NCBI GenBank assembly: GCA_024277255.1
Contig: JAJRVQ010000127.1
Coordinates: 1 to 64,000, forward strand
Source of the DNA: Acidobacteriota bacterium
Lineage (GTDB): Bacteria > Acidobacteriota > Thermoanaerobaculia > Multivoradales > SZUA-115
DNA: 64,000 bases
Direction of reading: 5' to 3'
Shown: positions 1 to 64,000 of the stretch, piece by piece
How the letters are laid out: each line of letters begins with the position of its first letter
How positions within the stretch are numbered: position 1 is the first letter of the stretch
Made by a program: the position numbers and the translations under genes
Notes under the pieces: model-generated
What the model was told of the DNA's origin: nothing
Databases searched by the model: none
The model's input: only the letters and a program-made list of their open reading frames with translations

Positions 1-342
1 GGTTGGCAGGTCGAGGGTCTCGAAGATCGCATGCAGGTTGTTTTCGACGGTCAGCTTGCGGAACACCGATGGCTCCTGCGGCAGGTAGCTGATGCCTCGT
101 TGGGCCCGCATGTACATCGGCAGATCGGTGATTTCCTCGTCACCGAGGAAGACCTGGCCGCGATCGGGAGGCGTCAGCCCGACCACCATGTAGAAGGTGG
201 TGGTCTTACCGGCGCCGTTGGGGCCGAGAAGGCCGACGATCTCGCCCGGGTGCACCTCGATCGAGACATCCTGAACCACTGGCCGGCCGCGATAGACCTT
301 GCGCAGGTTCTTGGTGGCGAGTTGCCTGGTACCTTCGGTCAT
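1..342 (-). CDS. lptB: LPS export ABC transporter ATP-binding protein LptB (3' end outside window)
   Basis: The visible 114 codons are the N-terminal half of an ABC ATPase. They hold the Walker A motif [13 protein letters not shown], followed by [11 protein letters not shown] and the Q-loop region [17 protein letters not shown], wording typical of LptB. LptB sits on the cytoplasmic face of the inner membrane and powers LPS extraction by LptFG and its movement along the LptC-LptA bridge. The signature motif, Walker B and C-terminus lie beyond position 1. The ATG at 342 overlaps the stop of the upstream lptC-lptA fusion by 4 bases (ATGA), so the two genes are translationally coupled. The neighbour makes LptB much more likely than another branched-chain-type ATPase. 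Confidence 0.93.
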
Positions 343-2348
343 CGGTTCTCCGAGTCGGTGGTCGCGCTGTGGTCAGGGAGTGAGGCACCGGACTGGAAGG
401 TACCTGTTTCGAGATCGTAGACCATACGTTTACCGGTCACGACCCGGCCTTGCCGATCTTCGAGTTGCACCGGGCTGCCGCGAATGTCGATCACCTGCTC
501 GCCGATCCGGTAGAGGGCGCTGTCACCGCCTGAGATCACCGTGCCCGAAAGCGGGTCGAGGATCTCGACGTTCTCTTCGCACAGCATCCTTTCCGCTCCT
601 CCGTCAGGGTCCATCTCGACACTCAGTTGCTGGCAGCTGATGGCACGTGTGCCTTGCAAGGAGCGCACCGAGCCGCTGTAGATCAGACTACCCGCCGCGC
701 GCAGATAGTGCATCGCATCCGCGGTCACCTCGATCGGTGTGGGAGGCGTCTGTGTCGCCTCGCCGCTGGTTACGCTACGGCCCATGGTGCGAACGTGGCC
801 CTCGGCGACGAGGCTTTGCTCATCCTCTTTGCCGGTCAGCGAGTCGGCGAGAATCAGGTCGTTGCCGCGCCAGGCTCTCACCTCGCCGCGAAAGAGGAAG
901 CCGGGCGGCTTTTGGCGCAGGTAGGCTTGCTCGGCCTCGATCCAGATGGCCCCTTCTCCTCCACCCAGCGGACTGCCTTCGAGGAGCCGGCCGCCAGTCT
1001 CCTCAGCCAGGCGCGAGCGGGTGCCGCCGCTGGCGTGGAGCACACCGCTGGCCCGGTCGTATTGCACCAGCGGTCCCGAGAGGTCGCCGCGATCACTCTT
1101 CAAGTGCACCGGCGCACCTTCGAACTCACCCGTCAGTCTGGCGAAGTGGAAGGTGGCGCGGTCCGCGTCGACCTCCACTTCGTCGTCGCGGAAGGCGACC
1201 TTCTCGTCGAACACCGCCTGCTCGATGTCGCCGTTCGGGGTGAAGAAGGCCTCGGCCCGGCGTCCACTGATCCTGCGCCCTTCGCTCGCGTCGGTGTCGC
1301 CGGCCAGCGTCTCGACCAGGACGACATCGCTCCACCCCTCGGCTCCGGCCACCAGGCCGTTCTCGAAGTGACCGACGAGGTAGCGGGCACTGAGTTCGAA
1401 GCCCGATTGGCCTGGCTCAGCCCCCGGCTTGGCGAGGATTCGAGCCTGCTTGTTTTTCGATCCTTCGAGTTCGAACTGGCGAGGCGAGATGCTCTCGGTT
1501 TCGAAGTTCACCGACAGGCTGCGACCCGAGTAATCGAGGCGCCGTGATTCGCCTGCCCGCCCCATCTTGACCCAGCCCTCGATTCCCCACAGAGCGCGGA
1601 TGAACCTCGGAAAGGTCTCCGTATCGTCGAGGAAGAGGCTGAGCCGCTGGCCTTGAAGACGGCCGCCGTCAAACTGTAGCGCTGCCCCGCCGTCGACTCG
1701 GATGTGGTGGCGAACGCGATCGAAGAGGAGGCGCTCGGAACTGAGGGTGAACCGATGTTGGGCCTCCGGCAAGCTCTGCATCCAGACATCTCCGGAGAGC
1801 AGGTAGAGCCCGTCCTTGAGGTGGATTCGCAGGTGCTGGGCCTCCCCCTCGGCCAGATCGGCGTAGACGAATTGCAGCTTCTCATCGCCGCGTAGCAAAC
1901 GGCCCCTGTGCCGTAACTCGAGGGACGACGTGGTCAGCCGCAGTCCTGATTGGCTGGTGACCGTGACCTCATCCAGCAGAGTGACGTCGTCGGTGAGCGG
2001 ATTGAAGTAGGCCTCTTTGCTGGTCAGCGTGTAGATCTCGTCACCGACGAAAACCTGCGCGTGCATGCCACGAACAAAGGTCTGTTGGTCGGGGTCCGAC
2101 TGAGAACTCTCGCCATCGAGGATGAAGATCGTCTTGCCCTGGTCGGTGAGCACGTGCTGGAAGGCCGAGCTGGCCATGCGGATTTCGCCGAGGCCGCTGT
2201 CACCGAGTTTCTGCGTCGCTGCCGAGGTTGGCGTCGGCGCCTTGCCGGCTTGCCCGAAGCGGTAGAGACCGTAGAGGGCGGCGAGGGAAACCACCACCGC
2301 GAAAAGCAGCAAGATACGTAGTCGTCGTACGAGGTTCGGACTCTTCAT
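339..2348 (-). CDS. Fused LPS transport periplasmic protein (LptC-like N-terminus, LptA/OstA-like C-terminus)
   Basis: This 669-residue protein has one N-terminal membrane anchor (about residues 10-30) and then a long beta-rich periplasmic part. The first 200 or so residues fit LptC. The last 130, beginning near [12 protein letters not shown], have the repeated b-strand wording of LptA/OstA (for example [35 protein letters not shown]). The middle also looks like beta-jellyroll repeats. Escherichia coli LptC is about 190 residues and LptA about 185, so this is far longer than either and appears to combine both in one tethered bridge. Translation is coupled to lptB through a 4-base overlap. Exact domain borders cannot be set by eye. 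Confidence 0.85.
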
Positions 2349-2432
2349 GGGCTCTTCATACGGGGCCTGCGCAGGTCATCGGCAGGCGTCGGTGGTGGTT
2401 GAGTGTTGGGGGTTCACGTTGACCAGTGCGAC

Positions 2433-4124
2433 TCAGATCTCTCTGGCGTCGACCAAACGCAAGACCGGCTCGCCGCCACGATAGTCGTCGCGCTCCAGAA
2501 ACCCTAGTGTCTCAAATCTACCGGCCAGTTTCTCAGCCCGATCCGACCAGCCCCAGCCGAGGAGGCGTAGCGGCGACCCGTCGTCGCCCAAGGCCATGGC
2601 GGAGAGGTGGCCGTTGCCGAACAGGCGGGGTGATCCTTGGAGGTGCAAGGGACCTACCAGGAGCATCGGCTGCGGGTTGCCCTCACCGTGAGGTTCCAGA
2701 TTTCGCATGGCGCTGAGCAACGAGCGGTTGGCTTCGCGAGGTGAGAGTTCCAGCTCATATTGATAGCGCTTGCGTAGCAGTTCGCCCGGCCACTCCTCGG
2801 CTTTCTCTTCCCAGCGCCGGCGCACCGTTTCGAGTTGCGTGCGGCTGAGCGTCATGCCGATCGCCTGTGCGTGCCCACCGAAGCGCAGGTAGTCCTGCTT
2901 CCAGGCGGCGAGGAACCGATGCAGATCGATACCCGCAACGCTGCGCCCTGAACCGGTGGCGGTATCGGTTTCGGTATCGAGGCTGAGGAGAATGGTCGGC
3001 CGGCAAAGTTCCCGCGCCAACCGACCGGCGGCGATGCCGACGACTCCCCGGTGCCATCCTTCGTTCCAGGCGACGGCGATCGGTGGCAGCGAGTCACGGG
3101 CCTCGATGGTGGCTCGTGCCTCTTCGACCACTTTGGCCTCTTCCGCTTGCCGATCCCGGTTGGACTGATCCAACTCGGCGGCGAGAGCTTCCGCCTGTTG
3201 GTGGTCGGTGGCCAGAAGTAGCTCCAGCGCTCGATCGGGGCTCGCCAGCCGGCCCGCCGCGTTGATCCGTGGCCCCAGGCGGAAGCCGACATCGGAGGCG
3301 GTGAGAGGTGGCTTGACTCCGGCCTTCTTCATCAAGGCCCTGAGCCCTAGTGAGCGAGTCTGTCCGAGTGCCTTGAGACCGAGGGCGGCGATCACCCGAT
3401 TCTCGCCGCGCAGGGGGACCATGTCGGCGATGGTGCCCAGGCAGGCGATTCGCAACAGCTGGTGGATGGGAAGGCTGCGGCCACACCGATCGGCGAAGGC
3501 CAGGGCAAGTTTGAGCGCCAGGCCGACGCCGGCCAGATCGGGAAAGGGATAGGTGCAATCTTCCTGGCGCGGATTGATCAGCAAGGCGCCGGCCGGTAGC
3601 TGGTCGCCGGGGATGTGATGGTCGGTGATCAGCACGTCGATGCCCGCCTCGGCGGCGCGGTCGACCGCGGCCATCGAGGAGACACCGCAGTCGACGGTGA
3701 CGATCACCGAGGCTCCAACTTCTTGGGCCCGATCGACGTGCACCGGTTGAAAGCCGTAGCCCTCGAGCAATCGGTGCGGCAGAATCGGCTCCGCTGTCAG
3801 GCCGCAGGCGCGTAGCACTCCCAGCAGCAGGGCGGTCGCGGTGACGCCGTCGACATCATAGTCGCCCACGACGACGACCGCTTCCCGTTGCTGCAGGGCC
3901 CGGTGCAGCCGCTCGACCGCCTGCGGTAGGCCGGCGAGCAGGTGCGGATCGTGAAGCTGGTCCAGCGCCGGGGTGAGGAAGCGTTGGACGGCGGCGGAGT
4001 CTTCGACGCCACGCCGAGCCAGGAGCGCCGGAAAGAAGGCCGGGAGGCCGTCACAGCCGAGCTGCGCGGCGACTTCAGGAACCGGCGCGCAATGCCATTC
4101 GGCCGCGGTTGTGGAGAAGGTCAA
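2433..4124 (-). CDS. recJ: Single-stranded-DNA-specific 5'-3' exonuclease RecJ
   Basis: RecJ degrades single-stranded DNA 5' to 3' in RecF-pathway recombination, mismatch repair and base-excision repair. The DHH-family signatures are all present: GDYDVDGVTAT (about residues 87-97), VTVDCGVSS, ITDHHIPGD, GPRINAAGR, the DHHA1 part GWHRGVVGIAAGRLA, and GGHAQAIGM. I chose a TTG start at 4124 that overlaps the accA stop (TTGA) with GAGGA just upstream; this gives 563 residues, the usual RecJ length. The open frame continues upstream to 4379, but that extra part lies inside accA and is Arg/Pro-rich shadow sequence. The C-terminal OB-like region is present and ends at LVDAREI. Confidence 0.95.
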   Translation of the reverse strand: MTFSTTAAEWHCAPVPEVAAQLGCDGLPAFFPALLARRGVEDSAAVQRFLTPALDQLHDPHLLAGLPQAVERLHRALQQREAVVVVGDYDVDGVTATALLLGVLRACGLTAEPILPHRLLEGYGFQPVHVDRAQEVGASVIVTVDCGVSSMAAVDRAAEAGIDVLITDHHIPGDQLPAGALLINPRQEDCTYPFPDLAGVGLALKLALAFADRCGRSLPIHQLLRIACLGTIADMVPLRGENRVIAALGLKALGQTRSLGLRALMKKAGVKPPLTASDVGFRLGPRINAAGRLASPDRALELLLATDHQQAEALAAELDQSNRDRQAEEAKVVEEARATIEARDSLPPIAVAWNEGWHRGVVGIAAGRLARELCRPTILLSLDTETDTATGSGRSVAGIDLHRFLAAWKQDYLRFGGHAQAIGMTLSRTQLETVRRRWEEKAEEWPGELLRKRYQYELELSPREANRSLLSAMRNLEPHGEGNPQPMLLVGPLHLQGSPRLFGNGHLSAMALGDDGSPLRLLGWGWSDRAEKLAGRFETLGFLERDDYRGGEPVLRLVDAREI

Positions 4125-5074
4125 CGTTCCTCGAAAGCACCGAGGGCGCGGAACTTGGCGTAGCGGTTGGCGAGCAAGGTGTCGGCATCGAGCGGGTCTA
4201 ACTCGCTGAGGCTCTGCTCGATCACTTCGCCGACTCGCTGGCAGGTCAGCTGCGGGTCGCTGTGGGCGCCGCCGAGAGGTTCGGGGATGACCGAGTCGAC
4301 GACGCCCAGTTTGATCAGATCCGGTGCGGTCAGGCGTAGCGCCTCGGCGGCCTCCGCCTTGCGGCTCTGGTCTTTCCAAAGGATGGCGGCGCAGCCCTCG
4401 GGCGAGATCACCGAGTAGGTCGAATACTCCAGCATGTAGACGCGATCACCGATCCCCAGGGCCAGGGCTCCCCCGCTGCCGCCTTCACCGGTGATGGTGA
4501 CGACGATCGGCACCCGCAGTGAGGCCATCTCGATCAGGTTGCGGGCGATGGCTTCGGCCTGGCCGCGCTCTTCGGCGCCGATACCGGGATAGGCGCCGGG
4601 GGTGTCGATGAAGGTGAGTACCGGCATGGAGAATTTCTCCGCCAGTTTCATCACCCGCAGCGCTTTGCGATAGCCCTCGGGCCGCGGTTGGCCGAAGTTG
4701 CGGTGGATGCGAGATTTGGTGGTGCGCCCTTTCTGGTGGCCGATGACGGCGACCGATCGATCTCGGAAGCTGGCGAAGCCGGCGACGATGGCCGGATCGT
4801 CGCCAAATCGGCGATCGCCGTGGATTTCGACCCACTCCTCCATCAGGTGGTCGATGTAGTCGAGCGCGTAGGGTCTGCCGGCGTGGCGAGCGACGAGGGT
4901 CTTCTGCCAGCGGTTGAGGTTGCCGTAGACCTCGGCGGTCTGTTTGGTCAGCGTGGCGCGGAGTTTTTCGAGTTCCTTGGAGTGGTCGCTACCCTCGGGG
5001 TAGCCCTCCAGTTCCTCGATGCGGCGGCGCAGTTCGACGAGCGGTTCTTCAAAGGCGTTGTCAGCTAGGACCAT
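4121..5074 (-). CDS. accA: Acetyl-CoA carboxylase carboxyltransferase subunit alpha
   Basis: AccA and AccD together move the carboxyl group from biotin-carrier protein to acetyl-CoA, the first committed step of fatty acid synthesis in the cytoplasm. The sequence carries the AccA hallmarks EIHGDRRFGDDPAIVAGFA, GHQKGRTTKSRIHRNFG, PVLTFIDTPGAYPGIGAEE and GEGGSGGALALGIGDRVYML. With the ATG at 5074 it is 317 residues, matching the family (about 319). In-frame ATGs at 5092 and 5110 exist but none has a good ribosome site. The stop overlaps the proposed TTG of recJ. No accD is in the window. Its promoter must lie in the repeat-filled gap upstream. Confidence 0.95.
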   Translation of the reverse strand: MVLADNAFEEPLVELRRRIEELEGYPEGSDHSKELEKLRATLTKQTAEVYGNLNRWQKTLVARHAGRPYALDYIDHLMEEWVEIHGDRRFGDDPAIVAGFASFRDRSVAVIGHQKGRTTKSRIHRNFGQPRPEGYRKALRVMKLAEKFSMPVLTFIDTPGAYPGIGAEERGQAEAIARNLIEMASLRVPIVVTITGEGGSGGALALGIGDRVYMLEYSTYSVISPEGCAAILWKDQSRKAEAAEALRLTAPDLIKLGVVDSVIPEPLGGAHSDPQLTCQRVGEVIEQSLSELDPLDADTLLANRYAKFRALGAFEER

Positions 5075-5125
5075 ACTGCGGGAACCTAACATCAATGGGG
5101 GGGGCGTCAAAGGGGTTGGCCGAGC

Positions 5126-5317
5126 CGGTCTCTGCCGCCAAGTGGCCGGGCGGCCGCGTGGGCAGGATGGTTGCCCTGCGCGTCGGCCCGCTCCGGGCGC
5201 CCGCTGAACTCGCCGCTTCGCGGCTCAAACAGCAGCGGTCGCTTTTCCTCCGCGCGCCGATCCGTGCCCTCGGCTGGCCAGTGCCCGCAGCCTAAGGCCA
5301 CTTGGCGACAGAGACCG
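5126..5317. repeat. 192-bp element with 22-bp terminal inverted repeats (MITE-like)
   Basis: The left arm at 5126-5147 reads CGGTCTCTGCCGCCAAGTGG (20 of 22 bases shown); the right arm at 5296-5317 is its reverse complement with one mismatch. The 148 bases between have no gene. The size, the long terminal inverted repeats and the lack of coding capacity fit a miniature inverted-repeat element mobilised in trans, but I see no clear target-site duplication, so a large structured RNA or an older remnant remains possible. Confidence 0.55.
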
Positions 5318-5342
5318 ACTCTAGGGTGGTGGGTGTTTGACG

Positions 5343-5538
5343 CCTCGCGTCTCGCTTTGCTCGACTCTCGGCTCTGTCCTGCTCCAGGAATCGAGATCTC
5401 GCCGCCTCGCGTCTCGCTTCGCTCGACTCTCGGCTATGTCCTGCTCCAGAAATCGAGCCTTCGCCGCTTCGCGTCTCGCTTCGCTCGACTCTCGGCACGA
5501 TCCTGCTTCCACCATCGAGCCTTCGCCGCTTCGCGTCT
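5343..5538. repeat. 62-bp tandem repeat array, about 3.2 copies
   Basis: Units begin at 5343, 5405 and 5467 with a partial fourth at 5529, an exact 62-base period. Each unit starts with CCTCGCGTCTCGCTTCGCTC or a close variant and ends in ATCGAG plus TCGCCG. Units 1 and 2 are nearly identical apart from a few substitutions; unit 3 diverges in its second half. Because the unit length is not a multiple of three, it is not a protein repeat. Adjacent copies abut directly, with no spacers. Confidence 0.85.
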
Positions 5539-5564
5539 GTTATTGCTGATCTTGACGCCGTCCC

Positions 5565-5588
5565 GTAGGGGCGCAATTCATTGCGCCC
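5565..5588. repeat. Short palindrome (GGGCGCAAT..ATTGCGCCC)
   Basis: Two perfectly complementary 9-base arms at 5569-5577 and 5580-5588 lie 41 bases past the priA stop and are preceded by GTAG. The text resembles short dispersed palindromes seen between genes in many bacterial genomes. It could end priA transcription or be a REP-type element; there is no T-tract on the minus strand, so I do not call it a classical terminator. Confidence 0.5.
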
Positions 5589-5628
5589 GCGCCGGCGGAA
5601 CGCACGACCCCCGCCGCCCCGGGCCGTC

Positions 5629-8064
5629 CTACAGGAGGTGGTAGGGGTCTACGTCGATGGTGAGATCATAGGAGGTTTTTTGGGGGATGACGGCTCTTAG
5701 GAGCTGGTGGAGGTTCTTGCCGGAGGTTCCTCTGAGGAGTAACTGGAAGCGCCAGCGGTTTCTTAGCTTTTCTAGGGGGGCGGGGGCGGGGCCGGTGATT
5801 CTTAGGGCACGGGCTAGGGGGTGCTGTTGGAGTTGTTGGGCGAGTTGGGCCATTTTCTGTTGGGCTTTGTCGCGTTTGGCGTCTTGGACCAGGAGTTGGA
5901 CCATGCGGCTGTACGGAGGGTAGTGGAAGGCCTGGCGGAAGCGCATTTCTTGTTGGGCGAAGGCGGAGTCGTCGTGGTTGAGGGCGGCTTGGATGGCGTA
6001 GTGGTCGGGGTGGTAGGTCTGGATGACGACTTTGCCGGGCCGTTTGCCTCGGCCGGCTCGGCCGGCGAGTTGGGTGAGGAGGTTGTAGGTCTTCTCCACC
6101 GCTCTGAAGTCGGGGAAGCCCAGGTAGGTGTCGGCGGCGAGAACGGCGGTGAGGGCGACTTTGGGGAAGTGATGGCCTTTGGAGACCATTTGGGTGCCGA
6201 TCAGGATGTCGACTTCGCCTTGGCCGAATCTCTCCAGGACGGCGGCGGCGCCGCCGGGGCGGCGGACGGTGTCGCGGTCGAGGACGGCGAGTCTCGCCTG
6301 CGGGAAGAGTTCGCGGACCTGTTCTTCGACTCTTTCGGTGCCGGCTCCGATGGGCTCCAGGGCGCTCTCGCCGCAGGCGTGGCAGGTTTGGGGGACGGGG
6401 CGGGTGGAGCCGCAGTAGTGGCAGACGAGGATCTTCCGGCGGCGGTGGAAGGTTCTCGGCAGGCCGCAGGCGTCGCATTTCTGGTCTTCGCCGCAGGCGC
6501 GGCAGAGGAGGATGGGCGAGTAGCCTCGGCGGTTTCTGAGCAGGATGATCTGATCCTTGGCTTCCAAGGCCAGGGTCACTTCGCTGCACAGCCGCTGGGA
6601 GAAGGTGATGTCGCCGGGTCTGCGGCTCGATTTGGGCTCCCGGCGCAGGTCGACGAGGATTCCCTCCGGCAGTTTCCCCTGCCCCGCTCTCTGGGTCAGT
6701 TCGAGCCGGGTCAGTCTGCCCCGCTGCACGTTGTGGCGGGTCTCCAGGCTGGGGGTCGCGGAGATGAGCAGGGTGACCGCCCGGCTGTCGCGACCACGGA
6801 CCAGCGCGAGGTCGCGGCCGTTGTAGTGCGGTGAGATGTCCTGCTTGTAGGAGGAGTCCTGCTCTTCGTCGACCACCAACAAACCGAGTTCTTTGAGCGG
6901 CGCGAAGAGGGCCGAGCGGGGGCCGAGGACGACGTGGGCGCTGCCCTGGCGAACCCGTTCCCATTCCTGGTGGCGCTCGTTGGTGCTCATCGCCGAGTGG
7001 AGGATCGCCAGCTGATCGCCGAAGCGCCGGCGGGCCTGCTGGGCCAGGGCCGGCACCAGGGCGATCTCGGGAACCAGGAGGATCGACGAGCGGCCCAGGG
7101 CGAGGGCGTGGGCGGCGGCGCGCAGGTAGACCTCGGTCTTGCCCGAACCGGTGATGCCGGCGAGCAGGAAGCCGGCAGGGAAAGCCGCTCCCTGTGCGGC
7201 CTGGTCGAGCGCGCCGGTGATCGCATCGACAGCCACCCGTTGGTCCTGGCGCAGAACGATCTTCGCCGCCTCGCTGTGGGGGCTCAGCTGGTGCCGATCG
7301 AGACCGATTCGTTCGATCTGGGTGAAGCTGCGCAGCAGTTCCAGCTTGACCAGCCGGCGGACGACGGCCGGCGTGCAGCCGACGGCGGCGGTGACGCCGG
7401 CGACCGAGTCGGGCCGGCCGAGGGCGGCCAGATACTCGATCACCGCCCGTCCTTTGACCGAGCGTCCCGCCTTCCCCATCGTCTCTTCAAGCTCGGCGCC
7501 AGGGGGCAGCTCGACCGCGTTGGAGTAGCGGGCGCCGCGCCGCCGGCGCTCGCCGACCACGGCCCGGCCCTCCTCCGCCAGCCGGTCGAGCAGGTCGGCG
7601 AGGTCGGGCAAGCCGGTGGCGCGCTGAAGCTGCGCCACTTTCACTCGCCCCTTGGCGCGCAGGAATTCGACCACCTGGCGCTCCTTCTCGGAGCGGGGAG
7701 GCGCCAGCGCTCCGGCGTCGGTCAGCCAGACCTTGCGAACTCCCCAGGGCGGCAGGTCGGCCGGCAAGATCGAGCGCAATACCTCGCCCAGCGGTGCCAG
7801 GTAGTAGTCCGCGGCAAAGCGGGCCAGTTGCAGCAGATCGCCGGTCACCACCGGCTCGCGGTCGACCACCTCGTCGAGATCCCGCACCCGGATGTGGGCC
7901 GGAGCTTCGGCCGGCTTGCCGACGATGACGCCGATCACCCGCTGCTTGCCGACCCGCACGCGCACCCGCGAGCCGATGGCGGCGAGGGACTCGAAGGGCT
8001 CCGGGACCGAATAGAGGAGCGGATCCGGCAGCGGCAGCGGTACGGCGACGGAGACGTAGGACAC
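5629..8064 (-). CDS. priA: Primosomal replication restart helicase PriA
   Basis: PriA recognises stalled or repaired forks and reloads the replisome with DnaB. The 811-residue protein has the family layout: N-terminal DNA-binding region (SVAVPLPLPDPLLYSVP), winged-helix region, then the helicase with Walker A GITGSGKTEVYLRA, DEEQ box LLVVDEEQDSSYKQD, SATPSLET, the zinc-binding insertion with eight cysteines (CRACGEDQKCDACG, CHYCGS, CHACGE), and motif VI QLAGRAGRGKRPG. Motif II reads DEEQ rather than the more usual DEEH. The start is GTG at 8064; no strong ribosome site is seen. The small zinc-ribbon gene at 8087-8353 lies 22 bp upstream on the same strand. Confidence 0.95.
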   Translation of the reverse strand: MSYVSVAVPLPLPDPLLYSVPEPFESLAAIGSRVRVRVGKQRVIGVIVGKPAEAPAHIRVRDLDEVVDREPVVTGDLLQLARFAADYYLAPLGEVLRSILPADLPPWGVRKVWLTDAGALAPPRSEKERQVVEFLRAKGRVKVAQLQRATGLPDLADLLDRLAEEGRAVVGERRRRGARYSNAVELPPGAELEETMGKAGRSVKGRAVIEYLAALGRPDSVAGVTAAVGCTPAVVRRLVKLELLRSFTQIERIGLDRHQLSPHSEAAKIVLRQDQRVAVDAITGALDQAAQGAAFPAGFLLAGITGSGKTEVYLRAAAHALALGRSSILLVPEIALVPALAQQARRRFGDQLAILHSAMSTNERHQEWERVRQGSAHVVLGPRSALFAPLKELGLLVVDEEQDSSYKQDISPHYNGRDLALVRGRDSRAVTLLISATPSLETRHNVQRGRLTRLELTQRAGQGKLPEGILVDLRREPKSSRRPGDITFSQRLCSEVTLALEAKDQIILLRNRRGYSPILLCRACGEDQKCDACGLPRTFHRRRKILVCHYCGSTRPVPQTCHACGESALEPIGAGTERVEEQVRELFPQARLAVLDRDTVRRPGGAAAVLERFGQGEVDILIGTQMVSKGHHFPKVALTAVLAADTYLGFPDFRAVEKTYNLLTQLAGRAGRGKRPGKVVIQTYHPDHYAIQAALNHDDSAFAQQEMRFRQAFHYPPYSRMVQLLVQDAKRDKAQQKMAQLAQQLQQHPLARALRITGPAPAPLEKLRNRWRFQLLLRGTSGKNLHQLLRAVIPQKTSYDLTIDVDPYHLL

Positions 8065-8086
8065 AGGGGGTGACCGCCGCGAGGGA

Positions 8087-8353
8087 TCAGTCAGCCGTCG
8101 TGGCCGGGGCTTTGGCGCGGCAGCTCTCGCCGCAGTACGCTTGCCCGCCGTCGAGAATCGCCCGCTCCTGCGGCAGATGAACCCCGCAGCGGACGCAGCG
8201 CACCAACTTGCCGGTCACCTCCCGCGGCCTATCCTCGGGGGCTCGTGGATCGGGTCCGACCCGGTTCTGCTCGCCGCCGATCTGCTGGACCACGGAACGC
8301 AAGGCTTGCCACAGCAAGAGGGTGGCACCGAGCAGGACGAGAAAACGGCTCAT
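8087..8353 (-). CDS. Small membrane-anchored zinc-ribbon protein (PP0621-like)
   Basis: This 88-residue protein starts with one membrane segment (SRFLVLLGATLLLWQALRSV) and ends with a CxxC ... CxxxC pair (CVRCGVHLP and YCGESC) that should bind one zinc ion. The pattern and size match the poorly known PP0621 family of short membrane zinc-ribbon proteins. It lies between priA and a coiled-coil secreted protein, all on the minus strand with gaps of 5-22 bp, so the three are probably co-transcribed. No function is known. Confidence 0.7.
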   Translation of the reverse strand: MSRFLVLLGATLLLWQALRSVVQQIGGEQNRVGPDPRAPEDRPREVTGKLVRCVRCGVHLPQERAILDGGQAYCGESCRAKAPATTAD

Positions 8354-8358
8354 GGCGT

Positions 8359-9174
8359 CTAGCCCGCCTCTTGCCGGCGTCGCTGACTCTCTGCGCCGAG
8401 CCGCGAGAGATCACGGTCGCCCGGTCGTTCGCCGCGGGTTGCACCTACCGCCGAGTCTGGCACCATGCGTTCGGCCGACCAGCCGGTCATTCCCGGTCCG
8501 CCGGCGGAGAGATCGTTCGGGGTCCACAGGCCGCTGGCACGACCGCTGCGCGGGTCCACGGTGCCCAGGTAAGTCCCGGCGATTCCACCTTCGTCATCGA
8601 CCCGCTCCAAATTGAGCTGCCCGCCGGCGTAGGTGCCGCGCAGTGAGCCGGAGGGCCCCTCAGCGATGCGGAAGGTACCGGCGACCAGGGTGCCGTTGAG
8701 CTGGAGTTCGAAGATCGCCTCGACGACCGGGGAGCCGAGGCTGACCCGCCATCGTCCGGTGATCGGATCGTTGGGATCGCCACCACGCAGGATCGCACCG
8801 ATCTGGCGTTCCAGAGCATCGATGCGGCGCCTGCGGCCGAACAGGTCCTGCCGTGCCTCTCGCGCCTGCTGGCTGGCATACTCGGCGGCGACCGAGGCGG
8901 CATCGGCGGAGATCCTGAGCCGCTCCAACTCGGCGAGAGGGGTCGTCGTCTCCTCCGCCAGTGCGGCATCGAGTTCCTCCAGCGCGGTCTGGGCGAAAGT
9001 GAGCGCCTCAGCTTGCTGGGAACGCTCACTGCGATAACGCTCCTGCGCCTCCACGGCCAGCTGATTCTCGGTGGCGAGCAACGCCTGCAAAGTGTCGAGG
9101 CGTGGCTGCGCCGTCGCGCCGAGCGAGAGGAGCGAAGCGACGACGGCGAGGAAGGCTGTGAGCGAGCGCGTCAT
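8359..9174 (-). CDS. Secreted coiled-coil protein of unknown function
   Basis: With the ATG at 9174 the protein is 271 residues and begins with a clear signal peptide (TRSLTAFLAVVASLLSLGATA-Q). Residues about 25-120 are rich in A/E/Q/L and look like a coiled coil; the C-terminal half (WRVSLGSPVVEAIFELQLNG, GTFRIAEGPSGSLRGTYAGG) looks beta-rich, like a small barrel or lipocalin-type sheet, and ends in a low-complexity tail. The frame stays open to 9270, but only this start gives a signal peptide. I do not recognise the family. The stop lies 5 bp before the next gene, so it is likely operonic with it and priA. Confidence 0.7.
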   Translation of the reverse strand: MTRSLTAFLAVVASLLSLGATAQPRLDTLQALLATENQLAVEAQERYRSERSQQAEALTFAQTALEELDAALAEETTTPLAELERLRISADAASVAAEYASQQAREARQDLFGRRRRIDALERQIGAILRGGDPNDPITGRWRVSLGSPVVEAIFELQLNGTLVAGTFRIAEGPSGSLRGTYAGGQLNLERVDDEGGIAGTYLGTVDPRSGRASGLWTPNDLSAGGPGMTGWSAERMVPDSAVGATRGERPGDRDLSRLGAESQRRRQEAG

Positions 9175-9283
9175 GAAGCGATAGTACCAAGCTTGCCGAA
9201 TCTCCCGGCGCCCGGCTAGAACTACCGAGGCTTCAAGCTGCCGAGAGATCATGCCTCGGCAGCGCCGCACCCACCACGCGAGG

Positions 9284-9820
9284 TCAGCTCGCGGCCTTTT
9301 CGCGCTCGCCGTCTTGCGCCTGGTTCCACTTGCCGATGCAGGACTCCAGGGCCGTCTCCACCATCCGCTCGGCCTTGCTGTCCGCGATGTCGCGGACGTG
9401 GGCCACTTCGCTGACGATGAAGTACTTGGCCCGCTCGTACATCTTCTTCTCGCGGAAGGAGAGGCTCTTCTTCTGGCTCACCAGCCGCAGGTTCTTGAGC
9501 ACTTCGGCGACCGAGATCAGCTGCCCGGTTTTCATCTTGTCGAGATTCTGCTTGTAGCGGCCCTTCCAGTCGTTGTAGGTGTCGATGTGGCCGTCCCCGA
9601 GAAGCCGGATCAACGCCTTGATCGCCTTCTCATCGCACAGCGGCCGCAAACCCACCAGTTCCAGATTGTCCTTGGGCACCATCACCTTGGAGTTGTTCGA
9701 CAACAGCCGCAGATGGAAGTAGGTTTGCTCCAGCCCCGCGATCTCACCATCTTCTATCTTTTCCACCACGCTGACCCCGTGGTTGGGATATACGACCTTT
9801 TCCTGAACCTTGAAAGACAC
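9284..9820 (-). CDS. CarD/CdnL family RNA polymerase-binding regulator
   Basis: CarD-type proteins bind the RNA polymerase beta subunit and stabilise open promoter complexes, notably at rRNA promoters. The N-terminal RNAP-interaction domain is recognisable by FKVQEKVVYPNHGVSVVEKI and LRLLSNNSKVMVPKDN; the C-terminal all-helical DNA-binding domain follows (SVAEVLKNLRLVSQKKSLSF, EKKMYERAKYFIVSEVAHV). I choose GTG at 9820 because AAGGGAG lies 9 bases upstream and the protein then begins VSFKVQEKVVYP, as in homologs; 178 residues result. A strong sigma-70 promoter sits at 9907-9935, giving a leader of about 80 bases. Confidence 0.93.
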   Translation of the reverse strand: MSFKVQEKVVYPNHGVSVVEKIEDGEIAGLEQTYFHLRLLSNNSKVMVPKDNLELVGLRPLCDEKAIKALIRLLGDGHIDTYNDWKGRYKQNLDKMKTGQLISVAEVLKNLRLVSQKKSLSFREKKMYERAKYFIVSEVAHVRDIADSKAERMVETALESCIGKWNQAQDGEREKAAS

Positions 9821-9906
9821 GTCTACAAACTCCCTTGCAAAGGACACTCTTCGCGAATTGGTTGGGGGATGCGTAAGTTGTTGATACACATACGCTTAGA
9901 GGGCGT

Positions 9907-9935
9907 ACTATAGCCGAAAATAGGGCAAAAGTCAA
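9907..9935 (-). promoter_or_regulatory. Sigma-70 promoter of carD
   Basis: On the minus strand the -35 is TTGACT (9930-9935), the spacer 17 bases, and the -10 TATAGT (9907-9912). Transcription should start near 9900, about 80 bases before the GTG of carD. This is one of the best promoters visible in the window. Confidence 0.8.
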
Positions 9936-9955
9936 GCCCCGCGGGGCCTGCCATG

Positions 9956-9985
9956 TTGACACCGCCGACCTCTCCGGCCTACCAT
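9956..9985 (+). promoter_or_regulatory. Sigma-70 promoter of tRNA-Leu
   Basis: TTGACA at 9956-9961, an 18-base spacer and TACCAT at 9980-9985 precede the tRNA by about 24 bases. The -35 is perfect and the -10 weak (4 of 6). It runs divergently from the carD promoter 21 bp away. Confidence 0.6.
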
Positions 9986-10008
9986 CGATGACCCACCGCG
10001 TCCTGCAA

Positions 10009-10095
10009 GCCGGAGTGGCGGAATTGGTAGACGCAGGGGACTCAAAATCCCCCGCCAGCAATGGTGTGCCGGTTCGAGTCCGGCCTCCGGCACCA
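10009..10095 (+). tRNA. tRNA-Leu (anticodon CAA)
   Basis: The 87-base sequence folds as a class II tRNA. The acceptor stem GCCGGAG pairs with CTCCGGC (10085-10091), followed by discriminator A and an encoded CCA (10093-10095). The D-loop region is TGGCGGAATTGGTAGACGC, the anticodon loop CTCAAAA carries CAA, a variable arm follows, and the T-arm reads GGTTCGAGTCC. It decodes UUG leucine codons. Confidence 0.97.
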
Positions 10096-10233
10096 TCTCA
10101 GATATCACCGGGAATCAACAACTTACAGCGAATCGGAGCGCGACACCCAGGCGACGCAAATCGCCCGTGACGCACTCATGACGCAATCGCTTGACGGTGC
10201 CTGCATCTCAGAAACGATGGTGGAAACCTCGAA

Positions 10234-11004
10234 ATGGGTACCTTGAGTCGGCTCAGGCAGATCATTGAGGAAGCGAATACGCCCGCTGGGCGAGCCTTCG
10301 ATCTGGTGATTCGATCCTTGATTCTGCTTTCTCTCCTGGCCTTCTGCCTTGAGACGATGCCACACCTTGGCGAGAACGAGCGGCTACTTCTTCGGATCTT
10401 TGAAGTCTTTTCGGTGGTGGTGTTTTCCGTTGAGTACCTGCTGCGGGTGCTAGTCGCCAAGAAAAAGCTGGCCTACGTACTCAGCTTCTACGGAGTCGTT
10501 GACCTGCTGGCCATCTTGCCTTTCTACGTTGCAAGAGGCATCGATCTTCGATCTTTGCGAGCTTTCCGTTTGCTTCGGCTCTTTAGAGCCATGAAGCTGA
10601 TGCGATACAACGCTGCGATCCGCCGGTTCCAGCGGGCATTTAGCCTGGCAAGGGAAGAGTTGGTCATGTTCGGTTCGGTAGCGCTTCTCTTGCTGTTTCT
10701 GTCGGGTGTAGGCATTCACTACTTCGAGAGTGAAGCCCAGCCAGAGACGTTCGCATCGATTCCGGACTGTTTGTGGTGGGCGGTTGCAACGCTAACCACC
10801 GTGGGCTACGGCGATGTTTACCCGGTGACCGTCGGAGGGAAGGTGTTTACGTTCCTGGTACTGGCGATTGGCTTAGGCATTGTCGCGGTCCCTAGTGGGT
10901 TGATCGCCTCAGCTCTTTCTGAGGTGCGGCGCCTTGAGTGCGAGGAGTGCTCAAGACTAGATCAGGCCGGCCGAGTAGGGACGTCTTCGGCCGAGGAGAA
11001 ATAG
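10234..11004 (+). CDS. Voltage-gated-type potassium channel
   Basis: This 256-residue inner-membrane protein has six membrane segments and the K+ selectivity filter TTVGYGD (residues 188-194) between the pore helix and the last segment. S4 is visible as RSLRAFRLLRLFRAMK (about 106-121), with arginines at roughly every third position, so voltage sensing is likely. It matches bacterial Kv-type channels such as KvAP/KvLQT-like proteins in length and layout. There is no cytosolic RCK domain. It stands alone between the tRNA and a 334-bp gap. Its start is supported by GGTGGA upstream. Function in membrane potential or K+ efflux is inferred from family. Confidence 0.92.
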   Translation: MGTLSRLRQIIEEANTPAGRAFDLVIRSLILLSLLAFCLETMPHLGENERLLLRIFEVFSVVVFSVEYLLRVLVAKKKLAYVLSFYGVVDLLAILPFYVARGIDLRSLRAFRLLRLFRAMKLMRYNAAIRRFQRAFSLAREELVMFGSVALLLLFLSGVGIHYFESEAQPETFASIPDCLWWAVATLTTVGYGDVYPVTVGGKVFTFLVLAIGLGIVAVPSGLIASALSEVRRLECEECSRLDQAGRVGTSSAEEK

Positions 11005-11338
11005 ACGTGGCTAGTTCCCAGAGCTACAGGCAACAGGTGCTGGACTTGGGAATTGAGGGGATGGGGTTCCAGTGCGAATCTCTTGAGGACTTGAAACCAG
11101 CCTTGCCACCTGCCGAAGCCTCCTGAAACAGCTTCGCCAGGCTGCTGGTGTACACAGTGCGGTCGTGAAGTAGCCGCGACGGACCTGTTCTGTCGACATT
11201 GTCGGGCATCGGTGGCTCCGTCCCACCCTGCTCCTGGCACCCGGCGCTGAGCTGGAACTTTCACCCTCTTTCTGGCGTAGGGTGGACGTCGCCCCTGGAG
11301 TTTGCCGCGGTGAATGAGTGACGAAGGGAGAGGCTTGC
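11005..11338. other. 334-bp gap without a convincing gene
   Basis: I see no gene, tRNA or repeat here. Short open frames exist on both strands, for example a 61-codon one on the minus strand at 11024-11209, but none has a ribosome site or a recognisable motif. The last 15 bases hold AAGGGAGAGG, the ribosome site of the next gene. Confidence 0.5.
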
Positions 11339-13066
11339 ATGGCCAACGCACTGATCGACGAATCGACTCGACGGAAACCGTTGCGGTTGTGGCCTGGTGT
11401 GGTCATTGTGTTGGTGCAGTGGCTGGCCAGGTTTGGCCTTCCCTTGCTTGTACCCGAAGCGGCGCCGTACGGAGCATTGGGAGGGCTCGCCGGAGGGTTG
11501 GCGATCCTCGTGTGGTGGGCCTTCTTTAGCCGGGCGCCTCGCCTGGAGCGTTGGGGTGCCGTCGCGCTGATGATCGTGGCGGTGGCGGTGACCTGGCGAT
11601 TCCTTGACCCGTCGATGGCGACGGCCGGCATGGGGGTTCTGTGGTTCATCTACGCTATCCCGCTCCTGAGCCTCGCTTTCGTCGTCTGGGCGGTGGCCAG
11701 CCGGCGCCTCGCTGCCGGGCCGCGGCGCGTGGCGATGGTGGCGACGATCGTGCTCGCCTGTGCGGTGTGGACACTGATTCGCACCGGCGGCATCACCGGC
11801 GATTCCGCTTCGGATTTCGCCTGGCGGTGGACGCAGACTCCCGAGCAGCGGCTCCTGGCCCAAGCCGGCGACGAGCCGACGGGGCTTCCTTCGCTGGCCG
11901 CGATGGTGGAGAACGAGGCCGACTGGCCCGGCTTTCGCGGCGGTGATCGCGACGGCATCGTCTCCGGCGTGCGCATCGAGACCGATTGGGCCGCCTCGCC
12001 GCCAGCCGAGCTTTGGCGCCGGCCGATCGGGCCGGGCTGGTCCTCGTTCGCCGTCCGCCGCGGCCTCCTTTACACCCAGGAACAGCGCGGTGAGGACGAG
12101 ATCGTCGCTTGCTACGACGCGACCACCGGCGAGCCGGTGTGGAAACATCGTGACACCGCCCGCTTCTGGGAGTCGAACGCCGGTGCCGGTCCGCGCTCGA
12201 CGCCGACCCTGAGCGGCGGGCGGGTCTATACCTTCGGAGCGACCGGCATCCTCAACGTGCTCGACGCCGAGGACGGCGCTGTCGTCTGGTCGCGCAATGC
12301 CGCCGCCGACACCGAGGCGAAAATCCCGCTGTGGGGCTTTTCCAGCTCACCGTTGGTGGTCGGCGATCTGGTCATCGTCGCCACCGCCGGCCAGCTCGCC
12401 GCCTATGATCTGGCCACCGGCGATCCGCGCTGGTTCGGCCCGGACGGTGGCGCCAGCTACAGCTCTCCACATCTGTTGACCCTCGACGGAGTGACCCAGA
12501 TCCTGCTGCTCAGTGCGGTCGGCGCCACCAGCGTCGCACCGGCCGACGGCACGGTGCTGTGGGAGCATCCGTGGCCCGGCTTCCCCATCGTGCAGCCGGC
12601 CGTGACCGCGGACGGCGACCTTCTGATCAGCGTCAAGGCGAGCAGCGGTACGCGCCGCCTCGCGGTGGCCCACGGCCCCGGCGGGTGGACTACCGAAGAG
12701 CGCTGGACCTCGAACCGGCTGAAGCCCTATTTCAACGACTTCGTCGTCCACCGAGGCCATGCCTTCGGCTTCGACGGCCGCATCCTCGCCTGCATCGACC
12801 TCGCGGACGGCCAGCGCAAGTGGAAGGGCGGGCGCTACGGTAACGGCCAGCTCGTCCTCTTGCCCGAGCAAGATCTGTTGCTGGTGCTGTCGGAAAAGGG
12901 TGAGCTGGCGCTGGTCGCGGCGACCGCCGAGAAGTTCACCGAACTGGCGCGCTTCCCCGCCATCGAGGGCAAGAGCTGGAATCACCCGGTAGTGGTCGAC
13001 GACCTCCTACTGGTGCGCAACGGCCAGGAGATGGTCGCTTTCCGGCTGTCCCTCGCGGAGAGTTAG
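11339..13066 (+). CDS. Membrane-anchored PQQ-type beta-propeller protein
   Basis: The protein (575 residues) starts with several membrane segments in its first 160 residues, then a domain beginning WPGFRGGDRDGIVSG that is typical of outer-membrane-assembly-factor-BamB-like or alcohol-dehydrogenase-like PQQ repeat proteins in Acidobacteria and Planctomycetes. Repeats of the form CYDATTGEPVWKHRD, VLDAEDGAVVWSR, AYDLATGDPRWFG and APADGTVLWEHPW form the blades. No PQQ-binding catalytic residues can be assigned, so it is a propeller of unknown ligand rather than a proven dehydrogenase. I choose the ATG at 11339, with AAGGGAGAGG 5 bases upstream, over an earlier in-frame GTG-type start. Confidence 0.85.
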   Translation: MANALIDESTRRKPLRLWPGVVIVLVQWLARFGLPLLVPEAAPYGALGGLAGGLAILVWWAFFSRAPRLERWGAVALMIVAVAVTWRFLDPSMATAGMGVLWFIYAIPLLSLAFVVWAVASRRLAAGPRRVAMVATIVLACAVWTLIRTGGITGDSASDFAWRWTQTPEQRLLAQAGDEPTGLPSLAAMVENEADWPGFRGGDRDGIVSGVRIETDWAASPPAELWRRPIGPGWSSFAVRRGLLYTQEQRGEDEIVACYDATTGEPVWKHRDTARFWESNAGAGPRSTPTLSGGRVYTFGATGILNVLDAEDGAVVWSRNAAADTEAKIPLWGFSSSPLVVGDLVIVATAGQLAAYDLATGDPRWFGPDGGASYSSPHLLTLDGVTQILLLSAVGATSVAPADGTVLWEHPWPGFPIVQPAVTADGDLLISVKASSGTRRLAVAHGPGGWTTEERWTSNRLKPYFNDFVVHRGHAFGFDGRILACIDLADGQRKWKGGRYGNGQLVLLPEQDLLLVLSEKGELALVAATAEKFTELARFPAIEGKSWNHPVVVDDLLLVRNGQEMVAFRLSLAES

Positions 13067-13357
13067 CTAACCTACCTCCCCCGCGGAGGGGCCGGCAAGG
13101 TGTTGTTCCTCGGTGTCGTGGAGCTTCCAGGTGCGGAGCTTTTCGACCTGCTGGCGTTCCTGCTCGCTCAGGCGAGCCCAAAGGAGGCGGCATCCGTCGT
13201 TGATCAACTGATAGACGGGAACGTCTCGAATCTGTGCCAGGGCGCGCATCTGATCGAGCAGGAGCGGATCGAAGAGTGCCGTCAGCCGGGGCATCTCACT
13301 GGTGGGCAGCGAGCCCTTGCCTTTTCGCGGGCGTCCCCGTCTCTTCTCTCTCTCCAT
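13067..13357 (-). CDS. Small ribbon-helix-helix-like DNA-binding protein with AT-hook-like N-terminus
   Basis: The 96-residue protein begins with a basic RRGRPRKGKG stretch that resembles an AT-hook, then MPRLTALFDPLLLDQMRALAQIRDVPVYQLINDG, which has the strand-helix-helix spacing of ribbon-helix-helix (CopG/Arc-type) proteins, and a charged helical tail. Such proteins usually act as local transcriptional regulators. Its stop abuts that of the beta-propeller gene through a shared TAGCTA palindrome. A strong promoter overlaps its start region so closely that the mRNA should be almost leaderless. The regulated genes are unknown; the MacB permease gene lies 84 bp upstream on the same strand. Confidence 0.65.
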   Translation of the reverse strand: MEREKRRGRPRKGKGSLPTSEMPRLTALFDPLLLDQMRALAQIRDVPVYQLINDGCRLLWARLSEQERQQVEKLRTWKLHDTEEQHLAGPSAGEVG

Positions 13358-13366
13358 CGCTGAGTA

Positions 13367-13394
13367 ATTGTAATCTACGCATAGAAAAAGTCAA
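13367..13394 (-). promoter_or_regulatory. Promoter of the ribbon-helix-helix gene, giving a near-leaderless mRNA
   Basis: The minus strand carries TTGACT (13389-13394), a 16-base spacer and TACAAT (13367-13372). A start about 7 bases past the -10 falls at 13360, only 3 bases before the ATG at 13357, and no Shine-Dalgarno sequence is present. It lies between the MacB permease stop and this gene. Confidence 0.65.
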
Positions 13395-13440
13395 GATAGA
13401 CGAGTGCATCAAGGCTGGGCCGAGCCCAGTTTCGCCCGAC

Positions 13441-14664
13441 CTACTCGTAGCGCAGAGCGTCGATCGGATCGAGTTTTGCAGCTCGCCCAGCGGGATAGAT
13501 CCCGAAGAAGACGCCGATCAGGCTGACGCTGAAGAAGGAGATACCGATCCACAGGATCGGAACGTGCGGTGGCGGCAGGTCGCCGGGTATCAAGGCGACC
13601 AGGGCGAATCCGGTCGCGTAGCCAAGACCGACGCCGACCAAGCCGCCGATCAAGCAGAGGACCACCGCCTCGATGAGAAACTGAATCAAGATGTCATGCC
13701 GGCGGGCGCCGACCGCTTTACGCACACCGATCTCTCGCGTTCTCTCGGTGACGGAGACGAGCATGATGTTCATGATCCCGATACCGCCGACGAGCAGCGC
13801 AATGGCGGCGATCGAGCCGATGACGGCGGTGATGCCACCCAGAATCTGACTGAAGACCGAGATCAACTGATCCTGCTTGAAGATTATGAAGTCGTCGTCG
13901 TCGTCCTTGCCGATGGAGTGGCGCCGGCGCAATACTCCTTTGATCCCGTCGACCACCTGGTCGACGACCTCGGCGCTCTCGGTTTGGAGACGAATCTGAA
14001 TCTGATCGCCGGCGTCGCGGCCGAAGAGGGTCAGGGCGGTGTTGAAAGGGATGAAGACGAAGTCGTCTTGGTTCTGGCCCAGGCTCTGGCCGCGCTCCTC
14101 CATCACGCCGACGACGATGGCGCGCAGATCGCCGATGAGGATCTCCTTGCCGATGGGGTTGTTGCCCAGCCGCAACTCGTCCACCACCTTGAGGCCGATG
14201 ACCGCCACCTTGCGGCGGCGCTGGACGTCGAAGGAGGAGAAGAAGCGGCCACTGCCCACCGCGTGGTTGAACACTTCCGGCCAGTTCCCGAAGCAGCCGA
14301 TCACCATTTGCGGGGTGTGCTGGCGGTCGCGGTACTTGAGCTGAGTAGCTCCACCGACCACCGGTGTGATCTCCTTGATGCCGGGTACCTGGTCGATGAT
14401 CGCTTGGCCGTCTTGCCAGGTCAGCCTGACCTGCTTGGCGACGATACCAGGGCCCTGCTGCGGGTTCTGCGGGAAGACCGAGACCAGCGTGGTGCCGATG
14501 TCTTGCAGCTGGCCGACGATCATCGACTGCATGCCCTGGACGATGGAAACCACGGCGATGACGCCGGCGGTGGCGATGACGATCCCCAGCATGGTGAGGC
14601 TGGAGCGCATCAAGTTGGCTTTCAGCGCCCGCAGCGCCACGGCGAAATTCTCGAAAAAGATCAT
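13441..14664 (-). CDS. MacB-like ABC transporter permease
   Basis: This 407-residue inner-membrane protein has the MacB/FtsX layout: a first membrane segment (SSLTMLGIVIATAGVIAVVS), a large periplasmic domain (about residues 40-270), and three C-terminal segments near VGGIGIMNIMLVSVTERTRE, GLVGVGLGYATG and ISFFSVSLIGVFFGIYPA. The motif ERTREIGVRKAVGA is typical of the family. It couples to the ATPase encoded just upstream; in E. coli both parts are one MacB chain, here they are separate. The ATG at 14664 follows the ATPase stop by 7 bases; a longer frame to 14715 would overlap it. Substrate unknown. Confidence 0.92.
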   Translation of the reverse strand: MIFFENFAVALRALKANLMRSSLTMLGIVIATAGVIAVVSIVQGMQSMIVGQLQDIGTTLVSVFPQNPQQGPGIVAKQVRLTWQDGQAIIDQVPGIKEITPVVGGATQLKYRDRQHTPQMVIGCFGNWPEVFNHAVGSGRFFSSFDVQRRRKVAVIGLKVVDELRLGNNPIGKEILIGDLRAIVVGVMEERGQSLGQNQDDFVFIPFNTALTLFGRDAGDQIQIRLQTESAEVVDQVVDGIKGVLRRRHSIGKDDDDDFIIFKQDQLISVFSQILGGITAVIGSIAAIALLVGGIGIMNIMLVSVTERTREIGVRKAVGARRHDILIQFLIEAVVLCLIGGLVGVGLGYATGFALVALIPGDLPPPHVPILWIGISFFSVSLIGVFFGIYPAGRAAKLDPIDALRYE

Positions 14665-14671
14665 CGGAGCC

Positions 14672-15364
14672 TTAGGCTGCCCGTCCCCGGCGGCGGTCTT
14701 CGACCACCTTGCCATCGCGCAGGAGGACCTGCCGTTCGGTGTGCGCGGCGATGTCCTCCTCGTGGGTGACCATGATCACCGTGTTGCCGGCCTTGTGCAG
14801 TGTATCGAACAGCACCATGATCTCTTCCGAGGTCTTGGAGTCGAGGTTGCCCGTCGGCTCATCGGCCAACAGGATGGAGGGATCGTTGACCAGCGCGCGG
14901 GCGATCGCCACACGCTGGCGCTGACCACCCGAGAGTTCATTGGGCGAGTGGTCGACGCGATCCCCCAGTCCGACGATATCCAGCACCTCTCTGGCCCGCT
15001 TCTTACGCTGCGCGCGGCGGGTACCGGAGTAGATGAGCGGTAGCTCGACATTGGCCAGAGCACTGGTGCGCGAGAGCAGGTTGAAGGTCTGGAAGACGAA
15101 GCCGATCTCTTTGTTGCGGATACCGGCCAACTCTTGATCGGTCAGCTCCTCGACCGCCACACCGTTGAGCACATAGCTGCCTTCGCTCGGCGTGTCGAGG
15201 CAACCCAAGAGGTTCATCAGCGTCGACTTGCCGCTGCCCGAGGCGCCCATGATCGCGAGGTACTCTCCCGCCCTGATGGTCAAATCGATACCATCGAGGG
15301 CGCGCACCTCGACGGCCCCCATGTCATAGACCTTGTGGATTCCACTCAACTCGATCAGTGGCAT
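14672..15364 (-). CDS. MacB/LolD-type ABC transporter ATPase
   Basis: The 230-residue ATPase contains Walker [15 protein letters not shown]-loop [14 protein letters not shown], signature [16 protein letters not shown] and Walker [17 protein letters not shown]. This wording is typical of the MacB/LolD family. It drives the MacB-like permease whose gene follows 7 bp downstream. The adaptor gene precedes it by 6 bp. The group therefore encodes a tripartite MacA-MacB-TolC type efflux machine, with the energy unit in the cytoplasm. Confidence 0.93.
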
Positions 15365-15370
15365 GGAGCG

Positions 15371-16633
15371 TCACTCCTCGTTGTTGCTGCTATCTTTGTC
15401 GTCATCGTCCGAGGATTTCTTCTTCGCCTCGCGATGCTTCACTGGGTCGTCGTGGTCGAGATTCTTGAGCTTGCGGTAGGGGCCGGTGATCACCGGCTCT
15501 CCCTCCTCCACCCCGGAGACGATCTGGACATGCGTTTCGTCGGACAGACCGGTTTCGACCGCACGCTGGACCGCCTTGCCGTTCTCCATGACAAAGACGA
15601 CCGAGATTTCCTCGGTCTCATTGTCGGCCTCTGTGTCGGCCTCGCTCTTCTCGGCCGCGTCGTCGAGCGGCTGGCGGCTGACCACCGCCTGAATCGGTAC
15701 GACCAGGGCATCCTCGACCTGCGCCGTACGGATGTCGGCCCGCACCGACATTCCCGGCCGCAGCGAGGCGTCGGCATCCTCGAAGAGGAGCTTGACCTTG
15801 AAGAAGGTGACATCGCGCTGTGACGCCTTGGAGTAGCCGGAGTTGCCGATCTCGACCACCCTGCCCTGGTAGACGCGGTCGACCTGCGCCTCGACCTTGA
15901 GTTCCGCTTGTTGGCCGAGTTTGACTTTGACGATCTCGGTTTCGTCGACATCGACTTCAGCCAGGATCTCCGACAGATCGGCGACCGTGCCGATCACCGA
16001 GGCCGGGTTGTTCATCGTTCCCGAGACCACCACCTCGCCCTCCTCGGCGTTGAGCGTCACCACACGGCCGGTGAGCGGCGAGTAGAGCGTCGTCTTGCCC
16101 AGGTCGTCGAGCGCCTTGGTCAGGTTGGCCTGTACCTGCTCCACCGTTTGGCGGGAACGTTCCAGCAGCAGCTCGGCCGAGGTTTCGGCCAGCCGGGCGG
16201 CCTCGAGAGCCTCGACCGTGCTGATCCCTTCGCCGAGAAGGCGCTCCGCCCGCCGCGCCTTGATGCGGGCGTCGGCCAGCGAAACCTCGGCCTGCGCCAC
16301 GTCGTTACGGGCGACCGCCAGCCGGGAGGTCCAATCGTCGCGGGCGGCGATGAAGGCCTCCTTCTCGAGTTCAAGGAAGCGATCGCCGGCCTCCATTTCG
16401 TCGCCTTCCTCTACGTAGAGCTTGGTGATCTTGGCGATCAACGGCGAGGAAATGTTGACCTTGACCTGCGCATCCACCTGGCCGCTGGTCTTGACCAGTT
16501 CGGTCAGCGTCTGCCGCGCAACCAATTCGGTATCCACTTCGACGGCCTTTTCCCCATCACTGGCCTTCATGCTGAAAAAGACGATGGCGCTAAGACCGGC
16601 GACCACTAGCACTCCGATCAGGAGCTTGTTCAA
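15371..16633 (-). CDS. MacA-like periplasmic adaptor (HlyD/RND-type membrane fusion protein)
   Basis: After a membrane anchor (LLIGVLVVAGLSAIVFFSM) the protein has the HlyD barrel-sandwich strand LVKTSGQVDAQVKVNISSPL, a coiled-coil hairpin (about residues 90-170, rich in A/E/R), the second half of the lipoyl-like fold (TTLYSPLTGRVVTLNAEEGE), and beta-barrel and membrane-proximal domains. It ends in a charged KKKSSDDDDKDSSNNEE tail. It would link the MacB-type transporter with TolC. I choose TTG at 16633: AGAGGGGA lies about 6 bases upstream, and this avoids overlap with the gene before it. The protein is then 420 residues. Confidence 0.9.
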   Translation of the reverse strand: MNKLLIGVLVVAGLSAIVFFSMKASDGEKAVEVDTELVARQTLTELVKTSGQVDAQVKVNISSPLIAKITKLYVEEGDEMEAGDRFLELEKEAFIAARDDWTSRLAVARNDVAQAEVSLADARIKARRAERLLGEGISTVEALEAARLAETSAELLLERSRQTVEQVQANLTKALDDLGKTTLYSPLTGRVVTLNAEEGEVVVSGTMNNPASVIGTVADLSEILAEVDVDETEIVKVKLGQQAELKVEAQVDRVYQGRVVEIGNSGYSKASQRDVTFFKVKLLFEDADASLRPGMSVRADIRTAQVEDALVVPIQAVVSRQPLDDAAEKSEADTEADNETEEISVVFVMENGKAVQRAVETGLSDETHVQIVSGVEEGEPVITGPYRKLKNLDHDDPVKHREAKKKSSDDDDKDSSNNEE

Positions 16634-16655
16634 GGTAGTTCCCCTCTCACCGCGC

Positions 16656-17351
16656 TCAAGCGAAAGCGACCCGCAGGCCCAGTCCAACCAAGAAGACTGC
16701 CACGGTCAAAACGGCGGCCACGGTAGTGGACATGCGGCCGACGACTTTGAGACCGATGAAGGTCAGGACCGCTCCCCAGATGGCGAAGGCGTCCATCCCC
16801 ACCAGCAGGGCGGTGAGCTTGGTCGAAGCATCGTCTGGAGCCAACAAGCCGAGGTTGGCGGCCGGCAAATAGTTGCGCGTCGCGGTTTGCGTGTAGGACA
16901 GAACCTCTTTGGGGAAGAGTACGATCCCCTGCAGAATCGTACTGATGATCGATGGTGCTCCGGCGTAGAGGGTCAGCGAGAACATCTGCTTGAAGGTCGG
17001 CTCAGCACCCGTCATCTTGCCGCCGAGGAAATAGACCAGAGCCAACAAAGCGGTGAACAATGCGACGAAGATCGGCACGGCGATCGGGATGGCGTAGCCA
17101 CCGATCTTCTCCTGCATGGAGACCATGCGATCGAGGTCCTCGTCCTTCAGCTCTTGGCCGCGGTCGGCCATCCTCTGTGCCGTCACCTCTCTGTAGTCAG
17201 TGCGCTGGTGGGCAATGACACCGGTGGCCATTGCAACGAGGCAGACGACGATGAACGCCACCAGCCATGTGGGTCGTTCGCGGATGGACTCAAAAGTCTT
17301 TGTGGGACTGGTCAGGACCGAGATTAAGCGACCGAAACTCGAGTTTTCCAT
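16656..17351 (-). CDS. Yip1-family membrane protein
   Basis: This 231-residue protein has about five membrane segments and starts SSFGRLISVLTSPTKTFESI, the usual opening of bacterial Yip1-domain proteins (segment 'F...SP..TF..I...P'). Membrane segments include WLVAFIVVCLVAMATGVI, IPIAVPIFVALFTALLALVY and the C-terminal STTVAAVLTVAVFLVGLGL. The function of bacterial Yip1 proteins is unknown. It lies inside the efflux operon, 87 bp downstream of the TolC gene and 22 bp upstream of the adaptor, so it may support assembly or regulation of the pump. I use the ATG at 17351, preceded by AGGGGG 10 bases upstream. Confidence 0.85.
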   Translation of the reverse strand: MENSSFGRLISVLTSPTKTFESIRERPTWLVAFIVVCLVAMATGVIAHQRTDYREVTAQRMADRGQELKDEDLDRMVSMQEKIGGYAIPIAVPIFVALFTALLALVYFLGGKMTGAEPTFKQMFSLTLYAGAPSIISTILQGIVLFPKEVLSYTQTATRNYLPAANLGLLAPDDASTKLTALLVGMDAFAIWGAVLTFIGLKVVGRMSTTVAAVLTVAVFLVGLGLRVAFA

Positions 17352-17437
17352 TGTCTGTCTACCCCCTGAGAGAAGTTCGTAGTGCGTTTCGAGGGTGCCT
17401 AGCTCGCACCTCAACTAGCTACGTCGAGCCGGCCTCC

Positions 17438-19081
17438 CTATTCCATCTCGGCGACCTGTTCGAGGACCACATTCGATTCTTCGAGCAGCATGCCGATCGA
17501 TCGGAAGTACTCGACCAAGGCTCTGCGGTAGCCGGCGATGGTGGTGACCTCGCGGCTTCGTGCCTGGGTCAAATCTTCTTGAATCTGGGTGATACGGAAG
17601 CTGGTGGACATGCCGTTTTCGTAACGCTTCTGCTCCGCTTCCAGGTTCTTCAACTGCAACTCGCGTGACACGCGCGCCGACTCGATCTGTTGCGCCGCCG
17701 AGCGCAACCCGCGAACCGCGGTGCGAACTTCGGTGCTCACCTGTTGCTCGATGGTGGACATCCGTGTCTTGCCGATGTCCAGAGCGATACCGGCCTGGGC
17801 GACGGCGGCCTTGGCATTGCGGTTCTGGATCGCGTAGCCGAAGGTGAAGCTGACCGACCAGTTGTCAAAATCGAAGCCGGTAAGTTGGTCGAAGGCATCC
17901 GAGTAGCCGCCGCTTTCGACCACCTCTTGATTGGTCTGCGGCAGGCCGGTGACAGGATCGAGGATCTGGTTGCCGTCGGGATCCAAGACCGGGACCTGGG
18001 CCAGCCGATCGCCGCCGATACCGGCGATACCGTAGGTGACTCCGAGATCGAGGCGGGGCTTGCGCTGATTCACTGCGAAGCGGCGTTCAATCTCCAGCCG
18101 CTCCAGCTCCTGTCGTTGCTGGGCCAGTTCGGGGCGATGGGCCATCGCCGTGGCGAGAGCTTCGTCGAGGTCGATTTCGCGCCGGTCGGTCTGCGGATCG
18201 GTCTCGGGGATCACCGTCAGGTCCCACATGCGGCCTTGGTTGACATTGAGCAGCTGGCGCAAAGCATCTTCGGCGTTGCCGACCCGGGTTCGGGCGAGGA
18301 TGATGCCCTCTTGGCGGGTGGCGATGGTCGCTTCGCTGGTCACCAGCTCCAGAGCGGCCATGGTGCCGACTTCGACCTGGATCTTGTTGCGCCGGTGAAG
18401 TTCCACCGCCAGTTCCAGGCTCTCTTTGGCGACCGTCTCCTGATCGCGGGCCTCGACCAGCTCCCAGTAGGCGCCTTCGACATTTTGAATCATCAGCGCC
18501 ACTTGTTGCTCGAAGAAGTCGCGGTTGGCGTCACTGCGTATGCGAGCGGTGAGAATGTTGCGTTGTGTCGCTAGCTTGCCGAGGTTGCGCAGCAGCGGCT
18601 GGGTGAAACGAAGACCGCTGGTGATGCTGTAACTCGGGTTCAGGGTATTGAACCGGCTGTTGCTTTCGTTTCTGGAACTGTTGTAGAAGCCGGCGAAGGT
18701 GGCGCCCCACGGGGTGAGCTGGCTGGCGTTGACATCGACCCTTTGCTGCTCGAAGGTCAGGACGGCGGCACCTTGGAGATCATCGGCGGTGGGCTGCGTA
18801 TTCTCGGCGGTGGAAGCGGTGGCCTGCAGCAGCGTGTCGTAGATGCTGTAGGAGCCGTCCACTGTGAGATCGAAGGAGCGCTGGTTGTAGCGTTCGATGC
18901 GCAGCGACAGGTTCTCCTCCAGCGCCATTTCGATCGCCTCGTCCAGGGTCAAGAGAATCTCATCCCCGGAGATGCGCAACGGCAACTCAGCCGTTGCCGG
19001 GACGGTGGCGTAGGTCGTTACGCCGACGAGCAGTGCGGCTACCGCGGCTTTGGGGAATCTCCAACGAAAGGTACGGTCCAT
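17438..19081 (-). CDS. TolC-family outer-membrane efflux channel
   Basis: The 547-residue protein has a signal peptide (about residues 1-31) and the TolC/OEP pattern: paired long helical hairpins (ILTLDEAIEMALEENLSL, LDEALATAMAHRPELAQQRQ) and beta strands with FTQPLLRNLGKLATQRNIL and the C-terminal segment ALVEYFRSIGMLLEESNVV. TolC forms a trimer in the outer membrane and a tunnel through the periplasm. It is the first gene of the minus-strand efflux set (TolC, Yip1, MacA-like, ATPase, permease). An insertion near residue 360-400 (DPDGNQILDPVTGLPQTNQE) is an unusual Asp/Gly-rich loop, likely extracellular. Confidence 0.92.
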   Translation of the reverse strand: MDRTFRWRFPKAAVAALLVGVTTYATVPATAELPLRISGDEILLTLDEAIEMALEENLSLRIERYNQRSFDLTVDGSYSIYDTLLQATASTAENTQPTADDLQGAAVLTFEQQRVDVNASQLTPWGATFAGFYNSSRNESNSRFNTLNPSYSITSGLRFTQPLLRNLGKLATQRNILTARIRSDANRDFFEQQVALMIQNVEGAYWELVEARDQETVAKESLELAVELHRRNKIQVEVGTMAALELVTSEATIATRQEGIILARTRVGNAEDALRQLLNVNQGRMWDLTVIPETDPQTDRREIDLDEALATAMAHRPELAQQRQELERLEIERRFAVNQRKPRLDLGVTYGIAGIGGDRLAQVPVLDPDGNQILDPVTGLPQTNQEVVESGGYSDAFDQLTGFDFDNWSVSFTFGYAIQNRNAKAAVAQAGIALDIGKTRMSTIEQQVSTEVRTAVRGLRSAAQQIESARVSRELQLKNLEAEQKRYENGMSTSFRITQIQEDLTQARSREVTTIAGYRRALVEYFRSIGMLLEESNVVLEQVAEME

Positions 19082-19163
19082 GGTTCTAGGCCCTCATTCA
19101 GCTCTTTGGTCAAAGGCGCGATAGCGTCGCCTCGACAGGTTGTACGTTGCAAGTGGGCAAAGG

Positions 19164-20186
19164 TTACCGCTTCGGCGCCTCTAGCTCCAGTTCTCCGGGG
19201 AAGTGGCAGGCGACTCGGTGGTTGGGGTGCTGTTGGGAGTTGGCGGCCAGCGGCGGGCGTTGCCAACTGCACCTGTCGCGGGCGATCGGGCAACGTGGGT
19301 GGAAAGGGCAGCCCGGAGGAGGAGCGGCGGCGTTTCCCGGCTCGCCCAAGAGAGAGATTCGGCGCCGTCGTTGCCCCGGATCCAGCGTTGGTATCGCCGA
19401 AAGCAAAGCCGTAGTGTACGGGTGAGCGGGTTGCGAAAAGAGCCTTCCGCGCTCGCCGATCTCGACGATCCTGCCCAGGTACATGACGGCGATCCGGTCG
19501 GCGGTGCGCTCGATCAAGGCCAGGTCATGGCCGATGAAGAGCATGGCGAGCCCCAGCTGGTTGCGCAGATCGGCCAGCAGGTTGAGGATCTGGGCTCGCA
19601 CCGAGATATCGAGGGCGGAGACAGGTTCGTCGGCGATGACGATCTCCGGATTGGTGGCCAGAGCCCGGGCGATGCCGATTCTCTGTCGCTGCCCACCGGA
19701 GAACTCGTGCGGCAGCCGCTGCGCAGCGCTGTCCGGCAGTTCGACTTGGGACAGCAGCTCCGAGACTCGCTGCGGCAGTTCAGCTCGCGACGCTAAGCGA
19801 TGGACGATGATCGGTTCGGCCAGGATCCTACCCACCCGGTGGCGAGGGTTGAGCGAGGCGAATGGATCCTGAAAGATCATCTGAAAGTGGCGCCGCTGGC
19901 GGCGTAGCTCACGCCCGCTGAACGTCGACAGATCTCGGCCGCGGAACAGCACCTCGCCGGCCGTCGGTTCGATCAAGCGCAGCAGGGCTCTGGCCAGCGT
20001 GGTCTTGCCGGAGCCGGATTCGCCGACCAGTGCCACAATTTCGCCCCGGCGCAGTTCGAGGTCGGCACCGTCCACCGCGCGCACCACGGCTCCACCGTGT
20101 CGCAAGGCACTGCCTTGAGACGGAAAATGAACTTTGACCGCGCGCGCTTCGAGCAACGGCGCCATCGCTGTGTCAGAGTCGCTCAC
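19164..20186 (-). CDS. Oligopeptide/dipeptide ABC transporter ATP-binding protein, OppF type
   Basis: The 340-residue ATPase has Walker [18 protein letters not shown]-loop MIFQDPFASLNPRH, signature FSGGQRQRIGIARAL and Walker B EIVIADEPVSALD. The C-terminal extension [17 protein letters not shown] is diagnostic for the oligopeptide/dipeptide/nickel branch and, with its cysteines, can bind an Fe-S cluster in relatives. It pairs with the OppD-type ATPase upstream, overlapping it by 4 bases (ATGA). No permease (OppB/C) or binding protein (OppA) is in the window, so the transported substrate is not settled. Confidence 0.9.
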   Translation of the reverse strand: MSDSDTAMAPLLEARAVKVHFPSQGSALRHGGAVVRAVDGADLELRRGEIVALVGESGSGKTTLARALLRLIEPTAGEVLFRGRDLSTFSGRELRRQRRHFQMIFQDPFASLNPRHRVGRILAEPIIVHRLASRAELPQRVSELLSQVELPDSAAQRLPHEFSGGQRQRIGIARALATNPEIVIADEPVSALDISVRAQILNLLADLRNQLGLAMLFIGHDLALIERTADRIAVMYLGRIVEIGERGRLFSQPAHPYTTALLSAIPTLDPGQRRRRISLLGEPGNAAAPPPGCPFHPRCPIARDRCSWQRPPLAANSQQHPNHRVACHFPGELELEAPKR

Positions 20187-21268
20187 TGCACTTCGCCCGC
20201 GGCGGCATCCGGCGAGGTGGGGCGGACTTCTCCACCATCCCGGCCTGCCGGTGGGCTGCTGTACAGCCAGCAGCGCACCTGACGCCCGGTCTCTCTGTTC
20301 TCATCCTCCCGTGGCGCCAATTCGGGGGACTCTGTGGTGCAGGGGGCGAAGCTGACGTCGCAGCGGGGATGGAAAGGGCATCCCGGGGGCAGTGCCGCCG
20401 GTTCAGGTACTTGCCCCGGAATGGTCGGCAGCGCCCCTAGCTCCGCCATTGAAGCGGATGGTGAACCGCTCAGCTTCGGGGAGGCGGCAAGCAGCGCCCG
20501 GGTATAGGGGTGCGCGGGCTCGGCGAACAGCGCATCCACCGAAGCGGTTTCCACCAGCTCTCCGGCGTACATCACCATCGCCCGATCGCAGGTCTGTGCC
20601 ACCACGCCTAGATCATGAGTGACCAGGAGCACGCAGAGGCCGAGTTCCTCTCTCAGCCGCGACAGAAGTTCGAGGATTTCAGCCTGCACCGTGACGTCGA
20701 GAGCGGTGGTTGGTTCGTCGGCGATGAGCAGTTTTGGCTCGCCGGCCAGCGCCATGGCGAGGACGACCCGCTGGCGTTGGCCGCCGGAGAGTTGGTGCGG
20801 GTAGGCAGCGAGGCGTTGTACCGGGTTGGGCATGGCGACGCGTTCGAGGAGCTTTGCGGCCTGCTCTCTAGCTTGGCGACGAGAGGTGCGGCGGTGAGCG
20901 CGAAGGACCTCCGCGAGCTGGAATCCGATCGAGTAGGCGGGATCCAGCGCAGTCATCGGCTCTTGGAAGACCATGCCGATCGAGCTGCCGCGAATCTCTC
21001 TCAGCCGCCGCGGTGTGGCGCTCAGCAAATTCTCGCCGTCGAGTTCCACCCGCCCCCCGACCGTGGCTCCCGCCGGAAGCAGGCCGATCAAGGCCAGCGC
21101 GGAGATGCTCTTTCCGGCTCCCGACTCGCCGACCAGTGCCACCGCCTCGCCCGCCTCGAGTTCGAACGACAGACCGCGAACCACCTGAACCGTTGCGCCG
21201 GCGCCGCCGACCTCACCACGCGCAGGTAGCTCTACCGTCAGCTTCTCCGCCGCCAGCAGCGGCTTCAT
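20183..21268 (-). CDS. Oligopeptide/dipeptide ABC transporter ATP-binding protein, OppD type
   Basis: This 361-residue ATPase has Walker [20 protein letters not shown]-loop [16 protein letters not shown], signature [15 protein letters not shown], Walker [20 protein letters not shown] and the oligopeptide-family tail [15 protein letters not shown]. It forms a heterodimer with the OppF-type neighbour to power peptide import. The ATG at 21268 overlaps the pepA stop by 4 bases, so pepA, oppD and oppF are coupled in translation. An earlier in-frame start at 21292 would run into pepA and is less likely. Confidence 0.9.
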
Positions 21269-22752
21269 TCGCGGCAGAGATTGCGCAGCCAATCGACGGT
21301 GAACGGTACCGAATAGCCGGTGGCACCGCGCGCACCGCTGCCATTCTTCGCGTCCGTGGCGCAGGGGCCGGCGATATCGATGTGGACCCAGCGGTCATGC
21401 GATCCCACGAACTGGCCGAGGAAGGCGGCTGCCGTGCTCGCCGCTCCCCAGCGGCCGCCGGTGTTTTTCAGCTCGGCATAGTTGCCGCGCATCGGTTCTA
21501 GATACTCGGGCCAGAAGGGCATGCGCCAAAGCCGCTCGCCGCTGCGCTGGGCGGCGGCGAGCAAACCTTCGGCGAGATGATCGTTGGGGGTGAAGATGCC
21601 CGCCGCCAGGTGGCCCAAGGCGATGACACAGGCGCCGGTCAAGGTCGAGAACTCCAGCAACCAGTCCGGCTCTTCCTCGACAGCCCAGGCCAGCGTGTCG
21701 GCGAGAACGATCCGCCCTTCAGCGTCGGTGTTGATGATCTCGACCGATTTTCCGTTGTAGCAGCGCAGGATGTCGCCCGGTCTGTAGGAGCCCCCGTCCG
21801 GCATGTTCTCGGCCAGCGCCAAGTAGGCACGCAGGCGAATCGGCAGCTTGAGTTCAGCCACCGCGCGAACGATGCCGAGCACCGTGCAGGCGCCGCATTT
21901 GTCGAACTTCATCTCTTCCATGCTAGCGGAAGGTTTCAGCGAAATGCCTCCGGTGTCAAAAGTGATGCCCTTGCCGACCAGCGCCACGGTGGGACCCTCG
22001 CTCCCCAGGTCGATGCGCACGATCCGCGGTGGGTACTTCGACCCGCCGCCCACGGCCAGCATCCCATTCATTCCCCGGCTCTTGAGTTCATCCGCGCCGA
22101 GGACGGAGATGGTGGCCCCGGTGAACTCGGCGAGCTCGTGTGCCTGTTCCTCCATCCACTCGGGTTGAGCGATATTCGCCGGTGTGTTGCCGAGCGTGCG
22201 GCTCAACTCCATGCCGTCGGCGACCGCGTCCGCCGTGGAGAGAGCCTTCTCCCAGGTTTGCTGGTCGGCGGCCGGAGGCACCAGTTTGATCCGGGTCAAG
22301 CAAGAGCGCGACTCGTCGCCGGTCAGAAACTGACGGTAGCGATAGGTTGCCGCGCGAAGTTGACGTAGAACCCTTTCCGCGCTCTCTGCACCGCGCGTGG
22401 TCTCGTGGTCTGGTAGCCTGAGCGCCAATTGTTCGAGGCCGTGGGCTAGGGCATCGTCGATAGCCGATTGCAACCAACGATCCAGCTTGAAGCGATCCAG
22501 CTCATCGCGCTTGCCAAGACCGCGCAGCGCTAGCACGGTTATCGGCGAGTCTTCGACTTCAACACCGGTTTCGATGCATCGCCCCCTGCGCGCCGTCCAT
22601 CCCGAGCGTGTGGCCAGACGGTTGGCCGAGTCCACCAAAGCCTCAGGCAGGTCGTCGGCGGCGGGGAGTTCGCCCTCAAAAACTCCAATCAACAGGAGGT
22701 CCGCCCGAGTCTCGGTCGGCGCGGTAATCGCCAGATCTGCCATCTCATTCAT
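21265..22752 (-). CDS. pepA: Leucyl aminopeptidase (M17 family)
   Basis: M17 aminopeptidases are cytoplasmic two-metal enzymes that remove N-terminal residues from peptides. The catalytic C-terminal domain shows LVGKGITFDTGGISLKPS, EMKFDKCGACTVLG and the signature NTDAEGRIVLADTLAWA, containing the metal and bicarbonate-site residues. It is about 495 residues, as expected. I use the ATG at 22752, 11 bases after AAGGAG; ATGs at 22761 (too close to that site) and 22743 are alternatives. Coupling to oppD/oppF by a 4-base overlap suggests that imported peptides are degraded by this enzyme. Confidence 0.94.
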   Translation of the reverse strand: MNEMADLAITAPTETRADLLLIGVFEGELPAADDLPEALVDSANRLATRSGWTARRGRCIETGVEVEDSPITVLALRGLGKRDELDRFKLDRWLQSAIDDALAHGLEQLALRLPDHETTRGAESAERVLRQLRAATYRYRQFLTGDESRSCLTRIKLVPPAADQQTWEKALSTADAVADGMELSRTLGNTPANIAQPEWMEEQAHELAEFTGATISVLGADELKSRGMNGMLAVGGGSKYPPRIVRIDLGSEGPTVALVGKGITFDTGGISLKPSASMEEMKFDKCGACTVLGIVRAVAELKLPIRLRAYLALAENMPDGGSYRPGDILRCYNGKSVEIINTDAEGRIVLADTLAWAVEEEPDWLLEFSTLTGACVIALGHLAAGIFTPNDHLAEGLLAAAQRSGERLWRMPFWPEYLEPMRGNYAELKNTGGRWGAASTAAAFLGQFVGSHDRWVHIDIAGPCATDAKNGSGARGATGYSVPFTVDWLRNLCRE

Positions 22753-22938
22753 GCTTACCATGTCTCCTTAGTGCCGCAACAGGCTTCCGGCGGGGCGAAA
22801 CTCTTCGTGGGTCTAGGCGCCGCGCGACCTCAAGCTGACCTCGGCGAGCCAGATGAGTGAAAGAGCACGTGGCGCGCTATGCTATACCTTCTTGCGCTAA
22901 TCGTCTTGCGCCCTGATCAGTCTTCCACTTAGCTTGCG

Positions 22939-24984
22939 ATGAACGACAACTCGCTGCCCGGACTTCTCGCTGGTCCATTCACCTTCCTGCAACCCGACTG
23001 CGGGGAGTTCGAACGTCTCTTCGGTGCTGGGCTGAGTGCTCTGCCCCATCCGCAACGGATTTTCCTCGAAGACGAAGAGGCGACCCCTTTCGAAGGCTTC
23101 CCGGTGTTGAATTCAGCCGGGGCTCAGGATCTTCGCCAAGCTCTCGAAGAGTTCATTTACGCGGAAGAAGAACTGCAAGTGGTGGCGGTGCGGCGTCAGC
23201 GCTTCGAGCGCGATCGGCACAGCGAAGCTTGGCAACTCTACCGCCGATTGCTGCGCCGCGCCGTGGAGAATGCGACTCTGTCGAGCTATGGGCGCCGCTA
23301 TCCGTCCATTTTTTGGCTGGCGCACTCGTTGGATGTCGCTCGCCTGCTCAAGGAAACACCGCGACGGGTGGTGCGACTAGACCTCGAAGTTGGGCGCTCG
23401 GAAGGGCGGAGAATCAAGTACAGGGTCTTCGACAAGTTCCTCGACCGAGCGCAAGCTGCCAGTCAGGAGACACTGCGCAGCCTCGGACCGCACGACCATG
23501 AAGCGGCACAAGATTTCACCAATACCCTGCTGCGCCAGTTGGCGGAGAACGTTCTCATCTTCACCGAGGATCATGTCAGTTCCGATCTACGGGAGCTTTC
23601 CGCTTATCTGAGTGGCTATCTCGACCTTGACGCCGGTGACTTCTTGCGGCGCTTTCAGGAACTTCATCTCTGGCACGAACAACTGTTGGTTTCAGAGCCC
23701 GAATTGGCGGTGCTGACGCAGAGCGTCTTGGGTCTTGAGGAAGGACATGACCCGCGTATCGCCCTCTTTCGTCGTGGCTACTCTCGCTACCTGGCCAGTC
23801 GCCCCGACTACGATCCGCTCAGTTTGCTCTCTTCGCCGCAGATCGAGCACTGGGAAAAGCTTCTCGATCAGCTGAAGAGGTTCGAGATCTTGCGGGCTCT
23901 GCGCCGGCAGATCTTGCCGGTGTCGATCGAGAAGGATCGCCAGATCTATCTCCCGAACCCGGGGGACCAACCGTTGAAGGGCAGGCGAGAAATCGTCTTT
24001 TCTCCCTCGACGCGGCCTCTCGACTTCGCCTCCCCCTGGGTGATCGATCCGGTGGTGCACCGGCACGGTCTGATCTACGACGTCACCGACTTCTCTCGCG
24101 TCGTGTCGCAGATGCGGCGTACCGGCAGGGATGCGCAGGAGCATGGTTATCGGATGATGTTCCGCTTCCAGCGCCAGGTGAACCTTCTGGCCCGCCAGTA
24201 CAAGCTCAAGTTGGAGAAGTTCCTCGGCGACGGTGCCTTCTTCACCAGCCGTCATCCGCTCCTTCTGGTCGCCTGCGCGGTTCGTCTGCAACGGACCTAT
24301 ATCTCCTTCCTCAAACAGGGACTGCCCTTTGATTGCGGCCTGCGGATGGGGCTGAACTCTAGCCACTACCGTCTGATGCCGATCCACACGCCGGGCGAAT
24401 CCGACCTACCGCGCTACGACTTTTTCGGTCACGGCGTGGTCGAGCTGTCGCGATTGACCAGCGGCAAGACGGAAGAGAAACTCGAAGCGATTCAAAACCT
24501 GATGATCAGCCGCGGTTATCCGGCGGAAACGGTGCACCGCTTCTTCGCTCCCCTGGTCGGCCCGGACAGCCGCAAACCGCAGGCGGCGGGCCAGCAGTCA
24601 TCGGGCCTCGGCGGTGGCATCTCGCATGACTCTCCACCGCCGTTTTCTGCCGTTCTCAACGGCAATGGAATGTTGGTCAACGAGGGGATTGTGGCCACGG
24701 CTGATCTGGTGGCGCAGCTGGATGATGCGCTGGGCAGCCGACTGCTCTACCAAACGCGGCTGCGCGACCTTCCGTACGTCATGGTGCCCATCGATGACAA
24801 GAAGCGATTACTCTTCGTTGGAATCCGCAAACTCGGTGTGGCCAGGCTCAAGGGACTCGATGACCTGACGGTCTACGAACTGGTGGATGGTGGCAGTCTC
24901 GGCACCCTCAACCTGCGCCCGCTGCGGCGGCGACGGCTCATCGCCGCCTTGGACGAATTGACCCAACAGGAACTCGGCCGGTAG
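22939..24984 (+). CDS. Protein with divergent class III nucleotide cyclase-like domain
   Basis: I do not recognise the 681-residue protein as a whole. Residues about 378-510 resemble a class III adenylyl/guanylyl cyclase domain: LIYDVTDFSRVV (first metal Asp, D381), EKFLGDGAFF (GDG with second metal Asp at 431 and a preceding Lys), DCGLRMGLNSS, and YDFFGHGVVELSRL, the counterpart of the usual 'YDVIGDAVNLAARL'. The position normally held by the transition-state Asn is Glu here, though the Arg five residues later (R505) is kept. The N-terminal 370 residues look helical and do not match a sensor domain I know; the C-terminal 100 are unassigned. No membrane segment is seen. It is flanked by pepA (divergent) and purC. 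Confidence 0.65.
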   Translation: MNDNSLPGLLAGPFTFLQPDCGEFERLFGAGLSALPHPQRIFLEDEEATPFEGFPVLNSAGAQDLRQALEEFIYAEEELQVVAVRRQRFERDRHSEAWQLYRRLLRRAVENATLSSYGRRYPSIFWLAHSLDVARLLKETPRRVVRLDLEVGRSEGRRIKYRVFDKFLDRAQAASQETLRSLGPHDHEAAQDFTNTLLRQLAENVLIFTEDHVSSDLRELSAYLSGYLDLDAGDFLRRFQELHLWHEQLLVSEPELAVLTQSVLGLEEGHDPRIALFRRGYSRYLASRPDYDPLSLLSSPQIEHWEKLLDQLKRFEILRALRRQILPVSIEKDRQIYLPNPGDQPLKGRREIVFSPSTRPLDFASPWVIDPVVHRHGLIYDVTDFSRVVSQMRRTGRDAQEHGYRMMFRFQRQVNLLARQYKLKLEKFLGDGAFFTSRHPLLLVACAVRLQRTYISFLKQGLPFDCGLRMGLNSSHYRLMPIHTPGESDLPRYDFFGHGVVELSRLTSGKTEEKLEAIQNLMISRGYPAETVHRFFAPLVGPDSRKPQAAGQQSSGLGGGISHDSPPPFSAVLNGNGMLVNEGIVATADLVAQLDDALGSRLLYQTRLRDLPYVMVPIDDKKRLLFVGIRKLGVARLKGLDDLTVYELVDGGSLGTLNLRPLRRRRLIAALDELTQQELGR

Positions 24985-25059
24985 CTTGCGCTACCCGGCG
25001 AGCGATGAGAGGCTGCGCAGTCGGAAAGGCGCGGTCGTAGAACTGAGATCCGAGGAGAG

Positions 25060-25989
25060 ATGATGGGGGCAGAGATGGCGCAACGCGTTGGTACGCAATG
25101 TGTGACGACAACCCAACTGCCCGGCTTGCCGGCGCCGAAGCGCGGCAAGGTGCGGGATGTCTATGACCTGGGCGAGACGCTGCTGATCATCGCTACCGAT
25201 CGGCTGTCAGCCTACGATTGGGTCCTCTCGCCGGGGATTGCGGGCAAGGGCAAGATCCTCAACCAGCTGTCGAACTTCTGGTTTGAACAACTGGCAGGAA
25301 TCGTTCCCAACCACATCTTGGCCACCGAGGTCGACGACTTTCCTAGCGAGTTGGCGGCACACCGCGATCGGTTGGCGGGTCGATCGGTTCTCGTCCGCAA
25401 GGCTCGGGTAGTTCCCTTCGAGTGCGTGGCGAGGGGCTATCTAGCGGGCAGCGGTTTCCGCGAGTACGTCGAGAGTCAAGCGGTGTGCGGACTGCCGCTG
25501 CCGGAAGGGTTGCTTCGCGCCAGCCGGTTGCCTTCGCCGATCTTCACCCCCGCGACCAAGGCGGAGGAAGGCCACGACGAGAACGTCTCCTTCGAAGTGA
25601 TGGCGCGGGGTGCCGGCCAGGAGCTTGCCGAACGACTGCGCTCGCTGACCCTCGAACTCTACAGCCGTGGCGCCAAGCTGGCGGCCGAACGGGGCATGAT
25701 CCTGGCGGACACCAAGTTCGAGTTTGGCCACGGCGAGGACGGTGAGTTGATGTTGATCGACGAAGTGCTCACCCCGGACTCGTCCCGCTATTGGGATGTT
25801 CACGGTTGGACTCCCGGCACCGAGCCGGTCTCCTTCGACAAGCAGTTTGTCCGCAACTGGCTCGACACCACCGGCTGGGACAAGAATTCCCCGCCGCCCG
25901 AGTTGCCGCCGGATGTCGTCGAGGGCACCCTGTCGCGCTACCTGGAGGCCTTCCAGCGCATCACGGGGCGCGAGCCGATTCTCGACTGA
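25060..25989 (+). CDS. purC: Phosphoribosylaminoimidazole-succinocarboxamide synthase
   Basis: PurC (SAICAR synthase) joins aspartate to CAIR in purine biosynthesis using ATP. The sequence shows the family motifs KRGKVRDVYDLGE, LIIATDRLSAYDWVL, PFECVARGYLAGSGFREY, LADTKFEFGH and LIDEVLTPDSSRYW. At 309 residues it belongs to the longer, eukaryote-like form (about 300), not the 240-residue E. coli form. The ribosome site GAGGAG is just before two adjacent ATGs (25060, 25063). It ends 4 bp before the convergent MCE gene. No other pur genes are nearby. Confidence 0.95.
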   Translation: MMGAEMAQRVGTQCVTTTQLPGLPAPKRGKVRDVYDLGETLLIIATDRLSAYDWVLSPGIAGKGKILNQLSNFWFEQLAGIVPNHILATEVDDFPSELAAHRDRLAGRSVLVRKARVVPFECVARGYLAGSGFREYVESQAVCGLPLPEGLLRASRLPSPIFTPATKAEEGHDENVSFEVMARGAGQELAERLRSLTLELYSRGAKLAAERGMILADTKFEFGHGEDGELMLIDEVLTPDSSRYWDVHGWTPGTEPVSFDKQFVRNWLDTTGWDKNSPPPELPPDVVEGTLSRYLEAFQRITGREPILD

Positions 25990-25993
25990 AGGC

Positions 25994-27463
25994 TCAGAAG
26001 CTCGGCGCGGCGCCGATCAGGTATTTGAGGTCGGGATCGTTCCAACGCACTCCACCGCCGAGGAAGATCGAATTGCGGTCCCCTTCCAACAGATCGTCGA
26101 AGCCGCCCAGCAGGTAGAGGTTGGGGTGAAAGCGCCATTCGGTCGACAGGCGCAGATGCGGGGCGAGGTTGTCCTGGCGATCGAAGTCGTAGGCTTGCAG
26201 GGTCAGCCACAGCCGGCGGTCGAACAACGGGTAGTTGGCTTCGAGGCCGAAGCTCGATTCGATCAAGCCGGTGTAGAGCTTGAATTCACCGCCCAGTTCA
26301 TGACCCAGCAGTGCGGTGAAGGTGAGGTCATCGCTCAACCGGACGGTCTCGATCGTCTGTACGTCCACCGTGCCATCGCCGTGCGTCGTGGTGATGCGCT
26401 CGGTGCGCGTCTTCTCGCGGTCGGTGGCGGCGTCGACGATCGAAGCTCGGTAGAGCCAGTCCGAACGGGTGTTGATGTCCACGGTCAGACTAGCCTGGCT
26501 AGTCTCCGTCTCACTCAGATAGAAGCCGCCCAGATTGAGGTCGAGCCCGATCCGCTTGATCGCACCGAGGGTTTCGCTCAGCTCGCCGACTCCGCTCTCG
26601 ATGGTACCCAGGGTCGATACCAGTTGATCGTGCGCCTCATCGCTGGCCAGCAGCTTGCCGACGGTTCCCTCGCCCGCCGCCAGCCGGCTGGTGATGGTGT
26701 CCAGGTTGCCGACCACCGGCTGCAGATCGGCGCTCAGCTGCTTGATGTTGGCCAGACTCGCGGCGAGGTCGTCGCGGTTGTCGCCCACCAGGGAACCGAT
26801 CTCGCTGAGCACCTCTTCCATCCTCCGAGCCAAGCGCGGCAGCTCGCTGGCCAGCGTGGCGCTGGCCGACTCGAAGTTGGCGATGGTGGAATCGACCTGC
26901 CGCCGGTTGCTCTTCAGAATGTCGCGAACGTCGGCGCTGATCATCTCCAGATTGGTCAGCAGCCGGCCGATCCGGCTGTTCTCATCGTCACCGGAGAGCG
27001 AGCCTGCCAGGGTTCCCGTGACATCCTGGATGCTCTCTCCGATCTCGCCGATCTGCTCCATCGCCTGGTCAAAGCTGACCGGAGTGACACCGGGGAGCAC
27101 GGCACCTTCGGCCAGCGGGGTGCCACCGGCCGGGCCGGGGATGAGTTCGACGTACTTGTCACCGAGAAGTCCGGCGCTGGCGATCGCGGCGCTGGCCCCG
27201 ACGGTCAACTGTACCGGCTGATCGAGGCGCAGGGTCACCCGGGCGCGCTGGCCGTCGAGGCCGATGCCGTCGACACTCCCGACGCGCACGCCAGCGACTC
27301 GAACCGCGGCCTTGTCGTCCAGTCCGGCGACCGAGTCGAAGAGAGCGTCGACGCGCTGTCCTTCGGGCGAGAAGGGGTTGAGGTCCTCGATGCTCAGGAT
27401 GAGGAATGACAGCACGGCGAGCGCGACGGCAGCCAGGAGGCCGACCTTGATGGCGTTGGACAT
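25994..27463 (-). CDS. MlaD-like MCE-domain lipid transport protein with C-terminal barrel-like domain
   Basis: The 489-residue protein has one membrane anchor (about 7-24), a single MCE domain (about 33-113; AVRVAGVRVGSVDGI and ASAGLLGDKYVELIPG are family hallmarks), a long helical stretch with heptad-like spacing (about 130-305), then about 180 residues of alternating beta strands with polar turns (such as WLYRASIVD, FTALLGHELGG, SSFGLEANYPLF, HLRLSTEWRFHPNLYLLGG). It ends in Phe, as many outer-membrane barrels do. This suggests an inner-membrane-anchored MCE ring joined by a helical tube to an outer-membrane barrel. Its transporter partners MlaF and MlaE are encoded just upstream. A similar fusion is known from the diderm Firmicute Veillonella parvula. 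Confidence 0.85.
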   Translation of the reverse strand: MSNAIKVGLLAAVALAVLSFLILSIEDLNPFSPEGQRVDALFDSVAGLDDKAAVRVAGVRVGSVDGIGLDGQRARVTLRLDQPVQLTVGASAAIASAGLLGDKYVELIPGPAGGTPLAEGAVLPGVTPVSFDQAMEQIGEIGESIQDVTGTLAGSLSGDDENSRIGRLLTNLEMISADVRDILKSNRRQVDSTIANFESASATLASELPRLARRMEEVLSEIGSLVGDNRDDLAASLANIKQLSADLQPVVGNLDTITSRLAAGEGTVGKLLASDEAHDQLVSTLGTIESGVGELSETLGAIKRIGLDLNLGGFYLSETETSQASLTVDINTRSDWLYRASIVDAATDREKTRTERITTTHGDGTVDVQTIETVRLSDDLTFTALLGHELGGEFKLYTGLIESSFGLEANYPLFDRRLWLTLQAYDFDRQDNLAPHLRLSTEWRFHPNLYLLGGFDDLLEGDRNSIFLGGGVRWNDPDLKYLIGAAPSF

Positions 27464-27546
27464 GTCTGGTTCTCCGAAGTCGGGTTTCTTTGTCTTCGCT
27501 GTGCGATCGGTGGAGGGTGAGGGGCGTCGGCGCTCCGGCGGCCCGT

Positions 27547-28311
27547 CTACCCCAGAGGTCCTGTGGCGGAGCCCTGGACGAACTGCTGCACTCGCGGATC
27601 GGTCAATTGATAAAACTCATCGGGCGGCGCGAGCGCGATGATCTTGCCTTGGTAGAGCATGCCGATCCGGCTGGCGATGCGCTGCGCGCTGATCATGTCG
27701 TGGGTGATGGTCAAGCAGGTGACGTTGAGCCGGTCGCGAAGTTCGACGATGACCTCGTCGATCTGTGCCGTGGTGATCGGGTCGAGCCCCGTCGTCGGCT
27801 CGTCGAAAAGCAGGATCTGAGGTTCGCGGGCGATCGCACGGGCAAAACCCACCCGGCGGCGCATGCCGCCGGAGAGCTGCGCCGGGAGCTTCTTCTCCAC
27901 CCCTTCCAGATGCACCATACGCAGACACTCGGCAATCCGATCGGCGATTTCGGATCGGGAGAGCGAAGTGTGCCGGCGCAGGGCGAAGGAGACGTTGTCC
28001 GCCACATTCATCGAGTCGAACAGGGCGCCCTCTTGGAAGGCCATTCCGTAGCGCCGCCGGAAGCGGGTGATCTCCCGGTAGCCGAGTGTGCTGAGGTCGA
28101 CACCGTCGACTTCGACGGTGCCGCGATCCGGCTTCAGCAGGCCGATGACATGTTTGAGCATGACGCTCTTGCCGCTTCCCGAGCCTCCGATGACCACCAG
28201 CGACTCGCCCTCGGTGACCTCGAGGTCGAGGCCGCGCAGCACCACCTTGTCACCGAAACTCTTCTCAATCCCGGTCAAGCGAATCTTGGTCGCCCTGCTG
28301 TGCGCGTTCAT
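27547..28311 (-). CDS. mlaF: MlaF-like ABC transporter ATPase for lipid transport
   Basis: This 254-residue ATPase has Walker A VVIGGSGSGKSVMLKHV, signature LPAQLSGGMRRRVGFARA, Walker B QILLFDEPTTGLDPIT and switch His in LTITHDM. The GGSGSGKS and SGGMRRRVG spelling is that of the Mla/Mkl branch. It energises phospholipid movement with MlaE and the MCE protein. The ATG at 28311 shares one base with the mlaE stop (TGATG). The frame runs open much further upstream (to 28971), but that part is the mlaE gene in a shifted frame. Confidence 0.92.
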   Translation of the reverse strand: MNAHSRATKIRLTGIEKSFGDKVVLRGLDLEVTEGESLVVIGGSGSGKSVMLKHVIGLLKPDRGTVEVDGVDLSTLGYREITRFRRRYGMAFQEGALFDSMNVADNVSFALRRHTSLSRSEIADRIAECLRMVHLEGVEKKLPAQLSGGMRRRVGFARAIAREPQILLFDEPTTGLDPITTAQIDEVIVELRDRLNVTCLTITHDMISAQRIASRIGMLYQGKIIALAPPDEFYQLTDPRVQQFVQGSATGPLG

Positions 28312-29084
28312 CAGAAGAGCAACTTGGTGAGAAAGAAGTCCGAGATGAGGATGGCGATCGAGGCCAAGACCACCGCCTGGGTCGTCGACCGGCCAACCCC
28401 TTCGGCACCACCGCGGGTGAAGAAGCCCTTCTCGCAGCCGATCACCGAGATCAACAGGCCGAAGAAGGCCGCCTTGATCAGCCCGGAGAAGAGATCGGTC
28501 AAGTCCATATAACGAAAGGTATTCTCCATGTAGGTCGAGGGGTTGGCACCCATCAGCACCACGGAGATCAGATAGCCACCCCAGATGCCGATCATGTCGC
28601 CCAACAGGATGAGCAGCGGCAGGGTCAGGACGGTGGCCCAGACGCGCGGCACGATCAGATAATGGATCGGGTCGGTGGCCATCACTTCCAGGGCGTCGAT
28701 CTGCTCGGTGACTCGCATGGTGCCCAGTTCCGCCGCCATCGCCGACCCACAGCGGCCGGCGACGATCAGGCCGCCGAGTACCGCGGCCAACTCGCGGACC
28801 ATCGACAGACCGACGATCGAACCGACGAAGTTCTCGGCGTTGAAGCGGGCCAGGACGTTGAAGATCTGTAGTGCCATCACCATGCCGGTGAACATGGCGG
28901 TGAGCAGCAAGACCGGGATCGAGCCGACGCCGATGCGCGCCATCTGGCGCAGCAGTTCGCGCCCATCGCAAGGCCGACGCGGCGTCCAGGCGACGACCCG
29001 CCAGAGGACGATGAAGAACCGGCCCAGCTCCTCGAAGAAGTGACCGAAGGCGGCAAGAACCCGCGCTGACAGCTTTGATGGCAT
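28311..29084 (-). CDS. mlaE: MlaE-like ABC transporter permease for lipid transport
   Basis: The 257-residue inner-membrane protein has five or six membrane segments and the MlaE-family text VELARVLGGLIVAGRCGSA-like motif (here LAAVLGGLIVAGRCGSAMAA), ELGTMRVTEQIDALEVMAT and a conserved PRVWATVLTLPLL. It is the permease pairing with MlaF; the MCE protein is the ligand-binding part. dnaB lies 3 bp upstream on the same strand, an unusual but clear operon link. No mlaB (STAS), mlaC or mlaA gene is present in the window. Confidence 0.92.
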   Translation of the reverse strand: MPSKLSARVLAAFGHFFEELGRFFIVLWRVVAWTPRRPCDGRELLRQMARIGVGSIPVLLLTAMFTGMVMALQIFNVLARFNAENFVGSIVGLSMVRELAAVLGGLIVAGRCGSAMAAELGTMRVTEQIDALEVMATDPIHYLIVPRVWATVLTLPLLILLGDMIGIWGGYLISVVLMGANPSTYMENTFRYMDLTDLFSGLIKAAFFGLLISVIGCEKGFFTRGGAEGVGRSTTQAVVLASIAILISDFFLTKLLF

Positions 29085-29087
29085 CGG

Positions 29088-30449
29088 CTAGAAGGCAGGT
29101 CCTGCGGGGGCGGCCGGGTGGCTTCCGAGAGTCTTGAAGGTGGTGATCTCACCCAGGAAGACGAGATTCACCGTACCGATCTCTCCGCTGCGATGCTTGG
29201 CGATGATCAGCTCGGCCAGACCCTGATTCTCCGGGTCATCCTTGTTGTAGACCTCATCGCGGTAGATGAAGGCCACCAGGTCGGCATCCTGTTCGATGGC
29301 ACCGGATTCGCGCAGGTCGGCCAGCTGCGGGCGGTGATCGCCGCTGCGTCGTTCGGGTTGGCGGGAAAGCTGCGACAGGGCGATGACCGGAATATCCAGC
29401 TCCTTGGCCAGCTGCTTGAGGCTGCGGCTGATGGCGGCGATCTCCAGGTTGCGGTTCTCGAACTTGCCGCCCGCCTGCATCAGCTGCAAGTAGTCGAGGA
29501 TGAGCAGGTCCAGCCCCTTCTCCGCTTTCAGTCGCCGGGCCTTGGAGGAGAGTTCGAGCAGGGTCGGGTTGGGCGAATCGTCGATGTAGAAGGGGGCGCC
29601 GCTGATTTCGCGCACCGTCTTGAAGACGGTTCCCCATTCGTTGCTCGACAGGTGGCCGGCGCGCAGCTTGCCGAAGGCGACATTGGCCTCCGAGCAGAGA
29701 ACGCGCAAGGCGAGTTCTTTCTCGCTCATCTCCAGGGAGAAGATCCCCACGCTGCACTTCTCTCGGATCGCGATGTGCTGGGCGACGTTGAGCGCGAAGC
29801 TGGTCTTGCCCATGCCGGGGCGGCCGGCGATGATGATCAGGTTGCCCTTGTTCAGCCCTTGGGTCTTGCGGTCGAGGTCGATGAAACCGGTGGGAAGGCC
29901 GATGAGGCCCGTGCCGGGCCGCTCCTCGAGTTCGGCGAGAGTCTCCTCGAAGACCGAGGTCAGCGAAGAGAATCCGCGGCGGATCGACTCTTCTCCCAGA
30001 CCGAGGATCGCCTGCTCGGCGCGGCCGAGTGCGGCGTTGGCCTCCAGACCGCCGTCGAGGCAATCGCGGATGATCTCTCCCGATGCCTGGATCAGCCGCC
30101 GCCGAACCGAACGCTCCTTGACGATGTCGGCATAGGACTCGATATTGCCCAGATCGGGCAGGTCGACGTCCAGACCGGCGAGATAGGCGATACCGCCGAC
30201 GGAATCGAGATTGGCCTGCTGTTCGAGCCTGGCCTGCACGGTGCGCAGATCGATCTCCACCTGCTCGTCTTGCAGGTCGACCATTGCCTGATAGAGGAGC
30301 TGATGGCGCTCGAAGTAGAAGTCATCCGCGATCAGCCGACCGGCCACCGTGGCCAACAGCCGCGGGTCGAGCATCACCGCGGCGAGGACGGCGCGCTCGG
30401 ACTCGTCGCTGTGCGGCAGACTTTTCGGCTGGGATAGGGCGTCGATCAT
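29088..30449 (-). CDS. dnaB: Replicative DNA helicase DnaB
   Basis: DnaB is the hexameric 5'-3' helicase at the replication fork. The N-terminal domain (LPHSDESERAVLAAVMLDP) and the RecA-like C-terminal domain are complete: Walker A IIAGRPGMGKTSFALN, GIFSLEMSEKELALRV, Walker B LDLLILDYLQLM, and ALSQLSRQPERR and DLRESGAIEQDADLVAFIYRD. No intein is inserted. I choose the ATG at 30449; a TTG 18 bases earlier is in frame. Its length of 453 residues is normal. PriA, the restart helicase that helps load DnaB, is encoded about 22 kb away in the same window. Confidence 0.95.
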   Translation of the reverse strand: MIDALSQPKSLPHSDESERAVLAAVMLDPRLLATVAGRLIADDFYFERHQLLYQAMVDLQDEQVEIDLRTVQARLEQQANLDSVGGIAYLAGLDVDLPDLGNIESYADIVKERSVRRRLIQASGEIIRDCLDGGLEANAALGRAEQAILGLGEESIRRGFSSLTSVFEETLAELEERPGTGLIGLPTGFIDLDRKTQGLNKGNLIIIAGRPGMGKTSFALNVAQHIAIREKCSVGIFSLEMSEKELALRVLCSEANVAFGKLRAGHLSSNEWGTVFKTVREISGAPFYIDDSPNPTLLELSSKARRLKAEKGLDLLILDYLQLMQAGGKFENRNLEIAAISRSLKQLAKELDIPVIALSQLSRQPERRSGDHRPQLADLRESGAIEQDADLVAFIYRDEVYNKDDPENQGLAELIIAKHRSGEIGTVNLVFLGEITTFKTLGSHPAAPAGPAF

Positions 30450-30512
30450 CTTCGCTGGTCGAGACAACGGCCATGGTGTGGCGCGATCGGGTGGATCGCC
30501 ATACTAACGGAC

Positions 30513-31679
30513 CTAACCCGTGGCCGAAACAGGGGGTCGCTGCCGCACCGGGTCGCCGGCGCGCAGCTGTTGATAGCGCTCGATCGAGATCGATTCGCGG
30601 CTCGCCAGATCCTGCTCGAAGTCTTGCCGCCAAGCCCCGGCGGCGGCTTCGACACCGGCTTCGAGGAGCAGCAGTTCGGCGCCGAAACCGGAACCGTAGG
30701 AGAAGGCGGCGATCGTTTCGCCCGCGGGCAGACCGGCCAGCGCTTGGGCTACGGCGATCCACAGGCTGGCCGTGTAAGCGTTGCCGCAGGCCTGATTCCA
30801 GCTCATCGTCGGGTCGACCTTGTCGGTGAAGAACAGGGCCGTGTGCTCCTCGCTCCAACCGAGTGCGGCGCCGAGCGCGAAGACCGCCTTCTTCACCATC
30901 TTGGGGAAGGGCACATGGAAACAGGCGGCGGCTAGATTCTCGATGGTGGCCTCTCCACTGTGCTGAGCCAGCGCCTGAAAACAGTGTGAGGCGGCCCGCT
31001 TGTAGCAGTCCAGGCTGAGCGGGCCGTCGACCAACGGAAAGCGCTCCCCGACCGGCCGCCAGAAGTCGAACTGAGGCTCGCTCCAGGGAAAGGAGAGCGG
31101 TTGAATCGATGCGATGCGGGGTTCATCGATGATCATGGCGACGGCGCCCGCGCCTTGGGTGGGTTCGCCGGGGTCCCCCGGTTCGTAGAGCGCCACGTCC
31201 GCCGCGATCACCAGAGCTGCCCGCTCTTGGCCGTGGTGGCTGCCGGCCGCTCCCGCCAGTCGCCATTCGGCCGCCTGACGCAGCGCCAGCGTGCCGCCGT
31301 AGCAGGCGTGTTTGACCTCGTAGGAACGAACGGCGCCGGAGAGTTCCAACCGATCGGCGACCCAGGCGGAAAGAGGCCGGCTCATGTCGATGGCCGTCTC
31401 CGTACCGACGGCGATCAAACCGATACGGTCGGGATCGCCCCCCCACCGTTCGAGGGCCCGTCGAGCGGCCCCCGTCGCCAGGTCGACGACTCCGTAGTCC
31501 GGCGGGCACAGCGCCATTTCACGGCAGCCGAGGCCGATGGTGTACTTGGCGGGGTCCTCTCCGCGCAAGTTGGCAAGTTCCTCCACGGCCAGTGCCAGGG
31601 GCGGCAACTGAAGGCCGATGGAGGCGATTCCACAGCTCGGTCGATGGTCGTTTCCCGGAAACTTGGCGATCTGAGGCAT
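30513..31679 (-). CDS. Hydroxymethylglutaryl-CoA synthase
   Basis: HMG-CoA synthase condenses acetyl-CoA with acetoacetyl-CoA in the mevalonate pathway. Family motifs are present: GLGCREMALCPP, VGTETAIDMSRPLSAWV, the active-site region SYEVKHACYGGTLAL with the nucleophilic Cys, FHVPFPKMVKKAVF with the conserved His, and MSWNQACGNAYTASLW. The ATG at 31679, after GGGAGGG, gives 388 residues, normal for bacterial forms. The frame extends 5' to 31883 but without support. No other mevalonate gene is in the window, so its role could be isoprenoid supply or a beta-branching reaction of a polyketide pathway; the family fits mevalonate best. Confidence 0.9.
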   Translation of the reverse strand: MPQIAKFPGNDHRPSCGIASIGLQLPPLALAVEELANLRGEDPAKYTIGLGCREMALCPPDYGVVDLATGAARRALERWGGDPDRIGLIAVGTETAIDMSRPLSAWVADRLELSGAVRSYEVKHACYGGTLALRQAAEWRLAGAAGSHHGQERAALVIAADVALYEPGDPGEPTQGAGAVAMIIDEPRIASIQPLSFPWSEPQFDFWRPVGERFPLVDGPLSLDCYKRAASHCFQALAQHSGEATIENLAAACFHVPFPKMVKKAVFALGAALGWSEEHTALFFTDKVDPTMSWNQACGNAYTASLWIAVAQALAGLPAGETIAAFSYGSGFGAELLLLEAGVEAAAGAWRQDFEQDLASRESISIERYQQLRAGDPVRQRPPVSATG

Positions 31680-31874
31680 TGAGGGGCCCTCCCGGTCGTC
31701 ATCCAAATCGAGGTCAGTCGGCGGGTGCCGCATGCGAGCAGGCGCGCCGCCGCCTGAAGTCAGGTCGTGCCATCGCTGGCAGAAACCTGAGGTGAATCGA
31801 AGCGCGATCCTACCCTTTTTTCCTTCCTTGAACCGTGCTTTTGGGTAGGCATCGTAGCCGGCAGCCAATCGGGC

Positions 31875-31880
31875 TATGAT
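31875..31880 (+). promoter_or_regulatory. Possible -10 box immediately before the LOG-family gene
   Basis: TATGAT at 31875-31880 matches the -10 consensus in 5 of 6 places. Transcription from it would begin near 31887, two bases before the ATG, and no Shine-Dalgarno sequence precedes that ATG. The -35 region is poor, so this is tentative. Confidence 0.35.
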
Positions 31881-31888
31881 CACTCGCC

Positions 31889-33025
31889 ATGCGCATTGAG
31901 ATACACGACTTGGAGAGCCTCGCCGCCCATCTGCGCCAGCACCGCGGGCTGGATGGAGTGGTCTGCCAGAGTTTGGATCTGGCCTCCGTCGCCGAGCAAC
32001 TGCGGGCGGTCAGCGCGGCCGGCGCGCTCTTTCTCGGCTGCCATGTCGACGATCAAACGAAACTGCACCTGGTCGAGACCGGCGGCTTGCTTTTCCCGCG
32101 GCTGCCGGATCTACCCTACGACCCCTACCGCTCGCAGCTCTACAGCCTCGACGAGTTGATGGCCGGCTATCGGCCCGGCGTCGCCGGCAGCTTCCTTTCC
32201 GATACGCGTGACAGCGCGATCTACCGCCACTTCAGCCACTATCGAGAGATCAAACCCTCCTCGATCTTGGAGACTCTCGCCCAGCGGCTGCACGATCACT
32301 CCATCGACAATGCTCTCGAAGACTTGCTGCGCGAGCACTCCGATGTCGCGGCCATCATGGGCGGCCACTCGCTGACCCGCGATCAGCCCTCGTACCGCGC
32401 CGTGGCCGAGATCGGCCGCGGCCTGACCCGTGCCGGTTTCTTGGTGGTGACCGGAGGCGGGCCGGGTGCGATGGAGGCGGGAAACCTGGGGGCATGGCTG
32501 GCCGGCTACCCCGACGAGGCTCTCGACCGTGCGCTCGACTTGCTCGGTGTCGAACTCTCCTTCCGCACCGCGGAATACCTGGAGGCCGGTTTTCGAGTTG
32601 TCGAAGAATTCCCGCGGGGATCGTCCAGCTTGGCGGTCCCTACCTGGTTCTATGGCCACGAGCCGACCAACCAGTTCTCCACCCACATCGCCAAGTACTT
32701 CGCCAACAGCCTGCGCGAGGATGGCCTGCTGGCCATCGCCAACCGAGGCGTCGTCTATGCGCCGGGCAGTGCCGGCACGGTGCAGGAAATCTTCATGGAC
32801 GCGACCCAAAACCACTATGGCACGTTTCGCTGGGTCAGCCCGATGGTTCTCTTTGATCGCCAGTACTGGACGGCGACTCTGCCCGCCTACGGCTTGCTCC
32901 GGACCTTGGCCGGCGAGCGGCAGTATGGCCACTCGATCACCGTCTCCGACTCGCCCGGCGAGGTCGTCGACTACCTGCTGGAACATCCGCCGGTGGAATT
33001 TCAGCGTAAGCCGGCGCAGCACTGA
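31889..33025 (+). CDS. LOG-family (Rossmann-like) nucleotide-binding protein
   Basis: LOG proteins hydrolyse nucleoside 5'-monophosphates; plant ones activate cytokinins and bacterial PpnN recycles nucleotides. The central motifs are VVTGGGPGAMEAGNLGAW and PGSAGTVQEIFMDATQNHYG, the local form of the PGGxGTxxE box; the catalytic Glu follows the GT as expected. The protein is 378 residues with an N-terminal extension of about 130 residues (YPYDPYRSQLYSLDELMAGY-type text), as in larger LOG/PpnN-like proteins. The ATG at 31889 has no ribosome site and lies close behind a -10-like box. Substrate is unknown. Confidence 0.8.
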   Translation: MRIEIHDLESLAAHLRQHRGLDGVVCQSLDLASVAEQLRAVSAAGALFLGCHVDDQTKLHLVETGGLLFPRLPDLPYDPYRSQLYSLDELMAGYRPGVAGSFLSDTRDSAIYRHFSHYREIKPSSILETLAQRLHDHSIDNALEDLLREHSDVAAIMGGHSLTRDQPSYRAVAEIGRGLTRAGFLVVTGGGPGAMEAGNLGAWLAGYPDEALDRALDLLGVELSFRTAEYLEAGFRVVEEFPRGSSSLAVPTWFYGHEPTNQFSTHIAKYFANSLREDGLLAIANRGVVYAPGSAGTVQEIFMDATQNHYGTFRWVSPMVLFDRQYWTATLPAYGLLRTLAGERQYGHSITVSDSPGEVVDYLLEHPPVEFQRKPAQH

Positions 33026-33087
33026 AGGTGGGCGAAGGGATCGCCACCGGCAAACCAACTCATCGGATCTCACGTATCTACTGTGAC

Positions 33088-33675
33088 ATGTACCTGCGCC
33101 GCCATCGCTGCCGCTCGCTGTTCGCCTCGTGCGCCATCTTGTGCGCCCTCACCGTGATGGCGCTCCCCGGTCGGGAGGCCGCGGCGCAGACCCGGCACAG
33201 ACTCGGCGTCGCCGGCAAGCAGGCTCCCAGCTGGCCGCAAGTCGAATGGCTCAACCTGCCGACTGAGATTCCCCGCCTCGATATCTCAGACCTTCGCGGC
33301 CAGGTGGTCTACCTCTTCTTCTTCCAATCCTGGTGCCCAGGCTGCCACGCGCACGGCTTTCCGACTCTGCAGGCACTGGAACAACGCTACCGCGACAACG
33401 ACCAGGTCTTCTTCGTCGCGGTCCAAACCGTCTTCGAAGGTTTCGGTACCAACACCAAGGAACGGGCGATCCAAGATCTCGAAGACTACGACTTGGCGAT
33501 TCCGCTGGCTCACGATGCCGGTGAGGATGGCCCGTCGGCTTTCATGCGCAGCTATCGCACCGGCGGTACGCCGTGGACGGTGATCATCGATCGCCGCGGT
33601 GTGGTGCGTTGGAACGGCTTCCAGATCGACGAAGAGCGGGGCACGAAGATGATCGAGAGCCTCCTCGACGGGTGA
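33088..33675 (+). CDS. TlpA-like secreted thioredoxin-family protein
   Basis: With the ATG at 33088 the protein is 195 residues and starts with a signal peptide ([22 protein letters not shown]). The thioredoxin fold shows [20 protein letters not shown], a CPGC active site (Cys83 and Cys86), and the cis-Pro segment [13 protein letters not shown]. It likely acts as a periplasmic thiol-disulfide reductase. An in-frame GTG at 33028 would add 20 residues without a signal. Its neighbour downstream encodes methionine sulfoxide reductase A, so the pair may serve redox repair. Confidence 0.82.
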
Positions 33676-33739
33676 CTTTGCCGGTCAGCAGGCCTATCAT
33701 CGTTCCTATCATGTGGGCTTCACTCAGAAGGAGATGACG

Positions 33740-34387
33740 ATGGGTTCGTTTGGCAGCAAGTCTGCTTTGCCCAGCGCGGATAGGGCGCTGGCGGGGCGAC
33801 AGGAGGCTATGGCGGTAGCCGAGCGCCACTACGTACTGGACGCGCCGCTGGCTCCCCCGTTCCCGCCCGGCACCGAGCGGGCTCTGTTCGGTATGGGCTG
33901 CTTCTGGGGAGCCGAAAAGCTCTTCTGGAAGACCGGCGGTGTCTACTCCACCGCTGTCGGCTATGCCGGAGGGTTCACTCCCAACCCGACCTACCAGGAG
34001 GTCTGTAGCGGAGGTACCGGACACGCGGAAGTGGTCCAGGTGATTTTCGAGCCGGCCACCCTCTCCTACCAGGCGCTGCTGGCGCTGTTCTGGGAGGGAC
34101 ACGATCCGACGCAAGGGATGCGCCAGGGAGGCGACTCCGGAACCCAGTACCGCTCGACCCTCTACACCTACGGCGACGAGCAGGGGCGACTGGCCGAGCA
34201 CTCGCGCGCGGCCTACCAAGACCAGCTGGCTGCGGCAGGTTACGCCACGATCACTACAGAACTCGGCGAGGCCCCACCCTTCTACTATGCCGAGGACTAT
34301 CACCAGCAGTACCTGGCGAAGAATCCGCAGGGCTATTGCGGCATCGGCGGCACCGGCGTCAGCTGCCCGACAGGGCTAAGCTGGTAG
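33740..34387 (+). CDS. msrA: Peptide-methionine (S)-S-oxide reductase MsrA
   Basis: MsrA reduces methionine-S-sulfoxide in proteins. The active-site motif [13 protein letters not shown] (Cys54) is present, with [48 protein letters not shown] and the C-terminal Cys residues of [11 protein letters not shown] that act as resolving thiols. The ATG at 33740 is preceded by AGAAGGAG 6 bases upstream; other in-frame starts at 33713 and 33734 have poorer spacing. The last 12 bases overlap the convergent kinase gene. Length 215 residues is within the family range. Confidence 0.95.
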
Positions 34388-36709
34388 CTGTTTGAGACTT
34401 TCGTAGGCCGCATTGCAGCTGGGCGGCCTCTCTTCGCGATCCTTCTTGAGCAGCTGGTGGACCCAGCCCGCCCAGACGGCGGGAGTCTCCGAGCGTAGCG
34501 ATCTGAGATCGGCGGGTTCGGTGTTCAAGTGGTGGATCGAGATCTCCGCGATGGTCGAACCTTCGAACGGGCAACGGCCGGCGATCAGAGTGAAGGCGAC
34601 CACGCCCAGCGAGTAGAGGTCGGTGCGCGGGTCAAGGTCTAGACCTTGGATCTGCTCCGGGGACATGTAGCGTGGAGTACCGACCGCGGTGCCGGTCGCG
34701 GTCAGACGGGTCGCTTGGCTTTTCATGTGGGCGATGCCGAAGTCGAGGACCTTGATCCTCCGGTCGGTGAGGAAGACATTGCCCGGCTTGAGATCGCGAT
34801 GAATGACCCCTTCGGCATGGGCCGCGGTGAGCCCTGCCAGGACCCCGGCCAGAATCGATTTGACCGACTCGAAAGGCAGCGAGCCATGCATCTCCAGGAC
34901 GGAGTCGAGGCTCTGGCCTTCGAGCAGTTCCATGGTGAGGAAGAGACCGCCCGCGAACCGCCCTACGTCGTAGACCCGGACGATGTTCGGGTGAGTGATG
35001 CGGCGGCAAATCTGCACCTCGCGCAAGAGTCTCGCCTCTTCGTCGCTGCCGGCGCTCATCGGACCGAGGAGTGTCTTGATGGCGACCCGTTCGTCGAGTT
35101 CGCGATCGAAGGCCTCGAAGACGCGTCCCATGCCGCCTCGCGCCAGTTCTCGCCGCAGTTCGTAGCGCCCGACGAGGATTTCGCCGGCCACGATACCGTC
35201 GCTGAGGCGTAGGTCTGACACCGGCTCGGCGTTGCCCACCGTCGGATTGGTCAGAGCGGCGCCGGCGCCCTGAGAGGTGCGCAGTGTGGAGGTCAGGTTG
35301 GCCAGCCGCCGGGTGACATCGCGGTGGTCCGGTTTCAGCGCTTGCAGTTTGGCGTAGAGCAAACTCGCTTCATGGTCCTGCGACAACTGTTCGAGAACTC
35401 TACCTTCCCAGTAGAACCGTTCGAGCGCTTGTGCTCCGACGGCGCGCGGATCGGTCGATAGGCGGCGGACGGTGTGCAGAGCCTCATCCAGACGGCCGTC
35501 TTCGAGCAGCAAGGGAGCCAATTTCACCGTGGCGTCGGTGAAGTCCCGGCTGCCCTGCGGTACCCGATCGAGGGCTTCGATGGCCTGCTGTGTGGCGCCG
35601 GCGGCGAGGAAGCAGTTGGCCGCTTTGAGGTGCTGGTTCTGCCGCAGGTAGCCGTGACCGGCCCTTTCCTGCATACCGGCTTGCAGGAAGAGTTCGATCG
35701 CGTCGCTGATCAGCCCGGCACCTTCGGCGATCTCGGCGGCCCGCGCCGGGTTGCCCGAGCCGGCATAGCAGCGAACCGCGTCGCGCGGTCGCTTGGCTTT
35801 CTGGAATGCCTCGGCGGCCTCCCTTCTTTGGCCGGCGGCCTCGCAGCATTGGGCGACGCAAACCCAGTCCTGGACCTGGGCGAAGAGCTTGGCGGCGCTG
35901 GCGAAGTTGCGATGCTGGCGCAGGAGTTCAGCCGCCTCGGCGGTATGCCCGCAGCGTTGGAGCATTCTTGCCTTGTTCTCAGGCTCCAGCCCCTTGATCC
36001 CGCGCAACACCCGATAGGCGTCGTCCATCCGCCTGAGTTCGACGTGTGCACGGAAGGCCTCCAGATGGCGACCGGCTCTTTCCAGGAGGTCGGCGGCCTG
36101 CTTGGTCGGACCCTGGTCGGCGACGACCCGGCCGGCCTCTTTCTCCTCGCCGAGTTTGGCCAGCAGCTGGGCACGCCGGGCGTTGACCTCGCGCAGTTTC
36201 CCGCGCACCTCGAGATTCAATTCCGAACCCTTGCCGTGCAGCCGCTTGGCCTCGAGTTCCAGGGTGCGAACCGCATCGCGCAGACGGCCCATCCGCTCGT
36301 AGAGCGAAGCGGACATGCCCCACAGTCTGGCCCGTTCGTAGAGTTTGGCGGCACGCAGATCTTCCTTCAACCGGGCAGCGATCTGCGCCGCCGGGCCCCA
36401 GGCACCACCCAACTCGAACATCAACAGGGCTTCCTTCAGCCGGCCGGCGGCCTTGAGCACCTCACCGGCTTGTTTGGGCTTGGCCCCGGCGGGAACTTCG
36501 GCCTCTTTGCCGAGGACCGCCTGGAAGGAGTAGCGAACCGCGTCGGCGTGCTTACCGGCACGCGCTGCCAGCTCCAACGCCTTGAGCATGTTCCCCGATT
36601 TGGCATAGATGCCCGCCGCTTCGGCGAAGCGCCCCTCCTTCTCGGCAAGCTTCGCCAGACTGCTGTGGTCGCGAGTGATCCAAGCTCCCAACCTGGACTT
36701 TTTAAGCAC
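34376..36709 (-). CDS. Large Ser/Thr protein kinase with N-terminal helical repeats
   Basis: The C-terminal part (about residues 516-777) is a Hanks-type kinase: G-loop [38 protein letters not shown], and YMSPEQIQG; all catalytic residues are present. The N-terminal 500 residues are a long row of helix-turn-helix repeats of the TPR/clathrin kind (segments with AA..Y..AGR..EA..L.. patterns such as [21 protein letters not shown]). There is no membrane segment or PASTA domain. I use GTG at 36709 after GGAAGGAGAG; a TTG at 36751 is the other option. The ECF sigma factor gene is divergent from it. Targets unknown. Confidence 0.9.
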
Positions 36710-36881
36710 GATGCGAGGCTCTCCTTCCTCTGGGGTTGCCGAAATATACAAGAAGGCTTGGTCAAACCTCTAGGCGCCCTTCCTCCGTTTTGGTTACGCG
36801 GGCCCGGGCTTGCTGCCGTGGCCTTTCCTCCGCCGCACTCTCCCCCGCTTCTTGCCAGCTCCAATGGTAGGCTTGAATGGC

Positions 36882-37712
36882 ATGAGCTCCAGCACGGAAC
36901 TTGCCGGGTCTTCGGCCAACAACCCCGCCATCCAGGCGATGAACGCCGATCAGGCGATCACCACCCTGATGAGCCAGCATGGCGGAAAGCTCTTCGGGCT
37001 CAGTCTTCGCCTCTGTGGTTCGCGAGAGGATGCCGAAGAGCTGGTGCAGGACATCTTCCTCACCGCCTTTCGAAAATGGAACCAGTTCGAAGGTCGCTCG
37101 GAGCCCACCACTTGGCTCTACACCATCGCGGCGCGCGCTTGCATGAGGAAGCAGCGCAAGCGAGCCGGCGAGCCGACCAGCCTCGAATCGCTGGAGGCGC
37201 TCGTTCCGAACGACGGGTCGACAGTTCCCGAGGTGGCGACCGATGTGCGCAGCCCCTACGAGCGCCGGGTTCAGAAAGAGGTTCAGGAGGCGGTCGAGCG
37301 TGCGCTGGACGAGATTCCTCCACACTTCCGCATGGCGTTGATCCTCAAGGACATCGCGGATCTCAGTCTGGCCGAAGTGGCTGCCATTCTGGGAATCAAG
37401 GAGCAGACCGCCAAGACTCGGGTCTACCGGGCGCGGCTGGCTTTACGCAAGTCGATGGCCAGCTCGCTACCGCAGCGCTCGCTGCGCGATCCCGGTGCAC
37501 CGCCCATCTGTCGCGACCTGCTATTGGCGAAACTGGACACGCTGGATCGCGGGGTTGAATTCCCCTTGGCTCCGGAGGTGCTCACCGATCGCTGCAAGTC
37601 CTTCTTCAAGACGCTGGACCTGACCCGAGAGGCCTGCCGGCGAATCGGTCAGGGTGAGATACCCGCCGTGGCGCGCACCCGGATCAAAGCTGCTCTCGGG
37701 GTGGCGCCCTAA
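36882..37712 (+). CDS. ECF-type RNA polymerase sigma factor with C-terminal extension
   Basis: The protein has sigma region 2 (DAEELVQDIFLTAFRKWNQF, TTWLYTIAARACMRKQRKR) and region 4 (LDEIPPHFRMALILKDIADL, LAEVAAILGIKEQTAKTRVY). After region 4 there is an unusual extension of about 70 residues, PPICRDLLLAKLDTLDRG...RCKSFFKTLDLTREACRR, with three cysteines; it may be a regulatory or zinc-binding tail. The ATG at 36882 gives 276 residues, against about 190 for a minimal ECF factor. An ATG at 36864 is possible. It is divergent from the kinase gene, separated by about 170 bp, so the two may form a signalling pair; that link is inference. Confidence 0.85.
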   Translation: MSSSTELAGSSANNPAIQAMNADQAITTLMSQHGGKLFGLSLRLCGSREDAEELVQDIFLTAFRKWNQFEGRSEPTTWLYTIAARACMRKQRKRAGEPTSLESLEALVPNDGSTVPEVATDVRSPYERRVQKEVQEAVERALDEIPPHFRMALILKDIADLSLAEVAAILGIKEQTAKTRVYRARLALRKSMASSLPQRSLRDPGAPPICRDLLLAKLDTLDRGVEFPLAPEVLTDRCKSFFKTLDLTREACRRIGQGEIPAVARTRIKAALGVAP

Positions 37713-37713
37713 A

Positions 37714-39132
37714 TTAGCAGCCCGCGGTGGTCGCTGCTTCCGCCGTTTGCCAGTTGGCGAAGTCGTCGTCGACATAGGTCGTCTTGAAGCCGTGGTGTTC
37801 GAGCATCGCCGAAGCCGCGGCCGCCCGTGCACCGGTGAGGCAGTAGACGAAGAGTTCTCTGTTGGCGGGAACTTCGTCCAGACGGTCCAGGAGACGGGTG
37901 TGCGCGATGTTCAAGGCCGATGGAATATGGCCCTGCGCGTATTCGGCAGCGCCGCGAACGTCGAGAGTCAGCGCGTCGGAGACCTGCCGTAGCTGCTCGA
38001 AATCGATCACCTCGGTGGCCACGAGTCCGCTGGCCTCGTCCAGTTCTCGTGGGGAGATGAAGCCCTCGATCTTGTCCAGGCCAATGCGCACCAGCTCGCG
38101 GACCGCGTCGTCCAGCTGATCTTCTTCCGCCACCAAGTAGATCCGCTGCTCCGGCAGTAGGTACGAGCCGGTGACCGTCGGGAAGGATCTATCGAGAGGT
38201 GCGTAGAGAGATCCCCGAACGTGTCCACGCATGAACGCGGTACGGTCCAGTCGCGTGTCGATGACTATGGAGTCGGGCTCGCTGGAGAGTTCGGCGACTT
38301 CTTCGAGCGACACCGGCCAGGGCATGGGCAGCTCGCCGAGTAGCGGGACCCCTTCCTTGTTGAGCCTCTTCATGCGGGCGAAATAGAGCGGCGGTTCCGG
38401 TTGTCCGTCGAGAATGGCCTTGACGAAGAAATCTTCGCCCCGGGAGGCGGCCTTGATTGCGCTGTTGGCGATACGTTCGTAGCCGACGGTGGAGGTCGGA
38501 ACCGCGCCGAGGGCCTTGCCGCAGGCGCTGCCGGCGCCGTGGGCGGGCCAGACTTGCAGGAAGTCGGGCAGTTTGAGGAAGCTCTGGACCGATCGATAGA
38601 GCTGCTTCGCCGAGGGGGTCATCGCTCCTTTCACTCCGGCGGCGGATTCGAGGAGGTCCGGCCGGCCGAGATCGCCGACGAAGACAAAGTCGCCGCTGAT
38701 CAGCCCCATCGGCTCGGTCATGCCGGAGCCGTGGTCGATGATGAGGAAACTCACGTGCTCGGGAGTGTGGCCGGGAGTGTGGAGTACTTCGAGTTCGATA
38801 TTGCCGACAGCGAAGCGATCCCCGTGGTGGATCAAGGTCGCATCGTAGTTGCCGCTCTTCAGCCACTGGTACTTCCAGTCCGCGTCACCCTCGTCGGAGA
38901 GATGGAGCTTGGCACCGGTGCGCTCGGCGAGTTCGCGGGCACCGGAGAGAAAATCCGCGTGGATGTGCGTCTCGGTCACCGCCGTGATGTGCAGCCCTTC
39001 GTCCTTGGCCAGTTCGATATAGCGATCGATATCTCGTTCGGGGTCGATGAGGACGGCTTCCATCGTCCGCTGACAGCCGATCAGATAGGCGTACTGGGCG
39101 AGGTTCGGGTCTGAGATCTGGCGGAACAGCAT
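37714..39132 (-). CDS. Persulfide dioxygenase-like MBL-fold protein fused to two rhodanese domains
   Basis: The 472-residue protein starts with a metallo-beta-lactamase domain whose HxHxD motif is TETHIHADFLSGA, followed by VLHTPGHTPEHVSF, LISGDFVFVGDLGRPDL and WPAHGAGSACG; this matches persulfide dioxygenase relatives. Two rhodanese-like domains follow (about 268-360 and 372-472). The second holds the catalytic Cys in ELFVYCLTGARAAAAS; the first has VAEEDQ at that place and lacks the Cys. Such fusions oxidise glutathione or other persulfides and transfer sulfur. The ATG at 39132 has AAGGAAA upstream. It ends 1 bp from the convergent sigma gene. Confidence 0.9.
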   Translation of the reverse strand: MLFRQISDPNLAQYAYLIGCQRTMEAVLIDPERDIDRYIELAKDEGLHITAVTETHIHADFLSGARELAERTGAKLHLSDEGDADWKYQWLKSGNYDATLIHHGDRFAVGNIELEVLHTPGHTPEHVSFLIIDHGSGMTEPMGLISGDFVFVGDLGRPDLLESAAGVKGAMTPSAKQLYRSVQSFLKLPDFLQVWPAHGAGSACGKALGAVPTSTVGYERIANSAIKAASRGEDFFVKAILDGQPEPPLYFARMKRLNKEGVPLLGELPMPWPVSLEEVAELSSEPDSIVIDTRLDRTAFMRGHVRGSLYAPLDRSFPTVTGSYLLPEQRIYLVAEEDQLDDAVRELVRIGLDKIEGFISPRELDEASGLVATEVIDFEQLRQVSDALTLDVRGAAEYAQGHIPSALNIAHTRLLDRLDEVPANRELFVYCLTGARAAAASAMLEHHGFKTTYVDDDFANWQTAEAATTAGC

Positions 39133-39430
39133 TGAAGTTTCCTTGTCGAAGTGGGATCACCGGGGTCGATGAGTCCTGTTCATCCTGATGACAAAGCTTG
39201 ATCACATAGTTTACAGCCTGAACGCTGGAGTCGACCCGCTGGCGCCGGCAACTTCCCGGCCGCACGCTCGTAACTGGAATTGCTACGATAGTTGTAGGTG
39301 GTGACGGCGGAGGTCACAATGCTTCCCTCAACAACGGCTCTGGAGATGCTGATGAACGAGGCTCGAAACCGGTTCTTCGCCGGTGCTGGAGTACTGATCT
39401 TCTCCATCGCTGCCCTGCAGCTGCTGCACC

Positions 39431-39736
39431 CTCGACCTGGCAGTGACGCTGGCGGATGGATCGGTCTAGAGCTGGCACCTCGACCCCGTAACCTACCTGG
39501 AAGTCGCGGTGGATTCTGAGATCAATGACCACACGCACGGGCCGCAGCGGATGACCCAGCGGATCTTCTTCGACGACTTCCGGCAGGTCGAAGGACTCGT
39601 CCTCCCCTTCAGCCTCGAGTATGAGTTCTGGGCACGGCTGGAGACGATGCGCAGCGATCAGGTTCGAGTGGATGGCGAAGTCGCCGACGAGCGCTTCAGC
39701 CCTCCACCGACACTCGAAGTCGATGCACCGCCCTAG
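39431..39736 (+). pseudogene. Remnant of a secreted protein related to outer-membrane lipoprotein-sorting-type proteins
   Basis: Reading the plus strand in one frame gives VTLADGSV, an in-frame TAG, then SWHLDPVTYLEVAVDSEIND, MTQRIFFDDFRQVEGLVLPF and QVRVDGEVADERFSPPP. The phrases 'DG...W.DP.TYL', 'FDDFR.V.GL.LPF' and 'F..P' resemble the C-terminal sheet of lipoprotein-sorting/LolA-like proteins common in Acidobacteria. The amber codon at about 39467-39469 and the lack of any start or upstream half point to a decaying fragment. The upstream sequence to 39133 has no good frame either. The match is by pattern only, so family naming is uncertain. Confidence 0.45.
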
Positions 39737-39994
39737 CCATCGCTCCACCGGGGGGCTACACTAACCAGGTAGCCCCGTGGCTCCAGCTCGCAGAACCACT
39801 CCACTGTCTCGGCTCTCTTGGCGGCAGCTTCCTCCCTCGTCCGCGATCATTCCAGTCCGTTCTTTCTCGTCAGATCAGTTCGTTCCATTGTACAAGAGAG
39901 TTACAGATGAGGAGACTTGCAGAACCATCTATGCAATGGTAGTGTCCCTCAATTCACCTTGGCGTTCTGTACATAACCGAGAGGTACCCGCCTT
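39737..39994. other. Intergenic region with a stem-loop at 39752-39776
   Basis: GGGGCTAC (39752-39759) pairs with GTAGCCCC (39769-39776) across a 9-base loop, just after the end of the gene remnant; outer bases extend the stem with a bulge. There is no T-tract, so it may be the leftover terminator of the lost gene. I see nothing else in the 220 bases before the DUF1800 gene. Confidence 0.4.
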
Positions 39995-41731
39995 ATGAGT
40001 TACAGGTTTTTTTCGACTTCGGTCGAGACATTGAAGCGGGAGGGTGAGCGGCGAGCCAAGCTCGCAGCCAAGATCGAGGCGAAGATTTCGCGTATTCGTC
40101 GCGGTAGGCCTCCAGAGAAGTTGGATCGTCGTGCCTTGTTGCTGAGTCAGCCTCCGAGGTTGCCGGCACACAAATCGATTCCGGCCCCACCCAAAGCGGC
40201 GGTGATCGCCTTCACCCGACTCGGTTTCGGCCCCACTCCCTCGGAAGTGGCGGACTTTGACGGGTTGGCCGGCGACGACGCCACGCGGTTGCAGATCTGG
40301 CTCGATCAACAGCTCGATCCGGCGAGCATCGATGACAGCGCCGCCGAGGCGCGGATCGCCCAGTCAGGATTCACCACCCTCGACAAGACTCTCGAACAGC
40401 TGTGGGCGGACCACGTCGTGCCTGACAACATTCCGTGGGAGGAGCGCGCCCGTCCTTTCTACGAGAGTCAGTACGCCACCTTCTTGCGCGCCATCCACAG
40501 CCGGCGCCAGTTGTACGAAGTGATGGTCGACTTCTGGCACAACCACTTCAACGTCTTCGGCGACGAAAGCCCCTGGCTTTCGACCTGGCCGCACACCGAT
40601 CGCGATGCCATTCGAGCGCACTCTTTGGGCAACTTCCGGCAGATGCTGGAAGCGGTCGCCAAGACCCCTTCGATGCTTCTCTACCTGAACAACGCGGTCA
40701 ATTCCTTCGAGGATGCCAACGAGAACTTTGGCCGCGAGTTGATGGAGCTGCACACCCTCGGTGCCGCCTCGTACTACGGGAATATCCCGGCGGGCCAGGT
40801 GCCGGTGGATGGACAGGGCAACCCCAAGGGCTATGTCGAGGAGGACGTCATCGCCGCCGCCCGGTGCCTGACCGGTTGGACCTTGCGCGATCGCCCCTGG
40901 GATCCCGATTTTGGCAACACCGGCAGCTTCTTCTACCACGCCCCCGACCACGACAACGCCCCGAAGCACATCATCGGAGTCGACCTGCCGGCCAACCAGC
41001 CGGCGATGAAGGACGGACAAGATCTTCTCGACATCCTGGCGCAGCATCCGAGCACCGGCCAGCATGTGGCCACCAAGATCGTCCGCCGGATCCTCGGCGA
41101 CTCCCCACCGCAGTCGGTGGTCGACGCCGCCGCGGCGGTCTTCACCGCGCAGCATGCGGCACCCGATCAGATCGCCCAGGTGGTGCGCACCATCGTTTTG
41201 TCGCCGGAGTTTCTGACCACCTGGGCGGACAAGGTCAAGCGGCCCTTCGAGATTGCGGTGAGCGCCTTTCGCGGTGTAGGAGCCGACATTCCGTTCCGGA
41301 TCGGCGATCCCGCCACCGACTGGTTTGACTGGGTCTATCGACCGACCGGACAGCCGCTCTTCTCGTGGCATCCGCCCAACGGTTTTCCCGATGTCAAGCC
41401 GGCGTGGAACAGCACCTCGCCTCGCGTCATGTGCTGGCGGCTGGCCAACTCGCTGCTGGCCTTCGACGACGAGAATGGCAACTACTACCTCGACGCCCCG
41501 GCGCTGACTCCTCCCGGGGTGCGCACCGCGCGCGACATCGTCGATTTCTGGGTCCAGCGCATTCTCTCCAGATCCGTGACCGCGCAGGAAGAGGCGGAGC
41601 TGATCTCTTTCATGGCCCAGGGCCACAACCCCGACTTCGACCTACCGGTCGATACCGACCAAGACACCGCCGACCGCATCCGGTCGCTCGTTTCCCTGAT
41701 CATTCAATCTCCGAGCTTCTTGTGGCGATGA
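39995..41731 (+). CDS. DUF1800 family protein
   Basis: The 578-residue protein has the DUF1800 pattern: VIAFTRLGFGPTPSEVADF, LYEVMVDFWHNHFNVF, TPSMLLYLNNA, NFGRELMELHTLG, VIAAARCLTGWTL, FFYHAPDHDNAPKHIIG and the end LIIQSPSFLWR. No signal peptide is clear at the N-terminus. DUF1800 genes usually sit beside DUF1501 genes, as here (40 bp apart); the pair is thought to work in the envelope, but no reaction is known. A ribosome site GAGAGG lies 11 bases before the ATG. Confidence 0.93.
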   Translation: MSYRFFSTSVETLKREGERRAKLAAKIEAKISRIRRGRPPEKLDRRALLLSQPPRLPAHKSIPAPPKAAVIAFTRLGFGPTPSEVADFDGLAGDDATRLQIWLDQQLDPASIDDSAAEARIAQSGFTTLDKTLEQLWADHVVPDNIPWEERARPFYESQYATFLRAIHSRRQLYEVMVDFWHNHFNVFGDESPWLSTWPHTDRDAIRAHSLGNFRQMLEAVAKTPSMLLYLNNAVNSFEDANENFGRELMELHTLGAASYYGNIPAGQVPVDGQGNPKGYVEEDVIAAARCLTGWTLRDRPWDPDFGNTGSFFYHAPDHDNAPKHIIGVDLPANQPAMKDGQDLLDILAQHPSTGQHVATKIVRRILGDSPPQSVVDAAAAVFTAQHAAPDQIAQVVRTIVLSPEFLTTWADKVKRPFEIAVSAFRGVGADIPFRIGDPATDWFDWVYRPTGQPLFSWHPPNGFPDVKPAWNSTSPRVMCWRLANSLLAFDDENGNYYLDAPALTPPGVRTARDIVDFWVQRILSRSVTAQEEAELISFMAQGHNPDFDLPVDTDQDTADRIRSLVSLIIQSPSFLWR

Positions 41732-41771
41732 ATCGCCGAGCAGCGCACGAACCTCGAGGAGGTCTAGTTTA

Positions 41772-43127
41772 ATGTCTAGTAGATTCACTCGGCGCGGATT
41801 CTTGACCGGTTGCTCGGCGGCCATCGCCGGCCTGGCCGGTTCCCGTTTCAATACCGTGGCGTTCGGAGACCCGCTCCTCAATCAAGAGATTCTGGTCTAT
41901 ATCTTCTTGCGTGGCGGCCTCGATGGCTTGAGCCTGGTTCCGCCTATCGCCGGAGTTGATCGCGGCCACTACGAGGCCGCACGCCCCACTCTGCAAGTGC
42001 CGGTTACGGGGCCCGGGGCGGCCCTCAACTTGGACGGCCAATTCGGCCTGCACCCGTCCGCCGCACCGCTCCACAGCCTCTACCAGAACGGAAATCTGGC
42101 CATCATCCAGGCGGCCGGTATCAAGGATCTGGTCAACAAGTCCCACTTCGATGCCATGCAGTTCGTGGAACTCGGGACACCGGGTTTCAAGAGCACGACC
42201 ACAGGCTGGATGACCCGCCATCTGTCCAGCGCGGCCAACCTGCCGGCCAACCCGGTGATGCCATCGCTGGCCATCGGCGATCTCCAACCGCAGTCCTTGC
42301 TGGGGTCGCTGCAATCGGTGAACCTGGCGGATCCGGCCGAGTTCGACATCGACAACGGACCCTGGCTGTGGCGCAACGCCCAGCGCACCGCGCTACGGGC
42401 GATGTACCAAGGCAGTACCTCGTGGCTCCACGACGCCGGCGTGCAGGCGTTGGACGCGGTCGACATCGTGCAACTCAACGTGCAGGGCGGTTACACGCCG
42501 GCCAACGGAGCGGTCTACCCCTCCGGCACGTTCGGCGACAACATGCGAACCCTGGCTCAGATGGTCAAGCTCGATCTGGGCCTTCAGGTGGCCACCATCG
42601 ACCTGGGTGGATTCGACACTCACGATGCCCAAGGCACCGCTGTAGGCGGCTTCCTGGCCACTCTGCTGGCGGAGTTGTCGGAGGGTTTGGCGGCCTTCTA
42701 CACCGATCTAGACGGTGCCGGTGCCACCAACTACACGCAACGGCTCACCGTCGTCGTGCAGAGCGAATTCGGTCGCGAGTTGCCGGAGAACAACAATGAG
42801 GGAACCGAGCACGGTTACGGCAACCTGATGATGGTGCTCTCGGGCAATGCCGTGGGCGGAGTTCACGGCAACTGGCCCGGGCTGGCGCTGGGTGCGCTGA
42901 CCGACGGCACCGACGTCACTGTGACCACCGACTACCGGCAAGTGCTGAGTGAGATCCTGATTCGCCGGATGTGCAACCCGCAGCTGGGTCAGATCTTCCC
43001 GGGTCTCACCGAGTACACCCCGTTGGGGATCGTCACCGGTGCCAACTTGACGCCGGTCTTTGGCAACGAGATCTTCCGGGACGGCTTTGAGAACGGTGAC
43101 CTGGGCGGTTGGTCGTCGCAGGTCTGA
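41772..43127 (+). CDS. DUF1501 family protein with Tat signal
   Basis: The 451-residue protein begins SSRFTRRGFLTGCSAAIAGLAG, a twin-arginine (RRGF) signal, so it is exported folded. The DUF1501 core is marked by VYIFLRGGLDGLSLVPP, GHYEAARPTL, and VVVQSEFGRELPENNNEGTEHGY; the family belongs to the alkaline phosphatase/sulfatase-like fold, but I cannot name metal ligands with certainty. The C-terminus ends FRDGFENGDLGGWSSQV, like the short 'DGFESGD...W' tails found in many secreted proteins of this group. AGGAGG lies 9 bases before the ATG. It is paired with the DUF1800 gene just upstream. Confidence 0.92.
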   Translation: MSSRFTRRGFLTGCSAAIAGLAGSRFNTVAFGDPLLNQEILVYIFLRGGLDGLSLVPPIAGVDRGHYEAARPTLQVPVTGPGAALNLDGQFGLHPSAAPLHSLYQNGNLAIIQAAGIKDLVNKSHFDAMQFVELGTPGFKSTTTGWMTRHLSSAANLPANPVMPSLAIGDLQPQSLLGSLQSVNLADPAEFDIDNGPWLWRNAQRTALRAMYQGSTSWLHDAGVQALDAVDIVQLNVQGGYTPANGAVYPSGTFGDNMRTLAQMVKLDLGLQVATIDLGGFDTHDAQGTAVGGFLATLLAELSEGLAAFYTDLDGAGATNYTQRLTVVVQSEFGRELPENNNEGTEHGYGNLMMVLSGNAVGGVHGNWPGLALGALTDGTDVTVTTDYRQVLSEILIRRMCNPQLGQIFPGLTEYTPLGIVTGANLTPVFGNEIFRDGFENGDLGGWSSQV

Positions 43128-43203
43128 GATTCACCAGCCCGCTGAGCCGAGTTGTCCTCGGCTCAGCGGGCATCCGAACCTGCTCAGCGGCTGGCCCGTG
43201 GCC

Positions 43204-44352
43204 TCAGTTGATGTCCTTGCCCTCTTCCAGCTTCTTGATCAGCCCGGCGATGTTTTGCCGATTGGGTTCGCCCGGAGCCTGATCGAGCGCCTTGCGGGCG
43301 TGATCGAGCGCCTTGTCGAACTGGCCCAGAGCCGAATAGCCACGCGCCATCCCCACGTTGGTGGGCCAAGCGCCTTCGAATCGATCGTAGCTGGTCTGGA
43401 AGACCTGCAAGGCCAACTGCTTCTGCCCTTGCGCGATCAACTGCCGGCCCATCTGGTGAATGCCATTGGCATTGGCCGTGGGGTGGCCGGCCGCTTTCAG
43501 AACGGTTGCGGTACTTTCCTCTCCCTTGCCATTGGCAGCTTGAGCCAGGGCCAGCGTAGTCAACGTTGCGAAGTCCTCTTGGCCGATGAACGGGGCGCTG
43601 ACCGCCGCCTGAGCCCAAGTGAGAGCTTCATCCAGGTGGATGTTGTTCTGGATGCAAAAATTGGCCGCAGCGGCCCAGGAGAGGTGGCTAAAGCCTGGGC
43701 TGTCGCGCAACTCCTCGCGTATCTTGTCGACGTAGAGTTCATTGACGTTGGGGACCGAGATGGTCCACGGCACTTGCAGATTCTCCCAGCGCAGCGCAAC
43801 GGTCGCCTCGGCCGGCTGCCGGTCGATGAACTCGAAGCTCAGCCAGTGGGTGTAGGCGCTCTTCTCCGGGGTCACGGTGACGCGCAGCGCATCCTCGTCC
43901 GCGGTATAGAAGAAGCTTCCCCAGGAAGTCGAGTTGTTGGAGAAAACGACCGTCCACTCCTTCTCGCCCGGAATCATGTGGATGCCGTAACTGCCCGCCG
44001 CTAGGGCTTGTCCCTCGATTTCGACGTCATGAGAGACGGTGAACACGGTGTTCTCGTTGGCGCCGACCCGCCATGGACACTCGGCGCCGCAGGTACCAAA
44101 ACCCAGGTTGGCCATACCGTACGGCACCAACTGCCCCCAGATCTTTCCGGTCCGATCGTCGCCGTTGGGAGCCGTGACATCGGGACTGTTGTAGGTCACG
44201 TTGACCTCAACCAGTCCGATCCACTGAGAAACGGAGGCCTTCTGGTTGGCGCCGCCGGGCGGCAAAGTGATGTTCTGAGCTCTGGCTGTGCCGGCGGTCA
44301 GCAGAGCTAACGCCGAGGCCAGAGCAAGAATCCGGGGGGTGACTCTAGTCAT
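43204..44352 (-). CDS. DUF2911 domain protein with C-terminal tetratricopeptide-like helices
   Basis: This 382-residue secreted protein has a signal peptide (ILALASALALLTAGTARA-Q), then the DUF2911 domain (about 26-190) with WIGLVEVNVTYNSPDV, GKIWGQLVPYGM, WRVGANENTVFTVSHDV, AGSYGIHMIPGEKEWTVVFS and NSTSWGSFFY. The C-terminal half (about 200-380) is helical with TPR-like repeats (ALDHARKALDQAPGEPNRQN). The role is unknown; the family is common in Acidobacteria and Bacteroidetes. AGGAG lies 6 bases before the ATG. It is convergent with the DUF1501 gene. Confidence 0.88.
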   Translation of the reverse strand: MTRVTPRILALASALALLTAGTARAQNITLPPGGANQKASVSQWIGLVEVNVTYNSPDVTAPNGDDRTGKIWGQLVPYGMANLGFGTCGAECPWRVGANENTVFTVSHDVEIEGQALAAGSYGIHMIPGEKEWTVVFSNNSTSWGSFFYTADEDALRVTVTPEKSAYTHWLSFEFIDRQPAEATVALRWENLQVPWTISVPNVNELYVDKIREELRDSPGFSHLSWAAAANFCIQNNIHLDEALTWAQAAVSAPFIGQEDFATLTTLALAQAANGKGEESTATVLKAAGHPTANANGIHQMGRQLIAQGQKQLALQVFQTSYDRFEGAWPTNVGMARGYSALGQFDKALDHARKALDQAPGEPNRQNIAGLIKKLEEGKDIN

Positions 44353-44907
44353 CGCTGTCTCCTATCTTGGGGTAGAGGACTCAGATCTACTACGGACATA
44401 GGAGAATCTACGGAAAAAGCCGAGAAAGGTTCAAACGGCTCTCGAAGTCTCGTGGAGATCTGCGCTCAGAGCGACGACAGCCTCACTTTCAGCCGAAAGT
44501 GGCGCTTCTTTCGGTTTCCGCCGAGGTGTGGCCTGGTGCGATCCGGGAGGTTTGCGCGGGCTACTGGATCGGCGATTCGGCGTCATGACACGGCTGATGG
44601 AGGGGGTGCGTCGCCCGATTCTCGCCGTCAAGACCACTTCGCGGAGAAATGGAATTGATCGGAAATGATGGCGCTTGGGTGTACTTTTGGTTGGAGAATG
44701 CGCTACGGTTGCCCTGCTGGAGATATCCGGCACTTTGAGATACCCCCGCCTCGCGAAGCAAGCTCGGTCCTCTTCTGTCTTTTCCTGAGCAGAGTAAGAA
44801 ACCAAGCGGGCCTCACTGGAAAGTTCCAAGCGGGTCCTCAGTTCGGCGTCACAGCCGAGAACAAACGTACGGCTACGCCGCGCAGGCGGGCCAGGAGAAA
44901 GAGAAGA
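44353..44907. other. Long 5' region of the RRM gene
   Basis: The 555 bases between the divergent DUF2911 and RRM genes contain no convincing gene. A hairpin ACTTTC-AGCC-GAAAGT lies near 44485-44500. Two perfect CCAAGCGGG repeats start at 44802 and 44826, 24 bases apart, just before the RRM gene. An open frame from 44665 runs into the RRM gene but its extra part has no recognisable features. No good -35/-10 pair is visible. Confidence 0.45.
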
Positions 44908-45186
44908 ATGCCGAAGAGAATCTATGTTGGAAACCTCCCCTTTAGCGCTAGCGATGACGAGATCCGCGCCCTGTTTTCCGAATACGGGGAAGTGGACTCG
45001 GTGAGCTTGATCACCGATCGCGACACCGGGCGCCCTCGGGGTTTCGGGTTTGTCGAGATGTCGTCCGGCGCCGATGAGGCGATCCAGGCTCTCAACTCGA
45101 CGGATATGGGCGGCCGTAGCCTGACTGTCAACGAAGCTCGTCCCCGCACCGAGCGTCGCGGTGGCGGCGGCGGCGGCGGCTGGTAG
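44908..45186 (+). CDS. Small RNA-binding protein with one RRM domain and Gly-rich tail
   Basis: The 92-residue protein has one RNA recognition motif: RNP2 KRIYVGNLPFSASDDEIR and RNP1 GRPRGFGFVEMSSG, with the aromatic residues that stack on RNA bases, followed by a tail RRGGGGGGGW. Such small RRM proteins are known in cyanobacteria and Acidobacteria, often tied to cold shock. The ATG at 44908 follows AGGAGAAAGAGAAGA. A longer frame upstream exists but adds only unstructured sequence. A terminator follows at 45200. The long upstream leader may allow self-regulation; this is inference. Confidence 0.92.
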   Translation: MPKRIYVGNLPFSASDDEIRALFSEYGEVDSVSLITDRDTGRPRGFGFVEMSSGADEAIQALNSTDMGGRSLTVNEARPRTERRGGGGGGGW

Positions 45187-45199
45187 ACCAGGTATCCCG

Positions 45200-45240
45200 G
45201 CCCACCGGATTGTCGCTGATAGCGGATCCGGTGGGCTTCC
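45200..45240 (+). terminator. Rho-independent-like terminator of the RRM gene
   Basis: GCCCACCGGAT (45200-45210) pairs perfectly with ATCCGGTGGGC (45226-45236) over a 15-base loop, starting 14 bases after the RRM stop. The tail TTCCCTTCC is only weakly T-rich. Confidence 0.6.
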
Positions 45241-45356
45241 CTTCCCCAGCGCGGAATCCCCGCCACTCCCTGCCGCTACCTTTCTTCCTACCTACCTACC
45301 ACCGGCGCGCTGGGCTCGCACAAGGCTTGAGCACGCTCAGTAGCCTTCTTCCTCAG

Positions 45357-45950
45357 CTATTCCTCATCGACTGAGCCCAGACCACGCGCAAAGGCGCCCT
45401 CGATCCGCTGCGAGATGACACTCCAGATGGATGCGGAACCGTCGCCAATAGGGCTGTTGCGCTCGAGAACCTGAGCTTTCGTCACGCTGTGGAGATGCCA
45501 GCTGTGGCCACCGGTCGCCAGGTTTTGCAGCACTGGCTGGATGCGGTCGATGGCGTTGGCGAAGCGAGCGTCCATCGTTTGGCGGGCCTCGAACTCATCC
45601 CACAGGGCCCGCAGCTGCGTCGTCTGATCCTCGGGTAACAGACCGAAAATCCGGTCCGCCGCCCGTTGCTCGCGCTCCTCCTTGTCGAGATTGGCCTCGG
45701 CGTCGTAGCAGAAGGTGTCTCCGGCATCGATCTCGACGATGTCGTGAACCAGGAGCATCTTGAGTACGTGGGTGACATCGACCTCGGCGTTGGCATGCTC
45801 ACTGAGCAGCAGCGCCATCATCGCCAGATGCCAGGAGTGTTCGGCGCTGTTTTCTTGCCGGGAGCCGTCGGTGATCACCGTCCGGCGAAGGATATTCTTG
45901 AGACGATCGATCTCGAGGATGAATTCGAGCTGACGTTCGAGCCGTTGCAT
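45357..45950 (-). CDS. HD-domain phosphohydrolase (YfbR/HDDC2-like)
   Basis: The 197-residue protein has the HD-superfamily metal-site residues: ENSAEHSWHLAMM (H...H), LLVHDIVEIDAGDTFCYD (HD), and a later Asp in DRIQPVLQN. Its opening, LEFILEIDRLKNILRRTVI, resembles the YfbR/HDDC2 group of 5'-nucleotidases acting on deoxynucleotides. The ATG at 45950 gives the family length. It stands alone, convergent with the RRM gene. Specific substrate is not shown by sequence. Confidence 0.85.
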   Translation of the reverse strand: MQRLERQLEFILEIDRLKNILRRTVITDGSRQENSAEHSWHLAMMALLLSEHANAEVDVTHVLKMLLVHDIVEIDAGDTFCYDAEANLDKEEREQRAADRIFGLLPEDQTTQLRALWDEFEARQTMDARFANAIDRIQPVLQNLATGGHSWHLHSVTKAQVLERNSPIGDGSASIWSVISQRIEGAFARGLGSVDEE

Positions 45951-46186
45951 GGCGCTGGATGGTAGCAGGATCGGCAGCCAACTCTCGCCACTGGCCCGCC
46001 GTTCGCACCCCGTGCAGCTCTGTCCGCTCCGACCGCTGCGTGGCCGTGCCGCTCAAGGAATCCACCGCGGATTAAACAAATCCAATCCACCCGACCACCC
46101 GGGAGCGTAGGTTCTGCTGGATGTATACACACATGGGTTGCTCGGCAACTCGATTGAGCCTGGACGCAGGCAAAAGGAGATGAAGA

Positions 46187-46627
46187 ATGAAGAAGATTCT
46201 GTTTGTTTCGCTAGCACTGGCGGTGATTCTTGTCGCTGCCGCCTCGGCGCAGATGAACAAGCCGAAAATGGTCAACCTCTCCGGCAAAGTGATCGACCTC
46301 ACCTGTTCCGCCAAGGGTAAGGCGATGATGGACTCGTGGACCAACGCCGAGAACGACGAGCACAAGACGCCCGATGGCCCGAAGCCCGGCTGTGCGACGA
46401 TGTGTCTCAAGGGCGGCCAGCCGGCAGCTCTCTTTGCCAATAACGCCATCAAGGCCGTCTTTGGCTGCAACCCGAAGGCGACTCTGGCCAACTATGCGGC
46501 GCAAGACGTCGAGGTCATGGGTTTCTGGGCCGGCGGCAAGAAGGACTCCACCAAGACCTTCATGCCCGCGAAGATCCGTAGCGAAGGCGGCGAGTGGGAA
46601 GAGGTCAACTGCGCGACCATGCACTAA
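46187..46627 (+). CDS. Secreted Cys-rich small protein of unknown function
   Basis: The 146-residue protein has a clear signal peptide (KKILFVSLALAVILVAAASA-Q) and a mature part with five cysteines: GKVIDLTCSAKGKAMM, GCATMCLKGGQPAALF, FGCNPKAT and NCATMH. The pattern 'G.v.D..C...... C...C...G.P..LF' is shared by a family of small exported proteins of unknown role in Acidobacteria and relatives; a metal or heme-type ligand is possible but unproven. AAAAGGAGA precedes the ATG at 46187. A terminator follows about 190 bases after its stop. Confidence 0.75.
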   Translation: MKKILFVSLALAVILVAAASAQMNKPKMVNLSGKVIDLTCSAKGKAMMDSWTNAENDEHKTPDGPKPGCATMCLKGGQPAALFANNAIKAVFGCNPKATLANYAAQDVEVMGFWAGGKKDSTKTFMPAKIRSEGGEWEEVNCATMH

Positions 46628-46816
46628 CAGCCCTTGGTGAAACTCCTCCTGGCACCGAGCGGTTCTCTGCTCGCGACTTAAGCGTTGGGAAATCCTCGAC
46701 GAACCTCGGGTTCGCCTGTGGTTTTCCGCCTTGATTCGCCAACAGATCCCTCGCTCTCGCCGACGGACGACTTTCGCCACGGACCGCTAAGGTCCTTACC
46801 TTCTAGCAGCTAACGA

Positions 46817-46849
46817 AAAAGAGTCGCGGACAGCCGCGGCTCTTTTTTT
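46817..46849 (+). terminator. Rho-independent terminator
   Basis: GAGTCGCGG (46821-46829) pairs with CCGCGGCTC (46834-46842), one G-T wobble, with a 4-base loop and a run of seven T (46843-46849). An A-run upstream makes it usable in both directions. It separates the Cys-rich protein gene from the complex III operon. Confidence 0.85.
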
Positions 46850-46916
46850 ACCGCGGACAAAACCTCGCAGCCTCGCAGGCGCGTATGGCTAGTGTTCACT
46901 ACCCAAGGTAACGTTC

Positions 46917-47555
46917 ATGGCTCAGTTGTTCCCTCAATGGTCGAACCGGATCCCGGTATATCTCCTGCTGGGAGCGACCGCTAGCGCTCTCGTTGTGCCG
47001 CTACTGGGCTGGTACTTCTTGTCGCCCTCCTTTACCGATGTCGGCTACCAGCCGGAGCAGCCGATTCCGTTCAGCCATCAGCTCCACGTTGGTGAACTTG
47101 AGGTCGATTGTCGCTACTGCCACCGCAGCGTCGAAGTGTCGGCGATAGCCTCCCTTCCCTCGTCTCAGACCTGTCTGAACTGCCATCGGCTTCTTGGCAA
47201 GTCGGTCGAGGCATTGAAGCCTCTCTTCGAGAGCGAGGAGCTAGACGTGCCTCTACGCTGGATACGAGTCCACAAGACACCGGAATATGCCTACTTCGAC
47301 CATTCCCTCCACCTGGCCGGCGGCATCGGTTGTGCCAGTTGCCACGGCAACCTGGCCGAGATGGAGCGGGTCCACCAGGTCGAGCCGCTGAGCATGGGGT
47401 GGTGCTTGAAGTGCCACCGCCATCCCGAGAAGCATCTGCGCCCGCCAGCGCTTCTGACCTACACCGGCCAGCCGGATGCCGAAACGAGCCATCGACTGGC
47501 CTCTCTGGCCAGCGAGCTGGCGCCACCCCTCGACTGCACGGGGTGCCATCGATGA
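46917..47555 (+). CDS. actA: Alternative complex III pentaheme cytochrome subunit ActA
   Basis: This 212-residue protein has one N-terminal membrane segment and five CxxCH heme sites at about residues 65 (CRYCH), 86 (CLNCH), 139 (CASCH), 166 (CLKCH) and 208 (CTGCH), plus extra histidines for axial ligation (FSHQLHVGE, FDHSLHLAGG). This is the ActA pattern of alternative complex III, a quinol:electron-acceptor oxidoreductase that replaces cytochrome bc1. It is the first gene of the operon and overlaps actB by 4 bases (ATGA). Confidence 0.92.
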   Translation: MAQLFPQWSNRIPVYLLLGATASALVVPLLGWYFLSPSFTDVGYQPEQPIPFSHQLHVGELEVDCRYCHRSVEVSAIASLPSSQTCLNCHRLLGKSVEALKPLFESEELDVPLRWIRVHKTPEYAYFDHSLHLAGGIGCASCHGNLAEMERVHQVEPLSMGWCLKCHRHPEKHLRPPALLTYTGQPDAETSHRLASLASELAPPLDCTGCHR

Positions 47556-50512
47556 ACGCCGACTCGAAACACTATTGGCGCAGCATCGACCGGCTGCTCG
47601 ATTCGCCGGCGGTGGCGGAAGAATTGCGGCAAGAGTTCCCGGACGGCGCCTCCCTGCCACCCGAGGGCGTCAGCCGTCGTCAGATGCTCGGCCTCCTCGG
47701 TGCCTCCTTCGCTCTGGCCGGTCTGACCGGTTGCCGGCGGCCGGTCGAAGCGATCATCCCTCAGGTTCGCAGTCCCGAGGACCGGGTGCCGGGTGTTCCA
47801 GAACACTACGCGACGGTGATGGAACTCGGTACGGCGAGCTATGGCCTGCTGGTCCAGAGTCACCAAGGACGGCCGACCAAGATCGAGGGCAATGAACTAC
47901 ATCCGGCGTCGCTCGGAGCGGCCAGTGGCTGGAGCCAAGCCGCCCTGCTCGGCCTCTACGATCCTGACCGCTCAGCGAAAGTGCTGCACGCCGGCGAAGT
48001 GGCCAGTTGGGAGGAGTTCGAGAGCTTCTGGGCCGAGAGACGGTCGCAACTTGAGGCGGACGGCGGCCGCAGTCTGCTGCTCGTCACCGGTGCCAGCTCA
48101 TCGCCGACCTTGGCCGCATGGAGTGAGAAATTCGCCGAGGCCTATCCCGAGGCGCTGCATGTCGTCGCCGAGCCGATCGGTTCCGCCACCGTCTTTGCCG
48201 GTGTCGAAGCTGCCTGCGGCCGGCCGCTGCGGCCGGTCTACCATCTCGATCGGGCACGAACGGTGGTGGCTCTCGATGCGGACCTCCTACTCAGTGAGAC
48301 GGACGCCGTACTCCACGCGCGCGGCCTCGCCGCGGCGCGGCGGCGGGAAGACGGTTCCGGCAGGCTGTACGCCATCGAGAGTGCTCTGAGCAACACCGGC
48401 GCATCGGCCGACCACCGGCTGGCGATCGCCAGTGGGCAGATCCCTCGGGTTGCCGCTCGCCTGGCCGAATTGCTGAGCGAAGAGCTGGCCGACAGGGGAT
48501 TGAGCCTCGGTCTTGAAGCCCCCAACTCATCAGCCTTCCCAGCCGCCTTGGATCAGCGCTTGCGCCTGATCGCCGGCGATCTGGCGATGGCGGGTGATCG
48601 GGCGCTGGTGGTCGCCGGGCGTGGTCAACCGGAGTCCGTTCACACGCTGGCTCTGGCGATCAACCACGCTCTCGGCGCGCTGGGCAAGACGGTGTCGCTG
48701 CACCCGCTCACCAATGTCCTCTGGCGAGGCGACAGTGTGGAGAGTGTCGCGCGCCGCGCCAGGGCGGGCGAACTCTCGACGGTGATCGCACTAGGCTGCA
48801 ACCCGCTCTACAGCGCACCGCCACCGCTTGCCGAAATCGTCAAGGGGGCGGCGACGACCATCCACCTAGGCAGCCATGTCGATGAGACGGCCGTCGCCAC
48901 GACCTGGCATCTACCCCAAGCTCACTTCTTGGAGAGTTGGGGCGACGGCCGCGCCCCGGACGGCACTCCGGCGATCCAGCAGCCCTTGATCGCTCCCCTC
49001 TTCGCCGGTCGTTCGGCCCTCGAGATCCTTTCCTTGCTCACCACGGGGCGAAGCCGCGGCGGTCTCGCTCTGGTGCGCCGAACGTGGAGTGACGCACTCC
49101 TGGCCGAGGACAGCGATGTCGACATCGAAACGCAGTGGAATCGGACTCTGCACGATGGCGCCCTTGCCGATGGGGCGCTAGAGGCGGAGTCGATCGAACT
49201 TGACTCGACCGCCGTAGCGGCAGCCTTCAGACAGTGCACTCGGCCGGTCGGGAGCACCGGGATCGAGGTCACCGTGCACCCCTCGCCGGCGGTCTACGAC
49301 GGCCGCTTTGCCAACAATGGTTGGCTTCAAGAACTGCCCGACCCGATCACCAAGGTGGTTTGGGGCAATGTCGCGGCGATCGCGCCGGCGACTGCTGAAC
49401 GGCTGGGAGTCGAAACCGGCGACCTTCTGCGGCTGACGCGAGGCAAGGTGAGTATCGAGATCCCCGCCTGGATCAGTCCCGGCCAGGCCGAGGATTCACT
49501 GGCCGTGGCGCTGGGTTACGGCCGCTCGCGGGCCGGCCTGGTCGGCAACGGAGTCGGCGTCGACCTCTACCCGCTGCTGGGTGGGAGCGACAGCTCGACT
49601 CTCGCCGGGGTGACGGTCGAACGCACCGGCGGGCGAACCGAGCTGGCCCAGACTCAGGAGCATTGGGCGATCGAGGGGCGGGACCTGGTGCGCGACGCCG
49701 GCGGCGGCCACTCGGCCGCCGCCCATCACGAAGAGGCCGCCGCGGCCGCGCTGTGGTCGCCTCCCAACGCCACCGGCGGATCGCAATGGGGCATGTCGAT
49801 CGATCTGGATCTTTGCACCGGCTGCAATGGCTGCATCGTCGCCTGCCAGGCCGAGAACAACATCCCGGTCGTCGGTCCCGAGCAGGTTCGCAGCGGTCGC
49901 GAGATGCACTGGCTGCGCATCGATCGCTACTACTCCGGCTCGCCGGACGCACCGGAGGTCGCCTTCCAACCGCTGCCCTGCATGCATTGTGAAAGCGCGC
50001 CCTGCGAGGAGGTCTGCCCGGTTGGGGCGACGGTTCACGACGCACAGGGCTTGAATGCCATGGTCTACAACCGTTGCATCGGAACTCGCTACTGCTCGAA
50101 CAACTGCCCCTACAAGGTTCGCCGCTTCAACTTCTTCAACTTCACCAAGGATCTGCCCGAGTTGGTGCAGATGGCGATGAATCCGGATGTCACCGTGCGC
50201 TCGCGCGGCGTGATGGAAAAGTGCTCCTACTGCGTGCAGCGAATTCGCCAGGCCGAGCGCGACGCCAAGCTCGGCGACAGGCCCTTGATCGACGGCGATG
50301 TGAAGACCGCCTGCCAGCAGACCTGCCCCGCCGAGGCGATACAGTTCGGCGATCTCTCCGACGGCGACAGCCGGGTCGTAGAGGCGAAGCGATCCGAGCG
50401 TAGCTACGACCTGCTCGGGGAGCTGAACACCCGACCGCGGACCTCCTACCTGGCAAGGGCTCGGCGGCGCCACCCCGACTGGCCCGATGCCGACCAGGGG
50501 AGCGCCTCTTGA
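47552..50512 (+). CDS. actB: Alternative complex III molybdopterin-like/Fe-S subunit ActB
   Basis: The 986-residue protein starts with an export-type signal (SRRQMLGLLGASFALAGLTGC, RR plus lipobox-like Cys). The N-terminal two-thirds resemble the catalytic subunit of molybdopterin oxidoreductases, but in ActB this part is not expected to hold the cofactor. The C-terminal part (from about residue 750) is a ferredoxin-type domain with four cysteine groups: CTGCNGCIVACQAEN, CMHCESAPCEEVCP, CIGTRYCSNNCPYK and KCSYCVQ with CQQTCP. These form the iron-sulfur wire. It is coupled to actA and to the next gene by overlapping starts. A longer open frame from 47108 is out of phase with actA. Confidence 0.93.
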   Translation: MNADSKHYWRSIDRLLDSPAVAEELRQEFPDGASLPPEGVSRRQMLGLLGASFALAGLTGCRRPVEAIIPQVRSPEDRVPGVPEHYATVMELGTASYGLLVQSHQGRPTKIEGNELHPASLGAASGWSQAALLGLYDPDRSAKVLHAGEVASWEEFESFWAERRSQLEADGGRSLLLVTGASSSPTLAAWSEKFAEAYPEALHVVAEPIGSATVFAGVEAACGRPLRPVYHLDRARTVVALDADLLLSETDAVLHARGLAAARRREDGSGRLYAIESALSNTGASADHRLAIASGQIPRVAARLAELLSEELADRGLSLGLEAPNSSAFPAALDQRLRLIAGDLAMAGDRALVVAGRGQPESVHTLALAINHALGALGKTVSLHPLTNVLWRGDSVESVARRARAGELSTVIALGCNPLYSAPPPLAEIVKGAATTIHLGSHVDETAVATTWHLPQAHFLESWGDGRAPDGTPAIQQPLIAPLFAGRSALEILSLLTTGRSRGGLALVRRTWSDALLAEDSDVDIETQWNRTLHDGALADGALEAESIELDSTAVAAAFRQCTRPVGSTGIEVTVHPSPAVYDGRFANNGWLQELPDPITKVVWGNVAAIAPATAERLGVETGDLLRLTRGKVSIEIPAWISPGQAEDSLAVALGYGRSRAGLVGNGVGVDLYPLLGGSDSSTLAGVTVERTGGRTELAQTQEHWAIEGRDLVRDAGGGHSAAAHHEEAAAAALWSPPNATGGSQWGMSIDLDLCTGCNGCIVACQAENNIPVVGPEQVRSGREMHWLRIDRYYSGSPDAPEVAFQPLPCMHCESAPCEEVCPVGATVHDAQGLNAMVYNRCIGTRYCSNNCPYKVRRFNFFNFTKDLPELVQMAMNPDVTVRSRGVMEKCSYCVQRIRQAERDAKLGDRPLIDGDVKTACQQTCPAEAIQFGDLSDGDSRVVEAKRSERSYDLLGELNTRPRTSYLARARRRHPDWPDADQGSAS

Positions 50513-51093
50513 AACCGGTTCTGGGTGTACTCGCTCTCCTGCTCCTGGCCATCGGCTCGGTCTGGCTCCGCGGTTGCCATTCGTCGCGCCCCCCGATCCA
50601 TCTCAATCCGAACATGGATCGCCAGCCCCAGTACCTACCGCAACGGGAGAGCCGCTTCTTCGCCAACGGAAGTGTGGATCAGCCGCGAGTCCCGGGCACT
50701 CTGGCGCGCGGAAGGCTGCGCGAGGACGAGAGCTACACCGCGGGCAAGAGTTTCTGGTCGGGCTATCTGCAGCAAGTGCCGTTCGCGGTGACCGACGATG
50801 TCGTAGACCGCGGACACCAGCGTTTCGACATCTTCTGCGCCCCCTGTCACGGCACCGCCGGCAACGGCGTGAGCCCGCTGACCCTACGCACAGGCCTCAC
50901 CACCGCCAACCTCCTGGAGCCGAAGTTCGCCGCCTATCGCCCGGGAAAACTCTTCGAAGTCATCACCAAAGGCAGTGGCCTGATGCCCGGCTACAGGGAA
51001 TCGATCGGGGTGGACGACCGCTGGATGATCGTGGCCTACCTCGACCGTCTCCAGCAGTCGGCGAGCGCCGGTGACGGAGGCCACAGACCATGA
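50509..51093 (+). CDS. Alternative complex III monoheme cytochrome c (ActE-like)
   Basis: The 194-residue protein has an N-terminal hydrophobic segment ending WLRGC and one heme site CAPCH (about residues 110-114) with a likely Met ligand in GSGLMPGY. Text such as FFANGSVDQPRVPGTLARG matches ActE, the monoheme, often lipidated subunit. The start is TTG at 50509, overlapping the actB stop (TTGA) with AGGGGAG upstream. In most alternative complex III operons actE comes after actC and actD; here it comes directly after actB. Confidence 0.85.
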   Translation: MKPVLGVLALLLLAIGSVWLRGCHSSRPPIHLNPNMDRQPQYLPQRESRFFANGSVDQPRVPGTLARGRLREDESYTAGKSFWSGYLQQVPFAVTDDVVDRGHQRFDIFCAPCHGTAGNGVSPLTLRTGLTTANLLEPKFAAYRPGKLFEVITKGSGLMPGYRESIGVDDRWMIVAYLDRLQQSASAGDGGHRP

Positions 51094-51689
51094 AGTCGTC
51101 GGTTGTACGCCTGGTTCTGGCGGGCTCGCTCGTCCTGGCGATCGGCGCGGCGGCCTTCGGCGCCCTGGAGAAGTGGAGTGCCTATCGCTCGCCCCTGCGC
51201 CGGCCGGCTCTCGCCTCCACACCCCACGACGTGGCTCTCGACCGGTTGGCCGAACAGCGGGCGCAGCGCGCCGAGGCCGAGCGCCAGCGCGCCGAACTGC
51301 TGGCCAATCTCACCGGCGAGGCGATGGTCGAGATGGGGCGTGAGATTGTCCATGGCGGGCGGGGCTTCTGCTTCAACTGCCACTCGATCGGCGCCGAGGG
51401 AGGAGGCACTCAAGGCCCCAACCTGGAAGGGATCGGTGAGCGGGCGGCCAGCCGGGTCGAAGGTCTCTCAGCCGCCCAGTATCTGGCGCAGTCCCTCTAT
51501 GAACCCGAGGCCTTTGTGGTCGAAGGCTTCGCCCCCACCATGCCGGTGGCCACCGAACGGCCGATCGGAATCGACGATCTGGAGATTCTGATGGTGATCG
51601 CCTACCTTGAGACACTCGGCGGCAGACGCACCGTCGAGCCCGGCATGAAGGCGTTGGAACTGGTACCCGGCAGTGAGAAATCTCGGTGA
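51090..51689 (+). CDS. Second monoheme cytochrome c of the complex III operon
   Basis: The 199-residue protein has an N-terminal membrane anchor ([20 protein letters not shown]), a charged coiled-coil-like stretch ([20 protein letters not shown]), one CFNCH heme site (about residues 94-98) and a possible Met ligand in FAPTMPVA. I see no standard Act subunit with this form, so it may be an extra electron carrier or a divergent copy handing electrons to the terminal oxidase. It overlaps the preceding cytochrome gene by 4 bases, proving co-translation. Confidence 0.8.
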
Positions 51690-51699
51690 GGTGCGCAAG

Positions 51700-53073
51700 G
51701 TGAACCGATCGCTAGACTCCATCGATCCGATCTCGCACCGGCCCTCGCTGGTCGAGCCGGGACTGACGCCGGCCGATATCACCGAGATCGTCACCCGGCC
51801 GCTGGCCCAGAAGCCGCCACGAGGCTGGTACGTGACCTTCGCCGTGGCGCTGGGCCTGTTGGGGGTTTTCGGCCTCAGTCTGGCTTGGCTGCTCTGGGAA
51901 GGGGTCGGAATCTGGGGCAACAACCAACCGGTGGCCTGGGGCTGGCCGATCGTCAACTTCGTCTTCTGGGTCGGCATCGGTCACGCTGGCACGCTGATCT
52001 CGGCCGTGCTCTTCCTCTTCCGCCAAAAGTGGCGCACTTCGGTCAACCGTACCGCCGAGGCGATGACCCTCTTCGCCGTAGTCTGCGCCTTGATCTTCCC
52101 CGGCATCCACACCGGCCGCCCCTGGGTCGCCGCCTACTGGATGCTGCCGATCCCGAACCAGATGGGAGTCTGGCCGCAGTTTCGTAGTCCGTTGATGTGG
52201 GACGTCTTCGCCGTCTCCATCTACTTCACCGTCTCGGCGCTCTTTTGGTACATCGGCCTCATCCCCGATCTCGCCACGATTCGTGACCGCGCCAGCGGCC
52301 TGCGGGCGCGAATCTTCGGCGTTCTCGCCCTGGGCTGGCGCAACGCGCAGAGCCACTGGCGCCATTGGGAGAAGGCCTACCTCTTGCTCGCTGGGCTGGC
52401 GACACCGCTGGTCATCTCGGTGCATTCGGTGGTCTCCTTCGACTTCGCCGTCTCCAAGCTCCCCGGCTGGCACACGACGATTCTGCCGCCCTACTTCGTG
52501 GCCGGCGCCATCTTCTCGGGGCTAGCGATGGTGATTACCCTCATGGTGCTCTGCCGAAGCGCCTTCAAGATGGAGAGGCTGGTCACACCGCTTCACTTTG
52601 ACCGCACGGCCCGCTTGATCCTCGCCATGAGTTGCATCGTTGGCTACTCGTACGGCTCGGAACTCTTGATCGCCTGGTACAGCGGCAACCTCTTCGAGCA
52701 GTTCGCCTTCCTCAACCGCGCTCTGGGTCCGATGTCGTGGAGCTACTGGGTGATGGTGTTCTGTAACGTGGTCGTCCCACAGGTCTTCTGGTTCCGCAAA
52801 GCACGGACGCACATGGGCGTGCTCTTCGTGGCCTCGATCTTGATCAACGTGGGCATGTGGTTCGAGCGCTTTGTCATCGTGGTGACCTCCCTGTACCGCG
52901 ATTTCATGCCCTCGAGTTGGGGCCACTTCACCCCGACCTTGTGGGACTTCGCCACTCTGGCCGGCAGCTTCGGTCTCTTCCTGACCCTCTTCTGCCTGTT
53001 CATTCGTTACCTGCCGATGGTCGCTATGGCGGAAGTCAAATCGGTCCTCGACTCGGGAGACTCGCATGGCTGA
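51700..53073 (+). CDS. actC: Alternative complex III NrfD-like membrane subunit ActC
   Basis: The protein (457 residues from the GTG at 51700) has about ten membrane segments and reads like ActC/Nrf[55 protein letters not shown] and [18 protein letters not shown]. It holds a quinol-binding site facing the periplasm. GTG at 51700 has GAGG 8 bases upstream; earlier in-frame GTGs at 51673 and 51691 are possible but the first overlaps the preceding gene. It overlaps actD by 8 bases. Confidence 0.9.
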
Positions 53074-53593
53074 GCCCTACGGCCTGTTGGCCGAATATGC
53101 CGCCCCGGATCAACTCGTCGCCGCCTGCAACTCGGCGCGCGAGGCTGGGCTACGACAATGGGATGCCCACACTCCCTATCCCATTCACGGTCTGGATGAG
53201 GCAATGGATCTGGCTCCCTCGCGCCTTGGCATCGGCGTGTTGATCCTGGCCCTAGGAGGGGCGGTGGCGGGGTTCTTACTCCAAACTTGGGTGAGCGGAT
53301 TCGCCTATCCGCTGGTGGTCAGTGGCAAACCCCTCTTCAGCTGGCCGGCCTTCGTTCCCATCGCATTCGAGACCTCGGTTTTGGGCGGTGCGCTCGGCGC
53401 CGTTGGCGGCTTGCTCTACAGCACGGGGCTACCCCGTTGGCACCATCCGCTGTTCTCCTCCAAGCGGTTTGAGGCGGCCTCCAACGATCGCTTCTTCATC
53501 TCGGTGGAGGCCGCCGATCCGGCTTTTGACTGGCAAGCGACGCGCGCTCTGCTCGAACCGGGAGCTGTCGCAGTGGAGACGGTCGATGGATAG
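53066..53593 (+). CDS. actD: Alternative complex III membrane subunit ActD (DUF3341)
   Basis: The 175-residue protein has the DUF3341 pattern: [36 protein letters not shown], two membrane segments, [20 protein letters not shown] and [20 protein letters not shown]. ActD anchors to the membrane beside ActC. It overlaps actC upstream and the next gene downstream by a few bases. Confidence 0.92.
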
Positions 53594-54719
53594 GCCCAAA
53601 GAGAAGGCAATGTGGCCCTATCTGGCCCAGATCGTGGTTGCACTGATGTTCTTGTTCTTCTTTCGCGGCAACACACCGCGCGAGACGGCCAGTTATCTGG
53701 TTGGATTCCTCTTCTTTGTCACCCTCGGCGTCGGCTCGCTCTTCTTCGTCCTCTTCCAGCATTTGACGCGGGCTGGCTGGGGAGTGACCATTCGACGGCA
53801 GGCTGAGCACCTCTCCTTCAGCCTTCTCGCGGCTCCGATTCTATTCATCCCCATAGCACTGCACCTGGATTTGCTCTATTCGTGGACCGATCCGGCGGTC
53901 GCCGGTCATCGCGCCGTGGTCCTCAATCCCACCGCCTTCCTGATCCGATCTTGGGTCTATCTTCTGCTGTGGGCGGCAATCGCCGCTTGGTTTCGTCGCG
54001 GCTCACTCGCTCAGGATGCCAGCGGCGACGTCGCGCAGACCCGCCGTCTTCAAACTGCGAGTGCTCCGGCGCTCATCTTGATGGGCCTCTCGTTGACCTT
54101 GGCGGCTTTCGATTGGGTCATGTCGCTGACTCCCCATTGGTACTCGACGATCTTCGGGGTCTACCTGTTCAGCGGCGCGGTCGTCGGTGGTTTCGCCGCT
54201 ATCGCGATACCGGTGACGTACGGATGCACCAAGGGGGACCTTGGCAAGTGGGTGAGTCCAGTCCACTTGCACCACCATGGCAAGTTGCTGTTCGCCTTCG
54301 TCGTCTTCTGGGCCTACATCGGTTTCTCGCAGTTCCTCCTGATCTGGTATGGCAACCTCCCCGAGGAGACGGTGTGGTTCGCGGCCCGTCTCGATGGGGG
54401 CTGGCGCTGGGTGACCTATGCCCTCGTGGTGGGACACTTCATCGTCCCCTTCGCGCTCTTGCTGTCGGTGCGTGGCAAGGTTCGCGGCCGGCGGCTGTCC
54501 ACGGCGGCAATCTGGATACTCGCCATGCACTACCTGGACTTGCTCTGGTTGGTCGTGCCTGCGGTGGCGCCTGGGAAGATCTTGGCTTGGAGCGATCTGC
54601 GCAACCTATTCTGGATCGGGATCCTCATGATATTCCTCGCCGGCCTGGCGGCGCGCCGTGGCGCACCCATCCCCGAAGGGGACCCTCGCCTGGGCGAGTG
54701 TTTGGCCGACGAGGGGTAG
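53586..54719 (+). CDS. actF: Alternative complex III membrane subunit ActF
   Basis: The 377-residue protein has about ten membrane segments with ActF-like text: AEHLSFSLLAAPILFIPIAL, NPTAFLIRSWVYLLLWAAIA, VMSLTPHWYSTIFGVYLF, VSPVHLHHHGKLLFAFVVFW and LIWYGNLPEETVWF. Relatives are quinol:cytochrome c oxidoreductase subunits. The ATG at 53586 overlaps actD; an ATG at 53610 is another option. The operon ends here: the next gene is on the opposite strand and no cytochrome oxidase genes follow. Confidence 0.9.
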   Translation: MDRPKEKAMWPYLAQIVVALMFLFFFRGNTPRETASYLVGFLFFVTLGVGSLFFVLFQHLTRAGWGVTIRRQAEHLSFSLLAAPILFIPIALHLDLLYSWTDPAVAGHRAVVLNPTAFLIRSWVYLLLWAAIAAWFRRGSLAQDASGDVAQTRRLQTASAPALILMGLSLTLAAFDWVMSLTPHWYSTIFGVYLFSGAVVGGFAAIAIPVTYGCTKGDLGKWVSPVHLHHHGKLLFAFVVFWAYIGFSQFLLIWYGNLPEETVWFAARLDGGWRWVTYALVVGHFIVPFALLLSVRGKVRGRRLSTAAIWILAMHYLDLLWLVVPAVAPGKILAWSDLRNLFWIGILMIFLAGLAARRGAPIPEGDPRLGECLADEG

Positions 54720-54733
54720 CGCGACCGGGCGGG

Positions 54734-55165
54734 CTACTGGGCTTCGGAGTAGTTGAGGATGAAGTTGGAGCCGGAATCGGTGGGACTGATGGTGACGTAG
54801 ACCCCTCGCGTGTCGCTCTCGTCGTCTGCCTCCAGGCGCCAGGTTCTGCCACCGGGAGTGTCGACGGGAAAGAGCCGAACTTTGAACTCGGCAGTGATCA
54901 GCAGCTCTTTGTAGATCTTGCCGCTCGCTTTCGGATCTTCCGCCACCGAGAACGAAACCAAGCCCACAAGGTCGCCGTCCGACTTGCCTTCGCTCAGCAA
55001 GTCCGGCATCGTGCCGGGGTATGCTGGCAGCCACTCGGGCAGGCCGGCCTTTCGCCAGGCGGAAGCGTCGGGGTCGCCGGCGCAAGCGGCCAGTGAGATG
55101 GCCAGAATCATCAGGGTGACCGCGATCTGCTTTGGCTGCGCAATCTTCATCGAGAATGGGTTCAT
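54734..55165 (-). CDS. Small lipoprotein of unknown function
   Basis: The 143-residue protein has a lipoprotein signal (QIAVTLMILAISLAACAG, Cys of the lipobox LAAC) and a mature part beginning DPDASAWRKAGLPEWLPAYP. The C-terminal half looks beta-rich (GLVSFSVAEDP, GVYVTISPTDSG). I do not recognise the family; phrases such as 'W....PEWLPAYPG' occur in hypothetical Acidobacteria lipoproteins. I choose the ATG at 55165, after GGAGGAAACGGATCG; an ATG at 55150 also gives a signal peptide. Confidence 0.75.
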   Translation of the reverse strand: MNPFSMKIAQPKQIAVTLMILAISLAACAGDPDASAWRKAGLPEWLPAYPGTMPDLLSEGKSDGDLVGLVSFSVAEDPKASGKIYKELLITAEFKVRLFPVDTPGGRTWRLEADDESDTRGVYVTISPTDSGSNFILNYSEAQ

Positions 55166-55260
55166 CGATCCGTTTCCTCCGGGAGTTCGTAAAGAGGGGG
55201 TACGTATCCTATGAGAAGGTCGGTTCACGTTTCATGTCGATGGTGAGGAGGCGCTTCGCA

Positions 55261-55698
55261 ATGAAATCGGTCGTTCAGATTACAGGTTTGATGGTCCCAC
55301 TGATAGCCCTACTGTTGGGCTGCCAGGGAGGGGGTGCGGATAGCGGTAAGGCTGGCTCAGCTCAACCAAAGCAAGAGGCAACTCAGCCGACCGCGCCGAC
55401 AGGCGATAGCTATTCGGTGCGCGGCAAGGTGGTGGCGGCCGACACGGATCGTGGCGAGCTCACCGTCCGTCACGAGACGATTCACAATTTCATCGGCCCC
55501 ACCGGAGCGGCCGAGGAAATGCACACCATGGAGATGACCTTCCCGGTGGTCGATGCGGTCGACCTGTCCGCCTTCGAGGCCGGTAGCGCCGTACGCTTCA
55601 CCTTGGTCGTCAACTGGCAGGCCCGCAAGACGGCGGTGATTACGGAATTGGAGGGGCTGCCGGCCGAGACGGAACTCGACTTCAGCGGCGGGCACTAG
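55261..55698 (+). CDS. Lipoprotein with CusF-like copper-binding domain
   Basis: The 145-residue protein has a lipobox (LIALLLGC, Cys21), a linker rich in G/A/P/T/Q, and a domain with YSVRGKVVAADTDRGELTVR and AEEMHTMEMTFPVV. The spacing 'G.V...D...G..T..H' plus Met/His residues matches CusF/YdeI-like copper-binding domains, which hand copper(I) to assembly or efflux systems. A role in copper supply for a terminal oxidase is plausible beside the complex III operon, but unproven. The ATG at 55261 has GAGGAGG upstream. Confidence 0.75.
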   Translation: MKSVVQITGLMVPLIALLLGCQGGGADSGKAGSAQPKQEATQPTAPTGDSYSVRGKVVAADTDRGELTVRHETIHNFIGPTGAAEEMHTMEMTFPVVDAVDLSAFEAGSAVRFTLVVNWQARKTAVITELEGLPAETELDFSGGH

Positions 55699-55823
55699 AG
55701 GCCGGTAAACCAGACAAGAGTTTCGGACGTCGAGCCATGGCGCTCGCCGTTGATGGTCGGTAGGTTGGGTGAGCAAGAAGCTAGTGTCCTCACCCACCCT
55801 CCCCCATTGAGGAGAAACTCGAC

Positions 55824-56299
55824 ATGTCGACAAAACGGCTCCGCATCCTAGTCCTGACGGTCCTCGCAACCCTCACCACCTTCGCCACCGCTGCCCAGGC
55901 CGGCCAGCGTTGGAACACGGATGACCACGGCGTGGTCCTCGGTGGCTTCGATGTGGTCGCCTATTTCACCCAAGATGAGGCGGTGAAAGGGCGCTCGGAG
56001 TTCGCTGCGGACCATGCCGGCGGCCGCTTCTATTTCTCGTCCACCGAGAATCGCGACCTCTTCCGAGAGGATCCCGCGAAGTACGCCCCCCAGTTCGGCG
56101 GCTTCTGTGCCTTCGGAATCGCCAAGAACCACGCCAAGGTGCCGACCAACCCGAAGACCTTCAAGATCTACAATGGGAGCTGCTGCTCTTTTTCAACGAC
56201 ATGTATCAGGGGCAGCATGTCAACACCAAGATCATGTGGAATCAGAACGAGAAGGAGCTGCATCGCCAGTCGCACTCCGTCTGGCCGACTCTCGACTGA
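55824..56299 (+). pseudogene. YHS-domain secreted protein, frameshifted near its 3' end
   Basis: The protein starts with a signal peptide (RILVLTVLATLTTFATAAQA-G) and the YHS-type sequence GGFDVVAYFTQDEAV, GRFYFSSTENRDLFREDPAK, GGFCAFGIAKNHAKVPTNPK. At the GGG run of 56175-56177 the frame breaks: one more G would let it continue as ELLLFFNDMYQGQHVN, KIMWNQNEKELHRQSH and SVWPTLD to a TGA at 56297-56299, exactly 158 residues, as in homologs. Without it the frame reads on into the AraC gene. Either the gene is freshly inactivated or this is a single-base assembly error. The family often binds metals. Confidence 0.8.
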
Positions 56300-56303
56300 C
56301 GTC

Positions 56304-57221
56304 ATGCCGTCAGACGACCTGCTGGCCCGGACGTTAGAAATGCTGCGCTTGCGCGGCACCGTCTACTTTCAGGCCGACTTCGGAGCCCCCTGGGGAATGG
56401 CGGTACCGGCCGGGCCGGTGGCCGCCTTCCACGTCGTCGTGGCCGGCCGCTGCTGGCTGCGCTTGCAGGGCGAGGAATCGACCCGGCTCGACCGGGGAGA
56501 CATCGTCTTGCTACCCCATGGAGCGGCGCACGAACTCGTCCACGAGGAAGGTGCGCGAGCCGCCCCGGCCGCCGAGTTGTTGAGCCAACCCCGGCAGGAA
56601 GAGGTGCCGGCCTATGGCGGCAGCGGCACCGCCACGACGCTGGTCTGCGGCCACTTCGAGTTCGATCGAGAAGCCCTCCACCCCTTCTTCGAGACCCTCC
56701 CGGAAGTGCTGCACATCTCGACCGGAGACCAGGAGCAATCCGTCTGGCTAGCCACCGCGGCGCGGCTGGCGGCGGCCGAATCCAATGCCGGTCAGCGCTC
56801 CGCCTCGGTGGTCGTCGATCGGTTGGCCGAAGCCCTCCTGCTGCAGACGCTTCGGCTTTATCTCGATCGCGTGGAGGAGCCCCGCGGCTTTCTCGCCGCG
56901 GTGCGGGATCCGGCGATCGGTAGAGCCCTGTCTCGTCTTCACCACGACACCTCCCACGACTGGTCCCTGCGCGAGTTGGCCGAAGTCGCTGGACTCTCCC
57001 GCTCCTCGTTCGCCGACCGCTTCCGCGGGCTGGTCGGCGAGAGCCCGATGCGCTATCTGTTTCGCTGGCGCATGCTGGCGGCGCGCGAGTTACTCCAGGA
57101 AGGGGCGCGGAGCACCGCCGCTATCGCCAGCCGCGTTGGTTACAGCTCCGAGTTCGCCTTCGCCAAGGCCTTCAAACGATTCTTCGGCAAATGTCCCGGC
57201 GCCATCCGACGCTCGGCTTGA
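56304..57221 (+). CDS. AraC-family transcriptional regulator with N-terminal cupin
   Basis: The 305-residue protein has an N-terminal cupin (HVVVAGRCWLRLQGEES, LDRGDIVLLPHGAAHELVHE), a middle region (FFETLPEVLHISTGDQEQ, SVVVDRLAEALLLQTLRLYL), and a C-terminal AraC pair of helix-turn-helix units (WSLRELAEVAGLSRSSFADR, TAAIASRVGYSSEFAFAKAF). It matches the subgroup often annotated as RCS-specific or cupin-containing AraC regulators that respond to small molecules. I start at the ATG at 56304, 5 bases past the reconstructed YHS stop. Its targets and ligand are unknown. Confidence 0.9.
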   Translation: MPSDDLLARTLEMLRLRGTVYFQADFGAPWGMAVPAGPVAAFHVVVAGRCWLRLQGEESTRLDRGDIVLLPHGAAHELVHEEGARAAPAAELLSQPRQEEVPAYGGSGTATTLVCGHFEFDREALHPFFETLPEVLHISTGDQEQSVWLATAARLAAAESNAGQRSASVVVDRLAEALLLQTLRLYLDRVEEPRGFLAAVRDPAIGRALSRLHHDTSHDWSLRELAEVAGLSRSSFADRFRGLVGESPMRYLFRWRMLAARELLQEGARSTAAIASRVGYSSEFAFAKAFKRFFGKCPGAIRRSA

Positions 57222-57227
57222 CGGCGA

Positions 57228-58055
57228 CTACTGTTTCATCTCGAAGAGGTTGTCTTCGAGAAACTTCAGCTCGTCGATCCCCGAAATGACGATGTCCGGA
57301 TCGGTGACGAAGAACTCATCATCCGGCTTCCCGGCGTAGTCCAGCTGGCTAAGAAAGTGTCGGATGCAGTTGACCCGCGCCCGCTTCTTGTCGTTCGAAC
57401 GGATGATGGTCCAGGGGGTCAAGGAGCGGTTGGACTCGCCGAGCATCTGGAACTTCTTCACCGTGTACTGGTTCCACAGATGCTGCGCTTCCTGGTCGAC
57501 CGGGGAGACCTTGAACTGCTTGAGAGGATCGTCTGTGCGGGATTCGAAGCGCCGCAGCTGCTCCTCCTTGGAGACCGAGAAGTAGTACTTGAAGAGCCGG
57601 ATACCGCCTTTGACCAGCAGCTTCTCGAACTGGGGTACATCCTTGAGGAAGCGCTTGTTCTGCTCGTCGCTGCAAAACCCCATCACCGGCTCGACCATCG
57701 CGCGGTTGTACCAGCTGCGATCGAAGAGGACGATCTCTCCCGCGGCCGGCAAATGGGCCACGTAGCGCTGGAAGTACCACTGCGTCAGCTCGCGGTCGCT
57801 CGGTTTCTCTAGCGCCACGACCCGGGCTCCACGCGGATTGAGATGCTGGGTGAAACGCTTGATCGTCCCCCCTTTGCCAGCCGCATCTCGACCCTCGAAA
57901 AGGGCGACGACCTTCAGCCCCTCGCTCTTGACGTGGTTCTGGAACTTGAGCAACTCGACCTGCAAGTCGCGCAGCTCCTTCTGGTAGCGAAACTCTCTCT
58001 TGCCGGCAACGCCGGTTTCGGCGGTATTGCTTTTCTTCTGCTTCGTCTTAGCCAT
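57228..58055 (-). CDS. Polyphosphate kinase 2 (PPK2)
   Basis: PPK2 enzymes move phosphate between polyphosphate and nucleoside mono- or diphosphates. The 275-residue protein has Walker A LFEGRDAAGKGGTIKR (about 53-66), the Walker B/lid region IVLFDRSWYNRAMVEPVMGF, and the conserved FKYYFSVSKEEQLRRFESR. The one-domain length fits class I or III PPK2; the direction of reaction and the nucleotide used cannot be read from sequence with confidence. A second PPK2 gene lies 20 bp upstream, so the two may be co-transcribed. Confidence 0.93.
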   Translation of the reverse strand: MAKTKQKKSNTAETGVAGKREFRYQKELRDLQVELLKFQNHVKSEGLKVVALFEGRDAAGKGGTIKRFTQHLNPRGARVVALEKPSDRELTQWYFQRYVAHLPAAGEIVLFDRSWYNRAMVEPVMGFCSDEQNKRFLKDVPQFEKLLVKGGIRLFKYYFSVSKEEQLRRFESRTDDPLKQFKVSPVDQEAQHLWNQYTVKKFQMLGESNRSLTPWTIIRSNDKKRARVNCIRHFLSQLDYAGKPDDEFFVTDPDIVISGIDELKFLEDNLFEMKQ

Positions 58056-58074
58056 TCATCTGGTACCCGTGATT

Positions 58075-59049
58075 CTAGCCGAGGAAACGTCCGTGCTGGC
58101 GTCGCTGTCTCTTCATCAGTTGGATCTCTTTGTCGCCAAAAATCACCACCTGTGGATCGAGATCGAAACTGAGCGTACGGCTTCGCCCACGGTAGGGGAT
58201 CAGACTGAGGATCAACTTGATCGTCTCACGTCGAGCCAGGTGTTTACTGTCGGAGCGAATGATGTGCCAAGGGTTCTCCTTGGTGTGGGTCTTTTGCAGC
58301 AAGCGGAACTTCTTTTCGGTGAACTCGTCCCACAGCTCTTGCGCCTGCAAGTCTACTTCGCTCAACTTCCATTGTCGCAATGGATCGTGGCGTCGCCGTT
58401 CGAAACGACGGCTCTGCTCCTCCTTCGACACCGAGAAATAGAGCTTGATCAAGTAGGTGGAGCCGTCCGCCAGGATTCGCTCTTCGTAGCCGGGAACGCG
58501 GCGCATGAACTCGCGATACTGCCGTGGACTACAGAAACCCATCACCGGCTCGACCATGGCGCGGTTGTACCAACTGCGGTCGAAGAGGACGATCTCGCCG
58601 GCGTGCGGGAAGTGCTCGATGTAGCGCTTCATGTGGAGTTCGGTCTTCTGCTCCTCGGTCGGCTTGCCCAGTGCCACCACGCGGTAGCGTTTCTCGTTCA
58701 TGTAGCGAGTGACGCGACGGATCGTCCCCCCCTTGCCGGAGGCGTCGCGGCCGTCGAAGAGAAGAATCACCTTCTTGCCCGAGATTTCGAGGTGCTTCTG
58801 AAGCTTGATCAGCTCAGCCTGATAGGGCTTCAGCTCCTCGCTCGTGAAGTGGCGTTCAAGAGCACTCTGAACGATCCTCTTCGTCTCTTTCTTCTTCAGC
58901 TGGCGACGGGCTGAGCGCGCTGCCTCTTTCGGTTCATCGGGAGGCAGGCTATCGAGAACTCTGGACACCGCCTCGCGGATCTTCCCTCCTGGAGTGGGTA
59001 AGGGTCGGGTGTCCGATTCCTGCAAGCTGAGTTTCTTGAGTACTGTCAC
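58075..59049 (-). CDS. Polyphosphate kinase 2 (PPK2), second paralog
   Basis: This 324-residue paralog has Walker A LFDGRDASGKGGTIRR (about 98-113), IVLFDRSWYNRAMVEPVMGF and IKLYFSVSKEEQSRRFERR. It differs from its neighbour by an N-terminal extension of about 70 residues rich in K/R/P/E. The pair suggests that the cell uses two PPK2 enzymes with different roles, for example ADP and GDP or AMP use, but that is inference. The ATG at 59049 is the first in frame. Confidence 0.92.
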   Translation of the reverse strand: MTVLKKLSLQESDTRPLPTPGGKIREAVSRVLDSLPPDEPKEAARSARRQLKKKETKRIVQSALERHFTSEELKPYQAELIKLQKHLEISGKKVILLFDGRDASGKGGTIRRVTRYMNEKRYRVVALGKPTEEQKTELHMKRYIEHFPHAGEIVLFDRSWYNRAMVEPVMGFCSPRQYREFMRRVPGYEERILADGSTYLIKLYFSVSKEEQSRRFERRRHDPLRQWKLSEVDLQAQELWDEFTEKKFRLLQKTHTKENPWHIIRSDSKHLARRETIKLILSLIPYRGRSRTLSFDLDPQVVIFGDKEIQLMKRQRRQHGRFLG

Positions 59050-59205
59050 GTTTAGGTCCTGGTGGGCGTGATTCTAGTGGTTGGCCCCGGCCGTGTGGCC
59101 ACCCGGGCGGATAGGCGGCAAGCCACCTCGGTAGGTGGCGCCCGGCCGGTGCCGGAAGCGCTGAAAGTGCTCGTGTCAGGGTTTTGTCAGCGATCTCGTT
59201 TCCTC

Positions 59206-59232
59206 TTGACCGAACGAGATCCTTGGTAGAAT
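59206..59232 (+). promoter_or_regulatory. Probable promoter of the desaturase gene
   Basis: TTGACC at 59206-59211 is followed, after a short 15-base spacer, by an extended -10 TGGTAGAAT (hexamer TAGAAT at 59227-59232). Transcription would begin about 20 bases before the start codon. Confidence 0.5.
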
Positions 59233-59260
59233 TGCCGGTAAGAAAGTGAGGAGCCACAAA

Positions 59261-60367
59261 TTGGAAATGCCGTCTACAGCCGAAGTTCAAGCGTACTGGA
59301 ACAAACTACTCAAGCCCTACAAGGGCGCGATTGATCGTAAGGCGTGGTTCCAGCTGCTCACCACGACGGCACTGCTCGCCGTCAACTGGTTCCTGATGCT
59401 CAAGAGTCTGGAGATATCTTACTGGCTCACCCTCGTGTTGGCGATTCCGGCGGTGGGCCTGCAACTTCGGCTGTTCATCTTCCTTCACGACTGTAGTCAC
59501 GGCTGCTTCTTCAAGTCGCGACGACTCAACAACGCGGTCGGCTTCATCATCGGAGTGCTGACCCTGACGCCCTTCGCCTACTGGCGCCGAACCCATGCCA
59601 TCCATCACGGTACGTCCGGAGACCTGGATCACCGCGGTTTTGGCGACGTGAGGACGCTGACGGTCAACGAGTATCGGCAGCGATCCCGCAAGGGCAAGCT
59701 CGCCTACCGTATCTACCGTCACCCTCTCGTCTTGCTGGGTTTTGGTCCGTTCTACCAGTTCGTCCTCAAGCAGCGTCTTCCGCTGGACATTCCTCGCACT
59801 TGGAAGCGGGAGTGGTCCAGCGTCATGTGGACCAATCTCTTCATCGTGGCTTCGCTCCTGCTGGCTTGGTGGTTGGTGGGGCTGGAGCGATTCGCCCTGG
59901 TGCAGGTTCCGATCGTCCTGCTCAGTGGCTCCGCGGGTATCTGGCTGTTCTACATCCAGCATCAGTTCGAGGACACCTACTGGCGCTGGCACGAGGAGTG
60001 GGACTTCCACCGCGCCGGCATCGAGGGCAGCTCGCTCTACGACCTTCCCGGTCTTCTCCACTGGTTCACCGGCAACATCGGCTTCCACCACGTACACCAC
60101 CTGGCCAGCATGATCCCGAACTACCGGCTGCAGAGCTGCTTCAATCAGGTGCCCGAGCTGCACAAAGTCACCCGGCTGACCATCAGGGAAAGTCTACGCT
60201 GCGCCAGATTGCATCTTTGGGACGAAGCCGGAGACCACCTGATCAGCTTTCGGCGGTACCGTCAGCTGTACGAGAAGGGCGCCGTCGCAGCTCCTCCACT
60301 GGAGGGCAAGGAAGAGATCAGCCTTGCTGCTCGCAAGCGTCATCTCGCCGGGGTGAAGAACCTGTAA
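59261..60367 (+). CDS. Membrane fatty acid desaturase
   Basis: The protein has the three His boxes of acyl-lipid desaturases: HDCSHGC, HAIHHGT and HHVHHLAS, plus four or so membrane segments (LLTTTALLAVNWFLMLKSL, LTLVLAIPAVGLQLRLFIFL, NLFIVASLLLAWWLVG). Such di-iron enzymes insert cis double bonds and adjust membrane fluidity. The best ribosome site (AGGAG, 7 bases away) serves a TTG at 59261, giving 368 residues; ATG at 59267 and GTG at 59246 are alternatives. Which position it desaturates is not visible. Its 3' end overlaps the convergent small lipoprotein gene by 50 bases. Confidence 0.9.
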   Translation: MEMPSTAEVQAYWNKLLKPYKGAIDRKAWFQLLTTTALLAVNWFLMLKSLEISYWLTLVLAIPAVGLQLRLFIFLHDCSHGCFFKSRRLNNAVGFIIGVLTLTPFAYWRRTHAIHHGTSGDLDHRGFGDVRTLTVNEYRQRSRKGKLAYRIYRHPLVLLGFGPFYQFVLKQRLPLDIPRTWKREWSSVMWTNLFIVASLLLAWWLVGLERFALVQVPIVLLSGSAGIWLFYIQHQFEDTYWRWHEEWDFHRAGIEGSSLYDLPGLLHWFTGNIGFHHVHHLASMIPNYRLQSCFNQVPELHKVTRLTIRESLRCARLHLWDEAGDHLISFRRYRQLYEKGAVAAPPLEGKEEISLAARKRHLAGVKNL

Positions 60368-60620
60368 GTTCGGGGCCGCGATTTCGCAGCGGATCGTCGT
60401 GGGTAGAGCGTACTTCGACGACCGCGGGATGGAGCAAGAGGAGCATCCTCTCCTCCACCCTGGCGGAATCGGTCATCGGCAGCTTTCTGCAAGAGGCTCT
60501 GACACTGTTGCCCGGAAATCCTCCGGCGGGCCGTCGCGGTAGTGGGCTACCTTTGGGACCGCGACCGCAGGCGGAAAACGGCAGCAGGACGAATAGGATC
60601 CATAGCGCGAGACGCCTCAT
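60318..60620 (-). CDS. Small putative lipoprotein overlapping the desaturase gene
   Basis: The 100-residue protein begins RRLALWILFVLLPFSACGRG, a plausible lipoprotein signal, and is preceded by a strong ribosome site (AGGAGGTAACC before the ATG at 60620). It follows the DUF5916 gene by 2 bases. The mature part is short, basic and of low complexity. The last 50 bases run antisense over the desaturase 3' end. Good start signals and operon position support it; the lack of any family match and the overlap count against it. Confidence 0.55.
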   Translation of the reverse strand: MRRLALWILFVLLPFSACGRGPKGSPLPRRPAGGFPGNSVRASCRKLPMTDSARVEERMLLLLHPAVVEVRSTHDDPLRNRGPELTGSSPRRDDACEQQG

Positions 60621-60622
60621 GG

Positions 60623-62818
60623 TTACCTCCTGAATGTCCAGCGCAGCTTGACCGCCACTTGATCGCTGGTCGATCGAAATGTGAAGCTCTTGTCGCTGTT
60701 GATGGAATCGCGCCAGCCGTGGAACCAGACGACGAAGAAGTCGTTGCCTGGGGTGATGGTCCAACGGTAGCGGGTATTGGCGCCGAGATCGCCGGATTCG
60801 GAGTCGTACTGGATGAAGCTCGACAGGATCGAATCGGGGGTGAAGGCGTAGACCGCCTTGAGTTGCCCCAGGTTGAGCGTGAAGTCACCCTCGGGGAGGT
60901 TCCCCGTGTCGTTCTCGGCGCTGAGTTCGAGCTGGAGGTGGCCCGAGGGCGTCGCATAGGTGACGAAACCTTCGCTCTGAGTCAGTGTGCCGGTGTAGAA
61001 ATCTCCGAACCAGACCGTGCTTCCAACTCGCCAGGAGCGGTGGCGGGAGGACTGGGCCTCCACTCGGAAGCGGGTGAAGTGGTAGTCGCCAGGGGGGATC
61101 GCCACGCCCTCCGCGATCTCGAACGGCTCGTCGAGGTGCTCGAACTGCGGCATGACGTTGGCTTCGAGATGCTCGCCGGATTGGGTCCGCGCGTTGAACG
61201 GCGCGGTGAAGACCCGCCAGGATTCGGTTCGGCCGTCGCTATCCTGGATCAAGCTCGGGATGAGTTCGAAGAAAAACTGACGCACCCAACCGAAGGCTCC
61301 TTTCTTGGGTCGTGGCCTGTACTCCAAGCTCGACTCATACCAGCGGGTTCCGGGACGCGGAAGGAAACCCAGTGCCGGATCGAAACCGGCGCCGAACTCT
61401 TTCACGATGACCTCCAGGTCCCAGAGATCGTTGGGATAGTCGACGGTGAAACCCCAGCCGGAGCGTTGCCCGTCGGGAAGATCGCCATGGCTGGCCGCCG
61501 CCCAGCCGCCGACGGAGAAGTTCTTGTCCTTGTTGCGGCCGAAGGTGGAAGTGCGCCACCGGGCGTCAACACCGCCCAGAGAGTTGTCCCGCTCCCCCGC
61601 CGGATCGCCGTCGGTGGCGATGGCGCCCAAGGTCAGGTGCTCGTTGAAATCATAGGTGACCCGCCCGGTGAAGAGGTTGGTGCGTTGAGTCACCGCTGTT
61701 TGATCCGCCGCCACGGCGAGCGCGGCGATCGTCCACTTCCCCGCCCGACCCAGCAACTTGGCACCGCCGAGAAGCGGCACTTTCGCACCCGCCGAGAGGC
61801 CCATTCTGCGGGAGAAGAAAGGGATGAAATCGCGACCGAGGCCGGATCCGAATTCGAAGATGTCCGAGCCTTCCAGGAAGAAAGTCCGCTTCTCCGGGAA
61901 GAAGAGCGGAAAACGGGTGAGGTTGACCTGGCGGGTGTCGATCTCGGTTTCGGCGAAGTCCGGATTGATGGTGAGGAAGCCGGTGAGGTCGCCGGTGAAG
62001 TTCCAGGTCAGATCGCCACCCGCCTCCCCCGTGACGGTGCGCCCGCCGGCTGCGAAGTCTCGCTCAGAGCGGATGAGGCCGTAGGGAGAGAGCGAAAGGC
62101 CGAGCCCCTGGCGCAGCGCACCGACACCGGCCAACCTTCCAGCGCGCTGCAGATCGGTGAACTCCGCATCGAGAGTCGTGCCGCTCCAGCGCAGCGTCGT
62201 CAGCTCTCTTGCCACGTAACGCTGGACGTTGAAGCCCCAGTGGTCCTGCCCCCAGCGGAATCGGAGGGTCTGGGCCGGGATGCGGATCTCGGCGCTCCAG
62301 CCGTCAGCCGTGCGGTGGGTCGCGGCGTCCCAGATTCCATCCCAGTCGGTGGACATCTCTTCCGGCCCGGAGATGAGCCCGTCGAGCCGTGCCGCCGCCG
62401 CGTTGATCTCAAAGTAGTAGCCGCGCCGCCCGTCCGCGACCGGATCGAAAACGATGGCCACCGTATCGTCGCCACGCATATTGCCGTCCCGCTGCATGGT
62501 GTGGATGGCGGTTCGAGAGGGATCGGGATCGTGACAGACGACGCCGATGTAGATCGTCTTTGCGTCCACCAACATCCGCACCTCGGTGTCGAAAGAGGTG
62601 GGCTCTCCCGGGTGAGGGTCCTGCTGGGTGAGGTCCGGAATCACCCCGGCCTGCTGCCAGGCGGGCTCGTCGAGCACTCCGTCGAGACGGATCTGCCCGG
62701 TGAATTGCTCCGCCCGCGTGGCCGGCGGACCGGCCGCCAGCGCGGCCGGTGCCAGCGAGGTCAATCCCAAGACCAGCCAGAGCCCTCGCTGCCTCCACTG
62801 TCTCGTGCAGCAACGCAC
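60623..62818 (-). CDS. DUF5916 family outer-membrane protein with CBM9-like N-terminal domain
   Basis: The 731-residue protein starts with a signal peptide (LWLVLGLTSLAPAALA-AG). Residues about 40-230 form a carbohydrate-binding-module-9-like domain (IRLDGVLDEPAWQQAG, TIYIGVVCHDPDPSR, WSAEIRIPAQTLRF). The rest is the DUF5916 barrel, with the diagnostic NPDFAETEIDTRQVNLTRFP and LFFPEKRTFFLEGSDIFEFG, then alternating strands to the C-terminus. Members occur in Bacteroidetes and Acidobacteria and are thought to be outer-membrane proteins, function unknown. The small lipoprotein and DUF1080-like genes lie next to it on the same strand. Confidence 0.9.
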   Translation of the reverse strand: MRCCTRQWRQRGLWLVLGLTSLAPAALAAGPPATRAEQFTGQIRLDGVLDEPAWQQAGVIPDLTQQDPHPGEPTSFDTEVRMLVDAKTIYIGVVCHDPDPSRTAIHTMQRDGNMRGDDTVAIVFDPVADGRRGYYFEINAAAARLDGLISGPEEMSTDWDGIWDAATHRTADGWSAEIRIPAQTLRFRWGQDHWGFNVQRYVARELTTLRWSGTTLDAEFTDLQRAGRLAGVGALRQGLGLSLSPYGLIRSERDFAAGGRTVTGEAGGDLTWNFTGDLTGFLTINPDFAETEIDTRQVNLTRFPLFFPEKRTFFLEGSDIFEFGSGLGRDFIPFFSRRMGLSAGAKVPLLGGAKLLGRAGKWTIAALAVAADQTAVTQRTNLFTGRVTYDFNEHLTLGAIATDGDPAGERDNSLGGVDARWRTSTFGRNKDKNFSVGGWAAASHGDLPDGQRSGWGFTVDYPNDLWDLEVIVKEFGAGFDPALGFLPRPGTRWYESSLEYRPRPKKGAFGWVRQFFFELIPSLIQDSDGRTESWRVFTAPFNARTQSGEHLEANVMPQFEHLDEPFEIAEGVAIPPGDYHFTRFRVEAQSSRHRSWRVGSTVWFGDFYTGTLTQSEGFVTYATPSGHLQLELSAENDTGNLPEGDFTLNLGQLKAVYAFTPDSILSSFIQYDSESGDLGANTRYRWTITPGNDFFVVWFHGWRDSINSDKSFTFRSTSDQVAVKLRWTFRR

Positions 62819-62829
62819 CGCTGTCGACC

Positions 62830-63396
62830 TTATTCGCCGTTCGGACGCACGGTGAAGTCGTCAAAGGCGGTGGCCGCGTCGGCCTTGGTCCACAGCCCGA
62901 CCCCTCCCTGACCGGTGAAGGTGGTATCGCGGGCGTCGAGAAGCTTCTTCCCGTCGAGCCATCCCTCGATGTGATCGCCCTGCTGGACAATCTTGATGGT
63001 GAACCACGCACCTCGTGGGATTTCGATGCGGGCGGCACTGTCGAGCATCTTCCGCGCGCCGTCCTTCACCAGGTAGAGGCGGCAGTTGTGTTCCAGAGAA
63101 TTGTAGCGGGAGATGTAGCAGTTGTTGCGGTCCCGGACCCTCCAGATGGGGCCGCCGCCCTCGTCCTCGTGCCCCGTGTCCGCCCGCAGTCGGACCTCGA
63201 TTTCGCCATCTAGGAAGGGCACCGAGTTCGTCCAGCACAGGTTGTAGGTGCCTCCGAAAGTGTCAGCGCCGGGCTGTACTGCCTCGAAGCTCACCTCCGT
63301 CACCGTGGCCTCTGCCGGCCCTCCACCGTACGCAAACCCCGTCATCGTCACCGCCGCCGCGAATCCCACTGCGAGTACCGCCGCCGCTCGTCTCAT
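62830..63396 (-). CDS. Secreted DUF1080-like (concanavalin-type) protein
   Basis: The 188-residue protein has a signal peptide (AAVLAVGFAAAVTMTGFAYG) and a beta-sandwich domain of the 3-keto-disaccharide hydrolase/DUF1080 type: FLDGEIEVRLRADTGHEDEG, IWRVRDRNNCYISRYNSLE, GAWFTIKIVQQGDHIEGWLD and GQGGVGLWTKADAATAFDDF. The Trp/Asp pattern 'W.DG' at the end is typical for the fold. It could bind or cleave a glycan; no catalytic residues can be assigned with certainty. It lies 11 bp before the DUF5916 gene. Confidence 0.82.
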   Translation of the reverse strand: MRRAAAVLAVGFAAAVTMTGFAYGGGPAEATVTEVSFEAVQPGADTFGGTYNLCWTNSVPFLDGEIEVRLRADTGHEDEGGGPIWRVRDRNNCYISRYNSLEHNCRLYLVKDGARKMLDSAARIEIPRGAWFTIKIVQQGDHIEGWLDGKKLLDARDTTFTGQGGVGLWTKADAATAFDDFTVRPNGE

Positions 63397-63667
63397 CGCG
63401 AGCCTCCCTTCCCGGGGTCAATATACTCTCTTGGTTCGCCGGAGTCAGCCGTCGCGCGGGCGCTGGCCGCTCAATGACAACGAGGTGAGCTGCGACAGAG
63501 GTACCGCCTCCGCGCGAGCAGAGTTACGTCCACCGGCAGGTTGGGCCGGTCCGGCGAGAAATGGAGCTGGCGGGTCAGTCAGACTGGGTTGGCCGCGTAG
63601 CGCACTTCGAGTTAGGGGTTGAGCTGGTGGGCCGCCTCGAAGGCCGTTTCGCAATGGCGATTGGGCA

Positions 63668-64000
63668 CTATATTGCTCCCGCCCAATCGAACCGGATGGT
63701 CAGTTCCTTGAGCATGAAGAAGGTATCTTTGTAGGTGACGTCGAAGTGAGTACAGACGTCCGGAAGCAGGACGCGGTTTCTGGATTCAGGCCGTGGCTGT
63801 TCGTTGGTCACGACCACCGCACCGCTGGCCGTCGCGTATGCGGCGAGCCAGCCGTCCGCTTCCGTCGCGAACTTTGCCTTGGCGCGGTCGAAGTACCGTG
63901 GATGGCGCTGGACCCACAGCATGATCTCTTCATAGGCGGAAATCACCTCTGCGCTGCTCGTTTCAAGGAAGAAGTCGGCGGGCAGGTCGTTGGACACCCA
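63668..64000 (-). CDS. DUF4411 family PIN-like protein (5' end outside window)
   Basis: The visible C-terminal part reads KFATEADGWLAAYATASGAV, VVTNEQPRPESRNRV, LLPDVCTHFDVTYKDTFFML, the DUF4411 pattern (PIN-fold relatives seen in toxin-antitoxin pairs). The frame reads WVSNDLPADFFLE at the window edge, so the start, with the N-terminal Asp of the PIN site, lies beyond 64000; a GTG at 63997 is not the real start. The antitoxin, often an HTH-ImmA/IrrE protein encoded next to it, would be outside the window. Confidence 0.8.
   Translation of the reverse strand, partial: WVSNDLPADFFLETSSAEVISAYEEIMLWVQRHPRYFDRAKAKFATEADGWLAAYATASGAVVVTNEQPRPESRNRVLLPDVCTHFDVTYKDTFFMLKELTIRFDWAGAI

Follow-up and report, generated by a model that had tools for sequence, protein, structure and literature searches.

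A lineage-specific family of ~190-nt foldback repeats in Acidobacteriota, with a copy between priA and accA, may be recognised as folded single-stranded DNA

REPs, among the systems closest to the element described here, measure 20-40 bp or 21-65 nt and carry a tetranucleotide foot, according to two papers (PMC3733652, PMC6006769). The same papers describe 'atypical secondary structures' of the class 3 TnpAY1 found in Acidobacteria and Planctomycetes, place these structures and the TIR families at the flanks of their transposase genes, and give ~600 copies of such foldback repeats in Solibacter (PMC3733652, PMC6006769). We analysed a window of 64,000 nucleotides (the whole stretch of DNA under study) from an Acidobacteriota bacterium, in which a foldback segment lies between priA and accA. 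We give an even chance to the reading that this segment belongs to a lineage-specific, non-autonomous, REP-like family of ~190 nt that is recognised as folded single-stranded DNA.

The initial annotation had described a gene-free segment between priA and accA, bounded by 22-base inverted repeats with one mismatch, as a possible MITE or structured element. We observed these repeats in the sequence (5126-5147 and 5296-5317), and a repeat search extended them to 26 nt at 92% complementarity (Table 1). A codon-usage caller placed no gene between accA (4121-5074, minus strand) and priA (5629-8064, minus strand); a mechanical listing gives open reading frames that run across the segment (5171-5644, plus; 5292-5576, minus). 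The location was likewise confirmed, the minus-strand 3' end of the element lying just upstream of the TTGACG at 5110-5105. The DNA fold of positions 5120-5323 has an energy of -75.5 kcal/mol (z -6.61) for the minus strand and -65.7 kcal/mol (z -4.83) for the plus strand, and on neither strand was any of 200 shuffles as good. The same intergenic region also contains, at 5565-5589, GTAGGGGCGCAATTCATTGCGCCCG, a palindrome that bears a GTAG tag as canonical REPs do, and similar copies were found near other elements.

Table 1 Features of the priA-accA intergenic region (positions in the window)
Feature	Position	Strand	Basis
Whole foldback element including outer arms	5122..5321	- (folding strand)	Repeat search, fold; covariance-model match 5128-5315 minus, 167.8 bits
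Basal stem 5' arm (minus-strand sense), copy-specific	5296..5321	-	Repeat search, arm-swap comparison
Basal stem 3' arm, copy-specific; ends 11 nt before TTGACG	5122..5147	-	Repeat search, arm-swap comparison
Conserved core with nested stems; apical hairpin TGTTTGA...GAGTT, C(GAA)G loop	5148..5295	-	Alignment, fold, loop tally
Second repeat family: three direct copies, 62-bp spacing (79-nt overlapping copies)	5336..5538	+	Repeat search, genome matches
accA promoter-like boxes TTGACG - 16 nt - TAGGTT	5083..5110	-	Sequence, relatives; read by eye

We compared the source genome (G000) with genomes of the same genus (G001), the same family (G002) and the same order (G017), and with a second genome from the genus of G017 (G009). 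A DNA search of the source genome returned 37 matches, some of which are pieces of one copy. From the 34 copies extracted, 31 were aligned to build a covariance model and three were left out. The model found 35 matches in G000, 46 in G001 and 27 in G017, and none in G002 or G009. The segment is therefore one member of a repeat family with many copies in its own genome, in keeping with the mobile element that the initial annotation had considered. Full-length, insert-free matches in G000 span 183-191 nt, with one weak match of 173 nt. The assembly has a completeness of 96.5% and a contamination of 8%, so that a handful of the copies may come from other organisms. Longer matches of 242-278 bp were also seen (G000:C170:2592-2869, C107:39850-40091, C110:73442-73685, C41:4430-4673 and C47:140-381); those on C170 and C41 have another foldback repeat at the tip, and those on C107, C110 and C47 are alike in length. 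G017 holds tandem direct copies (C2:41885-42613 and C10:10722-11121) and divergent inverted pairs (C58:195-735 and C3:32628-33132), as described for REP dimers.

Among 297 genomes drawn from the phylum the element was found only in its own, in a scan that is a weak test with eight candidates scored per genome. In a pattern scan of genome contigs, 21 of the 23 stretches came from Acidobacteria bacterium SZUA-115, and the other matches from Nonomuraea and Bacillota. No distant DNA matches were found in plasmids, and the acidobacterial core pattern did not occur in viral contigs. Literature searches with the tip motif as letters and by topic gave no description of the hairpin family among the matches listed.

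The gap between priA and accA measures 554 bp in G000 and, in G001, 560 bp by called genes or 524 bp by the start criterion. Four syntenic relatives have gaps of 117 bp (G002), 71 bp (G003), 113 bp (G008) and 67 bp (G010), each too short to leave room for the element; the covariance model was run thoroughly on G002 among these four. The segment is thus an insertion relative to these element-free sites, as the initial annotation had supposed. A comparison that is rough, since the called lengths of the flanking gene are unequal, gives 588 bp for an element-bearing intergenic region of G017 and 53 bp for its counterpart in G009. The initial annotation had placed the segment in the promoter region of accA, where an insertion could affect fatty acid synthesis; the gene's promoter-like boxes stand unbroken on the downstream side of the element. 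Similar boxes occur in relatives that lack it; read by eye, TTGACG-16/18-TAGKTT lies upstream of accA in G000, G001, G002 and G003, and TTGACG in G008. The adjoining 62-bp repeat family has 29 matches in the genome, often beside the hairpin; some of them lie where the hairpin has no match, on other contigs or at other positions, which blurs the limits of the inserted unit. Insertion of the accA copy and its neighbouring 62-bp repeats between priA and the promoter of accA would date to an ancestor of the genus. As we read the neighbouring genes and flank alignments, eight of 14 G000 copies compared occupy sites clearly common to G000 and G001, and a ninth probably does, so that many copies are old; the copies at shared sites mostly differ in arm subfamily. 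At two pairs of loci (G000:C126/G001:C192 and G000:C42/G001:C262) genes were seen by eye to correspond on one side of the copy and to differ on the other, a pattern that would arise if rearrangement breakpoints fell at the copies.

RNAalifold on the aligned copies predicted 38 pairs, 25 of them with two-sided changes. With one isolated pair omitted, 37 pairs were counted, 25 showing two-sided compensatory changes and 95.7% of cells being paired. Each of the six helices contains at least one pair with two-sided changes. The covariation score was 0.403; shuffled alignments gave 0.149 and slid ones no more than 0.114. Sequences that are related may score above shuffles even when they have no structure, but the pair-count and type-count measures were not reached in 500 shuffles either. 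The suggestion of a structured element is thus supported both by a fold that beats shuffles and by strong covariation in the alignment. Altogether 99 copies were placed among genes, including 42 of the 46 G001 matches and 22 of the 27 G017 matches; 86 of the 99 were folded, 85 were used for the arms, and ten lack the tip motif.

The outer arms are complementary within a copy and differ between copies. The longest exact complementary run between flanks averaged 11.3 nt for a copy's own arms and 6.3 nt for arms swapped within a genome (n = 85 copies), and runs of at least 9 nt occurred in 56 of the 85 copies compared to 16% of swaps. In G001, the copy orthologous to the accA one bears another arm, ~30 nt long and fully paired, and at G000:C146/G001:C421, where the arms are orthologous, one G-C pair has become T-A. 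These observations bear on two alternatives. A classical MITE of a DDE transposon would be interspersed, non-coding, inserted relative to relatives and, at ~190 bp, bounded by terminal inverted repeats, much as we see here; its terminal repeats would also be fixed, however, and these arms are not common to the copies, nor did a transposase recur among the called neighbouring proteins. We consider a MITE very unlikely, and of the 'possible MITE or structured element' only the second half stands. The other alternative is that the copies are non-functional palindromes whose arms are kept complementary by quasipalindrome correction, that is, hairpin-templated repair, with no need for structural selection. 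Arms that are often near-perfect but private, like that of the G001 accA copy, are what such repair would leave behind. Correction should erase internal mismatches and loops, however, and these, including TGTYTGA...GAGTT, are conserved across copies. We regard this explanation as improbable. Stems that vary from copy to copy and still match themselves also occur in a further, double-hairpin repeat (GGGG...CCCC TC, an AAAAA/TTTTT stem, CACCCC) at L140, L155, L151, L127 and others, which may be another instance of private arms.

Copies lie between genes and are placed in a preferred orientation. In G000 none of 35 copies overlaps a called gene; the 3' end lies within 40 bp of the stop codon of a convergent gene in 20 of 35 and of a start in 2 of 35, and of the 32 5' ends with a neighbour none is that close to a gene. 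In G001, one of 42 copies overlaps a gene, and the corresponding counts are 10/38 (stop), 1/38 (start) and 1/32 (5' ends); in G017 they are 3/21, 0/21 and 0/19. Stop-codon proximity is therefore strong in G000 alone among the three. In the 20 close G000 cases the strand that folds lies antisense to the adjoining convergent gene. The accA copy is an exception, with its 3' end facing the accA start. Integron attC sites fold from the bottom strand, have variable arms and lie next to stop codons, and a comparable hairpin recombination site would explain the position after stop codons in G000, the antisense folded strand, and arms that vary and yet pair. Against this, the neighbours at the compared sites are orthologues of the congener's genes rather than cassettes, and attC R boxes were not seen at the base (by eye, against the consensus). 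A site of this type seems to us the most far-fetched of the readings.

The strand that corresponds to the window minus strand gave the more stable fold in 70 of 86 copies. On it, 59 G.T cells were counted vs 10 A.C cells, or 36 vs 10 without one pair that is usually T.G. The 42 distinct tips comprise 26 three-base GNA loops, 9 GNNA loops and 7 others, and 41 of them are closed by C-G; in seven of the nine GNNA loops the third base is a pyrimidine (GNYA, not GNRA). C(GNA)G and C(GNNA)G are very stable DNA loops, and the GCGAAGC hairpin is extraordinarily stable. The apical loops are thus mostly of the DNA rather than the RNA type, which favours folded DNA without proving it. A structured RNA, transcribed as a 3' UTR, sRNA or leader and acting as RNA, would also be expected to show covarying nested stems, conserved internal loops and a preferred orientation beside genes. 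However, besides the GNA/GNYA loops, the antisense placement in the 20 close G000 cases and the patchy presence across genomes speak against it, as does a consensus scan of 4950-5700 that found no promoter-like or terminator-like site, a crude scan that missed the accA boxes too. Nothing scored above the Rfam gathering threshold in window positions 4800-5700 or in six loci (three with the element and three viral), which rules against a known Rfam RNA in the scanned stretches. We judge a structured RNA to be unlikely, if the most serious competitor.

A search for a partner enzyme gave ordinary genes and unlinked candidates. Y1 transposase genes occur in genomes with the element (three in G000, three in G001, two in G017) and without it (three in G002, four in G009). 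No covariance-model match (E up to 1) lay in any of the 15 Y1 loci of these five genomes, and a Y1 transposase as the adjacent partner was rejected. BLAST at these loci gave short partial matches alone, the best 32 nt at 84%, and no exact flanking repeats longer than 11 nt were found at six Y1 genes; a Y1 protein was extracted at 14 of the 15 loci. A Y1 enzyme is possible, but one unlinked to the element. The largest recurrent cluster of neighbours comprised five proteins at four loci, and five proteins from the three largest clusters were ABC transporters, sigma factors and an aldehyde dehydrogenase, so that a recurrent neighbour gene was also rejected as the partner.

The tip motif, TGTYTGAGCGNAGCGAGTT, was found in 87 viral-contig stretches compared to one for a reversed control, a further point against hairpin-templated repair. 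Eighty of the 87 were listed and used, and with many near-duplicates they represent 26 distinct contexts. Viral flanks pair at 8.3 of 14 positions with themselves and at 6.6 of 14 when swapped, and pairing reaches 11 in 4 of the 26 contexts vs 0.2% of swaps; about half of the contexts have no clear hairpin. Some adjoining genes look by eye like phage structural genes. At L272, L286, L298, L300, L305, L314 and L325 (contigs of 9-14 kb), a shared upstream sequence ends in the tip motif and the downstream sequence differs, a pattern expected if the motif lay at a junction or at an integration end.

Because TGTYTGA(GNA hairpin)GAGTT also caps private-arm hairpins in some phage contigs of other bacteria, it would be a shared recognition signal if the family belonged to an undescribed class of single-stranded-DNA elements. 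The arms of such elements would match the insertion site, either through entry of the element into the loop of a gene's own terminator hairpin or with one arm serving as a guide that pairs with the flank or being a copy of it. We find this rather doubtful. An empty site with the same stem, as terminator-loop insertion would leave, was not found among the sequence matches examined, which were repeat copies, weak hits, two flanking stretches that stop at contig ends before the sites, and one element-free region too diverged to judge.

If the family is instead REP-like and recognised as folded DNA, the acting form would be the window minus strand as single-stranded DNA, folded into a long, imperfect hairpin that has a conserved core and, at its apex, a hairpin capped by GNA. 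An HUH-type nuclease (Y1, TnpAREP-like) or another single-strand-specific protein may recognise the fold and spread the element, in G000 mostly to sites directly after stop codons. REP-like elements could then far exceed the described sizes and keep private, self-matching arms, which would bear on site choice by single-strand transposases. The strong base-pair covariation would then probably reflect DNA rather than RNA folding and bear on how covariation is read. With orthologous sites that differ in their arms, the family is also a test case for hairpin-templated repair versus selection.

With integron attC sites the family shares an imperfect hairpin, variable arms, a position next to stop codons and a folded bottom strand; unlike in attC, conservation lies in the core and tip rather than at the base, and the neighbours are ordinary conserved genes. 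Set against the TIR families of TIRYT genes and class 3 TnpAY1 as the two papers cited above describe them, the family agrees in its occurrence in Acidobacteria, its repeated foldback DNA and its high copy number in some genomes, and differs in having no link to a transposase gene. From REPs it differs in its ~190-nt length, its private arms and the absence of a copy beside a Y1 gene, and no constant tetranucleotide (GTAG/GGAG-type foot) was noticed by eye at the 5' base among the copies listed. In conclusion, the hairpin family falls outside the REPs on length and transposase-gene linkage and outside the MITEs on shared ends. It resembles REP/BIME/REPIN systems with TnpAREP (RAYT), as described in the same papers (PMC3733652, PMC6006769), in being intergenic, multicopy, palindromic and lineage-specific, with tandem and inverted pairs in G017 and Y1 transposase genes in the genome.
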